NCBI RefSeq assembly: GCF_900188205.1
Contig: NZ_FZOH01000006.1
Location: 124,001 to 188,000, forward strand
Direction of reading: 5' to 3'
Length of the DNA stretch: 64,000 nucleotides
Source of the DNA: Geodermatophilus saharensis
Lineage (GTDB): Bacteria; Actinomycetota; Actinomycetes; Mycobacteriales; Geodermatophilaceae
In this document: one piece after another, positions 1 through 64,000 of the stretch
How the letters are laid out: every line of letters starts with the position of its first letter
Numbering within the stretch: the stretch's first letter is position 1
The notes under the pieces: generated by a model
Seen by the model: only the letters and a program-made list of their open reading frames with translations
Told to the model about the DNA's origin: nothing
The model's database searches: none
Program-made: the position numbers and the translations under genes

Positions 1-31
1 GGCGCCCGGCGATCCAGTACGGGGTGGTCAT
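1..31 (-). CDS. 5' end of a divergent gene running off the window
   Basis: An ATG on the minus strand at 31 follows a strong ribosome binding site (GAGGAGG, 6 nt upstream) and opens a frame reading MTTPYWIAGR before the window ends. N-termini of this kind occur in NAD-dependent aldehyde dehydrogenases, which would suit the catabolic genes beside it, but ten residues cannot identify a family. The start is supported mainly by the Shine-Dalgarno sequence and by the divergent layout with the aminotransferase gene. Confidence 0.45.
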   Translation of the reverse strand, partial: MTTPYWIAGR

Positions 32-221
32 GGGTCCTCCTCGGGGGACGGAGCGGGTGCTGCGAGCGTGCCGGACCACCCCCGCGTCCCGGGACGGCCG
101 AACCGTCCACCGCCGCGGCGGAGGGACGCCGTCCTGGCACCCCCGGGGCGGTGCCGCCGGACGGCGCGCGCCGCTACGATCCGGACACCCAGGACGTCCT
201 CCGACGACGGGATCCGTTGCC
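32..221. promoter_or_regulatory. Divergent intergenic region with two short palindromes
   Basis: This 190-bp space separates two genes transcribed away from each other and should carry both promoters. Perfect palindromes CGTCCCGGGACG (85-96) and AGGACGTCCT (191-200) are visible and could be operator half-site pairs; the second lies 22 nt before the aminotransferase start. No convincing -10/-35 pair was recognised. Regulator and function are unknown. Confidence 0.3.
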
Positions 222-1613
222 ATGACCACCACGGAGCAGGACTTCACGCCGTCCGGACGGCCCGCCGCCGCGGACGACACCGCCAACCTGTGGCTGCACT
301 TCTCCCGCATGGGCGCCTACCGCCACGCCCCGCCGCCGGTGATCGTCCGCGGCGAGGGCGCCCGGATCTTCGACGACCGCGGCCGCAGCTACCTCGACGG
401 GCTGTCCGGGCTGTTCGTCGTCCAGGCCGGCCACGGGCGCCGCGTGCTGGCCGAGGCCGCCGCGCGGCAGGCCGAGCAGCTGGCGTTCTTCCCGCTGTGG
501 TCCTACGCCCACCCGGCGGCGGTGGAGCTCTCGCAGCGGCTGGCCGCCGCCACCCCCGGCGACCTGGACCGGGTCTTCTTCACCACCGGCGGCAGCGAGG
601 CCGTGGAGACGGCGTGGAAGGTGGCCAAGCAGTACTTCAAGCTGACCGGCCGGCCGCAGAAGACCAAGGTGATCAGCCGGGCGGTGGCCTACCACGGGAC
701 CACGCACGGGGCGCTGTCCATCACCGGGATCCCCGCGCTCAAGACGCCCTTCGAGCCGCTGGTGCCCGGCAGCGTCCGGGTGCCCAACACCAACATCTAC
801 CGGGCGCCCCTGTTCGGCGACGACCCCGAGGCGTTCGGCCGGTGGGCGGCCGACCAGATCGAGCAGGCGATCGTCTTCGAGGGCCCCGACACCGTGGCGG
901 CGGTGTTCCTCGAGCCGGTGCAGAACGCCGGCGGCTGCTTCCCTCCGCCGCCGGGCTACTTCGCGCGGGTGCGCGAGATCTGCGACCGGCACGACGTACT
1001 GCTGGTCAGCGACGAGGTGATCTGCGCCTTCGGCCGGCTGGGCACCACCTTCGCCTGCGAGAAGTTCGGCTTCGTGCCCGACATGATCACCTGCGCCAAG
1101 GGCATGACCTCGGGCTACTCCCCGATCGGCGCGATGATCGCCTCAGGCCGCGTCGTCGAGCCCTTCCTGCGTGACACCGCGTCGTTCCCGCACGGCTACA
1201 CCTTCGGCGGGCACCCGGTCAGCTGCGCGGTGGCCCTGGCCAACCTCGACCTGATGGAGGACGAGCAGCTCGGGCAGCGGGTGCTCGCCTCCGAGGACGC
1301 CTTCCGCGCCACGCTGGAGAAGCTGCTGGACCTGCCGATCGTCGGCGACGTCCGCGGCGACGGGTACTTCTACGGCATCGAGCTGGTCAAGGACCGGGCG
1401 ACGAAGGAGACCTTCGACGCCGCGGAGTCCGAGCGGCTGCTGCGCGGGTTCCTCTCCGGCGCGCTGTTCGAGGCGGGCCTGTACTGCCGCGCCGACGACC
1501 GCGGCGATCCGGTCGTCCAGCTCGCCCCGCCGCTGATCTGCGGGCAGGCCGAGTTCGACGAGATGGAGCAGGTCCTCCGCGGCGTGCTGACCGAGGCCTG
1601 GCAGAAGCTGTGA
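222..1613 (+). CDS. Class-III PLP aminotransferase (omega-amino acid/diamine type)
   Basis: A 463-residue fold-type I, class-III aminotransferase, which moves a terminal amino group from an omega-amino acid or diamine to an acceptor such as pyruvate. Visible motifs are the cofactor-phosphate region TTGGSEAVETAWK, the acidic motif SDEVICAFGR that contacts the pyridine nitrogen, and the Schiff-base lysine in CAKGMTSGYSP. Length fits the putrescine/beta-alanine:pyruvate transaminase group. The frame is open further upstream, but the ATG at 222 gives the usual N-terminus and the upstream translation is low-complexity. The aldehyde dehydrogenase at 12853 could oxidise an aminoaldehyde made by it. 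Substrate is inferred, not shown. Confidence 0.85.
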   Translation: MTTTEQDFTPSGRPAAADDTANLWLHFSRMGAYRHAPPPVIVRGEGARIFDDRGRSYLDGLSGLFVVQAGHGRRVLAEAAARQAEQLAFFPLWSYAHPAAVELSQRLAAATPGDLDRVFFTTGGSEAVETAWKVAKQYFKLTGRPQKTKVISRAVAYHGTTHGALSITGIPALKTPFEPLVPGSVRVPNTNIYRAPLFGDDPEAFGRWAADQIEQAIVFEGPDTVAAVFLEPVQNAGGCFPPPPGYFARVREICDRHDVLLVSDEVICAFGRLGTTFACEKFGFVPDMITCAKGMTSGYSPIGAMIASGRVVEPFLRDTASFPHGYTFGGHPVSCAVALANLDLMEDEQLGQRVLASEDAFRATLEKLLDLPIVGDVRGDGYFYGIELVKDRATKETFDAAESERLLRGFLSGALFEAGLYCRADDRGDPVVQLAPPLICGQAEFDEMEQVLRGVLTEAWQKL

Positions 1614-1635
1614 CCGCCCAGGCACCGCCCGGCAC

Positions 1636-1684
1636 AGGAGGCTCTCCGCACGTCCTGGCGCCCAGGACGTGCGGAGAGCTTCCT
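1636..1684. terminator. Long perfect hairpin between convergent genes
   Basis: Arms 1641-1658 and 1662-1679 are perfectly complementary (18 bp, 3-nt loop CGC), and the stem extends to about 23 bp through one G-U pair. It sits between the aminotransferase stop and the convergent uspA stop and overlaps the end of uspA by two bases. It probably terminates transcription from both sides, although no T-tract follows, as is common in high-GC actinobacteria. Confidence 0.75.
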
Positions 1685-2108
1685 ATGCCTCGTCTCCCCC
1701 CACGGGCACGCACAGCACCGGGCGGTCGGACAGGTGCAGCAGCTTGTGCGACACCGACCCCAGGAAGGCGCCGCGCAGCGGGCTCTCCCCGCGGGTGCCG
1801 ACGACGATGAACCGGCCGTCGTGCCGGTGCGCGGCCTCGACCAGCGCCTGGGCCGGCTTCTGGGACAGCACCTCGACCACCGTCGCGACGCCGGCTGCCT
1901 GTGCCTCCTCGACGGCGTGCGCGACCGCGGTGCGGCCGATCTCGGTGAGCGCCCGCTGGTGGGCCTGGAACTCCTCCCCCATCCCCCCGGGCGGCTCGAC
2001 GCCGTAGACGAGGACCAGCGGCTCGCCGAACCGGGCGGCCAGCGAGATCGCCGTGGCCAGCGCCGGCCGCGACCCCGGCGACTCGTCGTAGCCCAGCACG
2101 ATGCTCAT
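1683..2108 (-). CDS. Universal stress protein (UspA family)
   Basis: A 141-residue single-domain universal stress protein. The N-terminus SIVLGYDESPGS and the C-terminal nucleotide motif GTRGESPLRGAFLGS match the G-x2-G-x9-G(S/T) signature of ATP-binding Usp proteins, so ATP binding is likely. Its ATG overlaps the stop of the upstream permease in an ATGA arrangement, so the two are probably translationally coupled. Single Usp domains paired with amino-acid permeases are common in bacteria; a regulatory role on the transporter is possible but inferred. The gene ends in the shared hairpin at 1636-1684. Confidence 0.85.
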   Translation of the reverse strand: MSIVLGYDESPGSRPALATAISLAARFGEPLVLVYGVEPPGGMGEEFQAHQRALTEIGRTAVAHAVEEAQAAGVATVVEVLSQKPAQALVEAAHRHDGRFIVVGTRGESPLRGAFLGSVSHKLLHLSDRPVLCVPVGGDEA

Positions 2109-3613
2109 CGCAGGTCCTCGTCGACGTCGATGCGCTCCCCGGCGATCCCGGGCCGCTCCTGCCAGTACCGCCCGTCCCGGGTCCGCCAGACGACCATCAG
2201 CACGAGACCGACGAGGAAGATCCCGACGCCGATGACCAGCGGCGGCCCCACGCCGAGCCACGCCTGGCCGGTGTAGGAGTTCGCCGGGTCGGCGAGGTCG
2301 CGGATCGACAGCACCAGCAGCCAGATGAGCAGCCCCGCCCCCACCAGCGGGCCGAGCCCGATGAGCAGGAACGCCGACACGCTGCGGGTCAGCCGCCGGC
2401 GGTGGTAGACGGCGCAGGCGATGCCGGTGAGCGCGTAGTAGAAGGCGATGAGCAGCGACAGCGCGGTGATCGAGTCGAACAGCGCGTTCTCGCTGACCAG
2501 GCTCACCACGACGAACCAGACGCTGGCGATGACGCCGACCCACCAGGTGGAGACGTCGGGGGTGCGGTGGCGCGGCGAGATGTGCCCGAACCGGCGGGGC
2601 AGCGCGTGCCGGCGGGCCATCGACAGGCCGGTGCGCGAGGCCGGGAGGATCGTCGTCTGGGTGGACGCGATCGCCGCGGTGGCCACCGACAGCAGGACCA
2701 CCCAGTCCCAGCCGCCCATCACCTCGGTGGACAGCAGGGCGAAGATCGCCTCCTCCTCGTCGGCGTTGTCGGCGAGGTAGTCGGTGCCGGCGAAGGCGAG
2801 CACCGCGATCGCGACGGCGACGTAGGTGACCAGCAGGACGAGGGTGGACACGATCGCGGCGCGGCCGGGCGTGGAGGTGGAGTCGCGGGTCTCCTCGGTG
2901 AGGTTCACCGCCGACTCCCAGCCCCAGTAGGCGAACACGCCGAGCAGCAGCCCGCCGGAGAGCGCCGCGCCGCCCGCGCCGAAGGGGTTCAGCCAGCTCC
3001 AGCCGGGGTCCAGGCCGCCCAGCGGGCTGTCGCCGGTCACCCCGCGGTAGATCGCGACCGCGGCGAACACCAGCAGGGCCGCGGTCTGAGCGAGGATCAG
3101 CGCGTTCTGCAGCCGGGCCGACAGCTCGGTGCCGAGCACGCAGATCCAGGTCATGAGCAGGATCAGCGCGACGGTCAGCACGAGGACGACGGCGGTGTTG
3201 TCGGCCAGCGAGTCGAGGTCCAGCGTCCGGAGCGTGAAGACGACGCCGACGTTGGCCAGCGACCCGATGATCAGGACGCCGGTCATCGTGATGGCCCAGC
3301 CGCCGATCCACCCGGCCCACGGCCCCATGGCGCGGGTGACCCAGGAGAACGTCGTCCCGCAGTCGGGGTCGACCCGGTTGAGGGCGGCGAAGGCCGAGGC
3401 GATGAGCAGCATCGGCACGAAGGAGGCCAGGAGCACGCCGGGGGCGTGCACCCCGGTGAGGGCCACCAGCGCGCCGATGATGGCCGCCAGCGAGTAGGCC
3501 GGCGAGGTGGAGGCCAGGCCGATCACGAGGGCGTCGAGGAACCCGATGGCGCCCGGACGGAGGGTCGCCTCGTCCCCGGGGCGGACCACGGAGTCGGCTG
3601 GATCCGGCTTCAT
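2105..3613 (-). CDS. APC-family amino acid permease
   Basis: A 502-residue integral membrane protein with about 12-14 hydrophobic segments and the APC-superfamily start of the first membrane helix (GAIGFLDALVIGLASTSPAY). It should import an amino acid or amine with a cation or by exchange. The ATG at 3613 is 7 nt from a good promoter -10 box (CATAAC), so the transcript may be short-leadered or nearly leaderless. It is followed by, and overlaps, uspA. Substrate is unknown; position in an aminotransferase/aldehyde dehydrogenase cluster suggests an amine or omega-amino acid. Confidence 0.85.
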   Translation of the reverse strand: MKPDPADSVVRPGDEATLRPGAIGFLDALVIGLASTSPAYSLAAIIGALVALTGVHAPGVLLASFVPMLLIASAFAALNRVDPDCGTTFSWVTRAMGPWAGWIGGWAITMTGVLIIGSLANVGVVFTLRTLDLDSLADNTAVVLVLTVALILLMTWICVLGTELSARLQNALILAQTAALLVFAAVAIYRGVTGDSPLGGLDPGWSWLNPFGAGGAALSGGLLLGVFAYWGWESAVNLTEETRDSTSTPGRAAIVSTLVLLVTYVAVAIAVLAFAGTDYLADNADEEEAIFALLSTEVMGGWDWVVLLSVATAAIASTQTTILPASRTGLSMARRHALPRRFGHISPRHRTPDVSTWWVGVIASVWFVVVSLVSENALFDSITALSLLIAFYYALTGIACAVYHRRRLTRSVSAFLLIGLGPLVGAGLLIWLLVLSIRDLADPANSYTGQAWLGVGPPLVIGVGIFLVGLVLMVVWRTRDGRYWQERPGIAGERIDVDEDLR

Positions 3614-3619
3614 GCGACG

Positions 3620-3648
3620 GTTATGGCAGCAGATCGCCCGTTCGACAA
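3620..3648 (-). promoter_or_regulatory. Promoter of the APC permease-uspA operon
   Basis: On the minus strand TTGTCG (3643-3648) and CATAAC (3620-3625) are separated by exactly 17 nt and resemble the primary-sigma -35 and -10 consensus. The -10 box ends 7 nt before the permease ATG. The region lies between the divergent permease and saccharopine-dehydrogenase-like genes. Confidence 0.5.
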
Positions 3649-3721
3649 GGGTTCGGCGTTCGCAGACCTGTCCTCGCTGCGGAACTCGTCGCTAGGGTGG
3701 CCGCCTCCCGTGGAGGTGGAC

Positions 3722-4930
3722 ATGCGCATCCTGCTGGTCGGCGCCGGCGGTGTCGGCAGCGCGGTGACGGCCATCGCGGCGCGCCGCGGCTTCCTGGAAC
3801 GCCTCGTCGTCGCCGACTTCGACCCGGCCCGTGCCGAGAAGGCGGTGGCCGCGACCGGCGACCCCCGCCTGGTCGCCGCCCGGGTCGACGCCGCCGACGA
3901 GGCCTCCGTCCGGGCCCTGCTCGCCGAGCACCGCTGCGACGCGCTGCTCAACGCCACCGACCCGCGGTTCGTCATGCCGCTGTTCCGGGCGTCGCTCGCG
4001 GCCGGCGTCGACTACCTGGACATGGCGATGTCGCTGTCGCGCCCGCACCCCGAGCGCCCGTACGAGCAGACCGGGGTCAAGCTCGGCGACGAGCAGTTCG
4101 CCCTCGCCGCCGAGTGGGAGGCGGCCGGGCGGCTGGCCCTCGTGGGCATGGGCGTGGAGCCGGGCCTGTCCGACGTGTTCGCCCGCTACGCCGCCGACCA
4201 CCTGTTCGCCGGGATCGACGAGCTCGGGGTCCGCGACGGGTCGGACCTGACCGTGCGGGGCCACGCGTTCGCACCGTCGTTCAGCATCTGGACCACCATC
4301 GAGGAGTGCCTCAACCCGCCGGTGGTGTGGGAGCGGGACCGGGGCTGGTACACCACCGAGCCCTTCAGCGAGCCGGAGGTCTTCGACTTCCCCGAGGGCA
4401 TCGGCCCGGTCGAGTGCGTCAACGTGGAGCACGAGGAGGTGCTCCTCATGCCGCGCTGGGTCGACGCCCGCCGGGTCACCTTCAAGTACGGCCTCGGCAG
4501 CGAGTTCATCTCCGTGCTCAAGGCCCTGCACACCACCGGCCTGGACTCGACGACGCCGGTCCGCGTCGGGGACGTCGAGGTCGCCCCGCGCGACCTGGTC
4601 GCCGCGGCCCTGCCCGACCCCGCCACGCTCGGTGAGCTCATGACCGGGCGGACCTGCGCCGGCCTGTGGGTGTCCGGCACGGGCACCGACGGCAGCCCGC
4701 GGCAGGTCTACCTGTACCACGTGGTGGACAACGCCTGGTCCATGGCCGAGTACGGGTCCCAGGCCGTGGTCTGGCAGACCGCCGTCAACCCCGTGGTCGC
4801 CCTCGAGCTGCTGGCCACCGGCCGGTGGCGGGGCAGCGGGGTGCTCGGCCCGGAGGCGTTCGACGCGGTGCCCTTCCTCGACCTGCTGACTGCCTACGGC
4901 TCGCCCTGGGGGATGCGCGAGGGCGGCTGA
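3722..4930 (+). CDS. Saccharopine dehydrogenase-family NAD(P)-dependent enzyme
   Basis: A 402-residue protein with an N-terminal Rossmann fold (GAGGVGS at about residues 7-13) followed by the saccharopine-dehydrogenase-type catalytic region. Family members reduce or oxidise secondary amines linking amino acids, including saccharopine and carboxy(nor)spermidine, and this length is near that of carboxynorspermidine dehydrogenases. The ATG at 3722 has GGAGG 5 nt upstream; an in-frame GTG at 3710 is less likely. The position between amine-catabolic genes makes a role in polyamine or lysine-related metabolism plausible, but the substrate cannot be read from sequence. Confidence 0.8.
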   Translation: MRILLVGAGGVGSAVTAIAARRGFLERLVVADFDPARAEKAVAATGDPRLVAARVDAADEASVRALLAEHRCDALLNATDPRFVMPLFRASLAAGVDYLDMAMSLSRPHPERPYEQTGVKLGDEQFALAAEWEAAGRLALVGMGVEPGLSDVFARYAADHLFAGIDELGVRDGSDLTVRGHAFAPSFSIWTTIEECLNPPVVWERDRGWYTTEPFSEPEVFDFPEGIGPVECVNVEHEEVLLMPRWVDARRVTFKYGLGSEFISVLKALHTTGLDSTTPVRVGDVEVAPRDLVAAALPDPATLGELMTGRTCAGLWVSGTGTDGSPRQVYLYHVVDNAWSMAEYGSQAVVWQTAVNPVVALELLATGRWRGSGVLGPEAFDAVPFLDLLTAYGSPWGMREGG

Positions 4931-4939
4931 ACGCCACAG

Positions 4940-4969
4940 GGGCCCGGCCTCCCCGGGGAGGCCGGGCCC
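4940..4969. terminator. Terminator hairpin after the saccharopine dehydrogenase-like gene
   Basis: Perfect 15-bp arms (4940-4954 and 4955-4969) begin 9 nt after the stop codon. It is GC-rich with no T-tract. Confidence 0.65.
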
Positions 4970-4977
4970 ATGCCGCG

Positions 4978-5048
4978 GTGCTGGAACGGCCCTCGTGCAC
5001 GGGCCCACGCCGAGCGCCATCGAGGGGTGGGGGGCAAGAGGGTCCTTC
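4978..5048. repeat. Dispersed palindromic repeat, copy A
   Basis: This roughly 71-bp element begins GTGCTGGAACGGCCCTC and ends GAGGGTCCTTC, with imperfectly complementary ends. It abuts the stop of the LLM oxidoreductase gene. Related copies are at 33703-33771 and 53155-53268, also directly at the 3' ends of minus-strand genes. It probably acts as a terminator or RNA-stabilising hairpin. Confidence 0.7.
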
Positions 5049-6090
5049 AGAAGGCGGGCATGACCTCGTCGTGGATGAGCCGCAGCTGCTCGTCGACGGT
5101 GGCCACCCCGGCCAGCTCGCGGCCGGTGAACGCCTTGACCAGGGAGGCGTCGGTGATGGCGGCGATGAGGTGGTTGACCCCCGTCGGCTCGATCTCCTTG
5201 ATCTTCGCCGTGACCTCCTCGGGCGTGCCGGAGAACGACAGCTTGTCGGCGATCTCCGGGCTGGTCAGCTCGATGCCCTTGGCGAGGTCCCCGCCGGCGA
5301 TCGCGTCGATGATCGGCTCGAGGCTCTTCGGGTCCACGCCGTTGCGCTCGAGCTGTTCGGCGGGCATGGAGGAGGCGTAGATGCCGACCATGCTGCGGGC
5401 GGCGTCCTTGGCGGCGGCGGAGTCGCGGCCGACCGAGACGACCACCCACGCGCCGAAGTCCAGCGTCGTCCAGTCCTTGCCGGCCCGCTCGGCGCCGGCG
5501 CGCAGGTTCTCGGCGGCGTACTCGTAGGCCTCGCGGGTGTAGCTCAGCGCGTGGTGGCAGCCGTCGGAGTGCTCGGCGGCGGCCTGGAAGGACTTCGGCC
5601 CGCGCATCGCGCCCATCTTCACCGGCAGGTGCTGCTGCACCGGCCGGGCGAAGGTGAACAGCCCGTCGTAGGAGAAGAACTCGCCGTCGAAGGTGATGGC
5701 GCCGTCGTCGAGGAAGGTGCGCATGACCTTCACGCCCTCGACGACGCGCGAGAGCGGCTTGGTCGTCTTCCAGTCCGTCTTGTACTGGGCCAGCAGGCCG
5801 AAGTTGCCGCTGGAGAGGACGACCTCCGCCCGCCCGCCGGTGAGCTCGTCGAGGGTCGCGGCGGCCTGGGCGATGAGGGTCGGCTCGCGCAGGGTGACCG
5901 CCGAGACGCTCGGGCCCATCCGGACGCGCGAGGTGCGCGCCGCCGCGGCCGCGAACAGCAGCCACAGGTCCTTGTGCCAGGTCTCGTCCGCGGCGTACAC
6001 CGCGTGGAAGCCGAGCTCGTCGGCGAGCTCGATCGCCCGCAGCGACTCCTCGAGCGGGTAGTCGGGCAGCATCGCGTAGCTGAACTTCAT
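5047..6090 (-). CDS. LLM-class (luciferase-like) F420-dependent oxidoreductase
   Basis: A 347-residue TIM-barrel protein of the bacterial luciferase superfamily. The N-terminus with ELADELGFHAVYAADE and the RMGPSVSAVTLREP segment are typical of the F420-dependent (methylene-H4MPT reductase-like) group common in actinobacteria. It should use reduced F420 or FMN to reduce or oxidise a small substrate. Its ATG overlaps the end of the upstream APC permease by 4 nt (ATGA), so permease and enzyme are coupled, and the imported compound may be its substrate. The gene ends in dispersed repeat copy A. Confidence 0.8.
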   Translation of the reverse strand: MKFSYAMLPDYPLEESLRAIELADELGFHAVYAADETWHKDLWLLFAAAAARTSRVRMGPSVSAVTLREPTLIAQAAATLDELTGGRAEVVLSSGNFGLLAQYKTDWKTTKPLSRVVEGVKVMRTFLDDGAITFDGEFFSYDGLFTFARPVQQHLPVKMGAMRGPKSFQAAAEHSDGCHHALSYTREAYEYAAENLRAGAERAGKDWTTLDFGAWVVVSVGRDSAAAKDAARSMVGIYASSMPAEQLERNGVDPKSLEPIIDAIAGGDLAKGIELTSPEIADKLSFSGTPEEVTAKIKEIEPTGVNHLIAAITDASLVKAFTGRELAGVATVDEQLRLIHDEVMPAF

Positions 6091-7628
6091 CGGATCTCCT
6101 CACTCACCGGGACACCGGCGTCCCGCCGGATCTGCTGGAGCTGTGCGGCCACCTCGCGGGCGTCGCCCTCGGGGACGTGTGCAGAGTGCCGGTCGGGCCG
6201 GGCGCCGAACAGGTACAGCAGCCCGGTGCCGGCGACGATCGCCAGGCCGATCGCGACGATCCAGCGGTCGAGGAAGGTCTCCGTGCCCGGCGCGGGCTTG
6301 ATCAGCAGGACGATGGCGAAGACCCCGTAGGCCAGCGCGAGGACGTTGACCACCAGGCCGGCCGGGCCGAGGTTCCACACCCCCGCAGGGCGCCAGCCGC
6401 GCAGCCGCTGCCGCAGCGCGGCGAGCACCACGGCCTGGAAGGCGACGTAGATGCCGAGGACGGCGAACGCGGTGACGCGGGCCAGGGAGTCCGGCCGCCA
6501 GAAGACGAACAGGCAGATGAGCACGGGGACGACGCAGACGACCAGCAGCGCGTTGGTCGGGACCGAGTGGCGGCTGGAGACGTGCGACAGCCAGCCGCTG
6601 GCCGGGAGCATCCGGTCGCGGGCGAAGGCGTAGAGCAGCCGGCTGCCGGCCGCCTGCAGCGACAGCACGCACGAGACGAACGCGACGACGGTGACGACGA
6701 GGAAGACCTTCGAGCCGACGGTCCCCAGCGCGCTCTCCAGGATGGTGGGGATCGGGTCGACGTCCTCACCGGCCATGATCGCCTGTAGCTGGGCGCCGGG
6801 GGCGGCCAGCACGTAGCCGGCGTAGGACAGGAAGCCCGAGACCCCGCCGACGAGGATGGTCAGGATCATCGCCCGCGGGATGCGGCGGGCCGGGTCGGCG
6901 ACCTCCTCGGCGACGTCGCCGCAGGCCTCGAACCCGTAGAAGAGGAACAGCCCGGACAGCGCCGCGGCGAGGAAGGTGCCGAGGTAGCCCTCGCCGCCGC
7001 CGGCGCCGAGGGTGTCGAAGAAGACGCCGAAGGGCTGCTCGCGGCGGAACAGCAGCAGGAACAGCCCGAGCGCGACGACGCCGACGAGCTCGGCGGCCAG
7101 CCCGATGCGGGCGATGCGGGCGAGGGTGCGGGTGCCGCTGTAGTTGACGCAGAAGGCGACGACGAGCAGCGCCACCGCCGTGGCGAGGACGACGCCGGGG
7201 GTGGCGTCGATCCCGAACAGCGCGGCCACGAACCCGCCGCCGAACTCGGCGACCGCGGTGACGGTGACGATGATCGCCCAGATGTAGACCCACGAGACGA
7301 TCCAGGCGTAGCGCCGGTTCCACAGCCGCCGGGTCCACGGGTAGATGCCGCCGGCGAGCGGGTACTGCGAGACGACCTCGCCGAAGACCAGCGCGACCAG
7401 CAGCTGCCCGAACCCGACGATGACGATCCACCAGATCGCCGGCGGCCCCCCGATGGAGAGGCTGTAGGCGAACAGCGAGTACACGCCGACCAGCGGCGAC
7501 AGGTAGGTGAAGCCCAGGGCCATGTTGGCCCACAGGCCCATGCTCCGGTCGAACTCGCGGGAGTACCCGAGAGCAGCGAGCTGGGCGTCGTCGTCGGTCC
7601 TGCCGACGGGTCCTCCTGGTGCGGTCAC
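6087..7628 (-). CDS. APC-family amino acid/polyamine permease
   Basis: A 513-residue membrane transporter with about 12 predicted helices. The N-terminal segment GYSREFDRSMGLWANMALGF and the first-helix region are characteristic of the amino acid/GABA-choline-like APC branch. The chosen GTG at 7628 has GAGGAG 8 nt upstream; the frame is open to 7691 but without a ribosome binding site. It is co-translated with the LLM oxidoreductase gene. A motif shared with the promoter of the Fe-S oxidoreductase gene lies upstream (7701-7712). Likely imports the substrate for the cluster; specificity is unknown. Confidence 0.85.
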   Translation of the reverse strand: MTAPGGPVGRTDDDAQLAALGYSREFDRSMGLWANMALGFTYLSPLVGVYSLFAYSLSIGGPPAIWWIVIVGFGQLLVALVFGEVVSQYPLAGGIYPWTRRLWNRRYAWIVSWVYIWAIIVTVTAVAEFGGGFVAALFGIDATPGVVLATAVALLVVAFCVNYSGTRTLARIARIGLAAELVGVVALGLFLLLFRREQPFGVFFDTLGAGGGEGYLGTFLAAALSGLFLFYGFEACGDVAEEVADPARRIPRAMILTILVGGVSGFLSYAGYVLAAPGAQLQAIMAGEDVDPIPTILESALGTVGSKVFLVVTVVAFVSCVLSLQAAGSRLLYAFARDRMLPASGWLSHVSSRHSVPTNALLVVCVVPVLICLFVFWRPDSLARVTAFAVLGIYVAFQAVVLAALRQRLRGWRPAGVWNLGPAGLVVNVLALAYGVFAIVLLIKPAPGTETFLDRWIVAIGLAIVAGTGLLYLFGARPDRHSAHVPEGDAREVAAQLQQIRRDAGVPVSEEIR

Positions 7629-7700
7629 CGGGCGGTCTCCTCGCGAGGGTGGGGGGCGTGCCGGCGCGGACGCCGGTGTGCCCCAGGCCACAGGGACCGC

Positions 7701-7712
7701 CGAAACCTATAG
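7701..7712 (-). promoter_or_regulatory. Promoter element/possible GntR site upstream of the permease
   Basis: Read on the minus strand this is CTATAGGTTTCG, containing a -10-like TATAGG. A near-identical string, CCATAGGTTTTCG, lies between the -35 and -10 boxes of the Fe-S oxidoreductase promoter at 9305-9317. Two near-copies at the two promoters flanking the GntR gene make it a candidate operator for that regulator. Confidence 0.35.
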
Positions 7713-7763
7713 AGCCAGAGGTCACAGGACAAGAGCCGTCGCGCCTCCCTCCGGAGGCCGGGC

Positions 7764-8471
7764 TCAGGCGGTGAGCAGGCTGCGGTCCTCGACCGGCACG
7801 AGCCGCCACGGGACGCCGGGGACGGCGGTGGCCGGCCCGGTGGCGATCCCGTCCGGGGGGACCAGCGCGCCGACCAGCCACCGCGGCGAGGTCGACAGGA
7901 CGACGCGGTCCGCGCCGTTGAGGAGCAGGAACGGCGCCCCCGGGCCGAGCCGGCCCAGCAGGTGCGCCTCGAAGCGGCCCACCGAGACGTCGGCCCCGGC
8001 CACCCCGACGAACTCGCCGTCGACGACGACCGGCTCGGTCAGCGTCAGCAGGTACCGCCCGGTGCCGTGGACGTCGACGTAGGGGCCGACGACGTGCCGC
8101 CGCCCGGTCCGGCGGGGGACGTCGAACCACTCGGCCGCCGTGTAGTCGTAGTAGCCGAGGCTGGTCGGCCGCAGGTCGGGCTCGAGCGTGCGCAGCCGGC
8201 CGCCGTCGGGGTCGAGCTGCCACCACTCCAGGCGCAGCGGCAGGCCGCGGTCGGGGCGCGGCGCGACGACCAGCCCGAGCCCGACGGCGAGCTGGCCGGG
8301 CCGGTGCAGCAGCTCTCGGACGTCGTCGTCGAGGACCGGCCGGCCGGTCCGCAACCCCTCGCGCGCGGCCGGCCGCAGCGCCGCGGCGTGCACCTCGGCG
8401 ACCGTGGCGAAGACCCCCTCGACGACCTCTCCGACGACCGCGGCCACGGTCTCCGGCACGGCGGCGGTCAC
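7764..8471 (-). CDS. Soluble Cache (PDC)-like sensor domain protein
   Basis: A 235-residue protein resembling the extracellular PDC/Cache ligand-binding fold of chemoreceptors and histidine kinases: the YYDYTAAEWFDVPRRTGRR stretch followed by GPYVDVHGTGRYLLTLTEPV and GVAGADVSV is typical of the double-Cache core. No signal peptide or membrane helix is visible, so it is predicted to be cytoplasmic. Its GTG start overlaps the GntR stop codon (GTGA), giving strong translational coupling to that regulator. It may sense a ligand for the GntR protein or bind the transported compound; this is inference. Confidence 0.6.
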   Translation of the reverse strand: MTAAVPETVAAVVGEVVEGVFATVAEVHAAALRPAAREGLRTGRPVLDDDVRELLHRPGQLAVGLGLVVAPRPDRGLPLRLEWWQLDPDGGRLRTLEPDLRPTSLGYYDYTAAEWFDVPRRTGRRHVVGPYVDVHGTGRYLLTLTEPVVVDGEFVGVAGADVSVGRFEAHLLGRLGPGAPFLLLNGADRVVLSTSPRWLVGALVPPDGIATGPATAVPGVPWRLVPVEDRSLLTA

Positions 8472-9238
8472 GAGACCTCCCGGCGGTCGGCGGTCCCCTC
8501 GCCCCCGCGCAGCCGCAGCTCGATCGACCACCGCGTGCGGGCCTCGACGTGCTCCTCGGTGAGCGTGCGCGCCGTGGCCGGGTCGCGGGCCTCGATCGCG
8601 TCGAGCACCGCGCGGTGGCAGGCGACGATGCGGTCGAGCAGCCCGGGCGCGTGGGCCGGCGGCCACGGCAGTTGCCCCAGCTCGAGGTGCAGGTCCATCT
8701 CCTGCATGGTCAGGCGCACCGACTGCGCGCAGGCGGCCAGCTCGACGTAGTAGCGGCCCTCGGCCCGTCGCTGCCCGGTCACCGTGTCGGCCCGGGCCAG
8801 CCGGTCGACGATGTCGCGCAGCCGGGCGATCTCGACGCGGGAGGCCCGGGTCGCGGCGAGCCGGGCGGCGGCCGAGGCGACCGCGCCGTGCACGTCGCCG
8901 AGCTCGCGCAGGTCGGTGGTGGCCAGCTCGGCCAACCGGGCGTCGGCGAGCTCGGCGAGGACGTCGTCGCGGGCCTGCACGAAGCTGCCCCCGCCGCGGC
9001 CGCGGCGGGTCGCGACCAGCCCGAGCCCGCGCAGCTCGGCCAGCGCCTCGCGCAGGGTCATCGTCGAGACGTTGAGCATGGTGGCCAGCTCGGTCTCGGC
9101 CGGGAGCTGCTCGCCGTCGCCGAGCAGGCCCAGGGCGATGGCGCTGCCCACCCGGCGCACCACCGCCTCGCTGCGCAGGGCGCCGTCGTCGAGGGGGGCG
9201 AAGACCGCGCGACGGGCGTCCCCGCTGAGCAGTTGCAC
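8468..9238 (-). CDS. GntR-family transcriptional regulator with FCD domain
   Basis: A 256-residue regulator. Residues about 20-85 form the GntR winged helix (GEQLPAETELATMLNVSTMT then REALAELRGLGLV), followed by a basic wing and an all-helical FCD effector domain that typically binds an organic acid or amino acid, often with a metal. The GTG at 9238 has AGGAGG 5 nt upstream and is preferred over upstream in-frame starts. It lies between two oppositely oriented catabolic transcription units and probably represses them; its downstream partner is the Cache-like protein. Confidence 0.85.
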   Translation of the reverse strand: MQLLSGDARRAVFAPLDDGALRSEAVVRRVGSAIALGLLGDGEQLPAETELATMLNVSTMTLREALAELRGLGLVATRRGRGGGSFVQARDDVLAELADARLAELATTDLRELGDVHGAVASAAARLAATRASRVEIARLRDIVDRLARADTVTGQRRAEGRYYVELAACAQSVRLTMQEMDLHLELGQLPWPPAHAPGLLDRIVACHRAVLDAIEARDPATARTLTEEHVEARTRWSIELRLRGGEGTADRREVS

Positions 9239-9298
9239 GCTCGCCTCCTGTGACGGGTGGTCCCCCAGTGTGACACCGGGGATCTGCTGTCTTAACCG

Positions 9299-9327
9299 TT
9301 GAATCCATAGGTTTTCGTGGCTAGCGT
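9299..9327 (+). promoter_or_regulatory. Promoter of the Fe-S/FAD oxidoreductase operon with internal operator-like motif
   Basis: TTGAAT (9299-9304) and TAGCGT (9322-9327) are spaced by 17 nt. The spacer contains CCATAGGTTTTCG (9305-9317), which nearly repeats the motif upstream of the second APC permease. A repressor bound there would block polymerase, consistent with control by the adjacent divergent GntR gene. Confidence 0.45.
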
Positions 9328-9365
9328 GACGCACACCCCAGCCACCCTGTGACGAGGAGCACGCA

Positions 9366-10865
9366 GTGACACAGGTCGAGCCCGACCGGGCGACGGGGAC
9401 GAGCCCCCGTGTCGACGCCCTCTCCGAGCCGTTCACCCCGGGCGCCCCGTCCAACCCGCCGGAGCTGGCGGACTACCCCGAGACGCTGGCCGGGCCGATC
9501 CCCCCGCCGCGCCAGGACCCGAGGACGGCGGCCTTCGTCGAGCAGTGGCGCAACGCCTCGTACAACTGCTACTCCTCGGGCCACAAGTTCTGCCGCGAGG
9601 TCTGCCCGGTCACCCAGGTGGAGCGCAACGAGTCGTGGACGCCCACGGCGTTCCACGCCAACGTCGTCGCCATGGAGCGCGGCGAGCTCGACATCGAGGA
9701 CGTCGCCGCCGACTACGTCAACTGCACCCAGTGCGGCGCGTGCGAGCTGCGCTGCCCGAACACGCTGTTCACCGGCGACTTCTACCGCTTCCGCACCCGC
9801 ACCGTCGACGTCGTCAAGGCGGTGCGCTCGCTGGCGGTCGAGAGCGGCGTGCACCAGCCGAGCTGGCAGATCTGGAACCAGCGCACCGACCTGCGCACCC
9901 ACGAGCCGGTGCTCGGCGAGACCCCGGTCAGCCAGGAGCGGGTGCGCGACTGGGCCGAGGGCCTCGACATCCCGGTCGGCGGCGAGACGGTCCTGTTCGT
10001 CGACTGCGAGGCCGCGTTCTACCGGACGTCGGTGCCCCGCGCGGTGGCGCAGGTGCTGCAGCTGGCCGGCTACGAGTTCGGCCTCATGGGCGAGCAGTGG
10101 TGCTGCGGCGGGCCGGCCGCGGAGATGGGCTACGCCGAGCAGGCCAAGCGCTTCGCCCGGCACAACCTGGACGACTGGCGGGCCACCGGCACCAGGCGGC
10201 TGCTGGTGCTCGACCCGCACGACTACATCAGCTTCACCGAGGACTACCCGCGCTACTTCGGCGAGGAGTTCGACATCGAGGTCGTGCTCGTCATCGAGGT
10301 GTTCGCCCAGCTGCTGCGCGAGGGCCGGCTGACGCCGTCGGTGCCCGTGGACCGGGCGATCACCTACCACGACCCGTGCCGGCTCAACAAGCGCAAGGGC
10401 ATCTGGGCGGAGCCGCGGGAGCTGCTGCGCGCCATCCCCGGGCTGCGCTTCGAGGACGTCGACCGGGTCACCCAGTGGTCCTACTGCTCCGGCGGCGGCG
10501 GTGGCCTGCCGATCGAGAAGCCCGAGCTCACCGCGAAGATCAGCGCGCTGCGCCTGGAGCGCGCCGCCGAGCTCGACGTCGACACCCTCGTCAGCGCCTG
10601 CCCCTGGTCGGAGCGCCCGCTGTCGGAGGCCGGCGACGCGCAGGACATCGACGTCGTCGACCTGCACGAGCTGTTCGCCCAGTCCCTGGGCATCACCGTC
10701 GGCGGCTCCCGCGGCGACGTCGGCGACCGCCGGCTGGCCCAGGAGCGCACCGGCGTCCCCGGCCGCGCCCGGCGGGCCACCGGCACCGGCTGCGGAGGTG
10801 GTGGAGGCGGGTGCGGCGGCGGCTGCGGCACCGGGTCCGGCGGCTGCGGGTGCGGGGGGCACTGA
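9366..10865 (+). CDS. (Fe-S)-binding protein, glycolate oxidase iron-sulfur/LutA-like, with Cys/Gly tail
   Basis: A 499-residue soluble electron-transfer subunit. Near the N-terminus are two cysteine clusters: an atypical one (C68, C76, C80-P) and a canonical 4Fe-4S motif (C120-x2-C123-x2-C126-x3-C130-P). Two CCG-type domains follow, with WCCGGP and DPCRLN...YCSGGGGG, as in GlpC, GlcF and LutA. The partner is the FAD oxidase encoded 2 nt downstream, so it probably accepts electrons from oxidation of a 2-hydroxy acid. The last 25 or so residues are almost only Gly and Cys, ending in His (C476, C483, C487, C494, C496, H499), which is unusual for the family. Start is a GTG after GAGGAG. Confidence 0.8.
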   Translation: MTQVEPDRATGTSPRVDALSEPFTPGAPSNPPELADYPETLAGPIPPPRQDPRTAAFVEQWRNASYNCYSSGHKFCREVCPVTQVERNESWTPTAFHANVVAMERGELDIEDVAADYVNCTQCGACELRCPNTLFTGDFYRFRTRTVDVVKAVRSLAVESGVHQPSWQIWNQRTDLRTHEPVLGETPVSQERVRDWAEGLDIPVGGETVLFVDCEAAFYRTSVPRAVAQVLQLAGYEFGLMGEQWCCGGPAAEMGYAEQAKRFARHNLDDWRATGTRRLLVLDPHDYISFTEDYPRYFGEEFDIEVVLVIEVFAQLLREGRLTPSVPVDRAITYHDPCRLNKRKGIWAEPRELLRAIPGLRFEDVDRVTQWSYCSGGGGGLPIEKPELTAKISALRLERAAELDVDTLVSACPWSERPLSEAGDAQDIDVVDLHELFAQSLGITVGGSRGDVGDRRLAQERTGVPGRARRATGTGCGGGGGGCGGGCGTGSGGCGCGGH

Positions 10866-10867
10866 CC

Positions 10868-12451
10868 ATGACGATGACCGAACCGATGGGGACCGAACCG
10901 ATGGGGACCGAACCGGCGCCCTTCACCACCGAGCCGCTCGGCGAGGACCGGCTCAACCAACTGGTCGCGGCGCTGCGGCCGGTGCTGGCCGACGACCAGG
11001 TCCTGCTCGCCAAGACCGACCGCTACAACCGCGCCCGGGTGCCCGCGCCCTTCCCGGTGCACCGGTGGTCCGAGCGGGTCCCGGACGTGGTGGTCATGCC
11101 CACCTCCACCGAGCAGGTGGCCGCGGTGGTGCGGATCGCCAACGAGCTGGAGATCCCCGTCGTCCCCCGCGACGGCGGTACCGGCCTGACCGACGGCGCG
11201 GTCCCGCACCGCCGCGGCATCGTCGTCGACGTCAAGAAGATGAACCAGATCCACGAGCTGGACCTGGTCAACCGGACCGTCACCGTCGGCACGGGCATCA
11301 ACATGCTCAAGCTCAACGAGCGGCTGGCGCAGCACGGGCTGTTCTACCCCGACGACCCGGCGTCCTACCCGTGCTCGCTGGTCGGCGGCCGGATCGGCAC
11401 CAGCGGCTGGTCGCTGATCGGCGCCCGCTACGGCCACACCCGCGACCTGGTGCTCAGCTTCGACCACGTGCTGCCCACCGGCGAGGTGCTGCACGTCGGC
11501 GACGGCATCGGCCGCAAGATCAGCAAGAGCTCCAGCGGCTACCAGCTCAAGCACCTGTTCATGGGCCACCAGGGCACCCTCGGCATCGCCACGAAGGCGA
11601 CGCTGAAGCTGTTCCCCAAGCCCGAGGCCGAGCTCTCGCCGTTCTGGGCGTTCGACGACTACGACGCCGCCCACGCCTGCACCGGCGCGCTCGCCCGCGC
11701 CGGGGTGGCCACCTTCGCCGGCGCGGTGCTCTTCGACGAGCACAAGGTCGCCTATCTGCGGCGCGACGACGAGGCCTACATCCCGCAGCCGGCCGACGTC
11801 CGGGCGCTGGTCTGCGCGGTCATGTACGGCTACGAGGACGAGGTGCGCGCCGGCGGCAAGCGGCTGTTCCGGATCGCCAGGGAGCACGGCGCCCGCTACC
11901 TCGGCGACGAGATCTCCGAGGGCGACTGGGCCGCCCGCCACGACCGGTACGCCACTCCCCTGCACGGCCGCACCAAGGACGGCCAGGTCATCCCGATGTC
12001 GTGGCACTGCGAGGACGCCGCGGTGAACTTCTCCGCCGTCCCCGCCGTCAGCCGGGCCTGGCACGAGATCATGGCCGACCTGCGCCGGCGGACCGACGTC
12101 TTCGACGACTGGGGCATGTTCGCCTACACCTCCGGCGCCACCGGGGTCGACTACCTCACCGAGATCGACGTCGGCATCTGGGAGCAGCGCCTCGACGACG
12201 CGGCCTGGGCGGCGTGGGTGCAGGCCAAGCGCGACATCGCCGCGGTGGCGATCGCGCACGGCGGGTCGATGAGCGCCTGCCACGGCTCCTGCCGGGAGGG
12301 CGAGGTCGACCTGCTGCCCGAGGAGCTGGGCCGGGGCTTCGACGTGATGCTCGAGGTCAAGCGGGCGCTGGACCCCAACAACGTGATGAACCCGGGCAAG
12401 TACCTGCTCGACCGGGCCTACGGGAGGGACACCACCGATGAGAACCGATGA
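10868..12451 (+). CDS. FAD-binding oxidase (GlcD/D-2-hydroxyacid dehydrogenase type)
   Basis: A 527-residue flavoprotein of the PCMH/VAO type: an FAD-binding region with VVPRDGGTGLTDGAVP and the pyrophosphate-contact segment, then a C-terminal FAD-oxidase domain ending in the family motif LDPNNVMNPGKY. Such enzymes oxidise glycolate, D-lactate, D-2-hydroxyglutarate or similar acids and pass electrons to an Fe-S subunit, here the upstream gene. Because of a 15-bp tandem repeat at its 5' end there are several in-frame ATGs; 10868 follows the previous stop closely. The exact substrate is unknown. Confidence 0.8.
   Translation: MTMTEPMGTEPMGTEPAPFTTEPLGEDRLNQLVAALRPVLADDQVLLAKTDRYNRARVPAPFPVHRWSERVPDVVVMPTSTEQVAAVVRIANELEIPVVPRDGGTGLTDGAVPHRRGIVVDVKKMNQIHELDLVNRTVTVGTGINMLKLNERLAQHGLFYPDDPASYPCSLVGGRIGTSGWSLIGARYGHTRDLVLSFDHVLPTGEVLHVGDGIGRKISKSSSGYQLKHLFMGHQGTLGIATKATLKLFPKPEAELSPFWAFDDYDAAHACTGALARAGVATFAGAVLFDEHKVAYLRRDDEAYIPQPADVRALVCAVMYGYEDEVRAGGKRLFRIAREHGARYLGDEISEGDWAARHDRYATPLHGRTKDGQVIPMSWHCEDAAVNFSAVPAVSRAWHEIMADLRRRTDVFDDWGMFAYTSGATGVDYLTEIDVGIWEQRLDDAAWAAWVQAKRDIAAVAIAHGGSMSACHGSCREGEVDLLPEELGRGFDVMLEVKRALDPNNVMNPGKYLLDRAYGRDTTDENR
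10877..10915 (+). repeat. 15-bp tandem repeat in the 5' coding region of the FAD oxidase
   Basis: The unit ACCGAACCGATGGGG occurs twice in tandem with a partial third copy and encodes repeated Met-Gly-Thr-Glu-Pro. It supplies additional in-frame ATG codons, so the start could vary with copy number. Confidence 0.75.
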
Positions 12452-12812
12452 CCGGCCCGCCGCCCCGGCTCCTCCCGGCCCCGCGGCGACCGCGCCGTAC
12501 CGGTTCGCCGAGCAGCACACCCCGCCGGCGCCGGTGCGGGCCAGCGAGGTGGCGCAGACGACCTTCGAGCACGTCTACGAGGTCGACCCGCGGCTGATGC
12601 AGGAGCACGTGCTGCAGCAGGTGTTCCCCAACTGGGACACGCTGCGGATCATGCGCAGCCGCCACGACCACCTGGCCTGGATGCACCGGCACTTCGCCCA
12701 CCGGGTCGTCACCGGGTCCGAGCTGCTCGCCGAGGTGGAGGCGGAGGACCCGGGGATTCCGCAGGGATCGGAGTCCGACACTGGACCGATCAGCGGTCCG
12801 GTAGCACCATGA
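12438..12812 (+). CDS. Small uncharacterised protein in the Fe-S/FAD oxidoreductase operon
   Basis: A 124-residue protein of no recognised family. The N-terminal 25 residues are Pro/Ala-rich; the middle (about 30-95) is a compact, charged segment rich in aromatic and His residues (YEVDPRLMQEHVLQQVFPNW, then RSRHDHLAWMHRHFAHR), followed by a loose tail. It overlaps the end of the FAD oxidase gene by 14 nt and precedes the aldehyde dehydrogenase by 40 nt, so it almost certainly belongs to the operon. A regulatory or assembly role for the oxidoreductase is possible but unsupported. Confidence 0.65.
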   Translation: MRTDDRPAAPAPPGPAATAPYRFAEQHTPPAPVRASEVAQTTFEHVYEVDPRLMQEHVLQQVFPNWDTLRIMRSRHDHLAWMHRHFAHRVVTGSELLAEVEAEDPGIPQGSESDTGPISGPVAP

Positions 12813-12852
12813 CGACTGGATCAGCACAGACGTCGGACGAGAGGGACCTGGA

Positions 12853-14298
12853 GTGAGCGAGAAGCTCGAGCTGCGCAACGTCGTCGGCGGTGAGCACGTC
12901 GACACTGCCGACGGGCGCCGGATGGACCTGGTCGACCCCTCCACCGGCGAGGTGTTCGCCTCGGCCCCGGTGTCGGGCGCCGAGGACGTCGACCGCGCCT
13001 ACCGGGTGGCCGCCGACGCGTTCGAGACCTGGCGCGACACCACCCCGTCGGAGCGGCAGCAGGCGCTGCTGAAGCTGGCCGACGCGGTGGAGGAGCACGC
13101 CGAGGAACTGGTGGCGCTGGAGAGCCGCAACACCGGCAAGCCGATCGGGCTGACCGCCTCGGAGGAGATCCCCCCGATGGTCGACCAGATCCGCTTCTTC
13201 GCCGGCGCGGCCCGCACGCTGGAGGGCAAGGCCGCCGCGGAGTACATGAAGGGGCACACCAGCTTCGTCCGCCGCGAGCCGATCGGCGTCGTCGGCCAGG
13301 TGACGCCCTGGAACTACCCCATGATGATGGCGGTCTGGAAGATCGCCCCGGCGCTGGCGGCCGGCAACACCGTCGTCCTCAAGCCCAGCGACACCACGCC
13401 GGTCACCACGCTGCGGCTGGCCGAGCTGGCGGCGGAGATCCTGCCGCCGGGCGTGCTCAACGTCGTCTGCGGCGACCGCGACACCGGCCGGGCGCTGGTC
13501 GAGCACCGGACCCCGCAGCTGGTGGCCATCACCGGGTCGGTGCGCGCCGGCATGGAGGTCGCCGGCGCCGCGGCCAAGGACGTCAAGCGGGTGCACCTGG
13601 AGCTGGGCGGCAAGGCGCCGGTCGTCGTCTTCGACGACGCCGACCTCGAGGCCGCCGCCGAGGCGATCGCCGTCGCCGGGTACTTCAACGCCGGGCAGGA
13701 CTGCACCGCCGCCTCCCGCGTGCTGGCCGGCCCCGGCATCCACGACGACTTCGTCGCGGCGCTGACCGAGCAGGCCCGCACCACCGCCACCACCTACGCG
13801 AAGGGCGCCGAGGACGAGGACGCCCTGGTGCCGCCGGTGAACAACGCCAACCAGCTCGCGCACGTCACCGGCTTCCTCGACCGCGCGCCGGACCACGCGC
13901 AGATCACCGCCGGTGGGCACCGGCAGGGCGACCGCGGCTTCTTCGTCGAGCCCACGGTCGTGGCGGGCCTGCGGCAGGACGACGAGATGGTGCAGCGCGA
14001 GGTCTTCGGCCCGGTGATCACCGTGCAGCGGTTCACCGACGAGGACGAGGCGGTGCGCTGGGCCAACGGCGTCGAGCTGGGCCTGGCCTCCAGCGTGTGG
14101 ACGAAGGACTTCGGCCGCGCGATGCGGATGAGCAAGCGGCTGGACTTCGGCTGCGTGTGGATCAACACGCACATCCCGCTGGTCGCCGAGATGCCGCACG
14201 GCGGGTTCAAGCACTCCGGCTACGGCAAGGACCTCTCGCTGTACGGCCTGGAGGACTACACCCGCGTCAAGCACGTCATGGCCAACATCGAGTCCTGA
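12853..14298 (+). CDS. NAD(P)-dependent aldehyde dehydrogenase (gamma-aminobutyraldehyde/betaine-aldehyde type)
   Basis: A 481-residue aldehyde dehydrogenase with all hallmarks: the PWNYPMMMAVWKIAPALAAG cofactor region, the glutamate motif LELGGKAP and the catalytic cysteine in GQDCTAASR. Sequence style and length fit the 4-aminobutyraldehyde/betaine aldehyde dehydrogenase group, which oxidises aminoaldehydes to omega-amino acids. With the class-III aminotransferase at 222 this gives a plausible diamine-to-GABA route. The GTG start at 12853 follows GGACCTGGA. Last gene of the operon, followed by a strong hairpin. Confidence 0.85.
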   Translation: MSEKLELRNVVGGEHVDTADGRRMDLVDPSTGEVFASAPVSGAEDVDRAYRVAADAFETWRDTTPSERQQALLKLADAVEEHAEELVALESRNTGKPIGLTASEEIPPMVDQIRFFAGAARTLEGKAAAEYMKGHTSFVRREPIGVVGQVTPWNYPMMMAVWKIAPALAAGNTVVLKPSDTTPVTTLRLAELAAEILPPGVLNVVCGDRDTGRALVEHRTPQLVAITGSVRAGMEVAGAAAKDVKRVHLELGGKAPVVVFDDADLEAAAEAIAVAGYFNAGQDCTAASRVLAGPGIHDDFVAALTEQARTTATTYAKGAEDEDALVPPVNNANQLAHVTGFLDRAPDHAQITAGGHRQGDRGFFVEPTVVAGLRQDDEMVQREVFGPVITVQRFTDEDEAVRWANGVELGLASSVWTKDFGRAMRMSKRLDFGCVWINTHIPLVAEMPHGGFKHSGYGKDLSLYGLEDYTRVKHVMANIES

Positions 14299-14307
14299 CC
14301 CGACCGG

Positions 14308-14345
14308 CGGCGGGGCCCCGGTCCGGGTGGACCGGGGCCCCGCCG
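14308..14345 (+). terminator. Terminator of the aldehyde dehydrogenase operon
   Basis: Perfect 17-bp arms 14308-14324 and 14329-14345 with a GGGT loop, starting 9 nt after the stop codon. Confidence 0.75.
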
Positions 14346-14354
14346 TCGTCGTGT

Positions 14355-14434
14355 CCCTGCCGAGTGGGCACCTGCGGTCGACGACACGCGCGGACGCGCC
14401 GGGGCCGGCGACCGCGACTGCGCACCCGGCCGGG
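14355..14434. repeat. 80-bp direct repeat, left copy, flanking the DUF559-like gene
   Basis: This stretch is about 90% identical (8 differences in 80) to 15383-15462, in the same orientation. Both share the core ACGACACGCGCGGACGCGCC. In this copy the left arm of the palindrome has diverged, so the hairpin is imperfect. It lies 76 nt before the start of the bracketed gene. Confidence 0.85.
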
Positions 14435-14510
14435 ATCCACAGGCGCAGCGCTCGTCCACCGGTGCCCGCGGCCCCCGGCCGGCGGGCGCCGTCGGGGCGA
14501 GCGTCGGTGC

Positions 14511-15380
14511 GTGACCCGGTACGTCCTCCCACCCGTCTACACCCGCGCGGCCGCCGACCTGGCCGAGCTGACCCGCGCCCAGCGCGCGAGCGACGGCGTC
14601 CGGGTCACCCGCGGCGCCTACGTCTCGCGGTCGGTCGCGCTGACGACGGCGAGCGCCGCGCGTGCCGCGCTCGCCGTCCTCCCGGCGGGCACGGTCGCCT
14701 CCCACCGCACCGCGGCCGTCCTGCTGGGGGCACCGCTGCGGGCGTCGTGGCCGCTGGAGTTCGCCGTGCGGCCGGGCGTGTACCGGGCCCGCCGGCAGCG
14801 CGTCCGCGTCCACGTGCGCGACCTGACCGCCCGGGACGAGGTCCGGGTCGCGGGGCTCCCGGTCACCAGCGGTCCGCAGACCTGGCTGGACCTGGCCGCC
14901 CGACTGCCGGGCGCGGAGCTGGTCGCCGTCGGGGACGCCCTGTACCGGGCCGGGCACCTCGACGCCGCGGCGCTCGCCGAGCGGCTGGACCGGGCCGACG
15001 GCGTCCGTGGCGTGGTCCGGGCCCGGCAGGGCGCTCCCCTGCTGACGCCGCTGGCCGCCTCCCGGCCGGAGAGCCTCATCCGCTACTGGCTGGTCTCGAG
15101 CGGGCTGCCCGACCCCGTGCCGCAGCAACCCGTCGTCGACCGCCGGGGTCGCACCGTGGCCCACGCGGACCTCGGCTACGAGCAGTGGCGGATCGCGCTG
15201 GAGTACGAGGGACGCCAGCACGCCGAGCGCCGGCAGTTCCTACGGGACCTCGACCGGTACTCGCTCATGGCCGCGCACGGATGGCTCGTCCTGCGCTTCG
15301 GCGAGGACGACCTCGACCGGCGGGACCGGGTGCTGTCCCGGGTGGCCGGGGCCCTGCGGAGCCGCGGCGCCCGGTGGTGA
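14511..15380 (+). CDS. AbiEi/DUF559-like protein with endonuclease-like C-terminal domain
   Basis: A 289-residue protein. The N-terminal two thirds resemble the AbiEi-type antitoxin/wHTH family of actinobacteria (segments LTRAQRASDGVRVTRGAYVS and VASHRTAAVLLG). The C-terminal 90 residues match the DUF559/Vsr-like PD-(D/E)xK fold: an acidic residue in HADLGYEQWRIALEYEG, then RQHAERRQFLRDLDRYSLMA and a WLVLRF strand. Nuclease activity is not established. The GTG at 14511 follows a GC-rich leader with no clear ribosome binding site. No toxin partner is adjacent. The gene is bracketed by two 80-bp direct repeats, which suggests it moves or is maintained as a unit. Confidence 0.65.
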   Translation: MTRYVLPPVYTRAAADLAELTRAQRASDGVRVTRGAYVSRSVALTTASAARAALAVLPAGTVASHRTAAVLLGAPLRASWPLEFAVRPGVYRARRQRVRVHVRDLTARDEVRVAGLPVTSGPQTWLDLAARLPGAELVAVGDALYRAGHLDAAALAERLDRADGVRGVVRARQGAPLLTPLAASRPESLIRYWLVSSGLPDPVPQQPVVDRRGRTVAHADLGYEQWRIALEYEGRQHAERRQFLRDLDRYSLMAAHGWLVLRFGEDDLDRRDRVLSRVAGALRSRGARW

Positions 15381-15382
15381 CC

Positions 15383-15462
15383 GCCGGCCGAGTGCGCAGT
15401 CGCGGTCGACGACACGCGCGGACGCGCCGGGGACGGCGACCGCGACTGCGCACTCGGCCGGG
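15383..15462. repeat. 80-bp direct repeat, right copy, containing a perfect 25-bp-arm palindrome
   Basis: Arms 15384-15408 and 15437-15461 are perfectly complementary over 25 bp around a 28-nt loop. The element starts 2 nt after the DUF559-like stop codon and ends 14 nt before the stop of the convergent aminotransferase gene. It may serve as a bidirectional terminator, but the second copy upstream of the gene argues for a repeat family rather than a simple terminator. Confidence 0.85.
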
Positions 15463-15476
15463 TCAGCGGGCGCAGC

Positions 15477-16568
15477 TCAGCGGCCGAGCACCTCCCGCAG
15501 CGCGGCCAGCACCAGCGCCACCCTGTCCGGCGCCGCGTTGGGCCCCATGAGCCCGATCCGCCAGACCGTGGCCGCGTACGCGCCGACCCCGCCGCCGATC
15601 TCCAGGTCGTAGCGCTCGAGCAGCTCCTTGCGCACCGCCGCCGCGTCGACGCCCTCGGGTACCCGCACGGTGGTCAGCTCCGGCAGCCGGTGCCCCTCGG
15701 CGGCGAACAGCTCCAGGCCCATCTCCTGCAGGCCCTCGTGCAGCAGCCGCCCGGCCTCGGCGTGCCGCGCGTGCACCGCCTCGAGGCCCTCGTCGAGGAC
15801 GCGGCCGAGCCCGGCGTGCAGCGAGACCACCATGCCGGTGGGCGCGGTGTGGTGGTAGGTGCGGCCCCCGGAGCCCGCGGCCTCACCGGCGTAGCCGCCG
15901 AGCATGCCGAGGTCGAGGTACCAGCTCTGCGGCTTCTCGATCCGCCGCTCCCACGCCCGGTCGGAGATGGTGAACGGCGCGAGGCCCGGGGCCACGCCCA
16001 GACACTTCTGCGTGCCGGAATAGGCCAGGTCCACGCCCCACTCGTCCAGCCGCACCGGGATGCCGCCGAGGGAGGTGACGCAGTCGGCCAGCAGCAGCGC
16101 GTCGCCCTTCCCGGCGGCCAGCGGCTCCAGGTCCGAGCGCACACCGGTGGAGGTCTCGGCGTGCACCGCGGCGATCAGCTTCGGCGAGGGGTGCGCGGCC
16201 AGCACCCGCTCGGCGTCGACCGGCTGCCCCCACTCGTGCTCGACGGGCACCACCTCCGCGCCGCAGCGGGAGGCGACGTCGACCATCCGCTGGCCGAACA
16301 GGCCGTTGACCGCCACGACGACGACGTCGCCGGGGCCCACCGTGTTGACGAACGACGCCTCCATGCCCGCCGACCCGGTCGCCGACAGCGGCAGCGTGCG
16401 GCGGTTGGCGGTGCCGAACACCGTGCGCAGCCGCTCGGAGGTCTCGTCGAGGATGCCGAGGAACACCGGGTCGAGGTGGCCCAGCAGCGGCTGCCCGAGG
16501 GCGACGGTCGCCTCCGGGTAGGGGTTGGAGGGACCGGGACCGAGCAGGGTGCGGGCACGCAGCGGCAT
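15477..16568 (-). CDS. Class-V PLP aminotransferase (alanine/serine-glyoxylate type)
   Basis: A 363-residue fold-type I enzyme of the serine-pyruvate/alanine-glyoxylate aminotransferase family. It begins with the family signature LGPGPSNPYPEA, and the PLP lysine lies in YSGTQKCLGVAPG. TGSAGMEAS forms the cofactor phosphate region. It likely transfers an amino group from alanine or serine to glyoxylate. The ATG at 16568 places the conserved LGPGP at residue 8; an upstream in-frame start exists but lacks conservation. It faces the ASCH gene divergently across 34 bp. Confidence 0.8.
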   Translation of the reverse strand: MPLRARTLLGPGPSNPYPEATVALGQPLLGHLDPVFLGILDETSERLRTVFGTANRRTLPLSATGSAGMEASFVNTVGPGDVVVVAVNGLFGQRMVDVASRCGAEVVPVEHEWGQPVDAERVLAAHPSPKLIAAVHAETSTGVRSDLEPLAAGKGDALLLADCVTSLGGIPVRLDEWGVDLAYSGTQKCLGVAPGLAPFTISDRAWERRIEKPQSWYLDLGMLGGYAGEAAGSGGRTYHHTAPTGMVVSLHAGLGRVLDEGLEAVHARHAEAGRLLHEGLQEMGLELFAAEGHRLPELTTVRVPEGVDAAAVRKELLERYDLEIGGGVGAYAATVWRIGLMGPNAAPDRVALVLAALREVLGR

Positions 16569-16602
16569 GCCCGCGACGCTACCGAGCCGAGGAGGAGCCC
16601 AC

Positions 16603-17127
16603 ATGACCACCGACGACGCGCCGGGGACGCTGCGCCGCGAGGAGGCCGCCGCGATGTGGCGGGACTACGCCGCCACCCGCCCGGCGGGCGGCCCGCCCGA
16701 GGACGAGCCGCCCGTCGAGCGCTTCGGCGACGGCCGGGCGCTGGCCGACGAGCTGATCGCGCTGGTGCTCGCCGGCACCAAGCGGGCCACCGCCGGGCTG
16801 GTCGACGACTTCGCGCGCGAGGGCGAGCCGCTCCCCCGCATCGGCGGGCACTGGATCGCCTGCGACGGCGAGGGGCGGCCCCGGGCGGTGCTGCGCTCGA
16901 CCGAGCTGCGCGTGGGCCGGCTCGACAGCGTCGACGACGCCTTCGCCTGGGACGAGGGCGAGGGCGACCGCACCCGCGCCGACTGGCTGGCCGGGCACCT
17001 GCGCTACTTCACCCGCACGCTCGCCGCCCTGGGCCAGGAGTGGGACGACGACCTCGAGGTGGTCTTCGAGCGCTTCGCCGTCGTCTGGCCACCCGAGGTG
17101 GCCGACCGAGCCGACCGGGCCGGGTGA
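16603..17127 (+). CDS. ASCH domain-containing protein
   Basis: A 174-residue ASCH-domain protein (PUA-like beta barrel). The region from ALVLAGTKRATAGL through RIGGHWIACDGEG and RPRAVLRSTELRV carries the GTKxxT core expected for ASCH proteins, which bind or modify nucleic acids or nucleosides; some members are amidohydrolases of N4-acetylcytidine. The ATG at 16603 follows GGAGGAG. No partner is nearby; it converges on aspS, whose stop is 19 nt away. Substrate unknown. Confidence 0.8.
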   Translation: MTTDDAPGTLRREEAAAMWRDYAATRPAGGPPEDEPPVERFGDGRALADELIALVLAGTKRATAGLVDDFAREGEPLPRIGGHWIACDGEGRPRAVLRSTELRVGRLDSVDDAFAWDEGEGDRTRADWLAGHLRYFTRTLAALGQEWDDDLEVVFERFAVVWPPEVADRADRAG

Positions 17128-17145
17128 GCCGGCCCGGCCGGGACC

Positions 17146-18921
17146 TCAGCGGGTGGGGTCGCTCGGCCCCGGCGCGCCGGGCTGGCCGGGCAGCGCCGGC
17201 TCCTCGGCGGCGGCGTCGATGCCCGCCTCCTTGCGCTGCGCGTCGGTGATCGGCGTCGGGGCGCCGGTCAGCGGGTCGAAGCCGGCACCGGTCTTCGGGA
17301 AGGCGATGACCTCGCGGATGGAGTCGACGCCGGCCAGCAGCGCGGTGAGCCGGTCCCAGCCCAGGGCGGCGCCGGCGTGCGGCGGCGGGCCGTAGGAGAA
17401 GGCCTCGAGGAAGAACCCGAACCGCTCGCGGGCCTCCTCGCGGGACATGCCGAGGGTCTCGAACACCCGCTCCTGCAGCTCGGGGTCGGCGATCCGGACC
17501 GAGCCGCTGGCCAGCTCGTTGCCGTTGACCACCAGGTCGTAGGCGTCGGAGAGGGCCGCGCCCTTGTCCTCGGCGAAGCGGTCCCGCCACTCCGGGGTGG
17601 GCGAGGTGAACGGGTGGTGCATGAAGGTCCAGTCGCCGTCCTCGGTCTGCTCGAACATCGGGAAGTCGACGACGAACAGGAACGACCACGACCCCGGCTC
17701 GACCAGCTCCAGCCGCTTGGCGATCTCGTTGCGCGCCGCGCCGAGCAGCTCCTGCGAGGACCGGCGCGGCCCGGCGGCGAAGAACACGCAGTCCCCGGGC
17801 TGCGCGCCGACGGCGGCCACGAGCCCCTCGCGCTCGGCGTCGGAGACGTTCTTGGCCACCGGCCCGCCCAGGGTGCCGTCCTCGGCGACGGTGACGTAGG
17901 CCAGGCCGCGGTAGCCGCGGGAGCGGGCCCAGTCCTGCCAGGCGTCGAACGCGCGCCGGGGCTGCGAGCCGCCGCCGGGCATGACCACCGCGCCCACGTA
18001 GGGGGCCTGGAACACCCGGAACGGGGTGTCGGCGAAGAACTCCGTCAGCTCGGTGAGCTCGATGCCGAACCGCAGGTCGGGCTTGTCCGACCCGAACCGG
18101 TCCATGGCCTCGCGGTAGGTCATCCGCGGGATCTCGGGGACCTCGTACCCGGCCAGCTCCCGCCACAGCGCGCCGACGACGGACTCGACGACGGCCAGGA
18201 CGTCGTCGCGCTCGACGAAGCTCATCTCGAGGTCGAGCTGGGTGAACTCCGGCTGCCGGTCGGCGCGGAAGTCCTCGTCGCGGAAGCAGCGGGCGATCTG
18301 GTAGTAGCGCTCCAGCCCGCCGATCATCAACAGCTGCTTGAACAGCTGCGGCGACTGCGGCAGCGCGTACCACTTGCCCGGCTGCAGCCGCACCGGCACC
18401 AGGAAGTCGCGGGCGCCCTCCGGCGTGGAGCGGGTGAGGTCGGGCGTCTCGACCTCGACGAAGCCGTGCTGGGCCATGACGCCGCGGGCGATCCGGTTGA
18501 CCTCGCTGCGCAGCCGCAGGATCCGCGCCGGGCCCTGCCGGCGCAGGTCGAGGTAGCGGTACTTGTAGCGGACGTCGTCGGAGGCGGCCTGGTCGGTCTC
18601 GATCGGGAACGGCAGCGGCGCCGCCGGGGAGAGGACGCGCAGCTCGGTGGCCGCGACCTCGACCTCGCCCGTCGGCAGCTCGGGGTTCTCGTTGCCGGCC
18701 GGCCGCTGCCGCACCTCGCCGGTGACCAGCACGCAGAACTCGTTGCGGAGGGCGTGCGCCTCCTCCTCGCGGACGACCACCTGGACGTAGCCCGAGGCGT
18801 CGCGCAGGTCGACGAAGACGACGCCGCCGTGGTCGCGCCGGCGGGCCACCCAGCCGGCGAGGGTGACGGTGGAACCGGCGTCGGACGCGCGCAGCGTGCC
18901 GGCGTCGTGGGTGCGGAGCAC
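17146..18921 (-). CDS. aspS: Aspartate-tRNA ligase
   Basis: A 591-residue bacterial-type class IIb synthetase: N-terminal OB anticodon-binding domain, class II catalytic core with [20 protein letters not shown], the inserted GAD domain, and motif 3 GWDRLTALL near the C-terminus. It charges tRNA-Asp. Residue 31 is His in [10 protein letters not shown], the residue associated with relaxed (non-discriminating) AspRS enzymes of bacteria that make Asn-tRNA by transamidation; this is suggestive only. GTG start at 18921. The aldo/keto reductase gene lies 30 nt upstream on the same strand. Confidence 0.95.
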
Positions 18922-18951
18922 AGGGGTCTCTCTCTCGTGGGGGTGGTCAGC

Positions 18952-19932
18952 TCACCAGCGGTCGTGCACGTGCTGCCGGATGCGCTCGTCGTAGAGGCGC
19001 TCGAGGTCGGCGAGCTCGGCGTCGGTCAGCGGCGGGAGGGCGGCGGCCTCGACGTTGGACCGCACCTGCTCCACCCGGCTGGCGCCGGGGATGACCGACG
19101 TGACGCCGGGCTGCTGGATCACCCAGCGCAGCGCGACCGCCGCGGGCGCCCGGTCCCCCGCGATCTCGACGAACTCGCGGGCCGCGGCGACGCCGACCTC
19201 GTACGGCACCCCGGCGAAGGTCTCGCCGACGTCGAAGGCCTCGCCGTGGCGGTTGTAGTTCCGGTGGTCGTCGGCGCCGAACGTCGTGGACTCGGTGAAG
19301 CGTCCCGACAGCAGCCCGCTGGCCAGCGGCACCCGCGCCAGGATCCCCACGCCGGCCGCGGCGGCCGCGGGCAGCAGCTCCTCCAGCGGCTTGCGCCGGA
19401 ACACGTTGAGGATCACCTGGATGCTCTGCACGCCGGGGTGCTCGAGGGCGGTCAGTCCCTCGGCGACGGTCTCCACCGACACGCCGTAGGCGGCGATCGC
19501 GCCGTCGTCGACCATGGCGTCGAGCGCGTCGTACACCCGCCGGTCGGAGTAGACCGCCGTCGGCGGGCAGTGCAGCTGCACCAGGTCGAGGGTGTCGACG
19601 CCGAGGTTGCGCCGCGACCGGTCGACCCAGGCGCGCAGGTTCTCCGGGGTGTACTGCGCCGCCTCGAACGGGTCGGCGCGGCGGCCGGCCTTGGTGGCGA
19701 CGAACGGGCGCTCCGACCGCGCGGCGAGCGCCTTGCGGATGCGCTCCTCGCTGCGGCCGTCGCCGTAGACGTCGGCGGTGTCGAGCAGCGTCACCCCCGC
19801 GTCCAGGGCGGCGTCGAGCACACCGGCCGCGGTGTCCTCGTCGACGTCGCCCCAGTCGCCGCCCAGCTGCCAGGTGCCCAGGCCGACGACCGAGACCTCC
19901 GCGCCGGTCCGTCCGAGGGGTCGGGTCTCCAT
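18952..19932 (-). CDS. Aldo/keto reductase
   Basis: A 326-residue TIM-barrel NADPH-dependent oxidoreductase. Visible family features include the start RPLGRTGAEVSVVGLGTWQL, the catalytic Asp-Tyr region LLDTADVYGDGRSE, the Lys in VATKAG and the His in LVQLHCPP. The start may be this ATG (1-nt overlap with the hisS stop) or the GTG immediately before it at 19935 (4-nt overlap); either way it is translationally coupled to hisS. The physiological substrate is unknown, probably a small carbonyl compound. Confidence 0.85.
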   Translation of the reverse strand: METRPLGRTGAEVSVVGLGTWQLGGDWGDVDEDTAAGVLDAALDAGVTLLDTADVYGDGRSEERIRKALAARSERPFVATKAGRRADPFEAAQYTPENLRAWVDRSRRNLGVDTLDLVQLHCPPTAVYSDRRVYDALDAMVDDGAIAAYGVSVETVAEGLTALEHPGVQSIQVILNVFRRKPLEELLPAAAAAGVGILARVPLASGLLSGRFTESTTFGADDHRNYNRHGEAFDVGETFAGVPYEVGVAAAREFVEIAGDRAPAAVALRWVIQQPGVTSVIPGASRVEQVRSNVEAAALPPLTDAELADLERLYDERIRQHVHDRW

Positions 19933-21194
19933 CACGCGCTCACCGCCGTCCGCAGCGCCTCGAACAGGTCACCCACGGGGACGGCGCGCTGCTCCCCCGT
20001 GCGCAGGTCCTTCAGCTGGCCGACGCCGTCGGCCAGGTCCCGCTCCCCGACGACGACCGCGTGCGAGGCACCCGAGCGCTCGGCGGCGCGCATCGCGCCC
20101 TTGAGCCCGCGGTCGCCGTAGACGGTGTCGGCCGGTACCCCGGCCTGCCGCAGCTGCCCGACCAGCCGCACCGCCAGCCGCTTGGCCTCGGCGCCCAGCG
20201 GGACGACGAAGGCCCGCACCCCGGCGGCCGCGGCGACGTCGAGCCCCTCGGCCTGCACGGCCAGCAGGGTGCGGTCGACGCCGACGGCGTAGCCGATGCC
20301 GCTCACGTCGGGACCGCCCAGCGCCGCCGACAGCCCGTCGTAGCGCCCGCCGCCGCCGATCGCCGACTGCGCGCCCAGCCCGGAGTGCACGAACTCGAAG
20401 GTCGTCTTCGTGTAGTAGTCCAGACCGCGCACCAGCCGGGGCGCCTCGGTCCAGGTCACGCCGAGGTCGGTGAGGTGCTGGCGGACGGCGTCGTAGTGCG
20501 CCCGGGTGGCGTCCGACAGGTGGTCGACCATCAGCGGGGCGTCGTCGAGCTGGGCCTGCACCTCCGGCCGCTTGTCGTCGAGCACCCGCAGCGGGTTGAT
20601 CTCCGCCCGGCGGCGGGTCTCCTCGTCGAGGTCGAGCTTCTCGAGGTACTCGACCAGCTTCTCCCGGTAGGGCGGGCGGTCGGTCGCGTCCCCGAGCGAG
20701 GTCAGCAGCAGCTCGAAGTCGGTCAGCCCCAGGTCGCGGAAGCCCTGCACGCCCAGCGCCACCACCTCGGCGTCGAGCGCGGGGTCGTCGACGCCGAGCG
20801 CCTCCATGTCGACCTGGGTGAAGTGCCGGTACCGGCCGGCCTGCGGGCGCTCGTAGCGGAACGCCGAGCCGACCGTCCACAGCTTCACCGGCAGCGGCCC
20901 GGTGTGCAGCCGGTGCTCGATGAAGGCCCGCACCAGCCCGGCGGTGAGCTCCGGGCGCAGCGTGAGCGAGCGGCCGCCGCGGTCGTCGAAGGTGTACATC
21001 TCCTTCGTGACGACGTCGGTGGACTCCCCGACGCCGCGGGAGAAGACCTCGGTGTGCTCGAACACCGGCGTCTCGACGTAGCCGTACCCGGCCCTCCGCA
21101 GCGGCGCCGTGAGCGTCTCGCGGACGGCGAGGAAGCGCGCGGACTCCGGCGGCAGGACGTCGAAGGTGCCCTTCGGCGCGGTCAGCCCGCTCAC
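19932..21194 (-). CDS. hisS: Histidine-tRNA ligase
   Basis: A 420-residue class II synthetase. It shows the N-terminal [13 protein letters not shown], motif 2 around [17 protein letters not shown], the HisRS-specific signatures [13 protein letters not shown] and GGGGRYDGL, and a C-terminal anticodon-binding domain ending in [16 protein letters not shown]. It charges tRNA-His. GTG start at 21194 with GGAGGG upstream, in a leader rich in GAGCGGAGCG-type repeats. It is co-transcribed with the MBL hydrolase upstream and the aldo/keto reductase downstream. Confidence 0.95.
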
Positions 21195-21267
21195 GACGTC
21201 ATCCCTCCTCGCTCCGCTCGGCTGTCCGCTCCGCTCCTCGCTCGCCGGCGCTCGCTGCGATGCTCAC
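21195..21267 (-). repeat. Low-complexity GAGCGGAGCG-type leader of hisS
   Basis: Between the MBL hydrolase stop and the hisS start the minus strand repeats variants of GAGCGGAGCG and GCGAGCG several times. The same string occurs inside dispersed repeat B (33735-33749). This type of sequence is common in high-GC actinobacterial spacers. Function unknown. Confidence 0.5.
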
Positions 21268-21963
21268 TCACAGGCCCCGACCCCTCGGCGCGGCGCCCTC
21301 ACCGGCGGCGGCCTCGGCGAGGTAGGGGTTGGTCGCCCGCTCGCGGCCGATCGTCGTCGCCGGGCCGTGGCCGGGCAGCACCACGGTGTCGTCGTCCAGG
21401 GGCAGCACCACGTCGCGCAGCGAGCGCAGCATGTCCGGCCACGAGCCACCCGGCAGGTCGACCCGGCCCACCGACCCGGCGAAGAGCACGTCACCGGCGA
21501 GCAGGCCGGGGGCCTCCCCGAGGTCGAGGGAGAACACCACCGAGCCGCGGGTGTGGCCCGGTGCGTGGCGGACGGTCAGCTCGACACCGGCCAGGGACAG
21601 CACGGCGCCGTCGTCGAGCGGGCGGACCTCGGCGGGGTCGGGCAGCCGCAGGCCGGTGAGCAGCGGCGCCAGCGCGGGGCCGTGCCAGCGGGCGGGGTCG
21701 GCGAGCATCCCGGAGTCCTCGGGGTGCAGGTAGGCCGGGATGTCGTAGCCGTCGCACACCGGCAGCACGGAGAAGGTGTGGTCGAGGTGGCCGTGGGTGA
21801 GCACCACCGCGACCGGCTTCAGGCCGTCCTCGGCCAGCATCCGGGCCAGCGGCTCGACGGCGTCCATGCCGGGGTCGACCACGACGCACTCCGAGCGCGG
21901 CCCCGTGGCGACGGCGTAGCAGTTGGTGCCGAAGGCGCCGGCCGGGAACGAGCGGATGAGCAC
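21268..21963 (-). CDS. MBL-fold metallo-hydrolase (glyoxalase II-like)
   Basis: A 231-residue metallo-beta-lactamase-fold hydrolase with the metal-binding signature THGHLDH and the later histidines in HAPGHTRGS and LPGHGP plus the bridging Asp in LAGDVLFAG. Glyoxalase II and related thioester hydrolases have this pattern and length, and a related gene lies beside hisS and relA in mycobacteria. The GTG start at 21963 has no ribosome binding site but a -10-like TAACCT ends 6 nt upstream, so the mRNA may be leaderless. Precise substrate unknown. Confidence 0.85.
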   Translation of the reverse strand: MLIRSFPAGAFGTNCYAVATGPRSECVVVDPGMDAVEPLARMLAEDGLKPVAVVLTHGHLDHTFSVLPVCDGYDIPAYLHPEDSGMLADPARWHGPALAPLLTGLRLPDPAEVRPLDDGAVLSLAGVELTVRHAPGHTRGSVVFSLDLGEAPGLLAGDVLFAGSVGRVDLPGGSWPDMLRSLRDVVLPLDDDTVVLPGHGPATTIGRERATNPYLAEAAAGEGAAPRGRGL

Positions 21964-22131
21964 CCGTGCAGGTTACGCGGGTGCCACGGCGCGCCCTCCC
22001 GGTCCGGCGGACCGGCGTCCCCAGGGAGGCCACCTACACTCGCGGATCGACCAGCGGGGGCGCCGGGGGCGCGGCCGGGAGCCGCGACCGGGCCCCGCGC
22101 AGCAGCCGTCCGTCCGAGGAGTGTCCGACCC

Positions 22132-22959
22132 GTGCCGACCAACAAGCAGCGGCGGGTTGCCGCGCAGCGCCGCCTGCAGCGCCAGCTCGAGCGCCGCGCC
22201 GAGCTGGCCCGCAAGCGCCGCCGCAACCTGCTCGTCGTGGTGACCGTGCTCGCCGTCGTCCTGGTGGGCGGCGCGGTCTCCCTCGTCGCCGGCTTCGGCG
22301 GCGGGGAGGACCCGGGCACCGAGGAGGCGGCGACCAGCACCAGCGCGGCGCCGACCACGCCGGGCGTCGTGGACGGCAGCGACGGCACCTGCGACTGGAC
22401 CCCCGCCGACACGGCCAGCAACCCCGACCTGCGCGCGGACTCCGGGACCCCGCCCACCGAGGTCGTGCCGACCGGCACCACCCCGGTGACGATCACCACG
22501 AACGTCGGGGCGATCGGGCTGACCCTCGACAACGCCAACGCCCCCTGCGGCGTGGCGAGCATGGTCCACCTCGCCCGGCAGGGCTTCTTCGACGGCACGG
22601 TCTGCCACCGCGAGACCGACTCCGAGGGCCTGAAGGTCCTGCAGTGCGGCGACCCCAGCGGCACCGGCCGCGGCGGCCCGGCCTACCAGTTCCCCACGCA
22701 GGTGACCGGCGACGAGACCTACCCGCGCGGCACGGTCGCCATGGCCAACAGCGGGCAGGGCTTCGACGGCAGCCAGTTCTTCCTGGTCTACGGCGACAGC
22801 CAGCTCCCGCCGAGCTACACCGTCCTGGGCACCATCGACGAGGCCGGCCTGGCCACGCTGGACACCATCGCCGCCAACGGCAACGACGGCAGCAACGGCC
22901 CCGGCGACGGTGCGCCGACCCAGGAGGTCCGCATCGAGTCCGTGACCGTCCCCGCGTGA
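22132..22959 (+). CDS. Membrane-anchored cyclophilin-type peptidyl-prolyl isomerase
   Basis: A 275-residue protein: a basic cytoplasmic N-terminus (about 1-32), one transmembrane helix (about 33-52), a Ser/Thr/Pro-rich linker and a C-terminal cyclophilin domain (about 120-275) with FDGTVCHRE, MANSGQGFDGSQFFLVYGD and LGTIDEAGL. It catalyses proline isomerisation outside the membrane. An orthologous cyclophilin next to relA and hisS is known in mycobacteria. GTG start after GAGGA; a -10-like TACACT is at 22035-22040. Its stop overlaps the start of a second cyclophilin gene (GTGA). Confidence 0.85.
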   Translation: MPTNKQRRVAAQRRLQRQLERRAELARKRRRNLLVVVTVLAVVLVGGAVSLVAGFGGGEDPGTEEAATSTSAAPTTPGVVDGSDGTCDWTPADTASNPDLRADSGTPPTEVVPTGTTPVTITTNVGAIGLTLDNANAPCGVASMVHLARQGFFDGTVCHRETDSEGLKVLQCGDPSGTGRGGPAYQFPTQVTGDETYPRGTVAMANSGQGFDGSQFFLVYGDSQLPPSYTVLGTIDEAGLATLDTIAANGNDGSNGPGDGAPTQEVRIESVTVPA

Positions 22960-23693
22960 GCACCCCGGCGCCCCCGCCGCGCGCCGGGGTGCTCGCCGGG
23001 GTGCTGGCCGGTGCCCTGGCCGCGCTGACCGCCTGCTCGGGCACGGTGGCGGGCTCGGCGGCGCCGGCCACCGGGGACGCCGGCGGCGGGGGCGGGTCCG
23101 GCCCGGCCGGGACGACGGCCACCTGCGAGTGGGTCGCGGCGCGGTCGGGCAACCCCTACGCCGTCGACGTCGACCCGCCCGCCCCCGAGGTGCCCGCCGA
23201 GGGCACCGCGCAGCTGCGGATGACGACGTCGCTGGGCGGGCTGGTCCTCACCCTCGACCGTGCCGGCGCGCCGTGCGCGGCGGCGAGCATGGTGCACCTG
23301 GCCGGGCTGGGCTTCTTCGACGGCTCCGCCTGCCACCGCGAGGTCGACAGCGAGAGCCTCAAGGTGCTGCAGTGCGGCGACCCCACCGGCACCGGCGCGG
23401 GCGGACCCACCTACGCGTTCGCCACCGACGTCGACGGCGACGAGACCTACCCGCGCGGCACGGTGGCGATGGCCAACAGCGGGCAGGGTCTCGACGGCAG
23501 CCAGTTCTTCCTGGTGTGGGGCGACAGCCGGCTGCCGCCGGACTACACCGTCGTCGGCACGATCGACGACGCCGGGCTGGCCGTGCTCGACGTGGTCGCC
23601 GCCCACGGCAACGACGGCTCGCTCGACCCCTCCCCGGGTGGCGGCGCCCCGACCGTGCCGGTCACCGTCGAGTCGATGACCCTGGTCCCGTGA
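22956..23693 (+). CDS. Lipoprotein cyclophilin-type peptidyl-prolyl isomerase
   Basis: A 245-residue paralogue of the preceding gene. It starts with a lipoprotein signal (lipobox LTAC, Cys27) in place of the transmembrane anchor, then a Gly/Ala linker and a cyclophilin domain with FDGSACHRE, MANSGQGLDGSQFFLVWGD and VGTIDDAGL. The two domains are clearly tandem duplicates. GTG start overlaps the previous stop by 4 nt, and its own stop overlaps the methyltransferase start the same way. Probably acts on secreted proteins at the outer face of the membrane. Confidence 0.85.
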   Translation: MSTPAPPPRAGVLAGVLAGALAALTACSGTVAGSAAPATGDAGGGGGSGPAGTTATCEWVAARSGNPYAVDVDPPAPEVPAEGTAQLRMTTSLGGLVLTLDRAGAPCAAASMVHLAGLGFFDGSACHREVDSESLKVLQCGDPTGTGAGGPTYAFATDVDGDETYPRGTVAMANSGQGLDGSQFFLVWGDSRLPPDYTVVGTIDDAGLAVLDVVAAHGNDGSLDPSPGGGAPTVPVTVESMTLVP

Positions 23694-24331
23694 CCGACCC
23701 CCACGCGGGCTTCCCGCCGGGCTTCTTCGCGCGCGCCGACGAGCGTCCCGACGCGGAGTTCTACGGCCCGCCGCGGCTGGTGACCCACATCGACGACGCC
23801 GCGATCGCCGCCGTCGGCGGGCTCTACGCCGAGCTGGGCATCGACGGGTCGGCGCCGGCGCCCGTGCGGGTGCTCGACCTCATGTCCTCGTGGGTGTCGC
23901 ACTTCCGCACGCCCCCGGCCGAGCTGGTCGTGCTGGGCATGAACGCCGCCGAGCTGGCCGCGAACGACGCGGCCACCGAGCGGGTCGTGCACGACCTCAA
24001 CGCCGACCCGCGGCTGCCGCTGCCCGACGCCGACGTCGACGCCGCCGTCTGCTGCGTGTCGATCGACTACCTGACCCGGCCGGTCGAGGTGCTCGCCGAG
24101 GTGGGCCGGGTGCTGCGCCCGGGCGGGCCGCTGGCGATCACCTTCTCCGACCGGTGCTTCCCCACCAAGGCGGTGCGCGGCTGGCTGCTCACCTCCGACG
24201 AGCAGCACGGCGCGCTGGTGGCCGAGCTGGTCCGGCGCGCGGGGTGCTTCACCGGGCCGCAGCTGTCGCTGCGCACCCCGCCCGGCGGCGACGGCGACCC
24301 GCTGTGGGCCGTCGTCGCCCACCGCACCTGA
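23690..24331 (+). CDS. Methyltransferase-domain protein
   Basis: A 213-residue putative SAM-dependent methyltransferase. The motif I region is the variant VRVLDLMSSWVSHF and later VGRVLRPGGPLAITFSDR is the usual post-IV region of class I methyltransferases. The first glycines of motif I are replaced by Met-Ser-Ser, a known variant family with few characterised members. GTG start overlaps the upstream stop (GTGA), so it is the third gene of the cyclophilin operon. It converges on relA. Substrate unknown. Confidence 0.7.
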   Translation: MTDPHAGFPPGFFARADERPDAEFYGPPRLVTHIDDAAIAAVGGLYAELGIDGSAPAPVRVLDLMSSWVSHFRTPPAELVVLGMNAAELAANDAATERVVHDLNADPRLPLPDADVDAAVCCVSIDYLTRPVEVLAEVGRVLRPGGPLAITFSDRCFPTKAVRGWLLTSDEQHGALVAELVRRAGCFTGPQLSLRTPPGGDGDPLWAVVAHRT

Positions 24332-24371
24332 CCCTCTGCGGCTCGGCCGATCGTCGCGGTCGGGGCCGTCG

Positions 24372-26888
<2,517 letters not shown>

Positions 26889-26914
26889 GGGACTCCTGCC
26901 GGCAGACGAGGGAG

Positions 26915-26943
26915 GACCTCTCCCATGCTAACCGGGAGAGGTC
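26915..26943. promoter_or_regulatory. Inverted repeat in the relA leader/promoter region
   Basis: Perfect 10-bp arms GACCTCTCCC (26915-26924) and GGGAGAGGTC (26934-26943) flank ATGCTAACC. On the minus strand the spacer contains TTAGCAT, which could be part of a -10 element, so the site may be an operator over the relA promoter. It could instead be a terminator for apt, whose stop lies at 26977. Confidence 0.35.
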
Positions 26944-26976
26944 ACGGAACGGCCCATCCGGGGCCGGACCTCCCCC

Positions 26977-27564
26977 TCAGGCGGTCCACAGCGCGTGCAC
27001 GGCGTGCGGGACCAGCCGCTCGCGGCCCTCGAGGGCGGTCAGCTCGACGACCACCGACACCGCGGTGACCACGCCGCCGAGCTCCTCCACCAGCGCGACC
27101 GACGCCGCCAGCGTGCCACCGGTGGCCAGCACGTCGTCGACCAGCAGCACCCGCTGCCCGCGCCGCAGCGAGTCGGTGTGCATCTCGACGGTGGCGGTGC
27201 CGTACTCCAGCGCGTAGTCGGCGCGGACGCACTCGCGCGGCAGCTTGCCGGCCTTGCGCACCGGCACCACGCCGACGCCGGCCCGCAGCGCCACCGCCGC
27301 GGCGAGCAGGAAGCCGCGGGCCTCGACGCCGACCACGACGTCGAAGCCCGGGTCGCCCGGGACGCCGTCGTCGGCGTGCGCCACCGCGGCCGCCCGCGGG
27401 TCCTCCAGCGCCGGCGCGGCCAGGCCCTCGACCACCCGGCGGAAGGCCGGTCCGTCGGCGAAGACCGGCGTCAGGTCCCGGAAGAGGACCCCCGGGTTCG
27501 GGAAGTCCGGGACGTCGACGGACAGCCCGGCGATGAGCTCGTCGAGCGGCTCGGTACCGGTCAC
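26977..27564 (-). CDS. apt: Adenine phosphoribosyltransferase
   Basis: A 195-residue type I phosphoribosyltransferase making AMP from adenine and PRPP. It shows DFPNPGVLFRDLTPVFAD near the N-terminus, VVGVEARGFLLA, and the PRPP-binding loop VLLVDDVLATGGTLAA. The GTG at 27564 has GAGGAG upstream and is preferred; another GTG at 27588 overlaps the secF stop but lacks a good ribosome binding site. Both are part of a 24-bp tandem duplication. The apt-secF-secD order is common in actinobacteria. Confidence 0.92.
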   Translation of the reverse strand: MTGTEPLDELIAGLSVDVPDFPNPGVLFRDLTPVFADGPAFRRVVEGLAAPALEDPRAAAVAHADDGVPGDPGFDVVVGVEARGFLLAAAVALRAGVGVVPVRKAGKLPRECVRADYALEYGTATVEMHTDSLRRGQRVLLVDDVLATGGTLAASVALVEELGGVVTAVSVVVELTALEGRERLVPHAVHALWTA

Positions 27565-27609
27565 CGACGCTCCTCGGTCCCGGGTCACCGACGCTTCTTG
27601 GTCCCCGGG
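27561..27609 (-). repeat. 24-bp imperfect tandem duplication at the secF-apt junction
   Basis: Units 27561-27584 and 27585-27609 both begin TCACCGACGC and end in a GGTCC(C)CGGG string on the plus strand. The second unit covers the secF stop and an alternative apt start; the first covers the preferred apt start. The duplication probably arose by slippage and gives apt two candidate GTG starts. Confidence 0.7.
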
Positions 27610-28985
27610 CGCTGCGGGCGCTGACCCGGGCGCGGGGCCGCCGTGGCCCCGTGCGGCCGGCGGGGTACCTCCGGGCCCACCGACGCCGGGGACTCCACCG
27701 CCACGTCGGCCGGCGCGGGACCGAGCGTGTCGACGTCGCGCTCGGCGAGCGCCACCCCGCCCCCCGGCGCGGCCCGGCGGTTGCGCCGGGCGCTGGCCAC
27801 CGGGCCGGCGGCGGCGCGCGCACCGGACCGGGCGGCGGCCGACCGGCGGGCGAGCACCCGGCGGCGCAGCGCCTGCACCCCGGGCTCGCGGTCCTTGAGG
27901 TCGGCGACGATCGGGGTGGCCAGGAAGATCGAGGAGTAGGCGCCGGCGGCGAGGCCGACGAAGAGCACCAGCGCGAGGTCCTTCAGGGTCCCGACGCCGA
28001 GCAGGCCCGCCCCGACGAACAGCAGGCCGGCGACCGGCAGCAGCGCGATCACCGAGGTGTTGATCGAGCGCATGAGGGTCTGGTTGACCGCCAGGTTCGC
28101 CGCCTCCCCCCAGGTCATGCGGGCCGAGCGCTCGAGGTCGCGGGTGTTCTCGTCGACCTTGTCGAAGACGACGACGGTGTCGTAGAGGGAGAACCCGAGG
28201 ATGGTCAGCAGGCCGATGACCGTCGACGGCGTGACCTCGAACCCGATCAGCGAGTACACGCCGGCGGTGACGACGAGGTCGTGCAGCAGGGCGACGATCG
28301 CGCCCACCGCCATCTTCGGCTGGAACCGGATGGCGAGGAACGCGATGACCGCGACGAGGAAGACCGCCAGCGCCAGCAGCGCCTGGTCGGTGATGTCCTG
28401 GCCCCACTCGGCGCTCACCGACTCGGGGCTGACCTGGTCCGGCGCGATCCCCGCGGCGTCGGCGACCGCGTCGACGACCGCGCGCTCGCCGTCGTTGTCG
28501 AGGGCACCGGTGCGCAGCAGGATCGTGTTGCCGCCGACCACCTGGGCCGAGGCGACGTCCGCGCCGGCGTCGGTGGCGGCCTCGCGGACGTCGGCGAGCT
28601 GCTCGGTGCCGCCGGGCAACCGGAAGCTGTTGCCGCCGGCGAAGTCGATGCCGAAGTTGAAGCCGCGGAACAGCATCGAGGCGATGCAGACCAGCACGAG
28701 GACGGCGGTGACCTTGTAGATCAGCCGGCTGCGGCCGACGACGTCGAGGCCTGCCTCGCCGTTGTAGAGCCGGTGCGCCAGCGAGGCCCGGTGCGGCGGG
28801 CGGCGGGTGGCCTCCCCCTCGGCCGGCAGGCCGGCGTCGGCGAGCGCCTCGTCGTCGGCGGCCGCGGCGGCGTCCTCGACGGCGTCGGCACCGGCGGCGC
28901 GGGCCTCGTCGGCCTCGGTGCCGACCGGCACCTCGTCGTCGCGGGTGGTGTCCCCGCGGACGTCGCGGTCCTGCTGGCGGCTCAT
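27585..28985 (-). CDS. secF: Protein translocase subunit SecF
   Basis: A 466-residue membrane protein of the RND-like SecDF complex that uses the proton gradient to help secreted proteins across the membrane. Six transmembrane helices are visible from residue 95, with the first followed by the conserved FNFGIDFAGG. The N-terminal 90 residues are an unusually long acidic, Ala-rich extension, and the C-terminus is a basic Ala/Pro/Arg tail; both are outside the conserved core. ATG overlaps the secD stop (ATGA). Confidence 0.93.
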   Translation of the reverse strand: MSRQQDRDVRGDTTRDDEVPVGTEADEARAAGADAVEDAAAAADDEALADAGLPAEGEATRRPPHRASLAHRLYNGEAGLDVVGRSRLIYKVTAVLVLVCIASMLFRGFNFGIDFAGGNSFRLPGGTEQLADVREAATDAGADVASAQVVGGNTILLRTGALDNDGERAVVDAVADAAGIAPDQVSPESVSAEWGQDITDQALLALAVFLVAVIAFLAIRFQPKMAVGAIVALLHDLVVTAGVYSLIGFEVTPSTVIGLLTILGFSLYDTVVVFDKVDENTRDLERSARMTWGEAANLAVNQTLMRSINTSVIALLPVAGLLFVGAGLLGVGTLKDLALVLFVGLAAGAYSSIFLATPIVADLKDREPGVQALRRRVLARRSAAARSGARAAAGPVASARRNRRAAPGGGVALAERDVDTLGPAPADVAVESPASVGPEVPRRPHGATAAPRPGQRPQRPGTKKRR

Positions 28986-30721
28986 GCCTGGCTCCTGTCC
29001 TGGGACGCGCGGGCACCGCTGCCGGCGCCGCGGCCGGTGCCGCTGCCGGCACCGACCAGCTCGCGGTCGGCGGCGACGACGGGTGCGGCGGAGCGGCGCG
29101 AGCGGTCGACCCGGCCGAGGCCGGAGAAGCGGCTCTGGCCGAAGCTCCGGAAGCGGGCCAGCACCGCCATCAGCGGGTGGGTGAAGAGGAAGACGACGAC
29201 GAGGTCGAGCACCGTGGACAGACCCAGGGTGAACGCGAAGCCCTTCACGTCGCCGATCGCCAGCCAGTAGAGGATCGCCGCGGCGAGGAAGCTGACCGCG
29301 TCGGCCGACAGGATCGTGCGGCGGGCGCGCACCCAGGCCCGCGGCACCGCCGAGCGCAGGCTGCGGCCCTCGCGGATCTCGTCCTTGAGCCGTTCGAAGT
29401 AGACGACGAAGGAGTCGGCCGTGATGCCGATGGACACGATGAACCCGGCGATGCCGGCGAGGCTCAGGGTGAAGCCGATCTCGCGGCCGAGCAGCACCAG
29501 GCTGGCGTAGACGACGACCGCCGACAGCAGCAGGCTGGCGATCATCACCAGGCCGAGCAGCCGGTAGTAGACCAGCGCGTAGACGAACACCAGGGCGACA
29601 CCGATGGCCCCGGCGATCAGCCCGGCCCGCAGCTGCTCGGCGCCGAGCTCGGTGGAGATCGACTGCGCGGTGGCCTGGGTGAAGGTCAGCGGCAGCGCGC
29701 CGTAGCGCAGCTGGTTGGCCAGCTCCTCGGCGCTCTGCTGGTCGAACGAGCCGGTGATGGTGGTCTGCCCGTTGATGGCGCCCTGGACGGTGGGCGCGGA
29801 GACCACGCGGCCGTCGAGGGTGAACGCCACGTTCTTGCCGACGTTGGCGGCGGTGTACTCCGCCCAGGTGGCCCGGCCCTCGCTGTTGAAGTCGAGCAGG
29901 ACGACCCACTCACCGGTGGTCGGCTGGGTGCCGGCCGAGGCGTCGGCGATCTCGGTGCCCTCGATGATCGTCGGGCCGAGGAGGTACTTCTGCGTGCCGT
30001 CCTCGCTGCAGGCGGCGACGTGGTCGTCGGGGCGGGCCACCTCGCTGGTGACGTCGTCGGGCGAGCAGGTCAGCGTGGCGTACTCCGCCGCCGCCTCCTC
30101 CTGCGTCACGGCCGGCCGGTCGGGGTCGAGCGCCGGGTCGCTGATCGCGCCGTCGGACGACGTGGAGCCCGCCGCCGAGTCGGTGGGCGCGGCCGAGTCG
30201 GTGGGCGCGGCCGAGTCGGTGGGCGCGGCCAAGTCGGTGGGCGCGGCCGAGTCGCTCGGCGCGGCCGAGTCGCTCGGCGCGGCGGCGTCGCTCGGCGTGG
30301 CGCCGTCGGTGGGCGCCGCGGGGTCGGTGGTCTCGGCGAGGACCGCCGGCTCCGGGCCGGTGATCACCGGCCGGAACCGCAGCTGCGCCGTCTGGCCCAG
30401 CTCGCGCGCCTGCTCGCCGTCGTCACCGGGGACGGAGATGACGATGTTCGACTCGCCCTCGGTGACCACCTCGGCCTCGGCCACGCCGAGGCCGTTGACC
30501 CGCTGCTCGATGATCTGGCGGGCGAGCTCGAGGTCCTCGGGCGCGGGGGCCTGGCCGTCGGGGGTGCGGGCGGTCAGCGTCACCGTCGTGCCGCCGCGCA
30601 GGTCGAGCCCGAGCTGCGGCGTGCGGTCGGTGCCGGTGAGGAAGATCAGGCCGTACATGACGGCCACGATCAGGACGAACGCGCCGAAGTACCGGCTCGC
30701 GGGCAGGGCGCGGTTGGCCAC
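28982..30721 (-). CDS. secD: Protein translocase subunit SecD
   Basis: A 579-residue partner of SecF. After the first transmembrane helix comes the conserved GLDLRGGTTVTL, then a periplasm-facing domain and five further helices containing LRAGLIAGAIGVALVFVYAL and SIGITADSFVVYFERLKDE. Between the two halves of the external domain lies a low-complexity Asp-Ser-Ala-Ala-Pro-Thr tandem repeat at about residues 136-182. It is first in the secD-secF pair; yajC ends upstream and is also on this strand. GTG start. Confidence 0.93.
   Translation of the reverse strand: MANRALPASRYFGAFVLIVAVMYGLIFLTGTDRTPQLGLDLRGGTTVTLTARTPDGQAPAPEDLELARQIIEQRVNGLGVAEAEVVTEGESNIVISVPGDDGEQARELGQTAQLRFRPVITGPEPAVLAETTDPAAPTDGATPSDAAAPSDSAAPSDSAAPTDLAAPTDSAAPTDSAAPTDSAAGSTSSDGAISDPALDPDRPAVTQEEAAAEYATLTCSPDDVTSEVARPDDHVAACSEDGTQKYLLGPTIIEGTEIADASAGTQPTTGEWVVLLDFNSEGRATWAEYTAANVGKNVAFTLDGRVVSAPTVQGAINGQTTITGSFDQQSAEELANQLRYGALPLTFTQATAQSISTELGAEQLRAGLIAGAIGVALVFVYALVYYRLLGLVMIASLLLSAVVVYASLVLLGREIGFTLSLAGIAGFIVSIGITADSFVVYFERLKDEIREGRSLRSAVPRAWVRARRTILSADAVSFLAAAILYWLAIGDVKGFAFTLGLSTVLDLVVVFLFTHPLMAVLARFRSFGQSRFSGLGRVDRSRRSAAPVVAADRELVGAGSGTGRGAGSGARASQDRSQA
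30175..30316 (-). repeat. 18-bp tandem repeat inside secD
   Basis: The 18-bp unit, GTCGGTGGGCGCGGCCGA on the plus strand, recurs about seven to eight times with drift and encodes Asp-Ser-Ala-Ala-Pro-Thr hexads in the external domain of SecD. It keeps frame, so expansion or contraction would change only linker length. Confidence 0.85.
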
Positions 30722-30732
30722 CGGACGCCCCG

Positions 30733-31119
30733 TCAGAGGGTCTTGCCGGTGGAGCCGTCACCGCGCCGGTCGTCCCGCGCGGTCTCGTCCACCGCGGGGT
30801 CGACCACCGGGTCGACCGCCGGGTCCACCACCGTCTCCCCGGCGACGACCGGGCCGGCGACCCCGCCGGCCGGTGGGCGCACCTGCAGGACCGCCTGGCG
30901 CGCGTAGGTGACGACGACGCCCGGGGCAATCTCGACCCGGACGGTCTCCGGGTCGCCGAGGCCCGCCACGGTGCCGTGGACACCCCCGGCCATGATCACC
31001 GGGACGCCGATCGCCAGCGCCGACTGCGTCTGGGTCTGCTGGCGCTTGCGGGCGCGCGCCGGCAGCACCACCAGGGCCACGAAGGCCAGCACGAGCAGGA
31101 GCAGGGGGAACAGTTCCAC
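30733..31119 (-). CDS. yajC: Preprotein translocase accessory subunit YajC
   Basis: A 128-residue single-pass membrane protein: an N-terminal hydrophobic helix (about 2-20), a basic stretch RARKRQQ, and a small soluble domain with VPVIMAGGVHGTVAGLGD. The C-terminus carries Val-Asp-Pro repeats of low complexity. YajC associates with SecDF. It precedes secD by 11 nt. GTG start. Confidence 0.88.
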   Translation of the reverse strand: MELFPLLLLVLAFVALVVLPARARKRQQTQTQSALAIGVPVIMAGGVHGTVAGLGDPETVRVEIAPGVVVTYARQAVLQVRPPAGGVAGPVVAGETVVDPAVDPVVDPAVDETARDDRRGDGSTGKTL

Positions 31120-31292
31120 GACGGTGGTGCCTCTCTACCGCGCCGGGTGCACGCGGTCGGTGCGGCCCGGGTAGGGACCGCTCGGGTACGTCGGTCGAGG
31201 CGCGCGGGGCCGGCCCCCGCCGACACCGGGTCGCGGAGCCGGGACCCGAACGGCCCGGCGAGGGGCCGACTTGCGCGCCAGCGCCGCTCAGT

Positions 31293-32417
31293 CTAGGCGT
31301 CGAAGAGCGGTTCCGACGACGAACCCGGGTCACGCGCGGCGCCCGTGCTCCCTCCGAGGGGGATCCCGCCGCGCGGCAGCGGGCGGCCGAGGTGCCGCCA
31401 GGCGGCCTCGGTGGCCACCCGCCCGCGGGGCGTGCGGGCCAGCAGCCCAGCGCGCACCAGGAACGGCTCGCACACCTCCTCGACGGTGTGCGGCTCCTCC
31501 CCCACCGCGACGGCCAGCGTGCTGACGCCCACCGGCCCGCCGGAGAACTTGGTGACGAGCGCGTCGAGGACCTCGCGGTCGAGCCGGTCGAGGCCGAGCT
31601 CGTCGACGTCGTAGAGCGCGAGCGCGGCCCGCGCGACCGCGCGGGTCACCCGCCCGTCGGCCTCGACCTCGGCGTAGTCGCGCACCCGGCGCAGCAGCCG
31701 GTTGGCGATGCGCGGGGTGCCCCGGGAGCGGCGGGCGATCTCGGCCGAGCCGTCGTCGGTGAGCTCGACGCCGAGCAGGTCGGCGCTGCGGGCGAGCACC
31801 TGCTGCAGCTCGGCGGGCTCGTAGAACTCCATCTGCCCGACGAAGCCGAACCGGTCGCGCAGCGGACCGGTGAGCAGGCCCGCCCGCGTGGTCGCCCCCA
31901 CGAGGGTGAACGGGCTGATCTCCAGGGGGATGGCCGTGGCGCCGGGCCCCTTGCCGACGACGACGTCGACCCGGAAGTCCTCCATCGCCATGTACAGCAG
32001 TTCCTCGGCCGGCCGGGCGATGCGGTGGATCTCGTCGATGAACAGCACGTCACCGGGGCCGAGGTTGGACAGCATCGCGGCGAGGTCGCCGGAGCGCTCG
32101 ATCGCCGGGCCGCTGGTGATCTTCACCGAGGTGCCGAGCTCGGAGCCGATGATCAGGGCGAGGCTCGTCTTGCCCAGGCCGGGCGGGCCCGACAGCAGCA
32201 CGTGGTCCGGCGGCCGGCCGCGGCGCTTGGCGCCCTCCAGGACCAGCGCGAGCTGGCGGGCGACCTTGGGCTGGCCGATGAAGTCGGGCAGCGAGTGCGG
32301 CCGCAGCGCCGACTCGACCACCCGCTCCTCGTCACCGGCCTGCGGCGAGACGCCGTACTCGCGCCCCAGCCCGGTCTCCACCTCACCGGTCAGCGACCGG
32401 TCGAACGGCGCGCTCAC
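31293..32417 (-). CDS. ruvB: Holliday junction ATP-dependent DNA helicase RuvB
   Basis: A 374-residue AAA+ motor that drives branch migration with RuvA. Walker [10 protein letters not shown], Walker B DEIHR, sensor region [20 protein letters not shown] and a C-terminal winged-helix domain are all visible. The last 15-20 residues are a non-conserved tail. GTG start overlaps the ruvA stop (GTGA). Confidence 0.95.
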
Positions 32418-33055
32418 GGCCGGCCCAGCAGCTGCAGCGCCTGGCGCAGCAGCAGCGCGACGTCGACCCGGCCGGTGCCGGTCAGCTGCTCGTCGGCGAC
32501 CGGCGCGAGCGCGGTGACCGCGGTGTCGGCCTCGCGGCCGGACCAGCCCAGGCCGACCAGGGCGGCGGTGAGCTGGTCGCGCCACGGCGCCACCGGGGCG
32601 ACGGGAGCGCCCCCGCCGGCCGGCATCGGGCCGTCGAGCTGGGTGTCCGACGTGGTGGAGCCCAGCCGGTCGCGCAGCTCCAGGATCAGCCGCTCGGCGC
32701 CCTTCTTGCCGATGCCGGGCACCTGCATCAGCGCCTTGACGTCGGCCATCGACACCGCGCGGCGCACCTCCCGCGGCGGGTGGATGGCCAGCACCGCCTG
32801 CGCGAGCCGCGGGCCGACGCCGTTGGCGGTCTGCAGCAGCTCGAACAGCTGGCGCTCGTCGTCGTCGGCGAAGCCGTAGAGGGTGAGGGAGTCCTCGCGC
32901 ACGACCAGGCTGGTGGCCAGCCGCGCCTGCTCCCCCACCGTCAGCCGGGCGATGGTGCCGGGGGTGCACTGCACCGCCAGCCCGACGCCGCCGACCTCGA
33001 CCACCGCACCCTCCGGGCCCACGGCGGCCACCCGGCCGTTCACCGAGGCGATCAC
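32414..33055 (-). CDS. ruvA: Holliday junction branch migration complex subunit RuvA
   Basis: A 213-residue junction-binding protein: an N-terminal OB domain (1-65), central helix-hairpin-helix motifs ([19 protein letters not shown] and [16 protein letters not shown]), a flexible Gly/Pro linker, and the C-terminal domain III that contacts RuvB. GTG start overlaps the ruvC stop, so ruvC-ruvA-ruvB are translationally coupled. Confidence 0.94.
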
Positions 33056-33618
33056 CGCGACACCCCCTGCCAGCGCGGCAGCGTGCGCTGCACCACCGGC
33101 GCGCCGATGCCGCCGGCGATGGCGGCGCTGCGCAGCCGCTGCTGCGCCGGGCCGCGCCACACGTGGCAGACCGCCAGCGCCAGCGCGTCGGCGGCGTCGG
33201 CCGGCTTGGGGGCGGCCGACAGGCCCAGCACCCGGGTGACCATGAGGGTGACCTGCTCCTTGTCCGCGCGGCCGTTGCCGGAGATGGCCGCCTTGACCTC
33301 GCTGGGCGTGTGCCAGGCGACCGGCCGGTCGGCCTGCGCCGCGGCCAGCGCCGCGACCCCGGCCGCCTGGGCGGTGCCGGTGGCGGTGCCCTTGTTGTTC
33401 TGGGTGAAGACCCGCTCGATGGCGACGACGTCGGGCCGGTGCTCGCGCAGCAGCGCGGTCACCTGGGTGTGCAGCTCCAGCAGCCGCAGCTCCAGGTCCA
33501 GGTCGGCGGAGCTGCGGATCACGCCCACCCCGACGGCCTGCGGTCGGGCGCCGGGGCGGCCGTCGACCACGCCCCACCCGCACCGGGTCAGCCCCGGGTC
33601 GATGCCGAGCACCCGCAC
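33052..33618 (-). CDS. ruvC: Crossover junction endodeoxyribonuclease RuvC
   Basis: A 188-residue Holliday junction resolvase. Catalytic acids are visible in the RNase H-like fold: Asp in [12 protein letters not shown], Glu in VVAIERVF and Asp pairs in [14 protein letters not shown]. The GTG at 33618 has GGGAGG 5 nt upstream and gives the standard N-terminus. First gene of ruvCAB; dispersed repeat copy B separates it from yebC. Confidence 0.94.
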
Positions 33619-33702
33619 CTGCGCCTCCCGATGCCGAACTGGTGTTCGACCGAGGCTAACCGTCGCGGCCGGTGATCGGGGGCGACACGCCCACCTGGTG
33701 AC

Positions 33703-33771
33703 GTGCTGGAACGGCCCCCTCGCAGGGACCCGCACCGAGCGGAGCGAGGTGTGGGGGCGAGGGGGTCCTTC
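33703..33771. repeat. Dispersed palindromic repeat, copy B
   Basis: A roughly 69-bp relative of copy A with the same ends (GTGCTGGAACGGCCCCCTC ... GAGGGGGTCCTTC). It sits 1 nt beyond the yebC stop. Its middle includes CGAGCGGAGCGAGG. Probably ends yebC transcription before ruvC. Confidence 0.7.
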
Positions 33772-33772
33772 C

Positions 33773-34525
33773 TCAGCCGACCTTCTCGAGCACCTCGTCG
33801 GACACGTCGTAGTTGGCGTACACGTTCTGCACGTCGTCGCAGTCCTCGAGGGCGTCGATGAGGCGGAACACCTTGCCGGCGCCCTCCTCGTCGAGCTCGA
33901 CGGTGACGCTGGGGACGAAGCCGGCCTCGGCGGAGTCGTAGTCGATGCCGGCGTCCTGCAGGGCGGTGCGCACGGCCACCAGGTCGGTGGGCTCGCTGAC
34001 CACCTCGAGGGTGTCGCCGAGGTCGCGGACCTCCTCGGCGCCGGCGTCGAGGACGGCCAGCAGCACGCTGTCCTCGTCGACGCCGTCGGACTTGGGGACG
34101 ACGACGACGCCCTTGCGGCTGAACAGGTAGGACACCGAGCCCGGGTCGGCCATGGAGCCGCCGTTGCGGGTCATCGCGGTGCGCACCTCGGAGGCCGCGC
34201 GGTTGCGGTTGTCGGTCAGGCACTCGACGAGGACCGCGACGCCGCCGGCCGCGTAGCCCTCGTAGGTGATGTTCTGGTAGTCCGCCCCGCCGGCCTCGGC
34301 GCCCGAGCCGCGCTTGACCGCGCGGTCGATGTTGTCGTTGGGGACCGAGGACTTCTTCGCCTTCTGGATGGCGTCGTAGAGCGTCGGGTTGCCCGCGGGG
34401 TCACCGCCGCCGGTCCGGGCCGCGACCTCGATGTTCTTGATCAGCTTGGCGAACAGCTTGCCGCGCTTGGCGTCGATCGCGGCCTTCTTGTGCTTGGTGG
34501 TCGCCCACTTGGAATGGCCGCTCAC
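33773..34525 (-). CDS. yebC: YebC/PmpR-family protein (TACO1-like)
   Basis: A 250-residue protein starting [20 protein letters not shown], the invariant family N-terminus, followed by the Lys-rich [13 protein letters not shown] and the three-domain acidic core. Family members are described as DNA-binding regulators, and more recently as factors that relieve ribosome stalling at proline-rich sequences; which applies here is not shown. GTG start with AGGAGG upstream. In many genomes the gene lies near ruvC, as here. Confidence 0.93.
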
Positions 34526-34612
34526 GGCTGTCCTCCTCGTCCGGGCGCCCGGCACCGGCACCCGGGCGCACCCGCCGATCCTACCGGCGCCGGCCGCGGG
34601 GCCCGTCCGCCC

Positions 34613-35728
34613 TCAGGGTCCGGCCGCCCGCCGCGAGCTCCAGGTCAGCAGCCGTTCCAGCGGGCCGCGGCCCAGCTGCCAGCGCCACACCGACGCCAGC
34701 AGCACGGCGGTGAGGCTGAAGCGCGCCCACTGCCCCCAGCTCTGTCCGTAGCCGACGTCGAGCACCGCGATGGCCACGATCTGGGCGGTGTAGACCGACA
34801 GCGCCAGCGCGCCCACCGACGCCAGCGGCCAGGTCAGGCGCGGCAGCAGGTCGGCGAGGACCAGGCACAGCCCGATGACGGCCACCGCGACCCCGCCGGA
34901 GCCGACCACCTCGAACGTCGTGGCGCTGTGCGGCTGGGCACCGGCGAGCCACGCGGGGTCCCAGTCCCCCGGGACGCCGAAGCCGTCCTCGATCCCGGCC
35001 AGCCGCTGCCCGGGCGCGAGCGCCCGGGTGCTCAGCAGGCCGCCCGCGTAGCCCAGGACCGCCGCGGCCGTCCCGCCGGCGAGCAGGCCGGCCCGCACCC
35101 GGGCGGCGCCGAGGTCGAGCCGGCCGACCGCGAGCCCGGCCAGGACGAAGGCCAGCCAGACAGCGGCCGGGTAGTAGCCGGTGAACAGCAGGAACGCGAA
35201 GGCGTTGCCCTCCTCGCCCCGCTCGGTGGCGTACCGCCCGACCGCCAGCGCCAGCGGGGGACCGACGAGGGCGACGACGGCCGCGGCCGACAGCAGGCGC
35301 GCCGGCGACCAGCGCAGGAACGGCAGGGCGAGCACGAACAGCACCGCGTAGACGCCGAGGACGATCGCGACGAAGGTGTCGAGCAGCTCCAGGACGCCGC
35401 CGACGGCGAACACCCACGCGGCGCGGACGAGGACGCGCGTGCGGGCGCGGGCCAGCTCCGCCCCGGACGCCGGGGTGCGGCCCCCGGACAGCAGGGCGAC
35501 GGAGACCCCGGCCAGCGTGGCGAACAGGATCGACGAGCGGCCGTCGACCACCGCCCGCCAGGTGGCCGGGTCCCAGCCGAGCTCGCCCGTGTCACCCAGG
35601 TGCGCGGCGAACATCCCCAGCACGGCGATCCCGCGGGCGAGGTCGACGCCCCGCAGCCGCCCCCGGGATCCCGCCTCGGGCGCTGCGGGCGCTCGGGTGC
35701 CGCCGACCTCGTCCTGCCGTGCCGTCAC
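34613..35728 (-). CDS. Multipass membrane protein, DUF418/heparan-acetyltransferase-like
   Basis: A 371-residue membrane protein with about ten hydrophobic segments. Its N-terminal RGVDLARGIAVLGMFAAH is the shared signature of the DUF418, DUF1624 and acyltransferase-3-like groups, which are suspected membrane acyl-carrier enzymes. GTG start at 35728. It follows the LemA-like gene by 23 nt in the same direction, in a block of glycolipid genes, so a role in modifying envelope lipids or glycans is possible but not shown. Confidence 0.7.
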   Translation of the reverse strand: MTARQDEVGGTRAPAAPEAGSRGRLRGVDLARGIAVLGMFAAHLGDTGELGWDPATWRAVVDGRSSILFATLAGVSVALLSGGRTPASGAELARARTRVLVRAAWVFAVGGVLELLDTFVAIVLGVYAVLFVLALPFLRWSPARLLSAAAVVALVGPPLALAVGRYATERGEEGNAFAFLLFTGYYPAAVWLAFVLAGLAVGRLDLGAARVRAGLLAGGTAAAVLGYAGGLLSTRALAPGQRLAGIEDGFGVPGDWDPAWLAGAQPHSATTFEVVGSGGVAVAVIGLCLVLADLLPRLTWPLASVGALALSVYTAQIVAIAVLDVGYGQSWGQWARFSLTAVLLASVWRWQLGRGPLERLLTWSSRRAAGP

Positions 35729-35751
35729 CGGGTCGACGCCTCGCCGAGCGC

Positions 35752-36291
35752 TCAGCCGCGAGGGGTGCCGGCGGCGGCCGGGACGGCGTCGAGGCCGTCC
35801 TCGACGTCGAAGAAGCGCGGCAGCGGGCGGTCGGCGTGCAGCCGCAGCAGCCGGGGCAGCCGGCGCAGCCGCAGCAGGTGGGTGTCGCGGACGGCGTCGT
35901 TGTAGAAGCGGCGGGCCAGGGCCATGCGCGCGTCGGCCTCGGCCAGCGCGGCCAGGCACGCCGGCGGGATGCCGGGGACCTCGCGGGGCAGGGCGCGCAG
36001 CTCGCGGCCGAGGGCGTTCTCGGCCAGCTCGCGGTCGCCGGCCAGCGGGTCGTGGGCGTCGTGCGCGGCCGCCTTGAGGCGCGTGGCGCGGTCCTCGCCC
36101 AGCGCGGCGGAGTGGTCGGAGGCCAGGTCGGCGGCGAGCGCCGCGCGCTGCCGCAGCCGGCCGTCGAGGACCGTCCACGCGCGCGCCACCCGGGTCTCCA
36201 GGCGCCGCAGCCGGGTGAGCGTCCAGGCCGTCCACGCCAGCAGGAGCGCGACGACGCCGAGGGCGAGGAGCAGCCAGGCGTCGGGCGTCAT
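35752..36291 (-). CDS. LemA-like membrane-anchored protein
   Basis: A 179-residue protein with one N-terminal transmembrane helix (about 5-25) followed by a helical coiled region. The segment ARRFYNDAVRDTHLLR resembles the LemA motif A-x2-x-YN-x2-V, though the typical LemA start is absent, so it is a divergent member. LemA proteins are anchored with a helical cytoplasmic or external domain of unknown function. It lies 11 nt downstream of pimA, an operon position shared with the DUF418-like gene. Confidence 0.55.
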   Translation of the reverse strand: MTPDAWLLLALGVVALLLAWTAWTLTRLRRLETRVARAWTVLDGRLRQRAALAADLASDHSAALGEDRATRLKAAAHDAHDPLAGDRELAENALGRELRALPREVPGIPPACLAALAEADARMALARRFYNDAVRDTHLLRLRRLPRLLRLHADRPLPRFFDVEDGLDAVPAAAGTPRG

Positions 36292-36302
36292 GCCTGCCCA
36301 CG

Positions 36303-37502
36303 CTAGCGGCGGACGCGCCTCAACAGGGACGGGAACACCCCGTCGGCCGCGGCGAGCTCGTCGTCGTCGGCGGCGGTCACCCCGCCGGCACCGGGCAGCG
36401 CCACGGTCTCGTAGACGGCGAGCACCCGGCGGGCCACGGCCTGCCAGTCGTAGCCGGCCGCCGCCTCCCGCCCGGCCGACGACAGCGCCGTGCGGCGGGC
36501 CGGGTCGGCGAGCAGGTCCGACAGCGCCCGGGCCAGCGCGCCGACGTCCCCGCGGCGGACCAGCACGCCGGCCGCGCCGTCCTCGAGGACCCGCGCGAAC
36601 GCGTCGAGGTCGCTGGCCACGATCGGCGCGCCGGCGGCCATCGCCTCGATGAGCACGACGCCGAAGCTCTCGCCGAGCAGGTTGGGCGCGCAGTAGACGT
36701 CGACCGAGCGCAGGAACGCACCCTTGTCGGCCTCGGACAGCTCACCGAGCAGCGCCACCGACGGGCGCAGGTCCTCCCCCACCGCGTCGCGCAGCGCGTC
36801 CGGGTCGCCGCGGCCGGCGATGAGCAGGCGGGCACCCGGGTGCTCGCGGACGACGGTGCGCATGGCCTCGAGCAGCACCGGCAGCCCCTTGCGCGGCTCG
36901 TCGTAGCGGCCGAGGAAGCCGATGGTGGGGCCGTCGACGCCGCGGGCGGTCCCGGGCAGCGTCGGCCCCTCGGCGAAGGCGGCCACGTGCACGCCGTTGG
37001 GGATGATCACCGCGTCGCCGCCGAGGTGCTCGACCTGCAGCCGGCGGGCGAAGTCGGAGACGGCGATCCGGCCGCTGATCCGCTCCAGCCACGGGCGCAC
37101 CACCGGGCCCCACGCGGCCAGCCACTTCGACCGCACGGTGGCGGCGTGGAAGGTGGCCACGATCGGCCCCTTGGCGATCATGCAGACCAGCAGGCCGATC
37201 GACGGCGGCGCGGGGTCGTGCACGTGGACGACGTCGAAGCGGCCGTCGCGCAGCCACCGGCGCACCCGGGACGCCGACACCGGGCCGAACTGCACGCTGG
37301 CCATCGAGCCGTTGTAGGGGATGGGCACGGTGCGCCCGGCGAAGGTGAGCCAGGGGTCGGTCAGCGACTCCTCCCGCTCGGCGGGCGTGAGCACCCCGAC
37401 GTGGTGGCCGAGCCCGAGCAGCGTCTCGGCGAGGTCGCGCACGTGGTACTGCACCCCGCCGGGCACGTCCCACTGGTAGGGACAGACCAGGCCGATGCGC
37501 AT
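36303..37502 (-). CDS. pimA: Phosphatidyl-myo-inositol mannosyltransferase PimA
   Basis: A 399-residue GT4 glycosyltransferase that adds the first mannose from GDP-mannose to phosphatidylinositol at the cytosolic face of the membrane. Seen: N-terminal RIGLVCPYQWDVPGGVQYHV, the conserved FHAATVRSKWL, the GT-B hinge and donor site IGFLGRYDEPRKGLPVLLEA, and the E-x7-E motif region ESFGVVLIEAMAAGAPIVAS. It overlaps the acyltransferase stop by 1 nt (TGATG) and belongs to the pgsA-acyltransferase-pimA series typical of PIM-producing actinobacteria. Confidence 0.93.
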   Translation of the reverse strand: MRIGLVCPYQWDVPGGVQYHVRDLAETLLGLGHHVGVLTPAEREESLTDPWLTFAGRTVPIPYNGSMASVQFGPVSASRVRRWLRDGRFDVVHVHDPAPPSIGLLVCMIAKGPIVATFHAATVRSKWLAAWGPVVRPWLERISGRIAVSDFARRLQVEHLGGDAVIIPNGVHVAAFAEGPTLPGTARGVDGPTIGFLGRYDEPRKGLPVLLEAMRTVVREHPGARLLIAGRGDPDALRDAVGEDLRPSVALLGELSEADKGAFLRSVDVYCAPNLLGESFGVVLIEAMAAGAPIVASDLDAFARVLEDGAAGVLVRRGDVGALARALSDLLADPARRTALSSAGREAAAGYDWQAVARRVLAVYETVALPGAGGVTAADDDELAAADGVFPSLLRRVRR

Positions 37503-38449
37503 CAGCCGCGCTCCGGCGCCGGCGGGTCGGGCGGCACGTCGGCCCAGATCCGCCCCAGCACGTGCCAGTCCTCGGGCTGCCGGGCGATGGTGTCGGTGAA
37601 GGCGTCGGCCACGCCCTGCATCGCCGTCGCCACCCGGTCGCGCAGCCGCACACCGCCGTCGAGGGGGACCTCCGGGCACACCGCGTGCACCCAGCCGAGC
37701 CCGCTGAACCGGGAGACCGCCGGGTGCAGGGCGGCCCCGGTGCGCGCGGCCAGCAGCGCAGGGCCCCCGGGCATCGTGGTCGGCCGGCCGAAGAACTCCA
37801 CCGGCACGCCCCCGGGGCCGAGGTCGCGGTCGACGAGCAGGCAGACCGAGCGGCCGCCGGCGAGCCACTCGCGCAGCACGTCGGAGCTCGGCCGGGGCCC
37901 GCCGGTGAGCGGTACGACGCGGAAGCCGAGGGTCTCGCGGTAGGCGAGGAATCGCTCGTAGAGCGACTCGGGGCGCAGCCGCTCGGCGACGGTCATGAAG
38001 GGCCCGCCGAGCCAGTCGACGAACCACACGCCGGCGGCGTCCCAGTTGCCGCTGTGCGGCAGCGCGAGGACCACCGGGCGGCCCTGCGCCCGCGCCCGCT
38101 CGAGGTGCTCCTGCCCCTCCATGACGGTGTCGCGCAGCACGCGGGCGGGATCGAGCCGCGGCAGGCGGAAGGCCTCCTGCCAGTAGCGCGCGTAGGAGCG
38201 CAGCGCGCGGCCGGTGAGCTCGTCGAGCGCCTCCTCGTCGAGCTCGCCGCCGGTGGCGACCCGCAGGTTGGCCCGCAGCTGCCGGGTGCCCCGGCCCTCG
38301 CGCCGGGCGGCGACGCGGGCACCGGCGTCGAACGCGCCGCGGGCCACCGGCTCGGGCAGCCACTGCACCGCGCGCCAGCCGGCCGCGTAGCCGAGGTCGG
38401 TGACGCGGGCACCGACCCGGGACGCGACGGAGCCACGGCGCCCGCTCAC
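37502..38449 (-). CDS. patA: Phosphatidylinositol mannoside acyltransferase (PatA-like)
   Basis: A 315-residue LpxL/HtrB-family acyltransferase that acylates the mannose of phosphatidylinositol mannosides. The H-x4-D catalytic motif is visible in LPHSGNWDAAGVW, and GPGGVPVEFFGRPTTMPGG is the second conserved block. GTG start overlaps the pgsA stop (GTGA). Its position between pgsA and pimA matches the mycobacterial arrangement where PatA is encoded. Confidence 0.88.
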   Translation of the reverse strand: MSGRRGSVASRVGARVTDLGYAAGWRAVQWLPEPVARGAFDAGARVAARREGRGTRQLRANLRVATGGELDEEALDELTGRALRSYARYWQEAFRLPRLDPARVLRDTVMEGQEHLERARAQGRPVVLALPHSGNWDAAGVWFVDWLGGPFMTVAERLRPESLYERFLAYRETLGFRVVPLTGGPRPSSDVLREWLAGGRSVCLLVDRDLGPGGVPVEFFGRPTTMPGGPALLAARTGAALHPAVSRFSGLGWVHAVCPEVPLDGGVRLRDRVATAMQGVADAFTDTIARQPEDWHVLGRIWADVPPDPPAPERG

Positions 38450-39072
38450 GGAGCCGGCGCCGGCAGGGCCTGCCCGCGCGCCCCCCGGTGGACGGCGACC
38501 ACCCGCTGCCCCACCGTGATCGCGCCCCCGGCGACCAGCAGCCACAGCCCGACGTCGACGGCGTACGGGATGCCGAGCCCGGTCAGGCCGGTGCCGGCGA
38601 GGGCCAGGATCAGCCGCTCGGTGCGCTCGACCAGCCCGACGTCGCAGGGGATGCCCACGCCCTCGGCGCGCGCCTTGATGTAGCTGGTCAGCACGCCCAG
38701 GACCAGGCCGACGAGGGCCAGCAGCGCCAACAGGCGGTCCTCGCCCGCGCCGGTGAACCACCAGACCAGCGCCCCGAAGACGGCGGCGTCGACAGCGCGG
38801 TCGCAGGTGGAGTCCAGCACCGCGCCGAACGCCGACCCGCCGCCCCGGGCGCGGGCGAGGGCGCCGTCGAGCATGTCGAGCAGCACGAACAGCGTGACGG
38901 TGAACGCGCCCCAGAACAGCACGCCGTCCGCGATGAGCAGCACCGCGGCGGCGATCGCACCCAGCGTCCCGGTGACGGTGACCGCGTCCGGGGTCACCCC
39001 GGCGCGGGCCAGCCGGGCCACCACCGGCGCCCAGAACCGGCCGACCACCGCGCGCGCCCCCTGGCCGAGCAC
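38446..39072 (-). CDS. pgsA: Phosphatidylinositol phosphate synthase
   Basis: A 208-residue CDP-alcohol phosphatidyltransferase with six membrane segments and the full family motif D-x2-DG-x2-AR-x8-G-x3-D-x3-D in DMLDGALARARGGG and GAVLDSTCDRAVD. In actinobacteria with this gene order the enzyme makes phosphatidylinositol phosphate from CDP-diacylglycerol and inositol phosphate, feeding PimA. GTG start. HIT-family gene ends just upstream. Confidence 0.92.
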   Translation of the reverse strand: MLGQGARAVVGRFWAPVVARLARAGVTPDAVTVTGTLGAIAAAVLLIADGVLFWGAFTVTLFVLLDMLDGALARARGGGSAFGAVLDSTCDRAVDAAVFGALVWWFTGAGEDRLLALLALVGLVLGVLTSYIKARAEGVGIPCDVGLVERTERLILALAGTGLTGLGIPYAVDVGLWLLVAGGAITVGQRVVAVHRGARGQALPAPAP

Positions 39073-39073
39073 G

Positions 39074-39652
39074 TCAGCTCCCCGGGACCGGCGCGGTCGC
39101 GCCCGGCCAGTGCTCGGCGAGCAGCGCCCGGGTCTCGGCGAGCACCTGCGGCAGCACCCGGGTCAGGCCGATCACCGGCATGAAGTTGGTGTCCCCGCCC
39201 CAGCGGGGCACCGCGTGCTGGTGCAGGTGGTCGGCGATGCCGGCGCCGGCCACCGAGCCCTGGTTCATGCCGATGTTGAACCCGTGGGCGCCGGTCACCC
39301 GCCGCACCACGCGCATCGCCGTCTGCGTGAACGCGCCGAACTCGGCGACCTCGGCGTCGGTGAGGTCGGTGTAGTCGGGCACGTGCCGGTACGGGACCAC
39401 CATCAGGTGCCCGGCGTTGTACGGGTACAGGTTGAGCACGGCGAAGACCGTGGTGCCGCGCGCCACCACCAGCCCCTCCTCGTCCGGCATGGCCGGGATG
39501 AGGCAGAACGGGCAGTCGTGTTCCCCGGTGGGCTTGCCCGAGCCGCGGATGTAGGCCATCCGGTAGGGCGTCCACAGGTGCTCGAAGACGGTGGCCGGGC
39601 CGCCGTCGTCGCTGGAGACCGGGACGGAGAACCCGTCCGGGCCGGTGGTCAC
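39074..39652 (-). CDS. HIT-family hydrolase/AP4A phosphorylase-like protein
   Basis: A 192-residue HIT protein. The histidine triad is present in [12 protein letters not shown] Cys pair in [10 protein letters not shown] near residue 50 may bind zinc, as in the actinobacterial AP4A phosphorylase group. Such proteins cleave dinucleoside polyphosphates or nucleoside phosphoramidates. GTG start overlaps the thrS stop (GTGA), and it is followed by pgsA, the same order as in mycobacteria (thrS-HIT-pgsA). Confidence 0.88.
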
Positions 39653-41667
39653 GGGCTCTCCAGCGGCGCGTCCGCGGTCGGGTCGACGTTGTGCCGCCCG
39701 GCCACCCAGGCGACGATCGCGTCGACGGCGTCGTCGACGGGCACGCCGTTGCGCTGGCTGCCGTCGCGGTAGCGGAAGGACACCGCCCCGGCCTCGGCGT
39801 CGGTGGCCCCGGCGATGAGCACGAAGGGCACCTTCTGCTTGCTGGCGTTGCGGATCTTCTTCTGCATGCGGTCGTCGGAGTCGTCGACGTCGACGCGGAT
39901 GCCGCGCGCCCGCAGCCGCAGCGCGACGTCGGCGAGGTAGCCGACCTGGTCGTCGGTGACCGGGATGCCGACCACCTGCACCGGCGCGAGCCACGCGGGG
40001 AAGGCGCCGGCGTAGTGCTCGGTGAGGATGCCGAAGAACCGCTCGATGGAGCCGAACAGCGCGCGGTGCAGCATGACCGGCCGCTTGCGGGTGCCGTCGG
40101 CGGCGGTGTACTCCAGCGCGAACCGCTCGGGGAAGTTGAAGTCGACCTGCAGGGTCGACATCTGCCACGAGCGGCCGATGGCGTCGCGGGCCTGCACGGA
40201 GATCTTCGGCCCGTAGAACGCCGCGCCGCCCGGGTCGGGCACCAGCTCCAGCCCCGAGGCGTCGGCGGCCGCCTGCAGCGCCGCGGTCGCCTCCTCCCAC
40301 TGGGCGTCCTCGCCGATGAACTTCGGCGAGTCGTCGCGGGTGGACAGCTCCAGGTAGAAGTCGTCGAGGCCGTAGTCGCGCAGCAGGCCCAGGACGAAGT
40401 CGAGGACCCCGCGGATCTCGGCGGCCATGTCCTCGCGGGTGGTGAAGATGTGCGAGTCGTCCATCGTCAGGCCGCGCACCCGGGTCAGCCCGTGCACCAC
40501 CCCGGACTTCTCGTAGCGGTACACCGTGCCGAACTCGAACAGCCGCAGCGGCAGCTCGCGGTAGGACCGCCCGCGGCTGCGGTACACGAGGATGTGCATC
40601 GGGCAGTTCATCGGCTTGAGGTAGTAGTTCGCGCCCTCGAACTCCATGGGCGGGAACATGGTGTCCGCGTAGTACGGCAGGTGCCCGCTGGTGAGGAACA
40701 GGTCCTCCTTGGTGATGTGCGGGGTGTTGACGAAGGAGTAGCCGCCCTCCTCGTGCCGCCGGCGGCTGTAGTCCTCGAGCTCGCGGCGGACGATCCCGCC
40801 CTTGGGGTGGAAGACCGCCAGCCCCGAGCCGATCTCGTCGGGGAAGCTGAACAGGTCCAGCTCGGCGCCCAGGCGCCGGTGGTCGCGGCGCTCGGCCTCG
40901 GCCAGGTGCTCCAGGTACCCCTTGTGCGCCTCGCGGCTCTCCCACGCGGTGCCGTACACCCGCTGCAGCTGCGGGTTCTTCTCGTCGCCGCGCCAGTAGG
41001 CGGCCGCCGAGCGGGTGAGGCTGAAGGCCGGGATGCCGTTGGTGCGGGGCAGGTGCGGGCCGCGGCACAGGTCGGTCCACACCCGCTCGCCGGTGCGCGC
41101 GTCGAGGTTGTCGTACATGGTCAGCTGCCCGCTGCCGACCTCGACGTCGGCGCCGTCGGCGGCCCCGCCCTTGAGGTCGACGAGCTCGAGCTTGTACGGC
41201 TCGTGCGCGAGCTCGGCGCGGGCCTCGTCCTCGGTGACCTCCCGGCGGCTGAACCGCTGCCCGGCCTTCACGATCTGCTGCATGCGCTTCTCCAGCGCCT
41301 GCAGGTCCTCCGGGGTGAAGGGCCGCTCGGGGTCGAAGTCGTAGTAGAAGCCGTTCTCCACCGGCGGCCCGATGCCCAGGCGGGTGCCCGGGAAGAGGTC
41401 CTGGACGGCCTGGGCGAGCACGTGCGCGGTGGAGTGGCGGATCACCGCGCGGCCCTCGGGGCTGGCGGCGACGACCGGCTCCACCTCGGCGTCGGCACCG
41501 GGGACCCAGGACAGGTCGCGCAGGTCGCCGGTGGCCAGGTCGCGGACGACGACGGCGCCGTCGGGGCCCTTGAGCGCGACCCCGGCGTCCTTGAGCGCCT
41601 GCTCGGCCGTGGTCCCGGCCGGCACCCGGATCGGGGTGGTGACGGCGGGGGGTGGCGCGGCGGACAC
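39649..41667 (-). CDS. thrS: Threonine-tRNA ligase
   Basis: A 672-residue class II synthetase: N-terminal TGS domain, second additional (editing) domain with [12 protein letters not shown], catalytic core with [20 protein letters not shown], zinc-binding Cys in MNCPMHI, and a C-terminal anticodon domain ending in the [15 protein letters not shown] region. GTG start at 41667 with AGGAGA 6 nt upstream is preferred over the far longer open frame. It begins the seven-gene block that continues to the DUF418-like gene. Confidence 0.95.
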
Positions 41668-41752
41668 GGGATCTCCTGGGGGTCGCTGGGCGGTTCGCGC
41701 GGCGTCCGCGCGGCGGGCGTCGCGCAGGCCAGCGTATCGACCGCCGGGGCGC

Positions 41753-42319
41753 TCACCGGGCCGACTCGGCTCCTCCGCCGACCGGCTGCACGGGATCACC
41801 GACCGCGACCGTCCCCGGCTGCGCCACCTCGGCGTAGACACCCAGGCAGTGCTTCGGCAGCCGGGTGACCTCCAGCACGACCGACCCCAGCCGCAGCCGC
41901 CGGCCCACCCAGGTCCGCTCGTCGTCGCCGGCGGGCAGGTCGAGCACGAGGTTGGCCCGCGGGTCCTCGGCGCCGCAGCCGGCCGGGACGACACCCGCGG
42001 CCGCGCGCTCCAGCGCCTGCCGGGAGACCAGGTGCACCGCCGCGGCGCCGTCGGGCCGGCCGGTCAGCGGCCGGATCCGCACCGGCCGCCCCAGCGCCGC
42101 GGAGACGGCGGCGGCGTCGAGGTCGGGGGAACCGGTCGGGACGACGCCGGCGAGCTCCGGGGCGTCCTTGCCGCGCAGCACCCGCCCGTCGGCCTCGGCG
42201 ACGGCGCAGGCGCGGTCACCGGCCAGGCCGGCGGGGCCGACGTCGGCCCGCTGCAGCGGCGTCCCCGCGCAGCCGCGCACCGGGTAGACCGAGACGGCCA
42301 CGACCGTTCCCGCGCTCAC
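41753..42319 (-). CDS. MOSC domain-containing protein
   Basis: A 188-residue MOSC protein, related to the C-terminal domain of molybdenum cofactor sulfurase. Visible are the N-terminal beta-barrel piece [15 protein letters not shown] and the MOSC core with RPNLVL-like RANLVLDLP and the conserved Cys in [12 protein letters not shown]. Proteins of this type bind molybdenum cofactor or act in detoxification with an electron partner. GTG 42319 was chosen; GTG 42328 is equally possible. Substrate unknown. Confidence 0.78.
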
Positions 42320-42329
42320 GCGGGCCACG

Positions 42330-42728
42330 CTACGCAGGCCGGGCGGCGGGGGTGCCCCGGCGGCGCAGCCTCCGCAGCTGCGCGTCGAGGTAGGGCCGGG
42401 CGCGGCGCTGGCCGCCGCGGTCGGCGATCGCCGCGGCCAGGTCGGCCAGCACCCGGGCCAGCCGGGCCTCGTCGGCGGGCCAGCCGCGGCGCAGGCACTC
42501 CTCCAGCCACTCGACCGGCGCGGTGTGCCCCCGCTCGCCGTTGCACCGGCGGCAGGCGGCGACCTCGTTCTCCAGCCACGACGGGCCGCCCTTGACCCGC
42601 GGTACGACGTGCTCGGTGGTCGCGGTGACCTGCCCGGTCAGCGCGCGGCCGCACCAGATGCACGTGGAGCCGTCCCGTTCCACGGCCGCGTCCAGGCGGG
42701 CGGCCCTGTCCAGTGCCATCCCCTCCAT
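42330..42728 (-). CDS. HNH endonuclease-domain protein
   Basis: A 132-residue protein carrying an HNH/zinc-ribbon fold: CIWCGRAL, then TEHVVPRVKGG, then NEVAACRRCNGERG gives C-x2-C ... H ... N ... C-x2-C. Such domains cut DNA nonspecifically or at target sites, often in mobile or repair contexts; no partner gene is nearby. A ribosome binding site is weak at the ATG at 42728 and at the nearby ATG at 42719. It converges with nothing and starts within 170 bp of the divergent RibD-like gene. Confidence 0.8.
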   Translation of the reverse strand: MEGMALDRAARLDAAVERDGSTCIWCGRALTGQVTATTEHVVPRVKGGPSWLENEVAACRRCNGERGHTAPVEWLEECLRRGWPADEARLARVLADLAAAIADRGGQRRARPYLDAQLRRLRRRGTPAARPA

Positions 42729-42894
42729 GGTCCGCCCACCCGCGCCTGGCGGCGCGGCCCCGGGCTGCCGCCGCTGTGACGTCGGTGACACGGCGCGTCC
42801 GGTGCCGATGAGTTCCGCCGTCGGCCAGGGTCTCCCCGACGACACCGACCGACCCGGACGGGCCGACCGCCGGACCAGCAGTGAGGAGCACGAC

Positions 42895-43437
42895 ATGGGC
42901 GTCATCAGGGTGCACGAGTTCACCACCGTCGACGGGGTGGTCGACGCCCCGATGTGGACGGTGGACTACGGCTTCCCCGACGACCTCGCCGCCTCGATCG
43001 GCGCGATCACCGCGCCCGCGGGCGGCATCCTGCTCGGCCGGACCACCTTCGAGATGTTCGCCCCCGCCTGGTCCACCCGGACCGCCGAGGAGGACGAGGG
43101 CGCGCCGTTCTTCAACGACACGACCAAGTACGTCGTCTCCTCGACGCTGACCGACGCCGAGTCGGTGTGGCGCAACTCGACGTCGGTCGGCGGCTACGAC
43201 CCCGCGCGGATCCGCGAGCTGAAGGCCGACCGCGACCTCTACGTCAGCGGCAGCGCCACGCTGGTGCGGGCGCTGGTCGCCGACGGCCTGGCCGACGAGC
43301 TGCACCTCTACGTCTACCCCGTCGCCGTCGGGCAGGGCATCCGGCTGTTCCCCGAGGGCACCGCGCAGAAGCTGGCGCTGCTGGACGTGGAGAAGCTCAG
43401 CAACGGGGTGGCGCACCTGACCTACGGTCCCGCCTGA
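42895..43437 (+). CDS. Dihydrofolate reductase-like (RibD C-terminal) protein
   Basis: A 180-residue protein of the RibD_C/DHFR-like group. It has the NADPH-binding pattern of the fold (VHEFTTVDGVVDAPMW, GGILLGRTTFEMF, YVSGSATLVRALVADGLADE) and YPVAVGQGIRLFPEG. These are small NADPH-dependent reductases of unknown physiological substrate, common in actinobacteria. ATG 42895 follows GGAGCACGAC. It is followed by a strong hairpin. Confidence 0.82.
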   Translation: MGVIRVHEFTTVDGVVDAPMWTVDYGFPDDLAASIGAITAPAGGILLGRTTFEMFAPAWSTRTAEEDEGAPFFNDTTKYVVSSTLTDAESVWRNSTSVGGYDPARIRELKADRDLYVSGSATLVRALVADGLADELHLYVYPVAVGQGIRLFPEGTAQKLALLDVEKLSNGVAHLTYGPA

Positions 43438-43458
43438 CCGACCCGCCCGAGCGACGAC

Positions 43459-43492
43459 GAGAGGGCCGGTCCCGTACGGGACCGGCCCTCTC
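43459..43492. terminator. Hairpin after the RibD-like gene
   Basis: Perfect 16-bp arms 43459-43474 and 43477-43492 with a 2-nt loop, between the RibD-like stop and the convergent tRNA-Val. Probably terminates both. Confidence 0.75.
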
Positions 43493-43499
43493 GTGCGCG

Positions 43500-43571
43500 T
43501 GGGCGATACTGGGTTCGAACCAGTGACCTCTTCGGTGTGAACGAAGCGCTCTACCACTGAGCCAATCGCCC
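43500..43571 (-). tRNA. tRNA-Val (anticodon CAC)
   Basis: Minus-strand cloverleaf: acceptor GGGCGAT/ATCGCCC, D arm GCTCAGTGGTAGAGC, anticodon loop TTCACAC with CAC, T arm GTTCGAAC. The discriminator is A and no 3' CCA is encoded. Acceptor and T arms match the tRNA-Val(GAC) gene at 46576, showing common descent. Confidence 0.95.
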
Positions 43572-43597
43572 GCTGCGCCGTCCATGATGCCAGACGC

Positions 43598-44071
43598 TCA
43601 GCGCCACAGGGGCACCCACCCCGGCACCCAGTCGGGCACGCCGGTCAGGTGCAGGACGACCACCAGGGCGCCGTAGACGAACGCCGCCGTCAGCGCGCCG
43701 ATGCCCAGCCGCACCCAGATCGGCTGCCGGCCCAGCCAGTCGGTCCAGGCCCGGACGTTGCGCCGGGTGAAGTCGAGCAGCCGCTCGGCCCACCGGAACT
43801 CGGTGGCGAGGACGACGAGGCCGGCGATGACGGTCAGCCAGCCGGGGCCGGGCAGCGGGATGGTGGCCAGGCCCACCGCGACGACCAGGCCGCCGACGAT
43901 CCCGACGACGACGCGGTAGGCGGAGTCGATCGAGCGGCGTGCGGCCACGCGCCGGCGCCAGCGGGTCCCGGCGACGCGCTCGCGCAGGCTGTGGTGCCCG
44001 TCCTGCGCGGCGTGCTCCCGCCGCCGCCCCTCGCCCTGCCGCGCCGCCTCCTCCTGCGGGAGGGGCGGCAC
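43598..44071 (-). CDS. Small membrane protein with PGPGW motif (TIGR02611-like)
   Basis: A 157-residue protein with a charged N-terminus, two or three transmembrane segments and the PGPGW signature (LPGPGWLTVIAGLVVL) followed by a third helix. This matches an actinobacterial family with no assigned function. GTG 44071 with AGGA 5 nt upstream is preferred, because the further upstream frame has only CTG. It begins 14 nt after the anti-sigma factor stop on the same strand, so it is the third gene of the sigma operon. Confidence 0.75.
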   Translation of the reverse strand: MPPLPQEEAARQGEGRRREHAAQDGHHSLRERVAGTRWRRRVAARRSIDSAYRVVVGIVGGLVVAVGLATIPLPGPGWLTVIAGLVVLATEFRWAERLLDFTRRNVRAWTDWLGRQPIWVRLGIGALTAAFVYGALVVVLHLTGVPDWVPGWVPLWR

Positions 44072-44085
44072 GGTGTCCTGTCCGC

Positions 44086-45039
44086 TCAGCTGGTCACCTG
44101 CCCGTCCGCCACCACCTCCGACGGTTCCGCCGGAGCCTGCCGACCGGGCTCGATGCTGATCGCGTACGCGTCGTACGCGTCGCTGCCGGTCGGGGCGGAC
44201 TCTACGGTCCGGAGGTCGGTCTGCGGGGAGATCACGTCGAAGGTGCCCAACGCCACCGGGCCGTCCCCGGCGATCCCCCACACGACGTAGGTGCTGTCGC
44301 TGCTGTCGTTCACCCGCAGCCCGTCGGTGACCACCTGCACCCGGCCGTCGCGGGCGACCACCGTGGCGAGCACGTCCTGCCCCTCGGTGTCGACCACCGG
44401 CGCGATGGCCGCCCGGCCCGGCTCCAGCAGCGCGTCGATCACCTCCGCCTGCCGGGTGGCGACCGCCTGCGCGTCGTCACGCGCCGACCCGAGGACGACG
44501 GTCCAGGTGCCCAGCGCCAGGATCGCGGCCACCGCGGCCGCGACCAGGGCGTTGGGCAGCACCCGCCGCCACACCGACCGGGGGTCGGCACCCGGGCCGG
44601 GGACCGGGGACGTGTAGTCGGGGAACCCGGTGGCCCGCCGGCCGGCCGCCGTGGACCCGGCCGCCGTGGACCCGGCCGCCGTCGGCCCGGCGCCGGGGAC
44701 GTCGGTGCGCCGCCTGCCGCCCGGGGGTGCGGGGGGCACGGGCGGGAGGGCCGGCGGGGCCGGTGGGGCCGGCTCCGCGCCGGCCGGGGGCGGCAGCTGC
44801 TCGGTGCGCTCGACGGCGTCCCGCAGCCGCTCGCGCAGCCGCTCGGAGGGTTCGGCGGCCGGCAGGTCACCGGCCAGCGCGGACATCACCTCGGCGGTCT
44901 CGGCGACCGTGCGCGCGCACCGGGGGCAGGTGGCCAGGTGGGCCCCGAAGACCGCCTCGTCCTCGGGCTCGAGCGCGTGCAGCGCCCAGCCGACGGCGAG
45001 CTCGTCGAAGGTCTGGTGGTCGTCGTGCCGCGCGCTCAC
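44086..45039 (-). CDS. Zinc-binding anti-sigma factor (RskA-like)
   Basis: A 317-residue single-pass membrane protein. The cytosolic part carries the zinc-anti-sigma signature H-x3-C-x2-C in AHLATCPRC. A Pro/Ala linker follows, with three Thr-Ala-Ala-Gly-Ser repeats, then one transmembrane helix (about 165-190) and an external RskA-like domain ending in the YVVWGIAGDGPVALGTFDV region. It should bind and inhibit the sigma factor encoded just upstream. GTG start overlaps the sigma stop (GTGA). Confidence 0.88.
   Translation of the reverse strand: MSARHDDHQTFDELAVGWALHALEPEDEAVFGAHLATCPRCARTVAETAEVMSALAGDLPAAEPSERLRERLRDAVERTEQLPPPAGAEPAPPAPPALPPVPPAPPGGRRRTDVPGAGPTAAGSTAAGSTAAGRRATGFPDYTSPVPGPGADPRSVWRRVLPNALVAAAVAAILALGTWTVVLGSARDDAQAVATRQAEVIDALLEPGRAAIAPVVDTEGQDVLATVVARDGRVQVVTDGLRVNDSSDSTYVVWGIAGDGPVALGTFDVISPQTDLRTVESAPTGSDAYDAYAISIEPGRQAPAEPSEVVADGQVTS
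44645..44690 (-). repeat. 15-bp tandem repeat in the anti-sigma linker
   Basis: About three copies of GCCGTGGACCCGGCC encode Thr-Ala-Ala-Gly-Ser in the linker between the zinc domain and membrane helix. Confidence 0.8.
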
Positions 45040-45686
45040 CGCGCACCCCCGTCGACCGCTGCGGAGTCGCTGAGCGCGCCCCCGGCCGTGGCACCGGCCA
45101 CCGCGCCCAGCTCCTCCTTCAGCCGGCGCATGCCGGCGAGCATGCGGGTCTTGACCGTGCCCAGCGGCGCGCGGGTCAGTGCCGCCACCTCCCGCTGGGT
45201 GTAGCCGCCGTAGTAGGCCAGCGTCAGCGCCTCGCGCTGGGCGTCGGGCAGGGTGCCCAGGGCCAGCCGCACCCGCTCGGACACCACCCGGGTCCAGGCC
45301 TCGTCCTCGACGTCGTGGGCGCTGGTCGGCGCGCGCAGCGCCAGGTCGTCCTCGGCTCGGGACTGCCGGCGCCGGTGGGCCTCCTCGCGGCGGACGGCGT
45401 CGACCGCCTTGTGGTGCACCATCGCCATCAGCCAGGAGGAGAAGCTGCCGCGGGCCCCGTCGTACGCGTGCGGGTCGCGCCACACGCTCAGGAACACGTC
45501 CTGGACGACGTCCTCGGCGAGCGTGTCGTCGGCCAGGATCCGCCGGGCGAGGGCGAAGGCCGGCCGGCGGAACCGGTCGTAGAGGTCGTCGACGGCACCG
45601 CGGTCCCCCGCGCGCACCCGCAGCACGAGGTCGGCATCACCGGGATCGCCCTCCGGTCGTCGTGCCGGACGCGTCACGGACCCCAT
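45036..45686 (-). CDS. ECF-type RNA polymerase sigma factor
   Basis: A 216-residue group 4 sigma factor. Region 2 shows LYDRFRRPAFALARRI and EDVVQDVFLSVWR; region 4 shows LPDAQREALTLAYYGGYTQ and the HTH REVAALTRAPLGTVKTRM. Together with the downstream membrane anti-sigma factor it forms a SigK/RskA-like module that responds to an external signal. Start at ATG 45686; GTG at 45692 is also possible and neither has a strong ribosome binding site. Confidence 0.9.
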   Translation of the reverse strand: MGSVTRPARRPEGDPGDADLVLRVRAGDRGAVDDLYDRFRRPAFALARRILADDTLAEDVVQDVFLSVWRDPHAYDGARGSFSSWLMAMVHHKAVDAVRREEAHRRRQSRAEDDLALRAPTSAHDVEDEAWTRVVSERVRLALGTLPDAQREALTLAYYGGYTQREVAALTRAPLGTVKTRMLAGMRRLKEELGAVAGATAGGALSDSAAVDGGAR

Positions 45687-45692
45687 CGTCAC

Positions 45693-45825
45693 ACGACGGG
45701 TTCGACAGGCACACTCATCCCGGTTCACCACGCCACGGGACGGGTACCGACAGGAGACCCGGACGGATGACACGCCCGGGCGTCGGGACGCGCACCGTCC
45801 TGTCGTACCGGTCGTTGGAGAGGTC
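45693..45825. promoter_or_regulatory. Divergent promoter region with dyad between sigma factor and SsgA-family gene
   Basis: CGACAGGA (45748-45755) and TCCTGTCG (45798-45805) are inverted copies that extend to GGTACCGACAGGA and TCCTGTCGTACC with one extra base. The dyad lies between two divergent genes and could be an operator or the core of ECF-type promoters controlling both. No clear -10 was recognised. Confidence 0.35.
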
Positions 45826-46269
45826 ATGTCGCACCGCGCTACCCCCGGGTACTCCGTCCCTACGACGCTGCACCTGGTCGGCCCCGGCTCGTGGACAGAG
45901 GTGCCCGCCGTGCTGTCCTACGAGGTGAGCGACCCCTTCGCGGTCCGGATCGGGTTCGGCGAACCCGGCGACCCGGCCGACGACGGCATCACCTGGCTGC
46001 TGGGCCGCGAGCTGCTGACCGCGGGCCTCGAGCACCCGGCCGGCGACGGCGACGTGCGGCTGTGGCCGGCCCGCACCAGCGGCGACGTGCTGTACCTGCA
46101 CCTGCGTGCCCCCTCCGGCGAGGCGCTGTTCGAGCTGTCCCGCGCCACGGTGGCCGCCTTCCTGCAGCAGACCGAGGCCCTGGTCCCGACCGGCCAGGAG
46201 ACCGCGGCCCTCGACGTCGACGAGGAGCTGGCCGTCCTGCTCGGCGGCGGCGACCCCGGCGCGCACTGA
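45826..46269 (+). CDS. SsgA-family sporulation/cell division regulator
   Basis: A 147-residue SsgA/SsgB-like protein (SALP). The family features are present: TLHLVGPG, then VPAVLSYEVSDPFAVRIGF, WLLGRELLTAGLEHPAGDGD and FLQQTEALVPTGQE. These proteins occur only in morphologically complex actinobacteria and help position FtsZ rings or control cell-wall remodelling. Only one copy is seen here, placed opposite a sigma/anti-sigma module. ATG at 45826 follows GGAGAGGTC. This gene is a strong clue to the organism's type. Confidence 0.88.
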   Translation: MSHRATPGYSVPTTLHLVGPGSWTEVPAVLSYEVSDPFAVRIGFGEPGDPADDGITWLLGRELLTAGLEHPAGDGDVRLWPARTSGDVLYLHLRAPSGEALFELSRATVAAFLQQTEALVPTGQETAALDVDEELAVLLGGGDPGAH

Positions 46270-46312
46270 CCCCCCGGGGGGACCCCCCGTGAAGGCCCCT
46301 GTGCGGGTCGGG

Positions 46313-46318
46313 TATGGT
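46313..46318 (+). promoter_or_regulatory. -10 element of the tRNA-Gly/Cys/Val cluster promoter
   Basis: TATGGT lies 20 nt before the first tRNA base. A weak -35-like TGAAGG is 17 nt upstream at 46290-46295. Start of a tRNA transcript near here is plausible. Confidence 0.45.
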
Positions 46319-46338
46319 TCTCCCTGCACGACAGCAAC

Positions 46339-46411
46339 GCGGACGTGGCTCAGTTGGTAGAGCATCACCTTGCCAAGGTGAGGGTCGCGGGTTCGAATCC
46401 CGTCGTCCGCT
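46339..46411 (+). tRNA. tRNA-Gly (anticodon GCC)
   Basis: Cloverleaf with acceptor GCGGACG/CGTCCGC, D arm GCTCAGTTGGTAGAGC, anticodon loop TTGCCAA (GCC), T arm GTTCGAAT and discriminator T. No 3' CCA is encoded. Confidence 0.95.
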
Positions 46412-46455
46412 CGGGACCTCGAGCGCTGGTCGCACGACCGGGCGCTCGTGTGTGC

Positions 46456-46526
46456 GGTGGAGTGGCCGAGAGGCGAGGCAACGGCCTGCAAAGCCGTCTA
46501 CACGGGTTCAAATCCCGTCTCCACCT
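46456..46526 (+). tRNA. tRNA-Cys (anticodon GCA)
   Basis: Cloverleaf with acceptor GGTGGAG/CTCCACC, D arm, anticodon loop CTGCAAA (GCA), T arm GTTCAAAT and discriminator T (U), as expected for tRNA-Cys. No 3' CCA encoded. Confidence 0.95.
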
Positions 46527-46575
46527 CGCCTCCTCGCCGAGGGCGGTGGAGCGGGCCGGTCACACGACCGGACTC

Positions 46576-46650
46576 GGGCGATTAGCGCAGTGGTAGCGCG
46601 CTTCCCTGACACGGAAGAGGTCACTGGTTCGAACCCAGTATCGCCCACCA
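46576..46650 (+). tRNA. tRNA-Val (anticodon GAC) with encoded CCA
   Basis: Acceptor GGGCGAT/ATCGCCC, D arm GCGCAGTGGTAGCGC, anticodon loop CTGACAC (GAC), T arm GTTCGAAC, discriminator A at 46647, and CCA encoded at 46648-46650. Unlike its three neighbours in this window, this gene carries the CCA end. Confidence 0.95.
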
Positions 46651-46655
46651 GCACG

Positions 46656-46685
46656 GGAGCCCCGGACCACGCGGTCCGGGGCTCC
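46656..46685 (+). terminator. Hairpin after the tRNA cluster
   Basis: Arms GGAGCCCCGGACC (46656-46668) and GGTCCGGGGCTCC (46673-46685), 4-nt loop. It also lies just beyond the coaE stop, so it may terminate both. Confidence 0.65.
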
Positions 46686-46703
46686 TGTCGTCCCGGGACC
46701 GGC

Positions 46704-47309
46704 TCAGCCCCGCTCCCCCACCACCGGGGCGACGCGCTCGGTCCAGAAGTCCTCGACCTGCCCGGCGAGCGCCTCGGGGGCGCCGCTGTTGTCCAGGACG
46801 ACGTCGGCGACCGCCCGGCGCTGCTCGTCGGTCGCCTGGGCAGCGATGCGGGCCCGGGCGTCGTCCTCGGACAGCCCGCGGCGCACCAGGCGGGCCAGCC
46901 GCGTCTGCAGGTCGGTCTCGACCACCAGCACGAGGTCGAACCGGCCGGCCTGACCGGTCTCCACCAGCAGCGGCACGTCCTGGACGACGACGGCGTCCGG
47001 CGGCGCCGCCGCGACCAGCTCCTGCGCCCGCGCCCGCACCAGCGGGTGGACGATCCCGTCGAGCCGGGCACGCGCCTGCGGGTCGCCGAAGACGATCGAC
47101 GCCAGCGCCGCGCGGTCCAGCGCGCCGCCGGCGGTGAGCACCTGCGGCCCGAACGCGTCGACGACGGCGGCCAGGCCCGGCGTGCCCGGCTCGACGACCT
47201 CCCGCGCGATCGCGTCGGAGTCGACCACCAGCGCTCCACGGGCGGCCAGCAGCGCCGCCACCGTGCTCTTCCCCGACCCGATCCCGCCGGTCAACCCGAT
47301 GCGCAGCAC
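46704..47309 (-). CDS. coaE: Dephospho-CoA kinase
   Basis: A 201-residue P-loop kinase that phosphorylates dephospho-CoA in the last step of coenzyme A synthesis. The P-loop [22 protein letters not shown] and [13 protein letters not shown] blocks fit the family. GTG 47309 gives the usual N-terminus. In actinobacteria coaE commonly lies beside rpsA, as here. The stop is close to the tRNA cluster hairpin. Confidence 0.92.
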
Positions 47310-47467
47310 GCACGGACCGTAACGAGCGCGCAGGACGCGGTCACGGACGGGTAACACCCGTCCGTCCTGCCCGGCGCGTCGCACCAGTCACACCCGTCAC
47401 TCCTCATAACGTCCGCCCCGGCGGTTCCCCACGGAGGGGGACCCGGCCGAGAGAGGCAGGCACCACG

Positions 47468-47731
47468 ATGTCGCTGACCCGCACCACTGCCGCGACCGCC
47501 GGCACCGGCTCCCGCACCCGCGGCCGGCACCGGGTGGAGCGCGCCGGCGGCATCCGGGTCGCGGACCTGCCCGCCGTGCGCGAGCGCCTCGCACGGGAGG
47601 TCGCGCCGGCACGCCGCAGTTTCTGGAGCTGGCTGCTCGACGCCGCCCCGGCCGGCCGGCACACCTGGCAGTCGCTGGCCGCCGCCGGTGGCCGGCCGCG
47701 CTCGGCGTTCGCCATCATCCTCAGCCTCTAG
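47468..47731 (+). CDS. Small uncharacterised basic protein
   Basis: An 87-residue frame with a ribosome-binding-like GAGAGAGGCAGG upstream of its ATG. The N-terminal 30 residues are Thr/Arg-rich; the rest contains RRSFWSWLLDAAPAGRHTWQ and a hydrophobic end. No known domain is recognised. It lies between coaE and the rpsA terminator. Codon use is typical of the window, but conservation cannot be judged, so it may not be a real gene. Confidence 0.45.
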   Translation: MSLTRTTAATAGTGSRTRGRHRVERAGGIRVADLPAVRERLAREVAPARRSFWSWLLDAAPAGRHTWQSLAAAGGRPRSAFAIILSL

Positions 47732-47809
47732 CCCGGGTCTGCCCGCCCGGACGGGGATGCCGGGCGGGCGCCCGCCCTCCGCAGGCCGGTCGCACGGCCC
47801 GCGGACGCG

Positions 47810-47847
47810 ACAGAGGCCCAGGACCTGTGCGGGTCCTGGGCCTCTGT
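47810..47847. terminator. rpsA terminator hairpin
   Basis: Perfect 16-bp arms ACAGAGGCCCAGGACC (47810-47825) and 47832-47847 with a 6-nt loop, 30 nt beyond the rpsA stop. The small plus-strand gene also ends before it. Confidence 0.75.
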
Positions 47848-47877
47848 CGTCGATCAGACCGTCAGCCGGTCAGCGGG

Positions 47878-49344
47878 TCACTCCCCGCCGGCGAGCTTGG
47901 CCCGCAGCGCGGCGAGCGCCTCGTCGCTGGCCAGCGTGCCACCGGAGGTGTCGCCGGTGGTGGCGGTGTCACCGCCGGAGGAGTAGTTGCCCCCGGCAGC
48001 AGCCTCGGCGTCGGCCTCGCGGGCCGCGGCGATCTGCTTGCGGTGCGCCTCGAAGCGGGCCTGGGCCTCGGCGTACTGCCGCTCCCAGGTCTCGCGGGCC
48101 TCCTCGTAACCCTCGAGCCACTCGCCGGTCTCCGGGTCGAAGCCCTCGGGGTAGATGTAGTTGCCCTGCTCGTCGTAGGACGCGGCCATGCCGTAGGCGG
48201 CGGGGTCGAACTGCTCCTCGTCGCCGATGACGCCCTCGTTGGCCTGCTTGAGCGACAGCGAGATGCGGCGCCGGTCGAGGTCGATGTCGATGACCTTGAC
48301 CAGGAGCTCGTCGCCGACCTGCACGACCTGCTCGGGGATCTCCACGTGGCGCTCGGCCAGCTCGGAGATGTGGACCAGACCCTCGATGCCCTCGTCGACC
48401 CGGACGAACGCGCCGAAGGGCACCAGCTTGGTGACCTTGCCCGGCACGACCTGGCCGATCTGGTGGGTGCGCGCGAACTGACGCCACGGGTCCTCCTGCG
48501 TCGCCTTCAGCGACAGGGAGACCCGCTCGCGGTCGAGGTCGACGTCGAGGACCTCGACGGTGACCTCCTGGCCGACCTCGACCACCTCGGAGGGGTGGTC
48601 GATGTGCTTCCAGGACAGCTCGGAGACGTGCACGAGGCCGTCCACGCCGCCGAGGTCGACGAACGCGCCGAAGTTGACGATCGAGGAGACGACGCCGGTG
48701 CGCACCTGGCCGCGGGCGAGCTTGTTGAGGAACTCGCTGCGGACCTCGGACTGCGTCTGCTCCAGCCACTGCCGGCGGGACAGCACGACGTTGTTGCGGT
48801 TCTTGTCGAGCTCGATGATCTTGGCCTCGAGCTCGCGGCCCACGTAGGGCTGCAGGTCGCGGACGCGGCGCATCTCGACCAGCGACGCGGGGAGGAACCC
48901 GCGCAGGCCGATGTCGAGGATGAGACCGCCCTTGACGACCTCGATGACGGTGCCGGTGACGACCTCGTCGGCTTCCTTCTTCGCCTCGATCGTGCCCCAG
49001 GCGCGCTCGTACTGGGCGCGCTTCTTGGACAGGATCAGGCGGCCTTCCTTGTCCTCCTTCTGGAGGACGAGGGCTTCCACCTCGTCGCCGACCTTGACGA
49101 CCTCGTTGGGGTCGACGTCGTGCTTGATGGACAGCTCGCGCGAGGGGATGACGCCCTCGGTCTTGTAGCCGATGTCCAGCAGCACCTCGTCCCGGTCGAC
49201 CTTGACGATGACGCCTTCGACGATGTCGCCGTCGTTGAAGTACTTGATCGTCTGGTCGATCGCGGCGAGGAAGTCCTCGGCGGTGCCGATGTCGTTCACC
49301 GCGATCTGGGGAGTGCTGTCAGGACGGACCTGGGTGGAGGTCAT
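47878..49344 (-). CDS. rpsA: 30S ribosomal protein S1
   Basis: A 488-residue protein with four S1 RNA-binding repeats (about residues 37-105, 122-188, 209-277 and 294-363), visible as recurring GFLPASLVE, FGAFVDLGGVDGLVHVSELS and FGAFVRVDEGIEGLVHISEL units, then a charged, disordered C-terminal tail. The ATG at 49344 gives the usual short N-terminus; a longer frame exists upstream but is Arg/Gly-rich. S1 helps the ribosome bind mRNA. Co-location with coaE and polA is the usual actinobacterial order. Confidence 0.95.
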   Translation of the reverse strand: MTSTQVRPDSTPQIAVNDIGTAEDFLAAIDQTIKYFNDGDIVEGVIVKVDRDEVLLDIGYKTEGVIPSRELSIKHDVDPNEVVKVGDEVEALVLQKEDKEGRLILSKKRAQYERAWGTIEAKKEADEVVTGTVIEVVKGGLILDIGLRGFLPASLVEMRRVRDLQPYVGRELEAKIIELDKNRNNVVLSRRQWLEQTQSEVRSEFLNKLARGQVRTGVVSSIVNFGAFVDLGGVDGLVHVSELSWKHIDHPSEVVEVGQEVTVEVLDVDLDRERVSLSLKATQEDPWRQFARTHQIGQVVPGKVTKLVPFGAFVRVDEGIEGLVHISELAERHVEIPEQVVQVGDELLVKVIDIDLDRRRISLSLKQANEGVIGDEEQFDPAAYGMAASYDEQGNYIYPEGFDPETGEWLEGYEEARETWERQYAEAQARFEAHRKQIAAAREADAEAAAGGNYSSGGDTATTGDTSGGTLASDEALAALRAKLAGGE

Positions 49345-49558
49345 GTGGTCGAGTGCTCCGGACGGGGGATGCGTAGGGACGGGGGTACCGCGGCCGGGTG
49401 ACCGCGGGAGCGGGGAGAGCCGGCGCGCGCCGATCCCTTGCGGGTACAGCACTGACAGACCTCTGGCGCATCCCCATGGTACGGACGCGAGCGCACGCGG
49501 GTCCACCTGGGTGGGCGACCTCTGCCCGGAGCCCGCGGCGTGTCACGATCGGCGTGTC

Positions 49559-50398
49559 ATGAGCCTGCCGCCCGCGCTCCCCCTGGGCCCCGACGGCTAC
49601 CCCGCGGCGGGCGGCGTCGAGCGCCGGCCGGCCGGCGCCGCCGAGTCGGCGCGGGCCAACCGCGGCTGGTGGGACGCCGCGGCCCCGGCCTACCTCGCCG
49701 AGCACGGCGCCGACCTCGGCGACGTGGACTTCCTCTGGTGCCCGGAGGGGCTGCGGGAGGCCGACGCGCACCTGCTCGGCGACGTCGCCGGGCGGCGGGT
49801 GCTCGAGATCGGCTGCGGCTCGGCGCCGTGCGCCCGGTGGCTGCGCCGCGCCGGTGCCGACGTCGTCGCGGTGGACCTGTCGGCGGGGATGCTGGCGCGG
49901 GCCGCGGAGCTCAACCGGTCCACCGGGGTCGCCGTGCCGCTGCTGCAGGCCGACGCCGGCGCGCTGCCGCTGGCGGAGGCGTCCTTCGACGTCGTCTGCT
50001 CGGCGTTCGGCGGCCTGCCGTTCGTGGCCGACGTCGAGGGGGCGCTGGCCGAGGCGGCCCGGGTGCTGCGGCCGGGCGGGCGGTTCGCCGCCTCGGTCAA
50101 CCACCCCTTCCGCTGGCCGCTGCCGGACTCCCCCGACCCCGACGACCTGCGGGTCGTGTCGTCCTACTTCGACCGCCGGCCGTACGTGGAGACCGACGGC
50201 GGGGGGCGCGCCGTCTACGTCGAGCACCACCGCACGGTCGGTGACTGGGTGCGCGCGGTGGTCGGCGCCGGCCTGGTGCTCGACGACCTCGTCGAGCCGG
50301 AGTGGACGCCGGGGCGCACGCAGGAGTGGGGGCAGTGGTCACCCGCCCGGGGCGCGCTGGTCCCCGGGACGCTCATCGTGGTGGCGCACCGCCGCTGA
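49559..50398 (+). CDS. Class I SAM-dependent methyltransferase
   Basis: A 279-residue methyltransferase with motif I in VLEIGCGSAPCARWL, DVVAVDLSAGMLARA (motif II), and ADAGALPLAEASFDVVCSAF (motif III/IV). The family is broad and no substrate can be assigned. It is preceded by a 214-bp region and its 3' end overlaps the convergent HxlR gene by 26 nt. Start is the ATG at 49559; the upstream frame is open but Arg/Gly-rich. Confidence 0.8.
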   Translation: MSLPPALPLGPDGYPAAGGVERRPAGAAESARANRGWWDAAAPAYLAEHGADLGDVDFLWCPEGLREADAHLLGDVAGRRVLEIGCGSAPCARWLRRAGADVVAVDLSAGMLARAAELNRSTGVAVPLLQADAGALPLAEASFDVVCSAFGGLPFVADVEGALAEAARVLRPGGRFAASVNHPFRWPLPDSPDPDDLRVVSSYFDRRPYVETDGGGRAVYVEHHRTVGDWVRAVVGAGLVLDDLVEPEWTPGRTQEWGQWSPARGALVPGTLIVVAHRR

Positions 50399-50864
50399 CC
50401 GCGGCGGCCGGGGGCTGCACCGCCGGGACGGGGCGGACGTCGCGGGCCCCGGACAGCTCGTGGCCGGCGTCGCAGACCAGGGCGAGGTGCACCCGCTCGC
50501 CGCAGTCGCGGTGCCGCAGCCCCAGCGGGGCCTCGCCGTCCTCGGACAGGTACCGGTCCCCCCAGGCCATGAGCGCGACCAGCGCCGGGTAGAGGTCGAG
50601 GCCCTTCTGCGTCAGCCGGTACTCGTGCCGCTGCCGCTCCCCCTCCGCCCGGTACGGGACCCGCCGCAGGAGGCCCTCCGCCACGAGGGTGTTGAGCCGG
50701 TCGGTGAGGACGGCGCGGGGTGCGCCGAGCACCCGCTGGAGGTCGGCGAACCGGCGCACGCCGAGGAACGCCTCGCGCAGCACCAGCAGGCTCCACTTCT
50801 CCCCGACGACGGCCAGCGTGCCCGCGACCGAGCAGCGCGACCGGTCCCATCCGGATTCGTCCAC
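50373..50864 (-). CDS. HxlR-family transcriptional regulator
   Basis: A 163-residue winged-helix regulator. The HxlR core is visible: WSLLVLREAFLGVRRFADLQ, then RAVLTDRLNTLVAEGLLRRV and YRLTQKGLDLYPALVALM. A Cys pair (RHRDCGERVHLALVCDAGH) follows, typical of an extended HxlR group that may sense redox change or an electrophile. It is divergent from the GNAT gene across an intergenic operator-like palindrome at 50883-50903. GTG start. Confidence 0.88.
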   Translation of the reverse strand: MDESGWDRSRCSVAGTLAVVGEKWSLLVLREAFLGVRRFADLQRVLGAPRAVLTDRLNTLVAEGLLRRVPYRAEGERQRHEYRLTQKGLDLYPALVALMAWGDRYLSEDGEAPLGLRHRDCGERVHLALVCDAGHELSGARDVRPVPAVQPPAAAVSGGAPPR

Positions 50865-50870
50865 GAGTCC

Positions 50871-50903
50871 AGCATACCGCGCTGAGTTCGCTTGACGAAC
50901 TCA
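50871..50903. promoter_or_regulatory. HxlR operator and divergent promoters
   Basis: Perfect 8-bp arms TGAGTTCG (50883-50890) and CGAACTCA (50896-50903) are separated by CTTGA. On the minus strand a -35 TTCGTC inside the palindrome lies 17 nt from TATGCT (50871-50876). On the plus strand TTGACG (50892-50897) lies 17 nt before CACAGT. Binding would therefore block both promoters, which is the usual autorepression layout. Confidence 0.6.
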
Positions 50904-50946
50904 CTCGGGAGGAGCACAGTTCGCCCCACGAACCCAGGAGGTCGGG

Positions 50947-51441
50947 ATGGACATCACCGTGGACACCAGGCCCGTCCGGCCGGACGACGCCCCGCTGTTC
51001 TGCCGGCTGTGGGACCGGCTCTCCCCCGAGACGGTCTACCGGCGCTTCCACGCCCCGCTGCGCCGGCCGCCGTTCGGCGCAGCCCGGCTCGTCCAGGTCG
51101 ACCACGACCTGCGGGAGGCGCTGGTCGCCGTCGTCGGCGGCGAGGTGGTCGGGGTGGCGCGCTACGACCGCTCCCCCGAGGACCCGGCCACGGCCGACGT
51201 CGCCGTGGTGGTCGAGGACGCCTGGCAGGGCGTCGGCATCGGCCGCCAGCTGCTCGGCGAGCTCACCGGGCTGGCCGCCCGGCGCGGCGTGCACGCCCTC
51301 ACCGCCGACGTCCAGGCCGACAACGACCGCATGGTCGGGCTGCTGCGCCGGCTGCTCCCGGACGCCGTCCTCACCCCCACCGCCGGCGTCTACGCCGTGC
51401 ACGGCCCCCTGACCGGCGCACCGGTGCCGGCCGCCGCCTGA
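50947..51441 (+). CDS. GNAT-family N-acetyltransferase
   Basis: A 164-residue GNAT. The acetyl-CoA binding pattern R/Q-x2-G-x-G/A is in EDAWQGVGIGRQLLGEL; RPVRPDDAPLFCRLWDRLSP is the N-terminal strand region. It has AGGAGG 6 nt before the ATG. It is controlled by the divergent HxlR gene according to the operator, and a small basic protein gene follows in the same operon. Substrate unknown. Confidence 0.82.
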   Translation: MDITVDTRPVRPDDAPLFCRLWDRLSPETVYRRFHAPLRRPPFGAARLVQVDHDLREALVAVVGGEVVGVARYDRSPEDPATADVAVVVEDAWQGVGIGRQLLGELTGLAARRGVHALTADVQADNDRMVGLLRRLLPDAVLTPTAGVYAVHGPLTGAPVPAAA

Positions 51442-51458
51442 CCCGAGAGGAGACCGTC

Positions 51459-51602
51459 GTGTCCCGTCTGCGCACCACCCTCGCCGAGCACCGCCTCGCC
51501 CGTGCCCGCCGGCGCGAGGACCGCGCCCTCGAGCGCCTGCTCACCCGGGCGCCGACCGTCGAGTCCGCCCACGAGCTGCGCGCCATCGCCGCCCGCCGCT
51601 GA
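51459..51602 (+). CDS. Small arginine-rich protein following the GNAT gene
   Basis: A 47-residue protein, GTG start with GAGAGGAGA 5 nt upstream, 17 nt after the GNAT stop. About a quarter of the residues are Arg and several Ala/Glu blocks suggest a single amphipathic helix. The strong ribosome binding site and spacing support translation. Function unknown; it may bind nucleic acid or a partner protein. Confidence 0.55.
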   Translation: MSRLRTTLAEHRLARARRREDRALERLLTRAPTVESAHELRAIAARR

Positions 51603-51617
51603 GGGCACACTGGCCGG

Positions 51618-53153
51618 GTGACCGGGGACGACGAGGCGGCCTTCGGCCGCTTCGTCGCCGCCGAGCGCGACGCCCTCCTGGACGAGGCGCTGCGGCTGAC
51701 GGGGGACCCGGTCCGGGCCGAGGACGCCGTCCAGTCCGCCCTCGCGTCGGCCCGACTGCGCTGGGGACGCCGGGGCGCGGACCCCGCGGTGACCGCGGCC
51801 GACGCCCTGGCCCGCACCGCCGCCCGCCGCGGCCTGCTCGGCGGCGGCGGACAGGTCCTCGAGTCGCTCGACGGCGCCGCGGCCGGCCCGCCGGCGCGCT
51901 GGCGGCTGGATGTCTCCGCCGCCGCGGCCGACGCGCTCGCCCGGGTCCGCCGGCGCCGCCGGCTGCGGGCCGGAGCCGCGGCCGCCGTCCTGGCCGCGGC
52001 GGCCGCCGTCGCCCCGCAGGTGCTCCCGCCGCGGCACGCGCCGGCGGCTCCCGGGGCCGACGACGGCGGCGTGCTGACGGGACCGGCCCGCGGCCCGCTC
52101 GCCGCCGATCCCGCGTTCGTCGCGGCCGTGCGGTCGGCGGCACCGGGCGGGGAGGGCCGCGTCGTCCTCGCCACCGACACCCCGCACGGCCGGGTGGTGC
52201 TGCTGGCGGGGAGCGCCGGCGGGGTCTGGCTGACCGGTCCGGTGGGCGCGGCACCCGGGGCCCTGACCCCCGCCGCCACCGCGTCCCCGGAGCCGGACCG
52301 GCCGGCGTCCCTGCTGCTCGGCGGTCCCGGACCGGCGACCCTGGTCGTGGTGGCCGCCCCCGGCGACGAGGTCGAGGTGTCCCGGCGGCTGGAGGTCGAC
52401 CGGCGGGGCGCGACCGGCCGCACGTGGGAGCCGGTGCCGGTCGACGACGGCGTCGCGGTCACCGTCGTCCCGACGACGCCGCTCGGCGCGGGCACCGCCG
52501 TCCGCGTGCTGCGCGACGGGCGGCCGGTCCACCGTGGCGCACCGGCCACCTCCGGTCCCCCGGCCGGGGCGGCCGTCGTCCCGCCGCTGGAGCCGGTGCG
52601 GCCGGCGGCCGTGCGCCCGGCCCCCCGGCTGGTCGCCGAGGCGCTCACCGAGGTCGCCGTCCCGCTGGCCGCCGACCCGGCAGAGCTCGAGCCGCGACTG
52701 CTGTGGTCGGGGACCCTGCCGCTGGCCGACGTGCCGGGCACCGTGGCCGTCGTCGTGGCGCGCAGCCCGCAGGGCGGCCTGGTGGTCACCACCCGGGCCG
52801 GCCAGCTGGGCCGCAGCGGCGCCGGGCGGACCGTGGGGTGCGGGCTGGAGACGGCGCCGGGGTCGACCGACGTGGCCGGGCTGACCGTGGCCGGGGTCTG
52901 CGACCTGTCCTCCCCGGAGACCGAGCCCTCCGACCAGGGCCGCTGGCTGGTGGTCACCGCGCCGGCCGCGGCGATCGCCGCCGACGTCCTCGACGCGCGC
53001 GGCAGCGTGCTGACCACCGTCGCGCTGGCCGACGGCGGGGGAAGCGCGCTGCTGCCGGCCGGCGCGCGGGAGATGCGCACGATCGACGGCGCCGGGCGGA
53101 CCCTCGCCGAGGTCCCGATCGGCGCCGCGACCCCCGTCCCGTTCGGCCGGTGA
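51618..53153 (+). CDS. Membrane protein with sigma-70 region-2-like N-terminus
   Basis: A 511-residue protein of no recognised family. The first 80 residues resemble region 2 of SigE-type ECF sigma factors (DDEAAFGRFVAAERDALLDE, then LTGDPVRAEDAVQSAL), but the matching region 4 is absent. Residues about 110-130 form one transmembrane helix and the rest is an external beta-rich, Pro/Ala-rich region. GTG start 15 nt after the previous stop. It may be a fusion in which a sigma-derived domain faces the cytosol; whether it still binds polymerase is unknown. Confidence 0.5.
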   Translation: MTGDDEAAFGRFVAAERDALLDEALRLTGDPVRAEDAVQSALASARLRWGRRGADPAVTAADALARTAARRGLLGGGGQVLESLDGAAAGPPARWRLDVSAAAADALARVRRRRRLRAGAAAAVLAAAAAVAPQVLPPRHAPAAPGADDGGVLTGPARGPLAADPAFVAAVRSAAPGGEGRVVLATDTPHGRVVLLAGSAGGVWLTGPVGAAPGALTPAATASPEPDRPASLLLGGPGPATLVVVAAPGDEVEVSRRLEVDRRGATGRTWEPVPVDDGVAVTVVPTTPLGAGTAVRVLRDGRPVHRGAPATSGPPAGAAVVPPLEPVRPAAVRPAPRLVAEALTEVAVPLAADPAELEPRLLWSGTLPLADVPGTVAVVVARSPQGGLVVTTRAGQLGRSGAGRTVGCGLETAPGSTDVAGLTVAGVCDLSSPETEPSDQGRWLVVTAPAAAIAADVLDARGSVLTTVALADGGGSALLPAGAREMRTIDGAGRTLAEVPIGAATPVPFGR

Positions 53154-53154
53154 C

Positions 53155-53268
53155 GTGCGGGAACGGCCCTCCTGCAGGGTCCCGCCGCGAGCCGGTGAGG
53201 TGCGGGAACGGTCCTCCTGCAGGGTCCCGCCGCGAGCCTGCGAGCGGTGGGGGGCAGGAGGGTCCTTC
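53155..53268. repeat. Dispersed palindromic repeat, copy C, with internal 45-bp tandem duplication
   Basis: Same ends as copies A and B (GTGCGGGAACGGCCCTC ... GAGGGTCCTTC). The first half, 45 bp, is duplicated in tandem (53155-53199 and 53200-53244, nearly identical). The 3' end is 2 nt from the polA stop. All three copies keep the same placement relative to a minus-strand stop codon. Confidence 0.75.
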
Positions 53269-53270
53269 GC

Positions 53271-56009
53271 CTAGTGGGCGGCGGCGTCCCAGCTGCGGCC
53301 GATGCCGACCGAGACCTCCAGCGGCACCGACAGCTGCGCCGCGCCCGCCATCTCCCGGCGGACGATGGCCTCCAGCGCCTCCCGCTCCCCCGGCGCCACC
53401 TCGAGGACGAGCTCGTCGTGCACCTGCAGGAGCATCCGCGAGGCCAGGCCCTCGGCCTCGATGGCCCGCTCCACGCCGAGCATCGCGACCTTGATGACGT
53501 CGGCCGCCGAGCCCTGGATGGGCGCGTTGAGCGCCATCCGCTCGGCCATCTGCCGCCGCTGCCCGTTGTCGCTGGTCAGGTCCGGCAGGTAGCGCCGGCG
53601 GCCCAGGGTGGTCTCGGTGTAGCCGCTGAGCCGGGCCTCCTCGACGACGCCGTCGAGGTAGTCGCGGATCCCGCCGAAGCGCTCGAAGTAGGCGTGCATC
53701 TGCCCGCGCGCCTCCTCCGGGGTGATGCGCAGCTGCTGGGCCAGCCCGTAGGCGCTCAGTCCGTAGGCCAGGCCGTAGCTCATCGCCTTGATCCGGCGGC
53801 GCATCTCCGGGTCGACCTGCTCGATCGGGATGTCGTAGGCCCGCGAGGCGACGAAGGAGTGCAGGTCCTCCCCGGACGCGAACGCCTCGATGAGTCCCTC
53901 GTCGCCGGACAGGTGGGCCATGATCCGCATCTCGATCTGGCTGTAGTCCGCCGTCATCAGCGACTCGTGGCCGGCCCCGACCACGAACGCCTGCCGGATG
54001 CGGCGGCCCTCGGCGCTGCGGATCGGGATGTTCTGCAGGTTCGGGTCGATGGAGGACAGCCGGCCGGTGGCGGCCACGGTCTGCTGGAACGTGGTGTGGA
54101 TGCGCCCGGCGTCGTCGACCATCGGGATCAGGCCGTCGATGACCGTGCGCAGCCGGGTGACGTCGCGGTGGCGCAGCAGGTGCTCGAGGAAGGGGTGCCC
54201 GGTCTGCGCCAGCAGCCAGGTGAGGGCGTCGGCGTCGGTGGTGTACCCGGACTTGATCTTCTTCGTCTTGGGCAGGCCCAGCTCGTCGAAGAGCACCGCC
54301 TGCAGCTGCTTGGGGGAGCCGAGGTTGATCTCGTGGCCGATCACCGCGTACGCCTCGGCGGCCGCCGCGGCCACGCCGTCGGCGAACTCCCGCTGCAGCT
54401 CGGCGAGCAGGTCGGTGTCGACGGCGATGCCCCGCTGCTCCATCCGCGCCAGCACCCGGGTCAGCGGCAGCTCGAGCTCGTCGAGCAGGTGGTCGCCGCC
54501 CTTCTGGCCGAGCACCTGCTCTAGGGCGTCGGAGAGGTCGTTGACCGCGACGGCCTTGAGGACGTCGGCGTGCGCGGCCTCGGCGGCGAGGTCTTCCTCG
54601 CTCGGGCCCATGCCGTCGAGGGTCAGCTGCGCCTCGGGGGCCGCGTCGTCCTTGAGCTCGCGGCGCAGGTACCGCACGGCGAGGTCGGCGAGGTCGAAGG
54701 AGCGCTGCCCGGGCGTGGCCAGGTAGGCCGCGAGTGCGGTGTCGCTGACCAGGCCCTGCAGGTCCCAGCCCCGGGCCCACACCGCCAGCAGCGGGCCCTT
54801 GACGTCGTGGGCGACCTTCTCGGCCGCCGGGTCGGCCAGCCAGCCGGCCAGCGCCTGCTCGTCGGCGGCGTCGAGGTCGGGGCCGCAGTCGACGAAGACG
54901 GCGTGGTCGTCGGCGGCGGCCAGCGCCAGGCCGGCCAGCTCACCGGTGCCCCGCCCCCACGTGCCGCGGAACACCAGGCCGGTGCGGCCGGTGCGGGCGT
55001 GCGCGTCGAGCCAGGCGCCCAGCCCGCCGGCGGGGACGTCGTCGGCGGTGACGTCGAAGCCGCCCTCGACCTCCGGCTCGGCGCTGCTCAGCGTGGCGAA
55101 GAGCCGGTCGCGCAGCACGCGGAACTGCAGGTTGTCGAAGAGGGTGTGCACCTCGTTGCGGTCCCACGCGCGCACCGCGAGGTCCTGCGGGCCCACCTCG
55201 AGGGGCACCGCCCGGTCGAGCTCGGTGAGCCGCCGGTTCTGCAGCACCGAGGACAGGTGCTCGCGCAGCTTCTCGCCGACCTTGCCCTTGACGGTGTCGA
55301 CGCGGTCGACGAGCTCGTCGAGGGAGCCGTACTCGCGGACCCACTTGGCCGCGGTCTTCTCCCCCACGCTCGGGATGCTGGGCAGGTTGTCGCTCGGGTC
55401 GCCCCGCAGCGCGGCGAAGTCGGGGTACTGCTGCGGCGTCAGCCCGTACTTGGCCTCGACCTCCTCCGGGGTGAACCGGGTGAGGTCGGAGACGCCCTTG
55501 CGCGGGTAGAGCACGGTGACGTGCTCGTTGACCAGCTGCAGGGCGTCGCGGTCGCCGGTGCAGATGAGCACGTCCATGCCCTGCTCGACGGCCTGCACGG
55601 TGAGGGTGGCGATGACGTCGTCGGCCTCGAAGCCCTCGGCGGTCACGACCGGGACGTGCAGCGCCGCCAGCACCTCCTGGATGAGGCTCACCTGGCCGCG
55701 GAAGTCGGTGGGGCTCTCGGTGCGGTTGGCCTTGTACTCGGCGTAGATCTCGTTGCGGAAGGTCTTGCGCCCGACGTCGAAGGCCACGGCGAGGTGCGTG
55801 GGCTGCTCGTCGCGCAGCACGTTGATCAGCATCGACGTGAAGCCGTAGACGGCGTTGGTCGGCTGTCCGGTCGTGGTGGAGAAGTTCTCCACCGGGAGCG
55901 CGAAGAACGCCCGGTAGGCCAGCGAGTGCCCGTCGAGCAGCAGCAGCCGCGGCCGCGTCTCCGGACTGGAGGGGACGGTGGGCGCGGGGGTGGTCACCGG
56001 AGCGGACAT
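53271..56009 (-). CDS. polA: DNA polymerase I
   Basis: A 912-residue Pol I. N-terminal 5'-3' exonuclease with LLLLDGHSLAYRAFFALP and the helix-hairpin region ALRGDPSDNLPSIPSVGEKT; a central domain in the position of the 3'-5' exonuclease that lacks its usual acidic residues, as in other actinobacterial Pol I; and the polymerase domain with motif A DYSQIEMRIMAHLSGD, motif B RRRIKAMSYGLAYGLSAYGL and motif C LLQVHDELVLEV. It fills gaps in replication and repair. ATG 56009; the frame is open further upstream without support. Confidence 0.95.
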   Translation of the reverse strand: MSAPVTTPAPTVPSSPETRPRLLLLDGHSLAYRAFFALPVENFSTTTGQPTNAVYGFTSMLINVLRDEQPTHLAVAFDVGRKTFRNEIYAEYKANRTESPTDFRGQVSLIQEVLAALHVPVVTAEGFEADDVIATLTVQAVEQGMDVLICTGDRDALQLVNEHVTVLYPRKGVSDLTRFTPEEVEAKYGLTPQQYPDFAALRGDPSDNLPSIPSVGEKTAAKWVREYGSLDELVDRVDTVKGKVGEKLREHLSSVLQNRRLTELDRAVPLEVGPQDLAVRAWDRNEVHTLFDNLQFRVLRDRLFATLSSAEPEVEGGFDVTADDVPAGGLGAWLDAHARTGRTGLVFRGTWGRGTGELAGLALAAADDHAVFVDCGPDLDAADEQALAGWLADPAAEKVAHDVKGPLLAVWARGWDLQGLVSDTALAAYLATPGQRSFDLADLAVRYLRRELKDDAAPEAQLTLDGMGPSEEDLAAEAAHADVLKAVAVNDLSDALEQVLGQKGGDHLLDELELPLTRVLARMEQRGIAVDTDLLAELQREFADGVAAAAAEAYAVIGHEINLGSPKQLQAVLFDELGLPKTKKIKSGYTTDADALTWLLAQTGHPFLEHLLRHRDVTRLRTVIDGLIPMVDDAGRIHTTFQQTVAATGRLSSIDPNLQNIPIRSAEGRRIRQAFVVGAGHESLMTADYSQIEMRIMAHLSGDEGLIEAFASGEDLHSFVASRAYDIPIEQVDPEMRRRIKAMSYGLAYGLSAYGLAQQLRITPEEARGQMHAYFERFGGIRDYLDGVVEEARLSGYTETTLGRRRYLPDLTSDNGQRRQMAERMALNAPIQGSAADVIKVAMLGVERAIEAEGLASRMLLQVHDELVLEVAPGEREALEAIVRREMAGAAQLSVPLEVSVGIGRSWDAAAH

Positions 56010-56067
56010 CACCGGTGATCGTATGTCGGGCCACCGACGTCCACGGTCGATGGCTAGCGTCCCGGGG

Positions 56068-56472
56068 ATGACCACACCTGCCCCCGACTGGCTGCCGCTG
56101 ACCGAGCCGGGACCGCTCGACGACAAGCTGGGCATCCGCATCGTCGACTTCACGCCCGACCGCCTCGTCGCCACCATGCCGGTGGAGGGCAACCAGCAGC
56201 CCTTCGGCCTGCTGCACGGCGGCGCCACCTGCGCCCTGGTGGAGTCGGTCGGGTCGTGGGCGGCGGCGATCAACGCCGGGCCGGGCCGCAAGGCCGTCGG
56301 CGTCGAGCTCAACGCCAGCTACCTGCGCGCGGCCACCTCGGGCACGGTCACCGCCGTCTGCACCCCCGCCCGCATCGGGCGGACACTGTCGACGTTCCTC
56401 GTCCAGGTCACCGACGAGGCCGGCCGCACCACCGCCACCGCCCGGCTGACCTGCGCGGTCGTCCCCGCCTGA
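56068..56472 (+). CDS. PaaI-family hotdog thioesterase
   Basis: A 134-residue hotdog-fold acyl-CoA thioesterase. The family signature is in PFGLLHGGATCALVESVGSW, followed by AVGVELNASYLRAATSG. Proteins of this type hydrolyse acyl-CoA, including phenylacetyl-CoA side products. It is divergent from polA across about 58 bp. ATG 56068 follows GGGG. Convergent with the GNAT gene downstream. Confidence 0.85.
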   Translation: MTTPAPDWLPLTEPGPLDDKLGIRIVDFTPDRLVATMPVEGNQQPFGLLHGGATCALVESVGSWAAAINAGPGRKAVGVELNASYLRAATSGTVTAVCTPARIGRTLSTFLVQVTDEAGRTTATARLTCAVVPA

Positions 56473-56489
56473 CCCGGCGGGGCCTTCCC

Positions 56490-57119
56490 TCAGCGCTCGA
56501 CGGCGACGGGCAGCGCCCGCGACGGCAGGGGACGGCGGCGGGGCAGCCGGCGCGGCACGGGCAGCCCGCTGCGCTGCCAGGTCGCCAGCGCCCGGCTCAG
56601 CGTCTCCCGCGGCACGATCCGGCGGGTGGTCAGCGGCGCGAAGCCCATCCGCGCGAAGAACCGCTGCCGCTCGGCCTCGTGCCCGCCCACCGAGGCGACC
56701 ACGTGCAGCGCCCCGAGCTCCCCGGCGTAGGCGGCCGCGGCGGCCAGCAGCGCGGTGCCCGCGCCGCGGCGGCGGTGCTCGCGGTGGACGACGAGGTTGT
56801 CGACGGTGACCTGCGGGACGCCGAGCACCGTCGACAGCGGGTCGAGCCCCAGCACAGCCAGACCCACGACGGCCTCACCGGCGGAGTCGGCACCCGGCGC
56901 GTTGGCCCCCGGGAGGACGGCGAGGACGACGCAGTGGCCGGGGTCGGACAGCAGCCGGCGGAACCCCACCGCCGCGGCGGCGCCCGGGGTCTGCCCGGTG
57001 AGCACCCCCTCGGCGTGCGCCTCGGCCCGGTGCTGGCGCACCAGCGCGAGGACCGCGGGCAGGTCCTCCGGGCGAGCCGTGCGCGTGCTGACGCGGGACC
57101 ACTGACCGTTTGCTGGCAC
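56490..57119 (-). CDS. GNAT-family N-acetyltransferase
   Basis: A 209-residue GNAT. The acetyl-CoA loop R-x2-G-x-G is in VHREHRRRGAGTALLAAA, preceded by the conserved NLVV strand. The C-terminal 35 residues are Arg/Pro-rich and outside the fold. GTG 57119 has GGAGGA 6 nt upstream, better than the longer frame to 57155. Substrate unknown. Convergent with the thioesterase gene (18 nt between stops). Confidence 0.8.
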   Translation of the reverse strand: MPANGQWSRVSTRTARPEDLPAVLALVRQHRAEAHAEGVLTGQTPGAAAAVGFRRLLSDPGHCVVLAVLPGANAPGADSAGEAVVGLAVLGLDPLSTVLGVPQVTVDNLVVHREHRRRGAGTALLAAAAAYAGELGALHVVASVGGHEAERQRFFARMGFAPLTTRRIVPRETLSRALATWQRSGLPVPRRLPRRRPLPSRALPVAVER

Positions 57120-57282
57120 GGGAGTCCTCCCCTGGGCGGTGCCGGGATCGTGCACCCGGCAGCGCCCCGGACCCCCGCCGACGCGCCGGGACGGGACGGG
57201 AGTGACACCTGCCGACGGTCCCCGCAGGTCGCGCTCAGGTCACAGCACGGCGTCGGGGGGTGGGGACCCAAGGCCCCTGGGT

Positions 57283-57334
57283 TACCGTCACGCCCCACCG
57301 CACGCTGTGACGGTCGGCACTGCCGTGCCCGTCA
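57283..57334 (+). promoter_or_regulatory. livH promoter -10 and leader hairpin
   Basis: TACCGT (57283-57288) is a candidate -10 box. A stem follows at 57307-57334: GTGACGG-TC-GGCAC pairs with GTGCC-CGTCAC with a 2-nt bulge. A hairpin 37 nt before the first liv gene could be regulatory or simply structural. Confidence 0.35.
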
Positions 57335-57370
57335 CCGCTCATCAGGCACTGCCACGACCAGGGAGGTTGT

Positions 57371-58702
57371 GTGAGGCACCCGTCAGCCACTGCCGGGCCA
57401 CCTCGGCCGCACCGGAGCGCGATCCGCCCGGGCCCGGGGACCGCCCGGAGGGTGCTGCTCCGGCTCCTGCTGGTGCTCGTCGCCACCACGGGGCTCGCCG
57501 TACTGGTCCCCGGCGTCGCCAGCGCCGAGGGCGAGCAGGTCCTCGGGACGCTGCAGACCAGCCGGTCCGGCCCCATCGAGGGCGTCGAGGTCACCGTCAC
57601 CACCGCCGCCGGCGAGGAGGTCGACAGCGTCGAGAGCGACGAGGACGGCCGCTGGTCGGTCGACCTGCCCGGCCCCGGCGACTACGTCGTCACCATCGAC
57701 GAGGACGGCCTGCCCGAGGGCGTGAAGCTGGCCGGCACCGACAACCGCACGGTCACCGTGGCCGAGGGCCGCCGCGAGCCGGTGATCATCGGCCTCGAGG
57801 ACGGCAGCCGGGGTGGCGGCGGAGGCACCGTCCGCGCCGTCCAGCTCCTCGTCGACGGCATCCGCTTCGGCCTGCTGATCGCGATGGCCGCCGTCGGCCT
57901 GTCGCTGATCTTCGGCACCACCGGGCTGACCAACTTCGCGCACGGCGAGCTGGTCACCATCGGGGCGATCGTCGCCTGGTACGTCAACGTGCAGGGCGGC
58001 GTCCCGCTGATCCCCGCCACGCTGATCGCGATGGTGGCCGGCGCCGCCGTCGGCGCACTCAACGAGCTGGGGCTCTGGCGGCCGCTGCGCCGCCGCGGCA
58101 CCGGGCTCATCGCGGCCCTGGTCGTGTCCATCGGCCTGTCGCTGCTGCTGCGCTACCTCATCCAGATCGTCTACGGCGGGCGGTCGAGCCCGTACCAGGT
58201 GGCCACCGGCCGCGCCGTCGACTACGGCCTCTTCACGCTGACCAACCGGGCGCTCATCTCGATCGTCGTGTCGGTCGTCGTCCTGGTGCTGGTGGCCGTG
58301 ATGCTCCAGCGCACCAAGATCGGCAAGGCCATGCGGGCGGTCGCCGACAACCGCGACCTCGCGGCGTCGTCGGGCATCGACGTCAACCGCGTGATCCTCG
58401 TGGTCTGGATGATGGGCGGCGCGCTGGCCGCCCTGGGCGGCGTCCTGCTGGGGTTGTCCGACCAGGTGCAGTGGGACATGGGCTTCCGCCTGCTGCTGCT
58501 CATGTTCGCCGGCGTCACCCTCGGTGGCCTCGGCACCGCCTACGGCGCCCTCGTGGGCAGCCTGATCGTGGGGATCTTCGTGCAGATGTCGACCCTCGTC
58601 ATCCCGAACGACGTCAAGTACGTCGGCGGGCTGCTGCTCCTGATCGTCATCCTCGTCATCCGGCCCCAGGGGATCCTGGGCAGCCGCGTCCGGATCGGCT
58701 GA
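57371..58702 (+). CDS. livH: Branched-chain amino acid-type ABC permease LivH with extra N-terminal secreted domain
   Basis: A 443-residue permease. The C-terminal two thirds (about 155-443) are the LivH core with eight or so helices and the family segment GLSLIFGTTGLTNFAHGELV and the cytosolic loop ALAALGGVLLGLSDQVQWDM. Before it are a signal peptide (1-52, cleavage after VASA) and a beta-rich external domain of about 95 residues (GPIEGVEVTVTTAAGEEV, then SDEDGRWSVDLPGPGDYVV) resembling a carboxypeptidase-regulatory/Ig-like fold. That domain is not part of ordinary LivH. GTG start after GGGAGG. First gene of livHMGF. Confidence 0.85.
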   Translation: MRHPSATAGPPRPHRSAIRPGPGTARRVLLRLLLVLVATTGLAVLVPGVASAEGEQVLGTLQTSRSGPIEGVEVTVTTAAGEEVDSVESDEDGRWSVDLPGPGDYVVTIDEDGLPEGVKLAGTDNRTVTVAEGRREPVIIGLEDGSRGGGGGTVRAVQLLVDGIRFGLLIAMAAVGLSLIFGTTGLTNFAHGELVTIGAIVAWYVNVQGGVPLIPATLIAMVAGAAVGALNELGLWRPLRRRGTGLIAALVVSIGLSLLLRYLIQIVYGGRSSPYQVATGRAVDYGLFTLTNRALISIVVSVVVLVLVAVMLQRTKIGKAMRAVADNRDLAASSGIDVNRVILVVWMMGGALAALGGVLLGLSDQVQWDMGFRLLLLMFAGVTLGGLGTAYGALVGSLIVGIFVQMSTLVIPNDVKYVGGLLLLIVILVIRPQGILGSRVRIG

Positions 58703-58705
58703 GCC

Positions 58706-59704
58706 ATGGGTGACCTCCTCGACGCGCTGGCCGTCGCCCTCAAGGCCGGCCTCGGCTTCCAGGCGATCTTCTTCGCGCTGCTGGCCATCGGCATCAACGT
58801 GCAGTTCGGCTACGCCGGGCTGCTCAACTTCGGGCAGATCGCCTTCGCCCTGGTCGGTGGCTTCGGCATCGCCATCTCGGTGAGCAAGTGGGGCCTGAAC
58901 TTCTGGGTCGGCGTGGTCATCGGCCTCGCCGCCGCCGTCGTCCTCGCCCTGCTGCTGGGTCTGCCGACCCTGCGGCTGCGCGCGGACTACCTGGCCATCG
59001 CCACGATCGCCACGGCGGAGGGCCTGCGGCTGCTGTTCCGTTCGGTGTCGGCCACCCCGGTCACCAACGGCACCCGCGGCCTGTCGGCCTTCAACGGCGA
59101 CTTCATCGCCCTGGCCCCGTGGGCGACCAACGAGCGGTACCGGATCCTCGGCACGAGCTGGTCCGGCGGTGAGCTGTGGGTCGCCCTGGTCGGCTGGGCC
59201 CTGGTGATCCTGTCCTGCCTGCTGGTGTGGGCGCTCATGCGCAGCCCGTGGGGCCGCGTGCTCAAGTCCATCCGCGAGGACGAGGACGCCGTCCGCTCGC
59301 TGGGCAAGAACGTCTACGTCTACAAGATGCAGGCCCTCGTGCTCGGCGGGATCCTCGGCGCCCTCGGCGGCATGGTCTACGCCGTCGGCACCGGCTCGGC
59401 CGTCCCCGACCAGTACCAGAACGCCAACACGTTCCTGGCCTACGCCGCCCTGATCCTCGGCGGTGCCGCCCGGGTGCTCGGGCCGGTCGTCGGGTCCATC
59501 GTGCTGCTGTTCATCCTGCAGTTCGCCGACACCGGCCTGCGGCTGCTCATCGACAACGGCGTCATCCCCGAGGGGCTGCTGTCCTCCACCGACGTGGCAC
59601 AGATCCGCTTCGTGCTCGTGGGTATCGGGCTCATGCTGTTGCTGGTCTTCCGGCCACAGGGCATCTTCGGCGACCGACGAGAGGTGATGCTCGATGCGCG
59701 CTGA
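58706..59704 (+). CDS. livM: Branched-chain amino acid ABC transporter permease LivM
   Basis: A 332-residue permease with about nine helices and the LivM signatures GYAGLLNFGQIAFALVGGFG and TLRLRADYLAIATIATAEGL. It pairs with LivH to form the transmembrane channel. ATG 3 nt after livH's stop; its 3' end overlaps livG by 11 nt. Confidence 0.92.
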   Translation: MGDLLDALAVALKAGLGFQAIFFALLAIGINVQFGYAGLLNFGQIAFALVGGFGIAISVSKWGLNFWVGVVIGLAAAVVLALLLGLPTLRLRADYLAIATIATAEGLRLLFRSVSATPVTNGTRGLSAFNGDFIALAPWATNERYRILGTSWSGGELWVALVGWALVILSCLLVWALMRSPWGRVLKSIREDEDAVRSLGKNVYVYKMQALVLGGILGALGGMVYAVGTGSAVPDQYQNANTFLAYAALILGGAARVLGPVVGSIVLLFILQFADTGLRLLIDNGVIPEGLLSSTDVAQIRFVLVGIGLMLLLVFRPQGIFGDRREVMLDAR

Positions 59705-60770
59705 CCCCAACCCCCACGGCGCCACGGCGTCCGGCTCCGGCGCCTCGGGTGCCGGAGCGGCCGGCGCCGGCGCGCCGGGGGCCCCCCTGCAGAAGCCCTC
59801 CGGCTGGCAGCGCGGGGACGCCCCCCAGCGGCTGGCGCAGACGGCGCTGCGGGACGTCCCCTGGGAGGTCGGCGTCGCCAAGCCCGACCCGGCGATCGTC
59901 GTCGACGGCGTGACCCGGACCTTCGGCGGCCTGACGGCGGTCGCCGTCGACCACCTCGAGGTGCAGCGCGGCGGCATCACCGGCCTGATCGGGCCCAACG
60001 GCGCGGGCAAGACGACGCTGTTCAACCTGCTGACCGGCTTCGACCAGCCCAACACCGGCAGCTGGGAGTTCGACGGCCGGCCGCTGGGCAAGCTCGCGCC
60101 GCACCAGGTCGCCCGCCTCGGCGTCGTCCGGACCTTCCAGCTCACCAAGGCGCTGTCCCGGCTGACCGTGCTGCAGAACATGCTGCTCGGCGCCCAGGGG
60201 CAGCGCGGGGAGAGCTTCTGGCGCGCCCTGGTGCCCGGCACCTGGAAGTCGCAGGAGCAGGCCAACACCGAGAAGGCCATGGACCTGCTGCGGCGGTTCA
60301 AGCTCGACGCCAAGAAGGACGACTTCGCCGGAACCCTCTCCGGAGGTCAGCGCAAGCTGCTGGAGATGGCGCGGGCGCTGATGAGCGACCCGAAGGTCGT
60401 CATGCTCGACGAGCCGATGGCCGGGGTGAACCCCGCCCTGACGCAGAGCCTGCTCGGCCACGTCAAGGACCTCCGCGAGGAGGGCATGACGGTGATCTTC
60501 GTCGAGCACGACATGGACGTCGTCCGGGACATCAGCGACTGGGTCGTCGTCATGGCCGCCGGCAGGGTGATCGCCGAGGGGCCGCCGGAGTCGATCAGCC
60601 AGAACCAGGCCGTCGTCGACGCCTACCTCGGGGCGCACCACGACGCGCCGCTCACCGTCGAGGAGGAGGACCAGGTCCTCGCCCAGGCCGAGCGGGAGAT
60701 CGCCCGCGAGGAGCACGGGGGCGGCGACGTGCTCCGGTCCGACACCACCACCGGGAAGGGCGAGCGATGA
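59694..60770 (+). CDS. livG: Branched-chain amino acid ABC transporter ATP-binding protein LivG
   Basis: A 358-residue ATPase with Walker A LIGPNGAGKTT, signature LSGGQRKLLEMARAL and Walker B VVMLDEPMAGVNP, and a long Gly/Ala N-terminal extension (1-65) not found in standard LivG. The C-terminal 35 residues are a charged tail. Powers the permease together with LivF. Starts inside livM (overlap 11 nt); stop overlaps the livF start (ATGA). Confidence 0.92.
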   Translation: MRADPNPHGATASGSGASGAGAAGAGAPGAPLQKPSGWQRGDAPQRLAQTALRDVPWEVGVAKPDPAIVVDGVTRTFGGLTAVAVDHLEVQRGGITGLIGPNGAGKTTLFNLLTGFDQPNTGSWEFDGRPLGKLAPHQVARLGVVRTFQLTKALSRLTVLQNMLLGAQGQRGESFWRALVPGTWKSQEQANTEKAMDLLRRFKLDAKKDDFAGTLSGGQRKLLEMARALMSDPKVVMLDEPMAGVNPALTQSLLGHVKDLREEGMTVIFVEHDMDVVRDISDWVVVMAAGRVIAEGPPESISQNQAVVDAYLGAHHDAPLTVEEEDQVLAQAEREIAREEHGGGDVLRSDTTTGKGER

Positions 60771-61621
60771 GCGAGCCGCTGTTCGAGGTCGACGAGTCCG
60801 GCGAGGACCGCACCCGCGCCGACGAGGTCGCCACCACGACGACCCTCTCCCCCGCGGAGAAGGCCGCCACCCGCGAGGAGCACCTGCGCCTCGCCGAGGG
60901 GGCCCTGGTCCGCGCCGACGACCTCGTCGCCGGCTACGTGCCCGGCGTCAACATCCTGCGGGGCTGCGACTTCTACCTGCAGGACGGCGAGCTGGTCGGG
61001 ATCATCGGCCCCAACGGCGCCGGCAAGTCCACGCTGCTCAAGACGCTGTTCGGGCTCATCCCGGTGCGCTCGGGCTCGGTGAAGCTGCGCGGGGAGGACA
61101 TCACCTCCGCGCCGGCGCACCGGCTGGTGTCGATGGGCGTGGGGTACGTGCCGCAGAACAACAACGTGTTCCCCTCGCTCACCATCGAGGAGAACATGCA
61201 GATGGGCGTCTACCTGCGGCCGCGGACGTTCAAGGAGCGCTTCGACTACGTCATCGACCTGTTCCCCCTGCTCGGGGAGCGCCGCAAGGGCAAGGCCGGG
61301 GCGCTGTCGGGCGGTGAGCGGCAGATGGTCGCCATGGGCCGGGCGCTGATGATGGACCCGTCGGTGCTGCTGCTCGACGAGCCGTCGGCCGGCCTCTCCC
61401 CCGCCTACCAGGACGAGGTGTTCATCCGCTGCCGGCGGATCAACGCCACCGGCGTGTCGATCATCATGGTCGAGCAGAACGCCCGCCGCTGCCTGCAGAT
61501 CTGCGACCGCGGCTACGTGCTCGACCAGGGCCGCAACGCCTATACCGACACCGGCCGGTCGCTCATGACCGACCCGAAGGTGATCGAGCTCTACCTGGGG
61601 ACCCTCGCCAAGGCGCAGTGA
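60767..61621 (+). CDS. livF: Branched-chain amino acid ABC transporter ATP-binding protein LivF
   Basis: A 284-residue ATPase with Walker A IIGPNGAGKST, signature LSGGERQMVAMGRAL and Walker B VLLLDEPSAGLSP, and about 40 N-terminal residues beyond the usual LivF start. Last gene of the transporter operon, followed by a hairpin. ATGA overlap with livG. Confidence 0.92.
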   Translation: MSEPLFEVDESGEDRTRADEVATTTTLSPAEKAATREEHLRLAEGALVRADDLVAGYVPGVNILRGCDFYLQDGELVGIIGPNGAGKSTLLKTLFGLIPVRSGSVKLRGEDITSAPAHRLVSMGVGYVPQNNNVFPSLTIEENMQMGVYLRPRTFKERFDYVIDLFPLLGERRKGKAGALSGGERQMVAMGRALMMDPSVLLLDEPSAGLSPAYQDEVFIRCRRINATGVSIIMVEQNARRCLQICDRGYVLDQGRNAYTDTGRSLMTDPKVIELYLGTLAKAQ

Positions 61622-61652
61622 TCCCCGGAGGGTCATCCCTCCCGACCGACGA

Positions 61653-61686
61653 CGAGGCCGGCGTCCCCCTGGGGGCGCCGGCCTCG
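61653..61686 (+). terminator. liv operon terminator
   Basis: Arms 61653-61668 and 61671-61686, complementary with one G-U pair, 32 nt after the livF stop. Confidence 0.65.
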
Positions 61687-61795
61687 CTCGTGCTGCCCGC
61701 CGGAGGGGCCGGCCGCCCGCGCTCTGGCCGCCCGCCGGTCGTAGGCCGGCCGGAGGCACGGTCCGGGCGTGGGCGGCGACCACCACCCCCACCGC

Positions 61796-61837
61796 GCGGT
61801 GCCCGACCTCGCGCCGCGGGGTGGGGTCGGGCACCGC
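61796..61837. other. Additional hairpin in the livF-livK gap
   Basis: Perfect 13-bp arms GCGGTGCCCGACC (61796-61808) and GGTCGGGCACCGC (61825-61837), 16-nt loop. The 525-bp gap between livF and the convergent substrate-binding gene holds three hairpins and no gene-like frame. This middle one could be a stable small RNA or a leftover of a lost gene. Confidence 0.4.
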
Positions 61838-62060
61838 AGGGCGAGGCCGCGGCGTCCGACGGGATCCCCGGGGCCTGGATGCCCGCGAGCGACGGCGCCC
61901 GGTCGGACCCGCCGCGCGTCCCCCGCCGCCGTCCCGGCTCACCGAAGCGCGTCCTGACTCGGCGTCGACGGTGAGCCAGGACGCGGCACGATCAGCCGAC
62001 CTGATCGGGCCGCGGACGACGAGGGGTGCCCGGCCGACCGTGGCGCCCCCGGACAGCACA

Positions 62061-62094
62061 GCGGCCCGGCACCCCCTGAGGGGTACCGGGCCGC
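62061..62094 (-). terminator. Terminator of the substrate-binding protein gene
   Basis: Arms 62061-62075 and 62080-62094 with one mismatch and a CTGA loop, about 50 nt beyond the stop codon of the substrate-binding lipoprotein. Confidence 0.6.
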
Positions 62095-62146
62095 TGCCGG
62101 GTGGTGCGAGGTCAGCGCTGTGCTCTCACAGCGCTCCCAGGGGCGC

Positions 62147-63490
62147 TCAGCGCTGCGGGCCGATGCCCTGGTCGTTGAGGCCCTGCAGGATCCGGGAGGA
62201 CTCCTCGAAGCCGATCACGATGATGGCGTCGGGGTTGAAGTCGACCATCTGCTGGACCTCGGCGTCGAAGTTCGCCGCCTGCGGGTCGTAGGTGATGGAG
62301 ACGATGTCGTCCTCGGACAGACCGGCGCTGACCAGGTTGTTCTTGGTGTTCTCCGCGAGCCCGGTGCCGTAGGGGTCGTTGAGGGCCAGGATCCCCACGG
62401 TGTTGTTGCCGTCGGCGATGATCAGGTCGGCGAGGGCGCGGGCCTGCAGCGTGTCCGGCGGGGCGGTGCGGAAGTACAGCCCGTTGTCGTTGTAGGTGGT
62501 GAACTGGTCGGACGTGTTCGCCGGCGAGAACTGCAGGACACCGGCGCCGGTGATGGCGTCGATGACCGTGAGGCTCACGCCCGAGGACGCCGCACCGATG
62601 ATCGCGTTGACGCCCGACTGCAGCAGCCGGTCGACGGTCTGGGTGGCGGTGTCGGTCGAGGCGTCACCGGAGTCACCCTCGACGAGCTGCACCGGCTGGC
62701 CCAGGACGCCGCCCGCGGCGTTGATGTCGTTGAGCGCGAGCTTGGCGCCGGCGACCTCCGGCGGGCCGAGGAAGGCCAGGTTGCCGGTGAGCGGCAGCAG
62801 CGTGCCGATGACCAGCGGGCCACCGGTCGTGCCCGCCGGGGCGTACGCCGGGCCCTCGTTGGTGGTGGCGTTGGCCTCGTCGCCGGCGATGACGAACTCG
62901 GTGGCGTCGCTGTCGAGCTGGTTGTCCTCGCCGAACTGCAGCAGGCCGAAGCTCGCCGCGGCGGGCTCACCGGCGTCGGTGAAGGCCAGCGGGCCGGAGA
63001 TGCCGTCGTAGTCGACGTTGCCGCCGGCGTTGATGATGTCCAGGCAGGCCTGGAAGTCCTCGCACTTGTCGCCGCCGGCGGTGATGCCGTTGACGTACTC
63101 CTTGAAGACGTTGGCGTCGTTGGTCCCCGCCGCCTGGGCGGCCAGCGCGGTGACGATCACCGCGTCGTAGGTCTCACCCGCGTAGTTGTAGTCCTGCAGG
63201 TTCGGGTCGACCTCGAGCAGCCGGTCGGTGAAGTCCGAGCCCAGCTCGGTGAGGGGCGTGGTGCCCTTCATGCCGGCGAGCGCGCCCTGCTCGGTGAAGT
63301 CCTCACCGAGGGCGTTGCCCATGTTGCCGTCGGTGCCGTAGATGTTGACCTGCTTCTCGCCGCTCGCGGCGTCGCCGCCACCGCCGGAGCCGCCGCCGGA
63401 GTCCCCGTCGTCCCCGCCACCGCAGGCGGTGAGGGCGATCAGGGCGGCGGACGTGACGGCGATGCTGCGGGCGTAGGTACGCGTGCGCAT
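62147..63490 (-). CDS. livK: Circularly permuted LivJ/LivK-type substrate-binding lipoprotein
   Basis: A 447-residue lipoprotein (lipobox LTAC, Cys23) that should deliver substrate to the adjacent LivHMGF transporter. The domain order is unusual. After a Gly/Asp-rich linker, residues about 47-202 match the C-terminal half of a LivJ/LivK protein (QVNIYGTDGNMGNALGEDF, AGETYDAVIVTALAA, GGDKCEDF, YDGISGPLAFTDAGE). A linker at about 203-224 leads to residues 225-447, which match the canonical mature N-terminal half (PLVIGTLLPLTGNLAFLGP, INAAGGVLGQ, GAASSGVSLTVIDAITGAGV) and end at GFEESSRILQGLNDQGIGPQ, exactly where the first segment would continue. The reading frame is intact with a good start and terminator, so this is a likely circular permutation rather than a frameshift. 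Confidence 0.88.
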   Translation of the reverse strand: MRTRTYARSIAVTSAALIALTACGGGDDGDSGGGSGGGGDAASGEKQVNIYGTDGNMGNALGEDFTEQGALAGMKGTTPLTELGSDFTDRLLEVDPNLQDYNYAGETYDAVIVTALAAQAAGTNDANVFKEYVNGITAGGDKCEDFQACLDIINAGGNVDYDGISGPLAFTDAGEPAAASFGLLQFGEDNQLDSDATEFVIAGDEANATTNEGPAYAPAGTTGGPLVIGTLLPLTGNLAFLGPPEVAGAKLALNDINAAGGVLGQPVQLVEGDSGDASTDTATQTVDRLLQSGVNAIIGAASSGVSLTVIDAITGAGVLQFSPANTSDQFTTYNDNGLYFRTAPPDTLQARALADLIIADGNNTVGILALNDPYGTGLAENTKNNLVSAGLSEDDIVSITYDPQAANFDAEVQQMVDFNPDAIIVIGFEESSRILQGLNDQGIGPQR

Positions 63491-63523
63491 CCAGCAACTC
63501 CCAGTTGTCGTACGTCGGGTGCG

Positions 63524-63550
63524 GGGGCCGGGCGCGGACGCGCCGGCCCC
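63524..63550 (-). promoter_or_regulatory. Leader hairpin upstream of the substrate-binding protein gene
   Basis: Arms GGGGCCGG (63524-63531) and CCGGCCCC (63543-63550), 34 nt before the start codon on the minus strand. It could affect mRNA stability; no -10/-35 pair was convincing in the rest of the 164-bp gap. Confidence 0.35.
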
Positions 63551-63654
63551 GTCAGTCCGCAGAACGTAACCGCTGCCACAGGGAGCGGAAGTGGGTGAGC
63601 GGAGACCGTGACGAGGTCGTGACCTGCACCGATCACCCAGGTCACCGCTGTCAC

Positions 63655-64000
63655 TCAGGAGGGTGCACCCTCCGCGGGGGTCGCGTCGCCGGCCAGGATG
63701 CGCTCGGCCAGCGCCTTCATCGACGTCCGCTCGTTCATGGCCGTGCGCTGGATGGACCGGAACGCCTCGGCCTCGGTGATCCCCTGCTCGGCCATCAGCC
63801 GGCCCTTGGCCTTCTCGACGACCTTGCGGGCCTCGAGCCGCTCCTCGAGCGTGCGGACCTCGCCGTCGAGGGCGGAGATCTCGGTGAACCGGGCGCGCGC
63901 CACCTCGATCGCCGGCACCAGGTCGTTCTTGGAGAACGGCTTGACCAGGTAGGCCATGGCGCCGGCGTCACGGGCCCGCTCGACCAGCTCGCGCTGGCTG
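63655..64000 (-). CDS. pdtaR: ANTAR-domain response regulator, C-terminal part (PdtaR-like)
   Basis: The 5' end lies beyond the window; about 115 codons are seen. They contain the end of a receiver domain (AGAMAYLVKPFSKNDLVPAI with the conserved Lys-Pro) and a complete ANTAR domain (LEARKVVEKAKGRLMAEQGI, then ITEAEAFRSIQRTAMNERTS). ANTAR regulators bind two-hairpin RNA motifs and prevent termination when phosphorylated. Location near polA, rpsA and coaE matches the mycobacterial pdtaR neighbourhood. The translated frame continues upstream of the internal Met at 63957. Confidence 0.88.
   Translation of the reverse strand, partial: SQRELVERARDAGAMAYLVKPFSKNDLVPAIEVARARFTEISALDGEVRTLEERLEARKVVEKAKGRLMAEQGITEAEAFRSIQRTAMNERTSMKALAERILAGDATPAEGAPS

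Follow-up and report, generated by a model that had tools for sequence, protein, structure and literature searches.

The gene at positions 62,147 to 63,490 of the window, by which we mean the whole 64,000-nucleotide stretch of Geodermatophilus saharensis DNA that was analysed, encodes a circularly permuted LivK-type (Peripla_BP_6) substrate-binding protein. The overall explanation that we consider very probable is that this is a working permuted binding lipoprotein of the adjacent livHMGF transporter, that it arose in place by duplication, and that such genes had several origins, with two cuts, within the Actinomycetota. The features of the locus are collected in Table 1.

Table 1. Features of the permuted binding-protein gene and the adjoining liv genes, in window coordinates.
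Feature	Position	Strand	Basis or remarks
livH permease with N-terminal CarboxypepD_reg-like domain	57371..58702	+	PF02653, PF13620
livM permease	58706..59704	+	PF02653
livG ATPase	59694..60770	+	PF00005, PF12399
livF ATPase, convergent with the permuted gene	60767..61621	+	PF00005
Inverted repeat with arms of 17 nt, in the gap between livF and the permuted gene	62059..62096	.	Hairpin without T run; nearest feature to a terminator
Permuted LivK-type substrate-binding lipoprotein, whole gene	62147..63490	-	447 aa, ATG start; PF13458 and BLASTP
N-terminal half of an ordinary LivK, placed last: residues 225-447	62150..62818	-	PF13458 2-217; BLASTP
Linker 204-224 bridging the original C- and N-termini	62819..62881	-	Predicted ordered
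C-terminal half of an ordinary LivK, placed first: residues 46-203	62882..63355	-	BLASTP; ANF_receptor 226-350
Gly/Ser-rich tether, residues 24-45	63356..63421	-	Mostly predicted disordered; variable across aligned rows
Signal peptide to putative lipobox Cys23 (LTAC), residues 1-23	63422..63490	-	From sequence

Searched in its native order, the protein matched PF13458 (Peripla_BP_6) in one stretch, with residues 226-445 aligned to profile positions 2-217 of 343 at 125.4 bits (curated cut-off 31.7). Residues 46-206 searched alone gave no match to PF13458 even at E 0.1, and matched positions 226-350 of ANF_receptor, the C-terminal part of that profile, with 25.8 bits at a cut-off of 25.4. When the sequence was rotated in silico, the PF13458 match extended to positions 2-328 of 343 and rose to 140.2 bits; the ANF_receptor match, which was split into two stretches with 86.9 bits in the native order, covered positions 6-350 of 353 with 94.9 bits. 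A full-length collinear match to PF13458 was absent in the native order and gained only after rotation, and the profile search that had been suggested for the claimed swap came out in its favour. The suggested dot plot was run as BLASTP against three collinear relatives (L065, L099 and L178), each of which returned two blocks in reverse order: one for the N-terminal half with 62-63% identity (E 2e-99 to 6e-90) and one for the C-terminal half with 47-50% identity (E 1e-48 to 2e-44). Against one of these relatives, for example, residues 205-445 aligned at 63% and residues 50-204 at 47%. These results confirm the circular permutation put forward in the original prediction, whose block limits (about 47-202, a linker, and 225-447) agree with the matches found. 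Among the 60 PDB matches listed, no chain had the permuted order, and the best stretch of each fell within residues 207-445. Annotation that is bound to sequence order detects only part of such permuted proteins.

The open reading frame was recovered on the minus strand as claimed, with an ATG start and 447 codons. Cys23 showed no variation in a 50-row alignment of permuted sequences, and from the general lipobox rule we take the LTAC motif to be a lipobox. From residue 205 onward, the linker was aligned by BLASTP with the N-terminal spacer of the collinear L065 protein (its residues 47 on), and not with L099 or L178. Asp54, Ser303 and Thr326 were invariant in the 50 permuted rows and correspond in alignments to loops of structures that bind leucine and amino acids, in which we assume them to contact the ligand; in the permuted order, Asp54 now comes from the opposite end of the chain to Ser303 and Thr326. 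The terminator that had been described as intact was not recovered, as a consensus scan of positions 61,600-63,650 revealed no site that resembles a terminator and has a T run. On the other side, an ANTAR-domain fragment (63,655-63,999, minus strand) lies upstream of the gene at the window edge.

Structure prediction, which had also been proposed as a check, yielded a confident AlphaFold2 fold of the window protein (50 rows; pLDDT 88.6, pTM 0.85). Values of pLDDT below 50 were confined to residues 1-42, and the block means across the linker region (201-230) were 94, 94 and 97. In the predicted model, helix 431-440 ends the chain and strand 49-53 begins the folded part, so that the cut falls in a helix-strand loop. 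This cut, referred to here as type A, opens the chain ahead of the strand NIYGTDG. A second cut, type B, leaves the NIYGTDG strand and the next helix C-terminal and starts the chain about 20 residues later, at LxGMKGT; the AlphaFold2 model of a type B protein (14 rows) had a pLDDT of 81.8 and a pTM of 0.78, and both models, read from their secondary structure and confidence values, place the cut between a helix and a strand. By the topology of the leucine/isoleucine/valine-binding protein, both cuts presumably lie in lobe II. The protein would then be two-lobed, with lobe II as the opened lobe, and the chain would make a fourth lobe crossover. Foldseek, which is order-bound, had its best match in a LivK-type structure; it spans 222 columns and so covers about half of the model.

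The same order was found widely in the family of the window's genome, a check on related genomes that the original prediction had suggested. The full-length permuted gene was present in 92 of 112 genomes from 12 genera, a partial one in three, and no match in 17. The 92 full-length carriers include four single-contig assemblies (G043, G047, G048 and G061), and named relatives with the gene include Blastococcus, Geodermatophilus, Klenkia and Modestobacter. For the N-terminal half, dN/dS ranged from 0.13 to 0.32 in six pairs; for the C-terminal half it ranged from 0.16 to 0.44 in five of the six pairs and was 0.96 in one. An assembly artefact or a decayed gene, which nothing favours except the oddness of the order, can practically be dismissed: an assembly error is ruled out by the open frame with the same order in 92 of the 112 genomes, single-contig ones included, and a pseudogene by this presence together with values of dN/dS below 1 in all 12 half comparisons, one of them near 1. 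In a single relative (L163, 4818-6185), part of the C-terminal half looks frame-shifted with respect to its relatives, through either sequencing error or decay. Three genomes of the window's family (L113, L114 and L115) encode, as a second liv binding protein, a collinear one that is deeply diverged and accompanied by a separate livHMGF.

We classified 200 frames from relatives (183 distinct sequences) by block order into 122 of type A, 20 of type B and 58 collinear, counts that do not represent frequencies, since the frames were chosen by similarity to permuted queries. Type A also occurs in Micromonosporaceae, Nocardioidaceae and other Actinomycetota, and type B in Acidimicrobiia and in family f68. 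Among named loci, the best 80 of at least 587 comprised 63 with the window's cut, 14 with the second cut and three collinear. In an even sample of genomes of the phylum, the permuted form was matched over most of its length in 8 of 396, and any match at E 1e-20 was seen in 70; in an even sample of the class, the corresponding counts were 11 of 394 and 151 (the window's genome included).

The liv neighbourhood was compared for the 162 frames from L043 on, in fetched stretches of about 5 kb per side where the contig allowed. The complete set of livH, livM, livG and livF was contained in these stretches for 49 of 58 frames with the collinear order, for 40 of 84 of type A and for 16 of 20 of type B. 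Where livF was in view, it was convergent with the binding-protein gene in 51 of 54 collinear, 44 of 47 type A and 16 of 17 type B frames (60 of 64 permuted frames in all); the gene was on the same strand as liv in L113-L115, L128, L129 and L131, and divergent in L058 and L059. The permuted and collinear forms are the same gene in the same place in most lineages, and the convergent arrangement with livF that both kinds share indicates that the order was swapped in place. The CarboxypepD_reg-like domain of LivH was matched in 86 of the 106 loci with a livH match, and 12 of the 20 lacking it are cut at an edge. This N-terminal extracytoplasmic domain characterizes the liv family in question and could be what the binding protein docks to; a link between the domain and the permutation was rejected, as collinear and permuted loci have it alike.

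The main exception to this shared locus is formed by the Micromonosporaceae-type permuted copies (L044-L051 and the Micromonosporaceae rows in L169-L202), around which no liv genes were found in the fetched stretches. A search for LivH in eight genomes of this type found a protein of 50-51% identity elsewhere in two g71 genomes and none above 35% in the other six. Possibly the transporter was lost and the binding protein kept, and these copies may have a different role. These copies, which also sit on a long branch, are what would support a binding protein detached from its transporter and now serving as a sensor or scavenging lipoprotein. We regard that reading as improbable, given that the arrangement of the collinear orthologues is kept in the window and in the great majority of the first-cut (44/47) and second-cut (16/17) frames with livF.

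To count the origins, we brought the sequences into the collinear arrangement and built trees from them. Collapsing rows that shared 78% identity or more reduced 200 rows to 81, and dropping L113-L115 gave 80 rows, to which five were added for the 85-row set; in an 88-row tree, L111, L113-L115 and L122 were dropped. From L001-L042, 11 rows were used. The 85-row tree needs five changes of order, and across 200 bootstrap trees the 5-95% range of changes was 3-3 for type A and 2-2 for type B. In the 80-row tree, type A falls into three groups: a Geodermatophilaceae group, which also takes in the Micromonosporaceae type and a single f13 genome; a Nocardioidaceae group, which includes Nonomuraea and is joined by Streptomyces in the 85-row tree and the half trees; and uncultured Actinomycetes genomes (f49, f39). 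Type B falls into two, Acidimicrobiia and family f68. Trees of the separate halves each need six changes and recover nearly the same permuted groups with weaker support; in the N-half tree the window's group takes two changes, and in the C-half tree the MAG group does.

AU tests on the 88-row tree rejected a single clade that would unite all permuted rows (p 1.8e-123), and likewise one that would unite all type A rows (p 2.5e-4). A single type B clade was not rejected (p 0.11 with 88 rows; p 0.081 in the later 85-row analysis), nor was one clade of the Nocardioidaceae and uncultured type A groups (p 0.089). The 88-row tree itself had six changes, with the Micromonosporaceae type split from Geodermatophilaceae by a deciding fork with bootstrap 93 and SH-aLRT 26. 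We discarded a separate origin of the Micromonosporaceae type, as one clade for the Mycobacteriales type A rows was not rejected in the same tree (AU p 0.43) and the two join, with five changes, once the named loci are added. On these trees, five origins is the point estimate; the secure minimum, with reversals left out, is three, because the AU test leaves both the joined type B groups and the two joined type A groups unrejected. Neither the recurrence nor a second cut site featured in the original prediction.

Instead of repeated gain, one ancient permutation might have been followed by reversion to the collinear order, or the permuted form might have spread by transfer. The unrejected joinings of some lineages (p 0.081-0.43) lean this way, as do the Streptomyces and Nonomuraea copies, which group with Nocardioidaceae rows in a six-row group that is intact in both half trees and which are encoded on the strand of liv. 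However, the rejection of one clade for all permuted rows and the existence of two distinct cut sites oppose a single ancient event; the deepest branches of the tree are collinear, and reversion would require the same rare mechanism. We therefore hold this alternative to be rather unlikely and favour repeated permutation. Regarding the copies on the same strand as liv in Nonomuraea and Streptomyces (L128, L129 and L131), L128 and L129 fall within the Nocardioidaceae permuted group, and their placement and strand suggest transfer; L131 is in no tree of its own.

Of the two principal models for how permutations arise, one invokes duplication (PMC3320104). Duplication followed by loss of the outer halves, the route named in the original prediction, would fit the present gene, because the gene is in place, a single signal peptide is left, and the linker could be aligned to the N-terminal spacer in one of the three collinear relatives, L065. 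The intermediate that this route predicts was not found: none of the frames that contain the 200 classified genes was a fused or half-duplicated form, and a search of 376 genomes for the C-terminal half gave 58 matches in 53 of them, never two in one frame, a sample that leaves absence unproven. For L083 and L084, two collinear binding-protein copies lie about 1 kb apart adjoining livHMGF, the kind of tandem duplication from which a permutation could start. Otherwise, each half might have come from a different paralogue, with the two then fused in the wrong order. Such a chimaera would be in line with the lower conservation of the C-terminal half (47-50% against 62-63%) and with the different nearest collinear rows of the two halves (L101 and L071 for the C-terminal half, L064 for the N-terminal half). 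Yet the two half trees recover nearly identical permuted groups, and the lower identity is explained by faster change in the C-terminal half, which is seen across the whole 85-row set with its collinear members (its end branches have a median of 0.32, against 0.19 for the N-terminal half). From the half trees, we judged a chimaera of paralogues to be very improbable.

In the explanation that we prefer, tandem duplication in place, fusion of the copies and loss of the outer halves would be the most likely route. The linker of about 20 residues would thereby connect the original termini, and the new opening of the chain would fall in a loop of the second lobe, leaving the membrane tether to hang from lobe II rather than lobe I. 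The protein would fold to an ordinary two-lobed type I binding protein, the cleft of which would hold an amino acid or similar ligand for delivery to LivHM; this proposed function is deduced from the gene's surroundings, its predicted fold and the conservation of the ligand loops. Within Actinomycetota, permutation of this single orthologue appears to have happened several times, with the chain cut at one of two sites. More tentatively, and with the odds somewhat against it, permutation may have occurred in place about five times, always in the same lobe and in two neighbouring loops, because a tether on lobe II aids docking to LivHM or the extra LivH domain.

The window protein resembles LivJ/LivK (PF13458) in sequence family, in the residues of the ligand loops and in the adjoining livHMGF, and has a lipobox like the Gram-positive members; it differs in the order of its halves and in its tether, which would be on the other lobe. 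No permuted LivK appeared in the titles or abstract beginnings among the matches listed from the open-access literature, in which TpMglB-2 was the only natural permuted type I ABC binding protein. TpMglB-2 (Tp0684), from Treponema pallidum and its relatives, has been proposed as 'Type Ic / Cluster Bc' in the sections of its report cited here (PMC4990184). According to these sections, TpMglB-2 is, like the window protein, a lipidated type I ABC binding protein that is circularly permuted in nature and has a transporter linked to it, and it shows the fourth lobe crossover that our model would give the window protein. TpMglB-2 is opened in the N lobe with the strand order of the C lobe unchanged, whereas the window protein appears to be opened in lobe II. 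The N-lobe permutation that characterizes Type Ic / Cluster Bc was not found here: the cut lies past PF13458 position 217, in what we take to be lobe II by the topology of LIVBP. TpMglB-2 binds glucose, whereas the ligand here would be an amino acid or similar. The permuted part of TpMglB-2 is 13% identical to its E. coli equivalent, and an origin from a different gene was considered for it (PMC4990184); the halves of the window protein are 47-63% identical to those of collinear orthologues.

Permutation has likewise been explained by duplication in DNA methyltransferases and in saposin/swaposin, which are not transporter binding proteins (PMC3320104). For the methyltransferases, that paper says that intermediates are documented, in contrast to the window-type gene, for which none was found in the frames and genomes sampled. 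The authors of the Tp0684 study suggested that permutation is possibly an adaptation to membrane anchoring, for what the sections used here describe as one family with one topology (PMC4990184); the window-type gene has two cut sites and, by our estimate, several origins. Natural permutation of a type I binding protein was already known, and the new element seems to be its recurrence in place. Since permuted and collinear orthologues share their arrangement in related bacteria, several times over, such matched natural pairs make it possible to compare how permutation affects folding, the binding of ligand and docking to the transporter.
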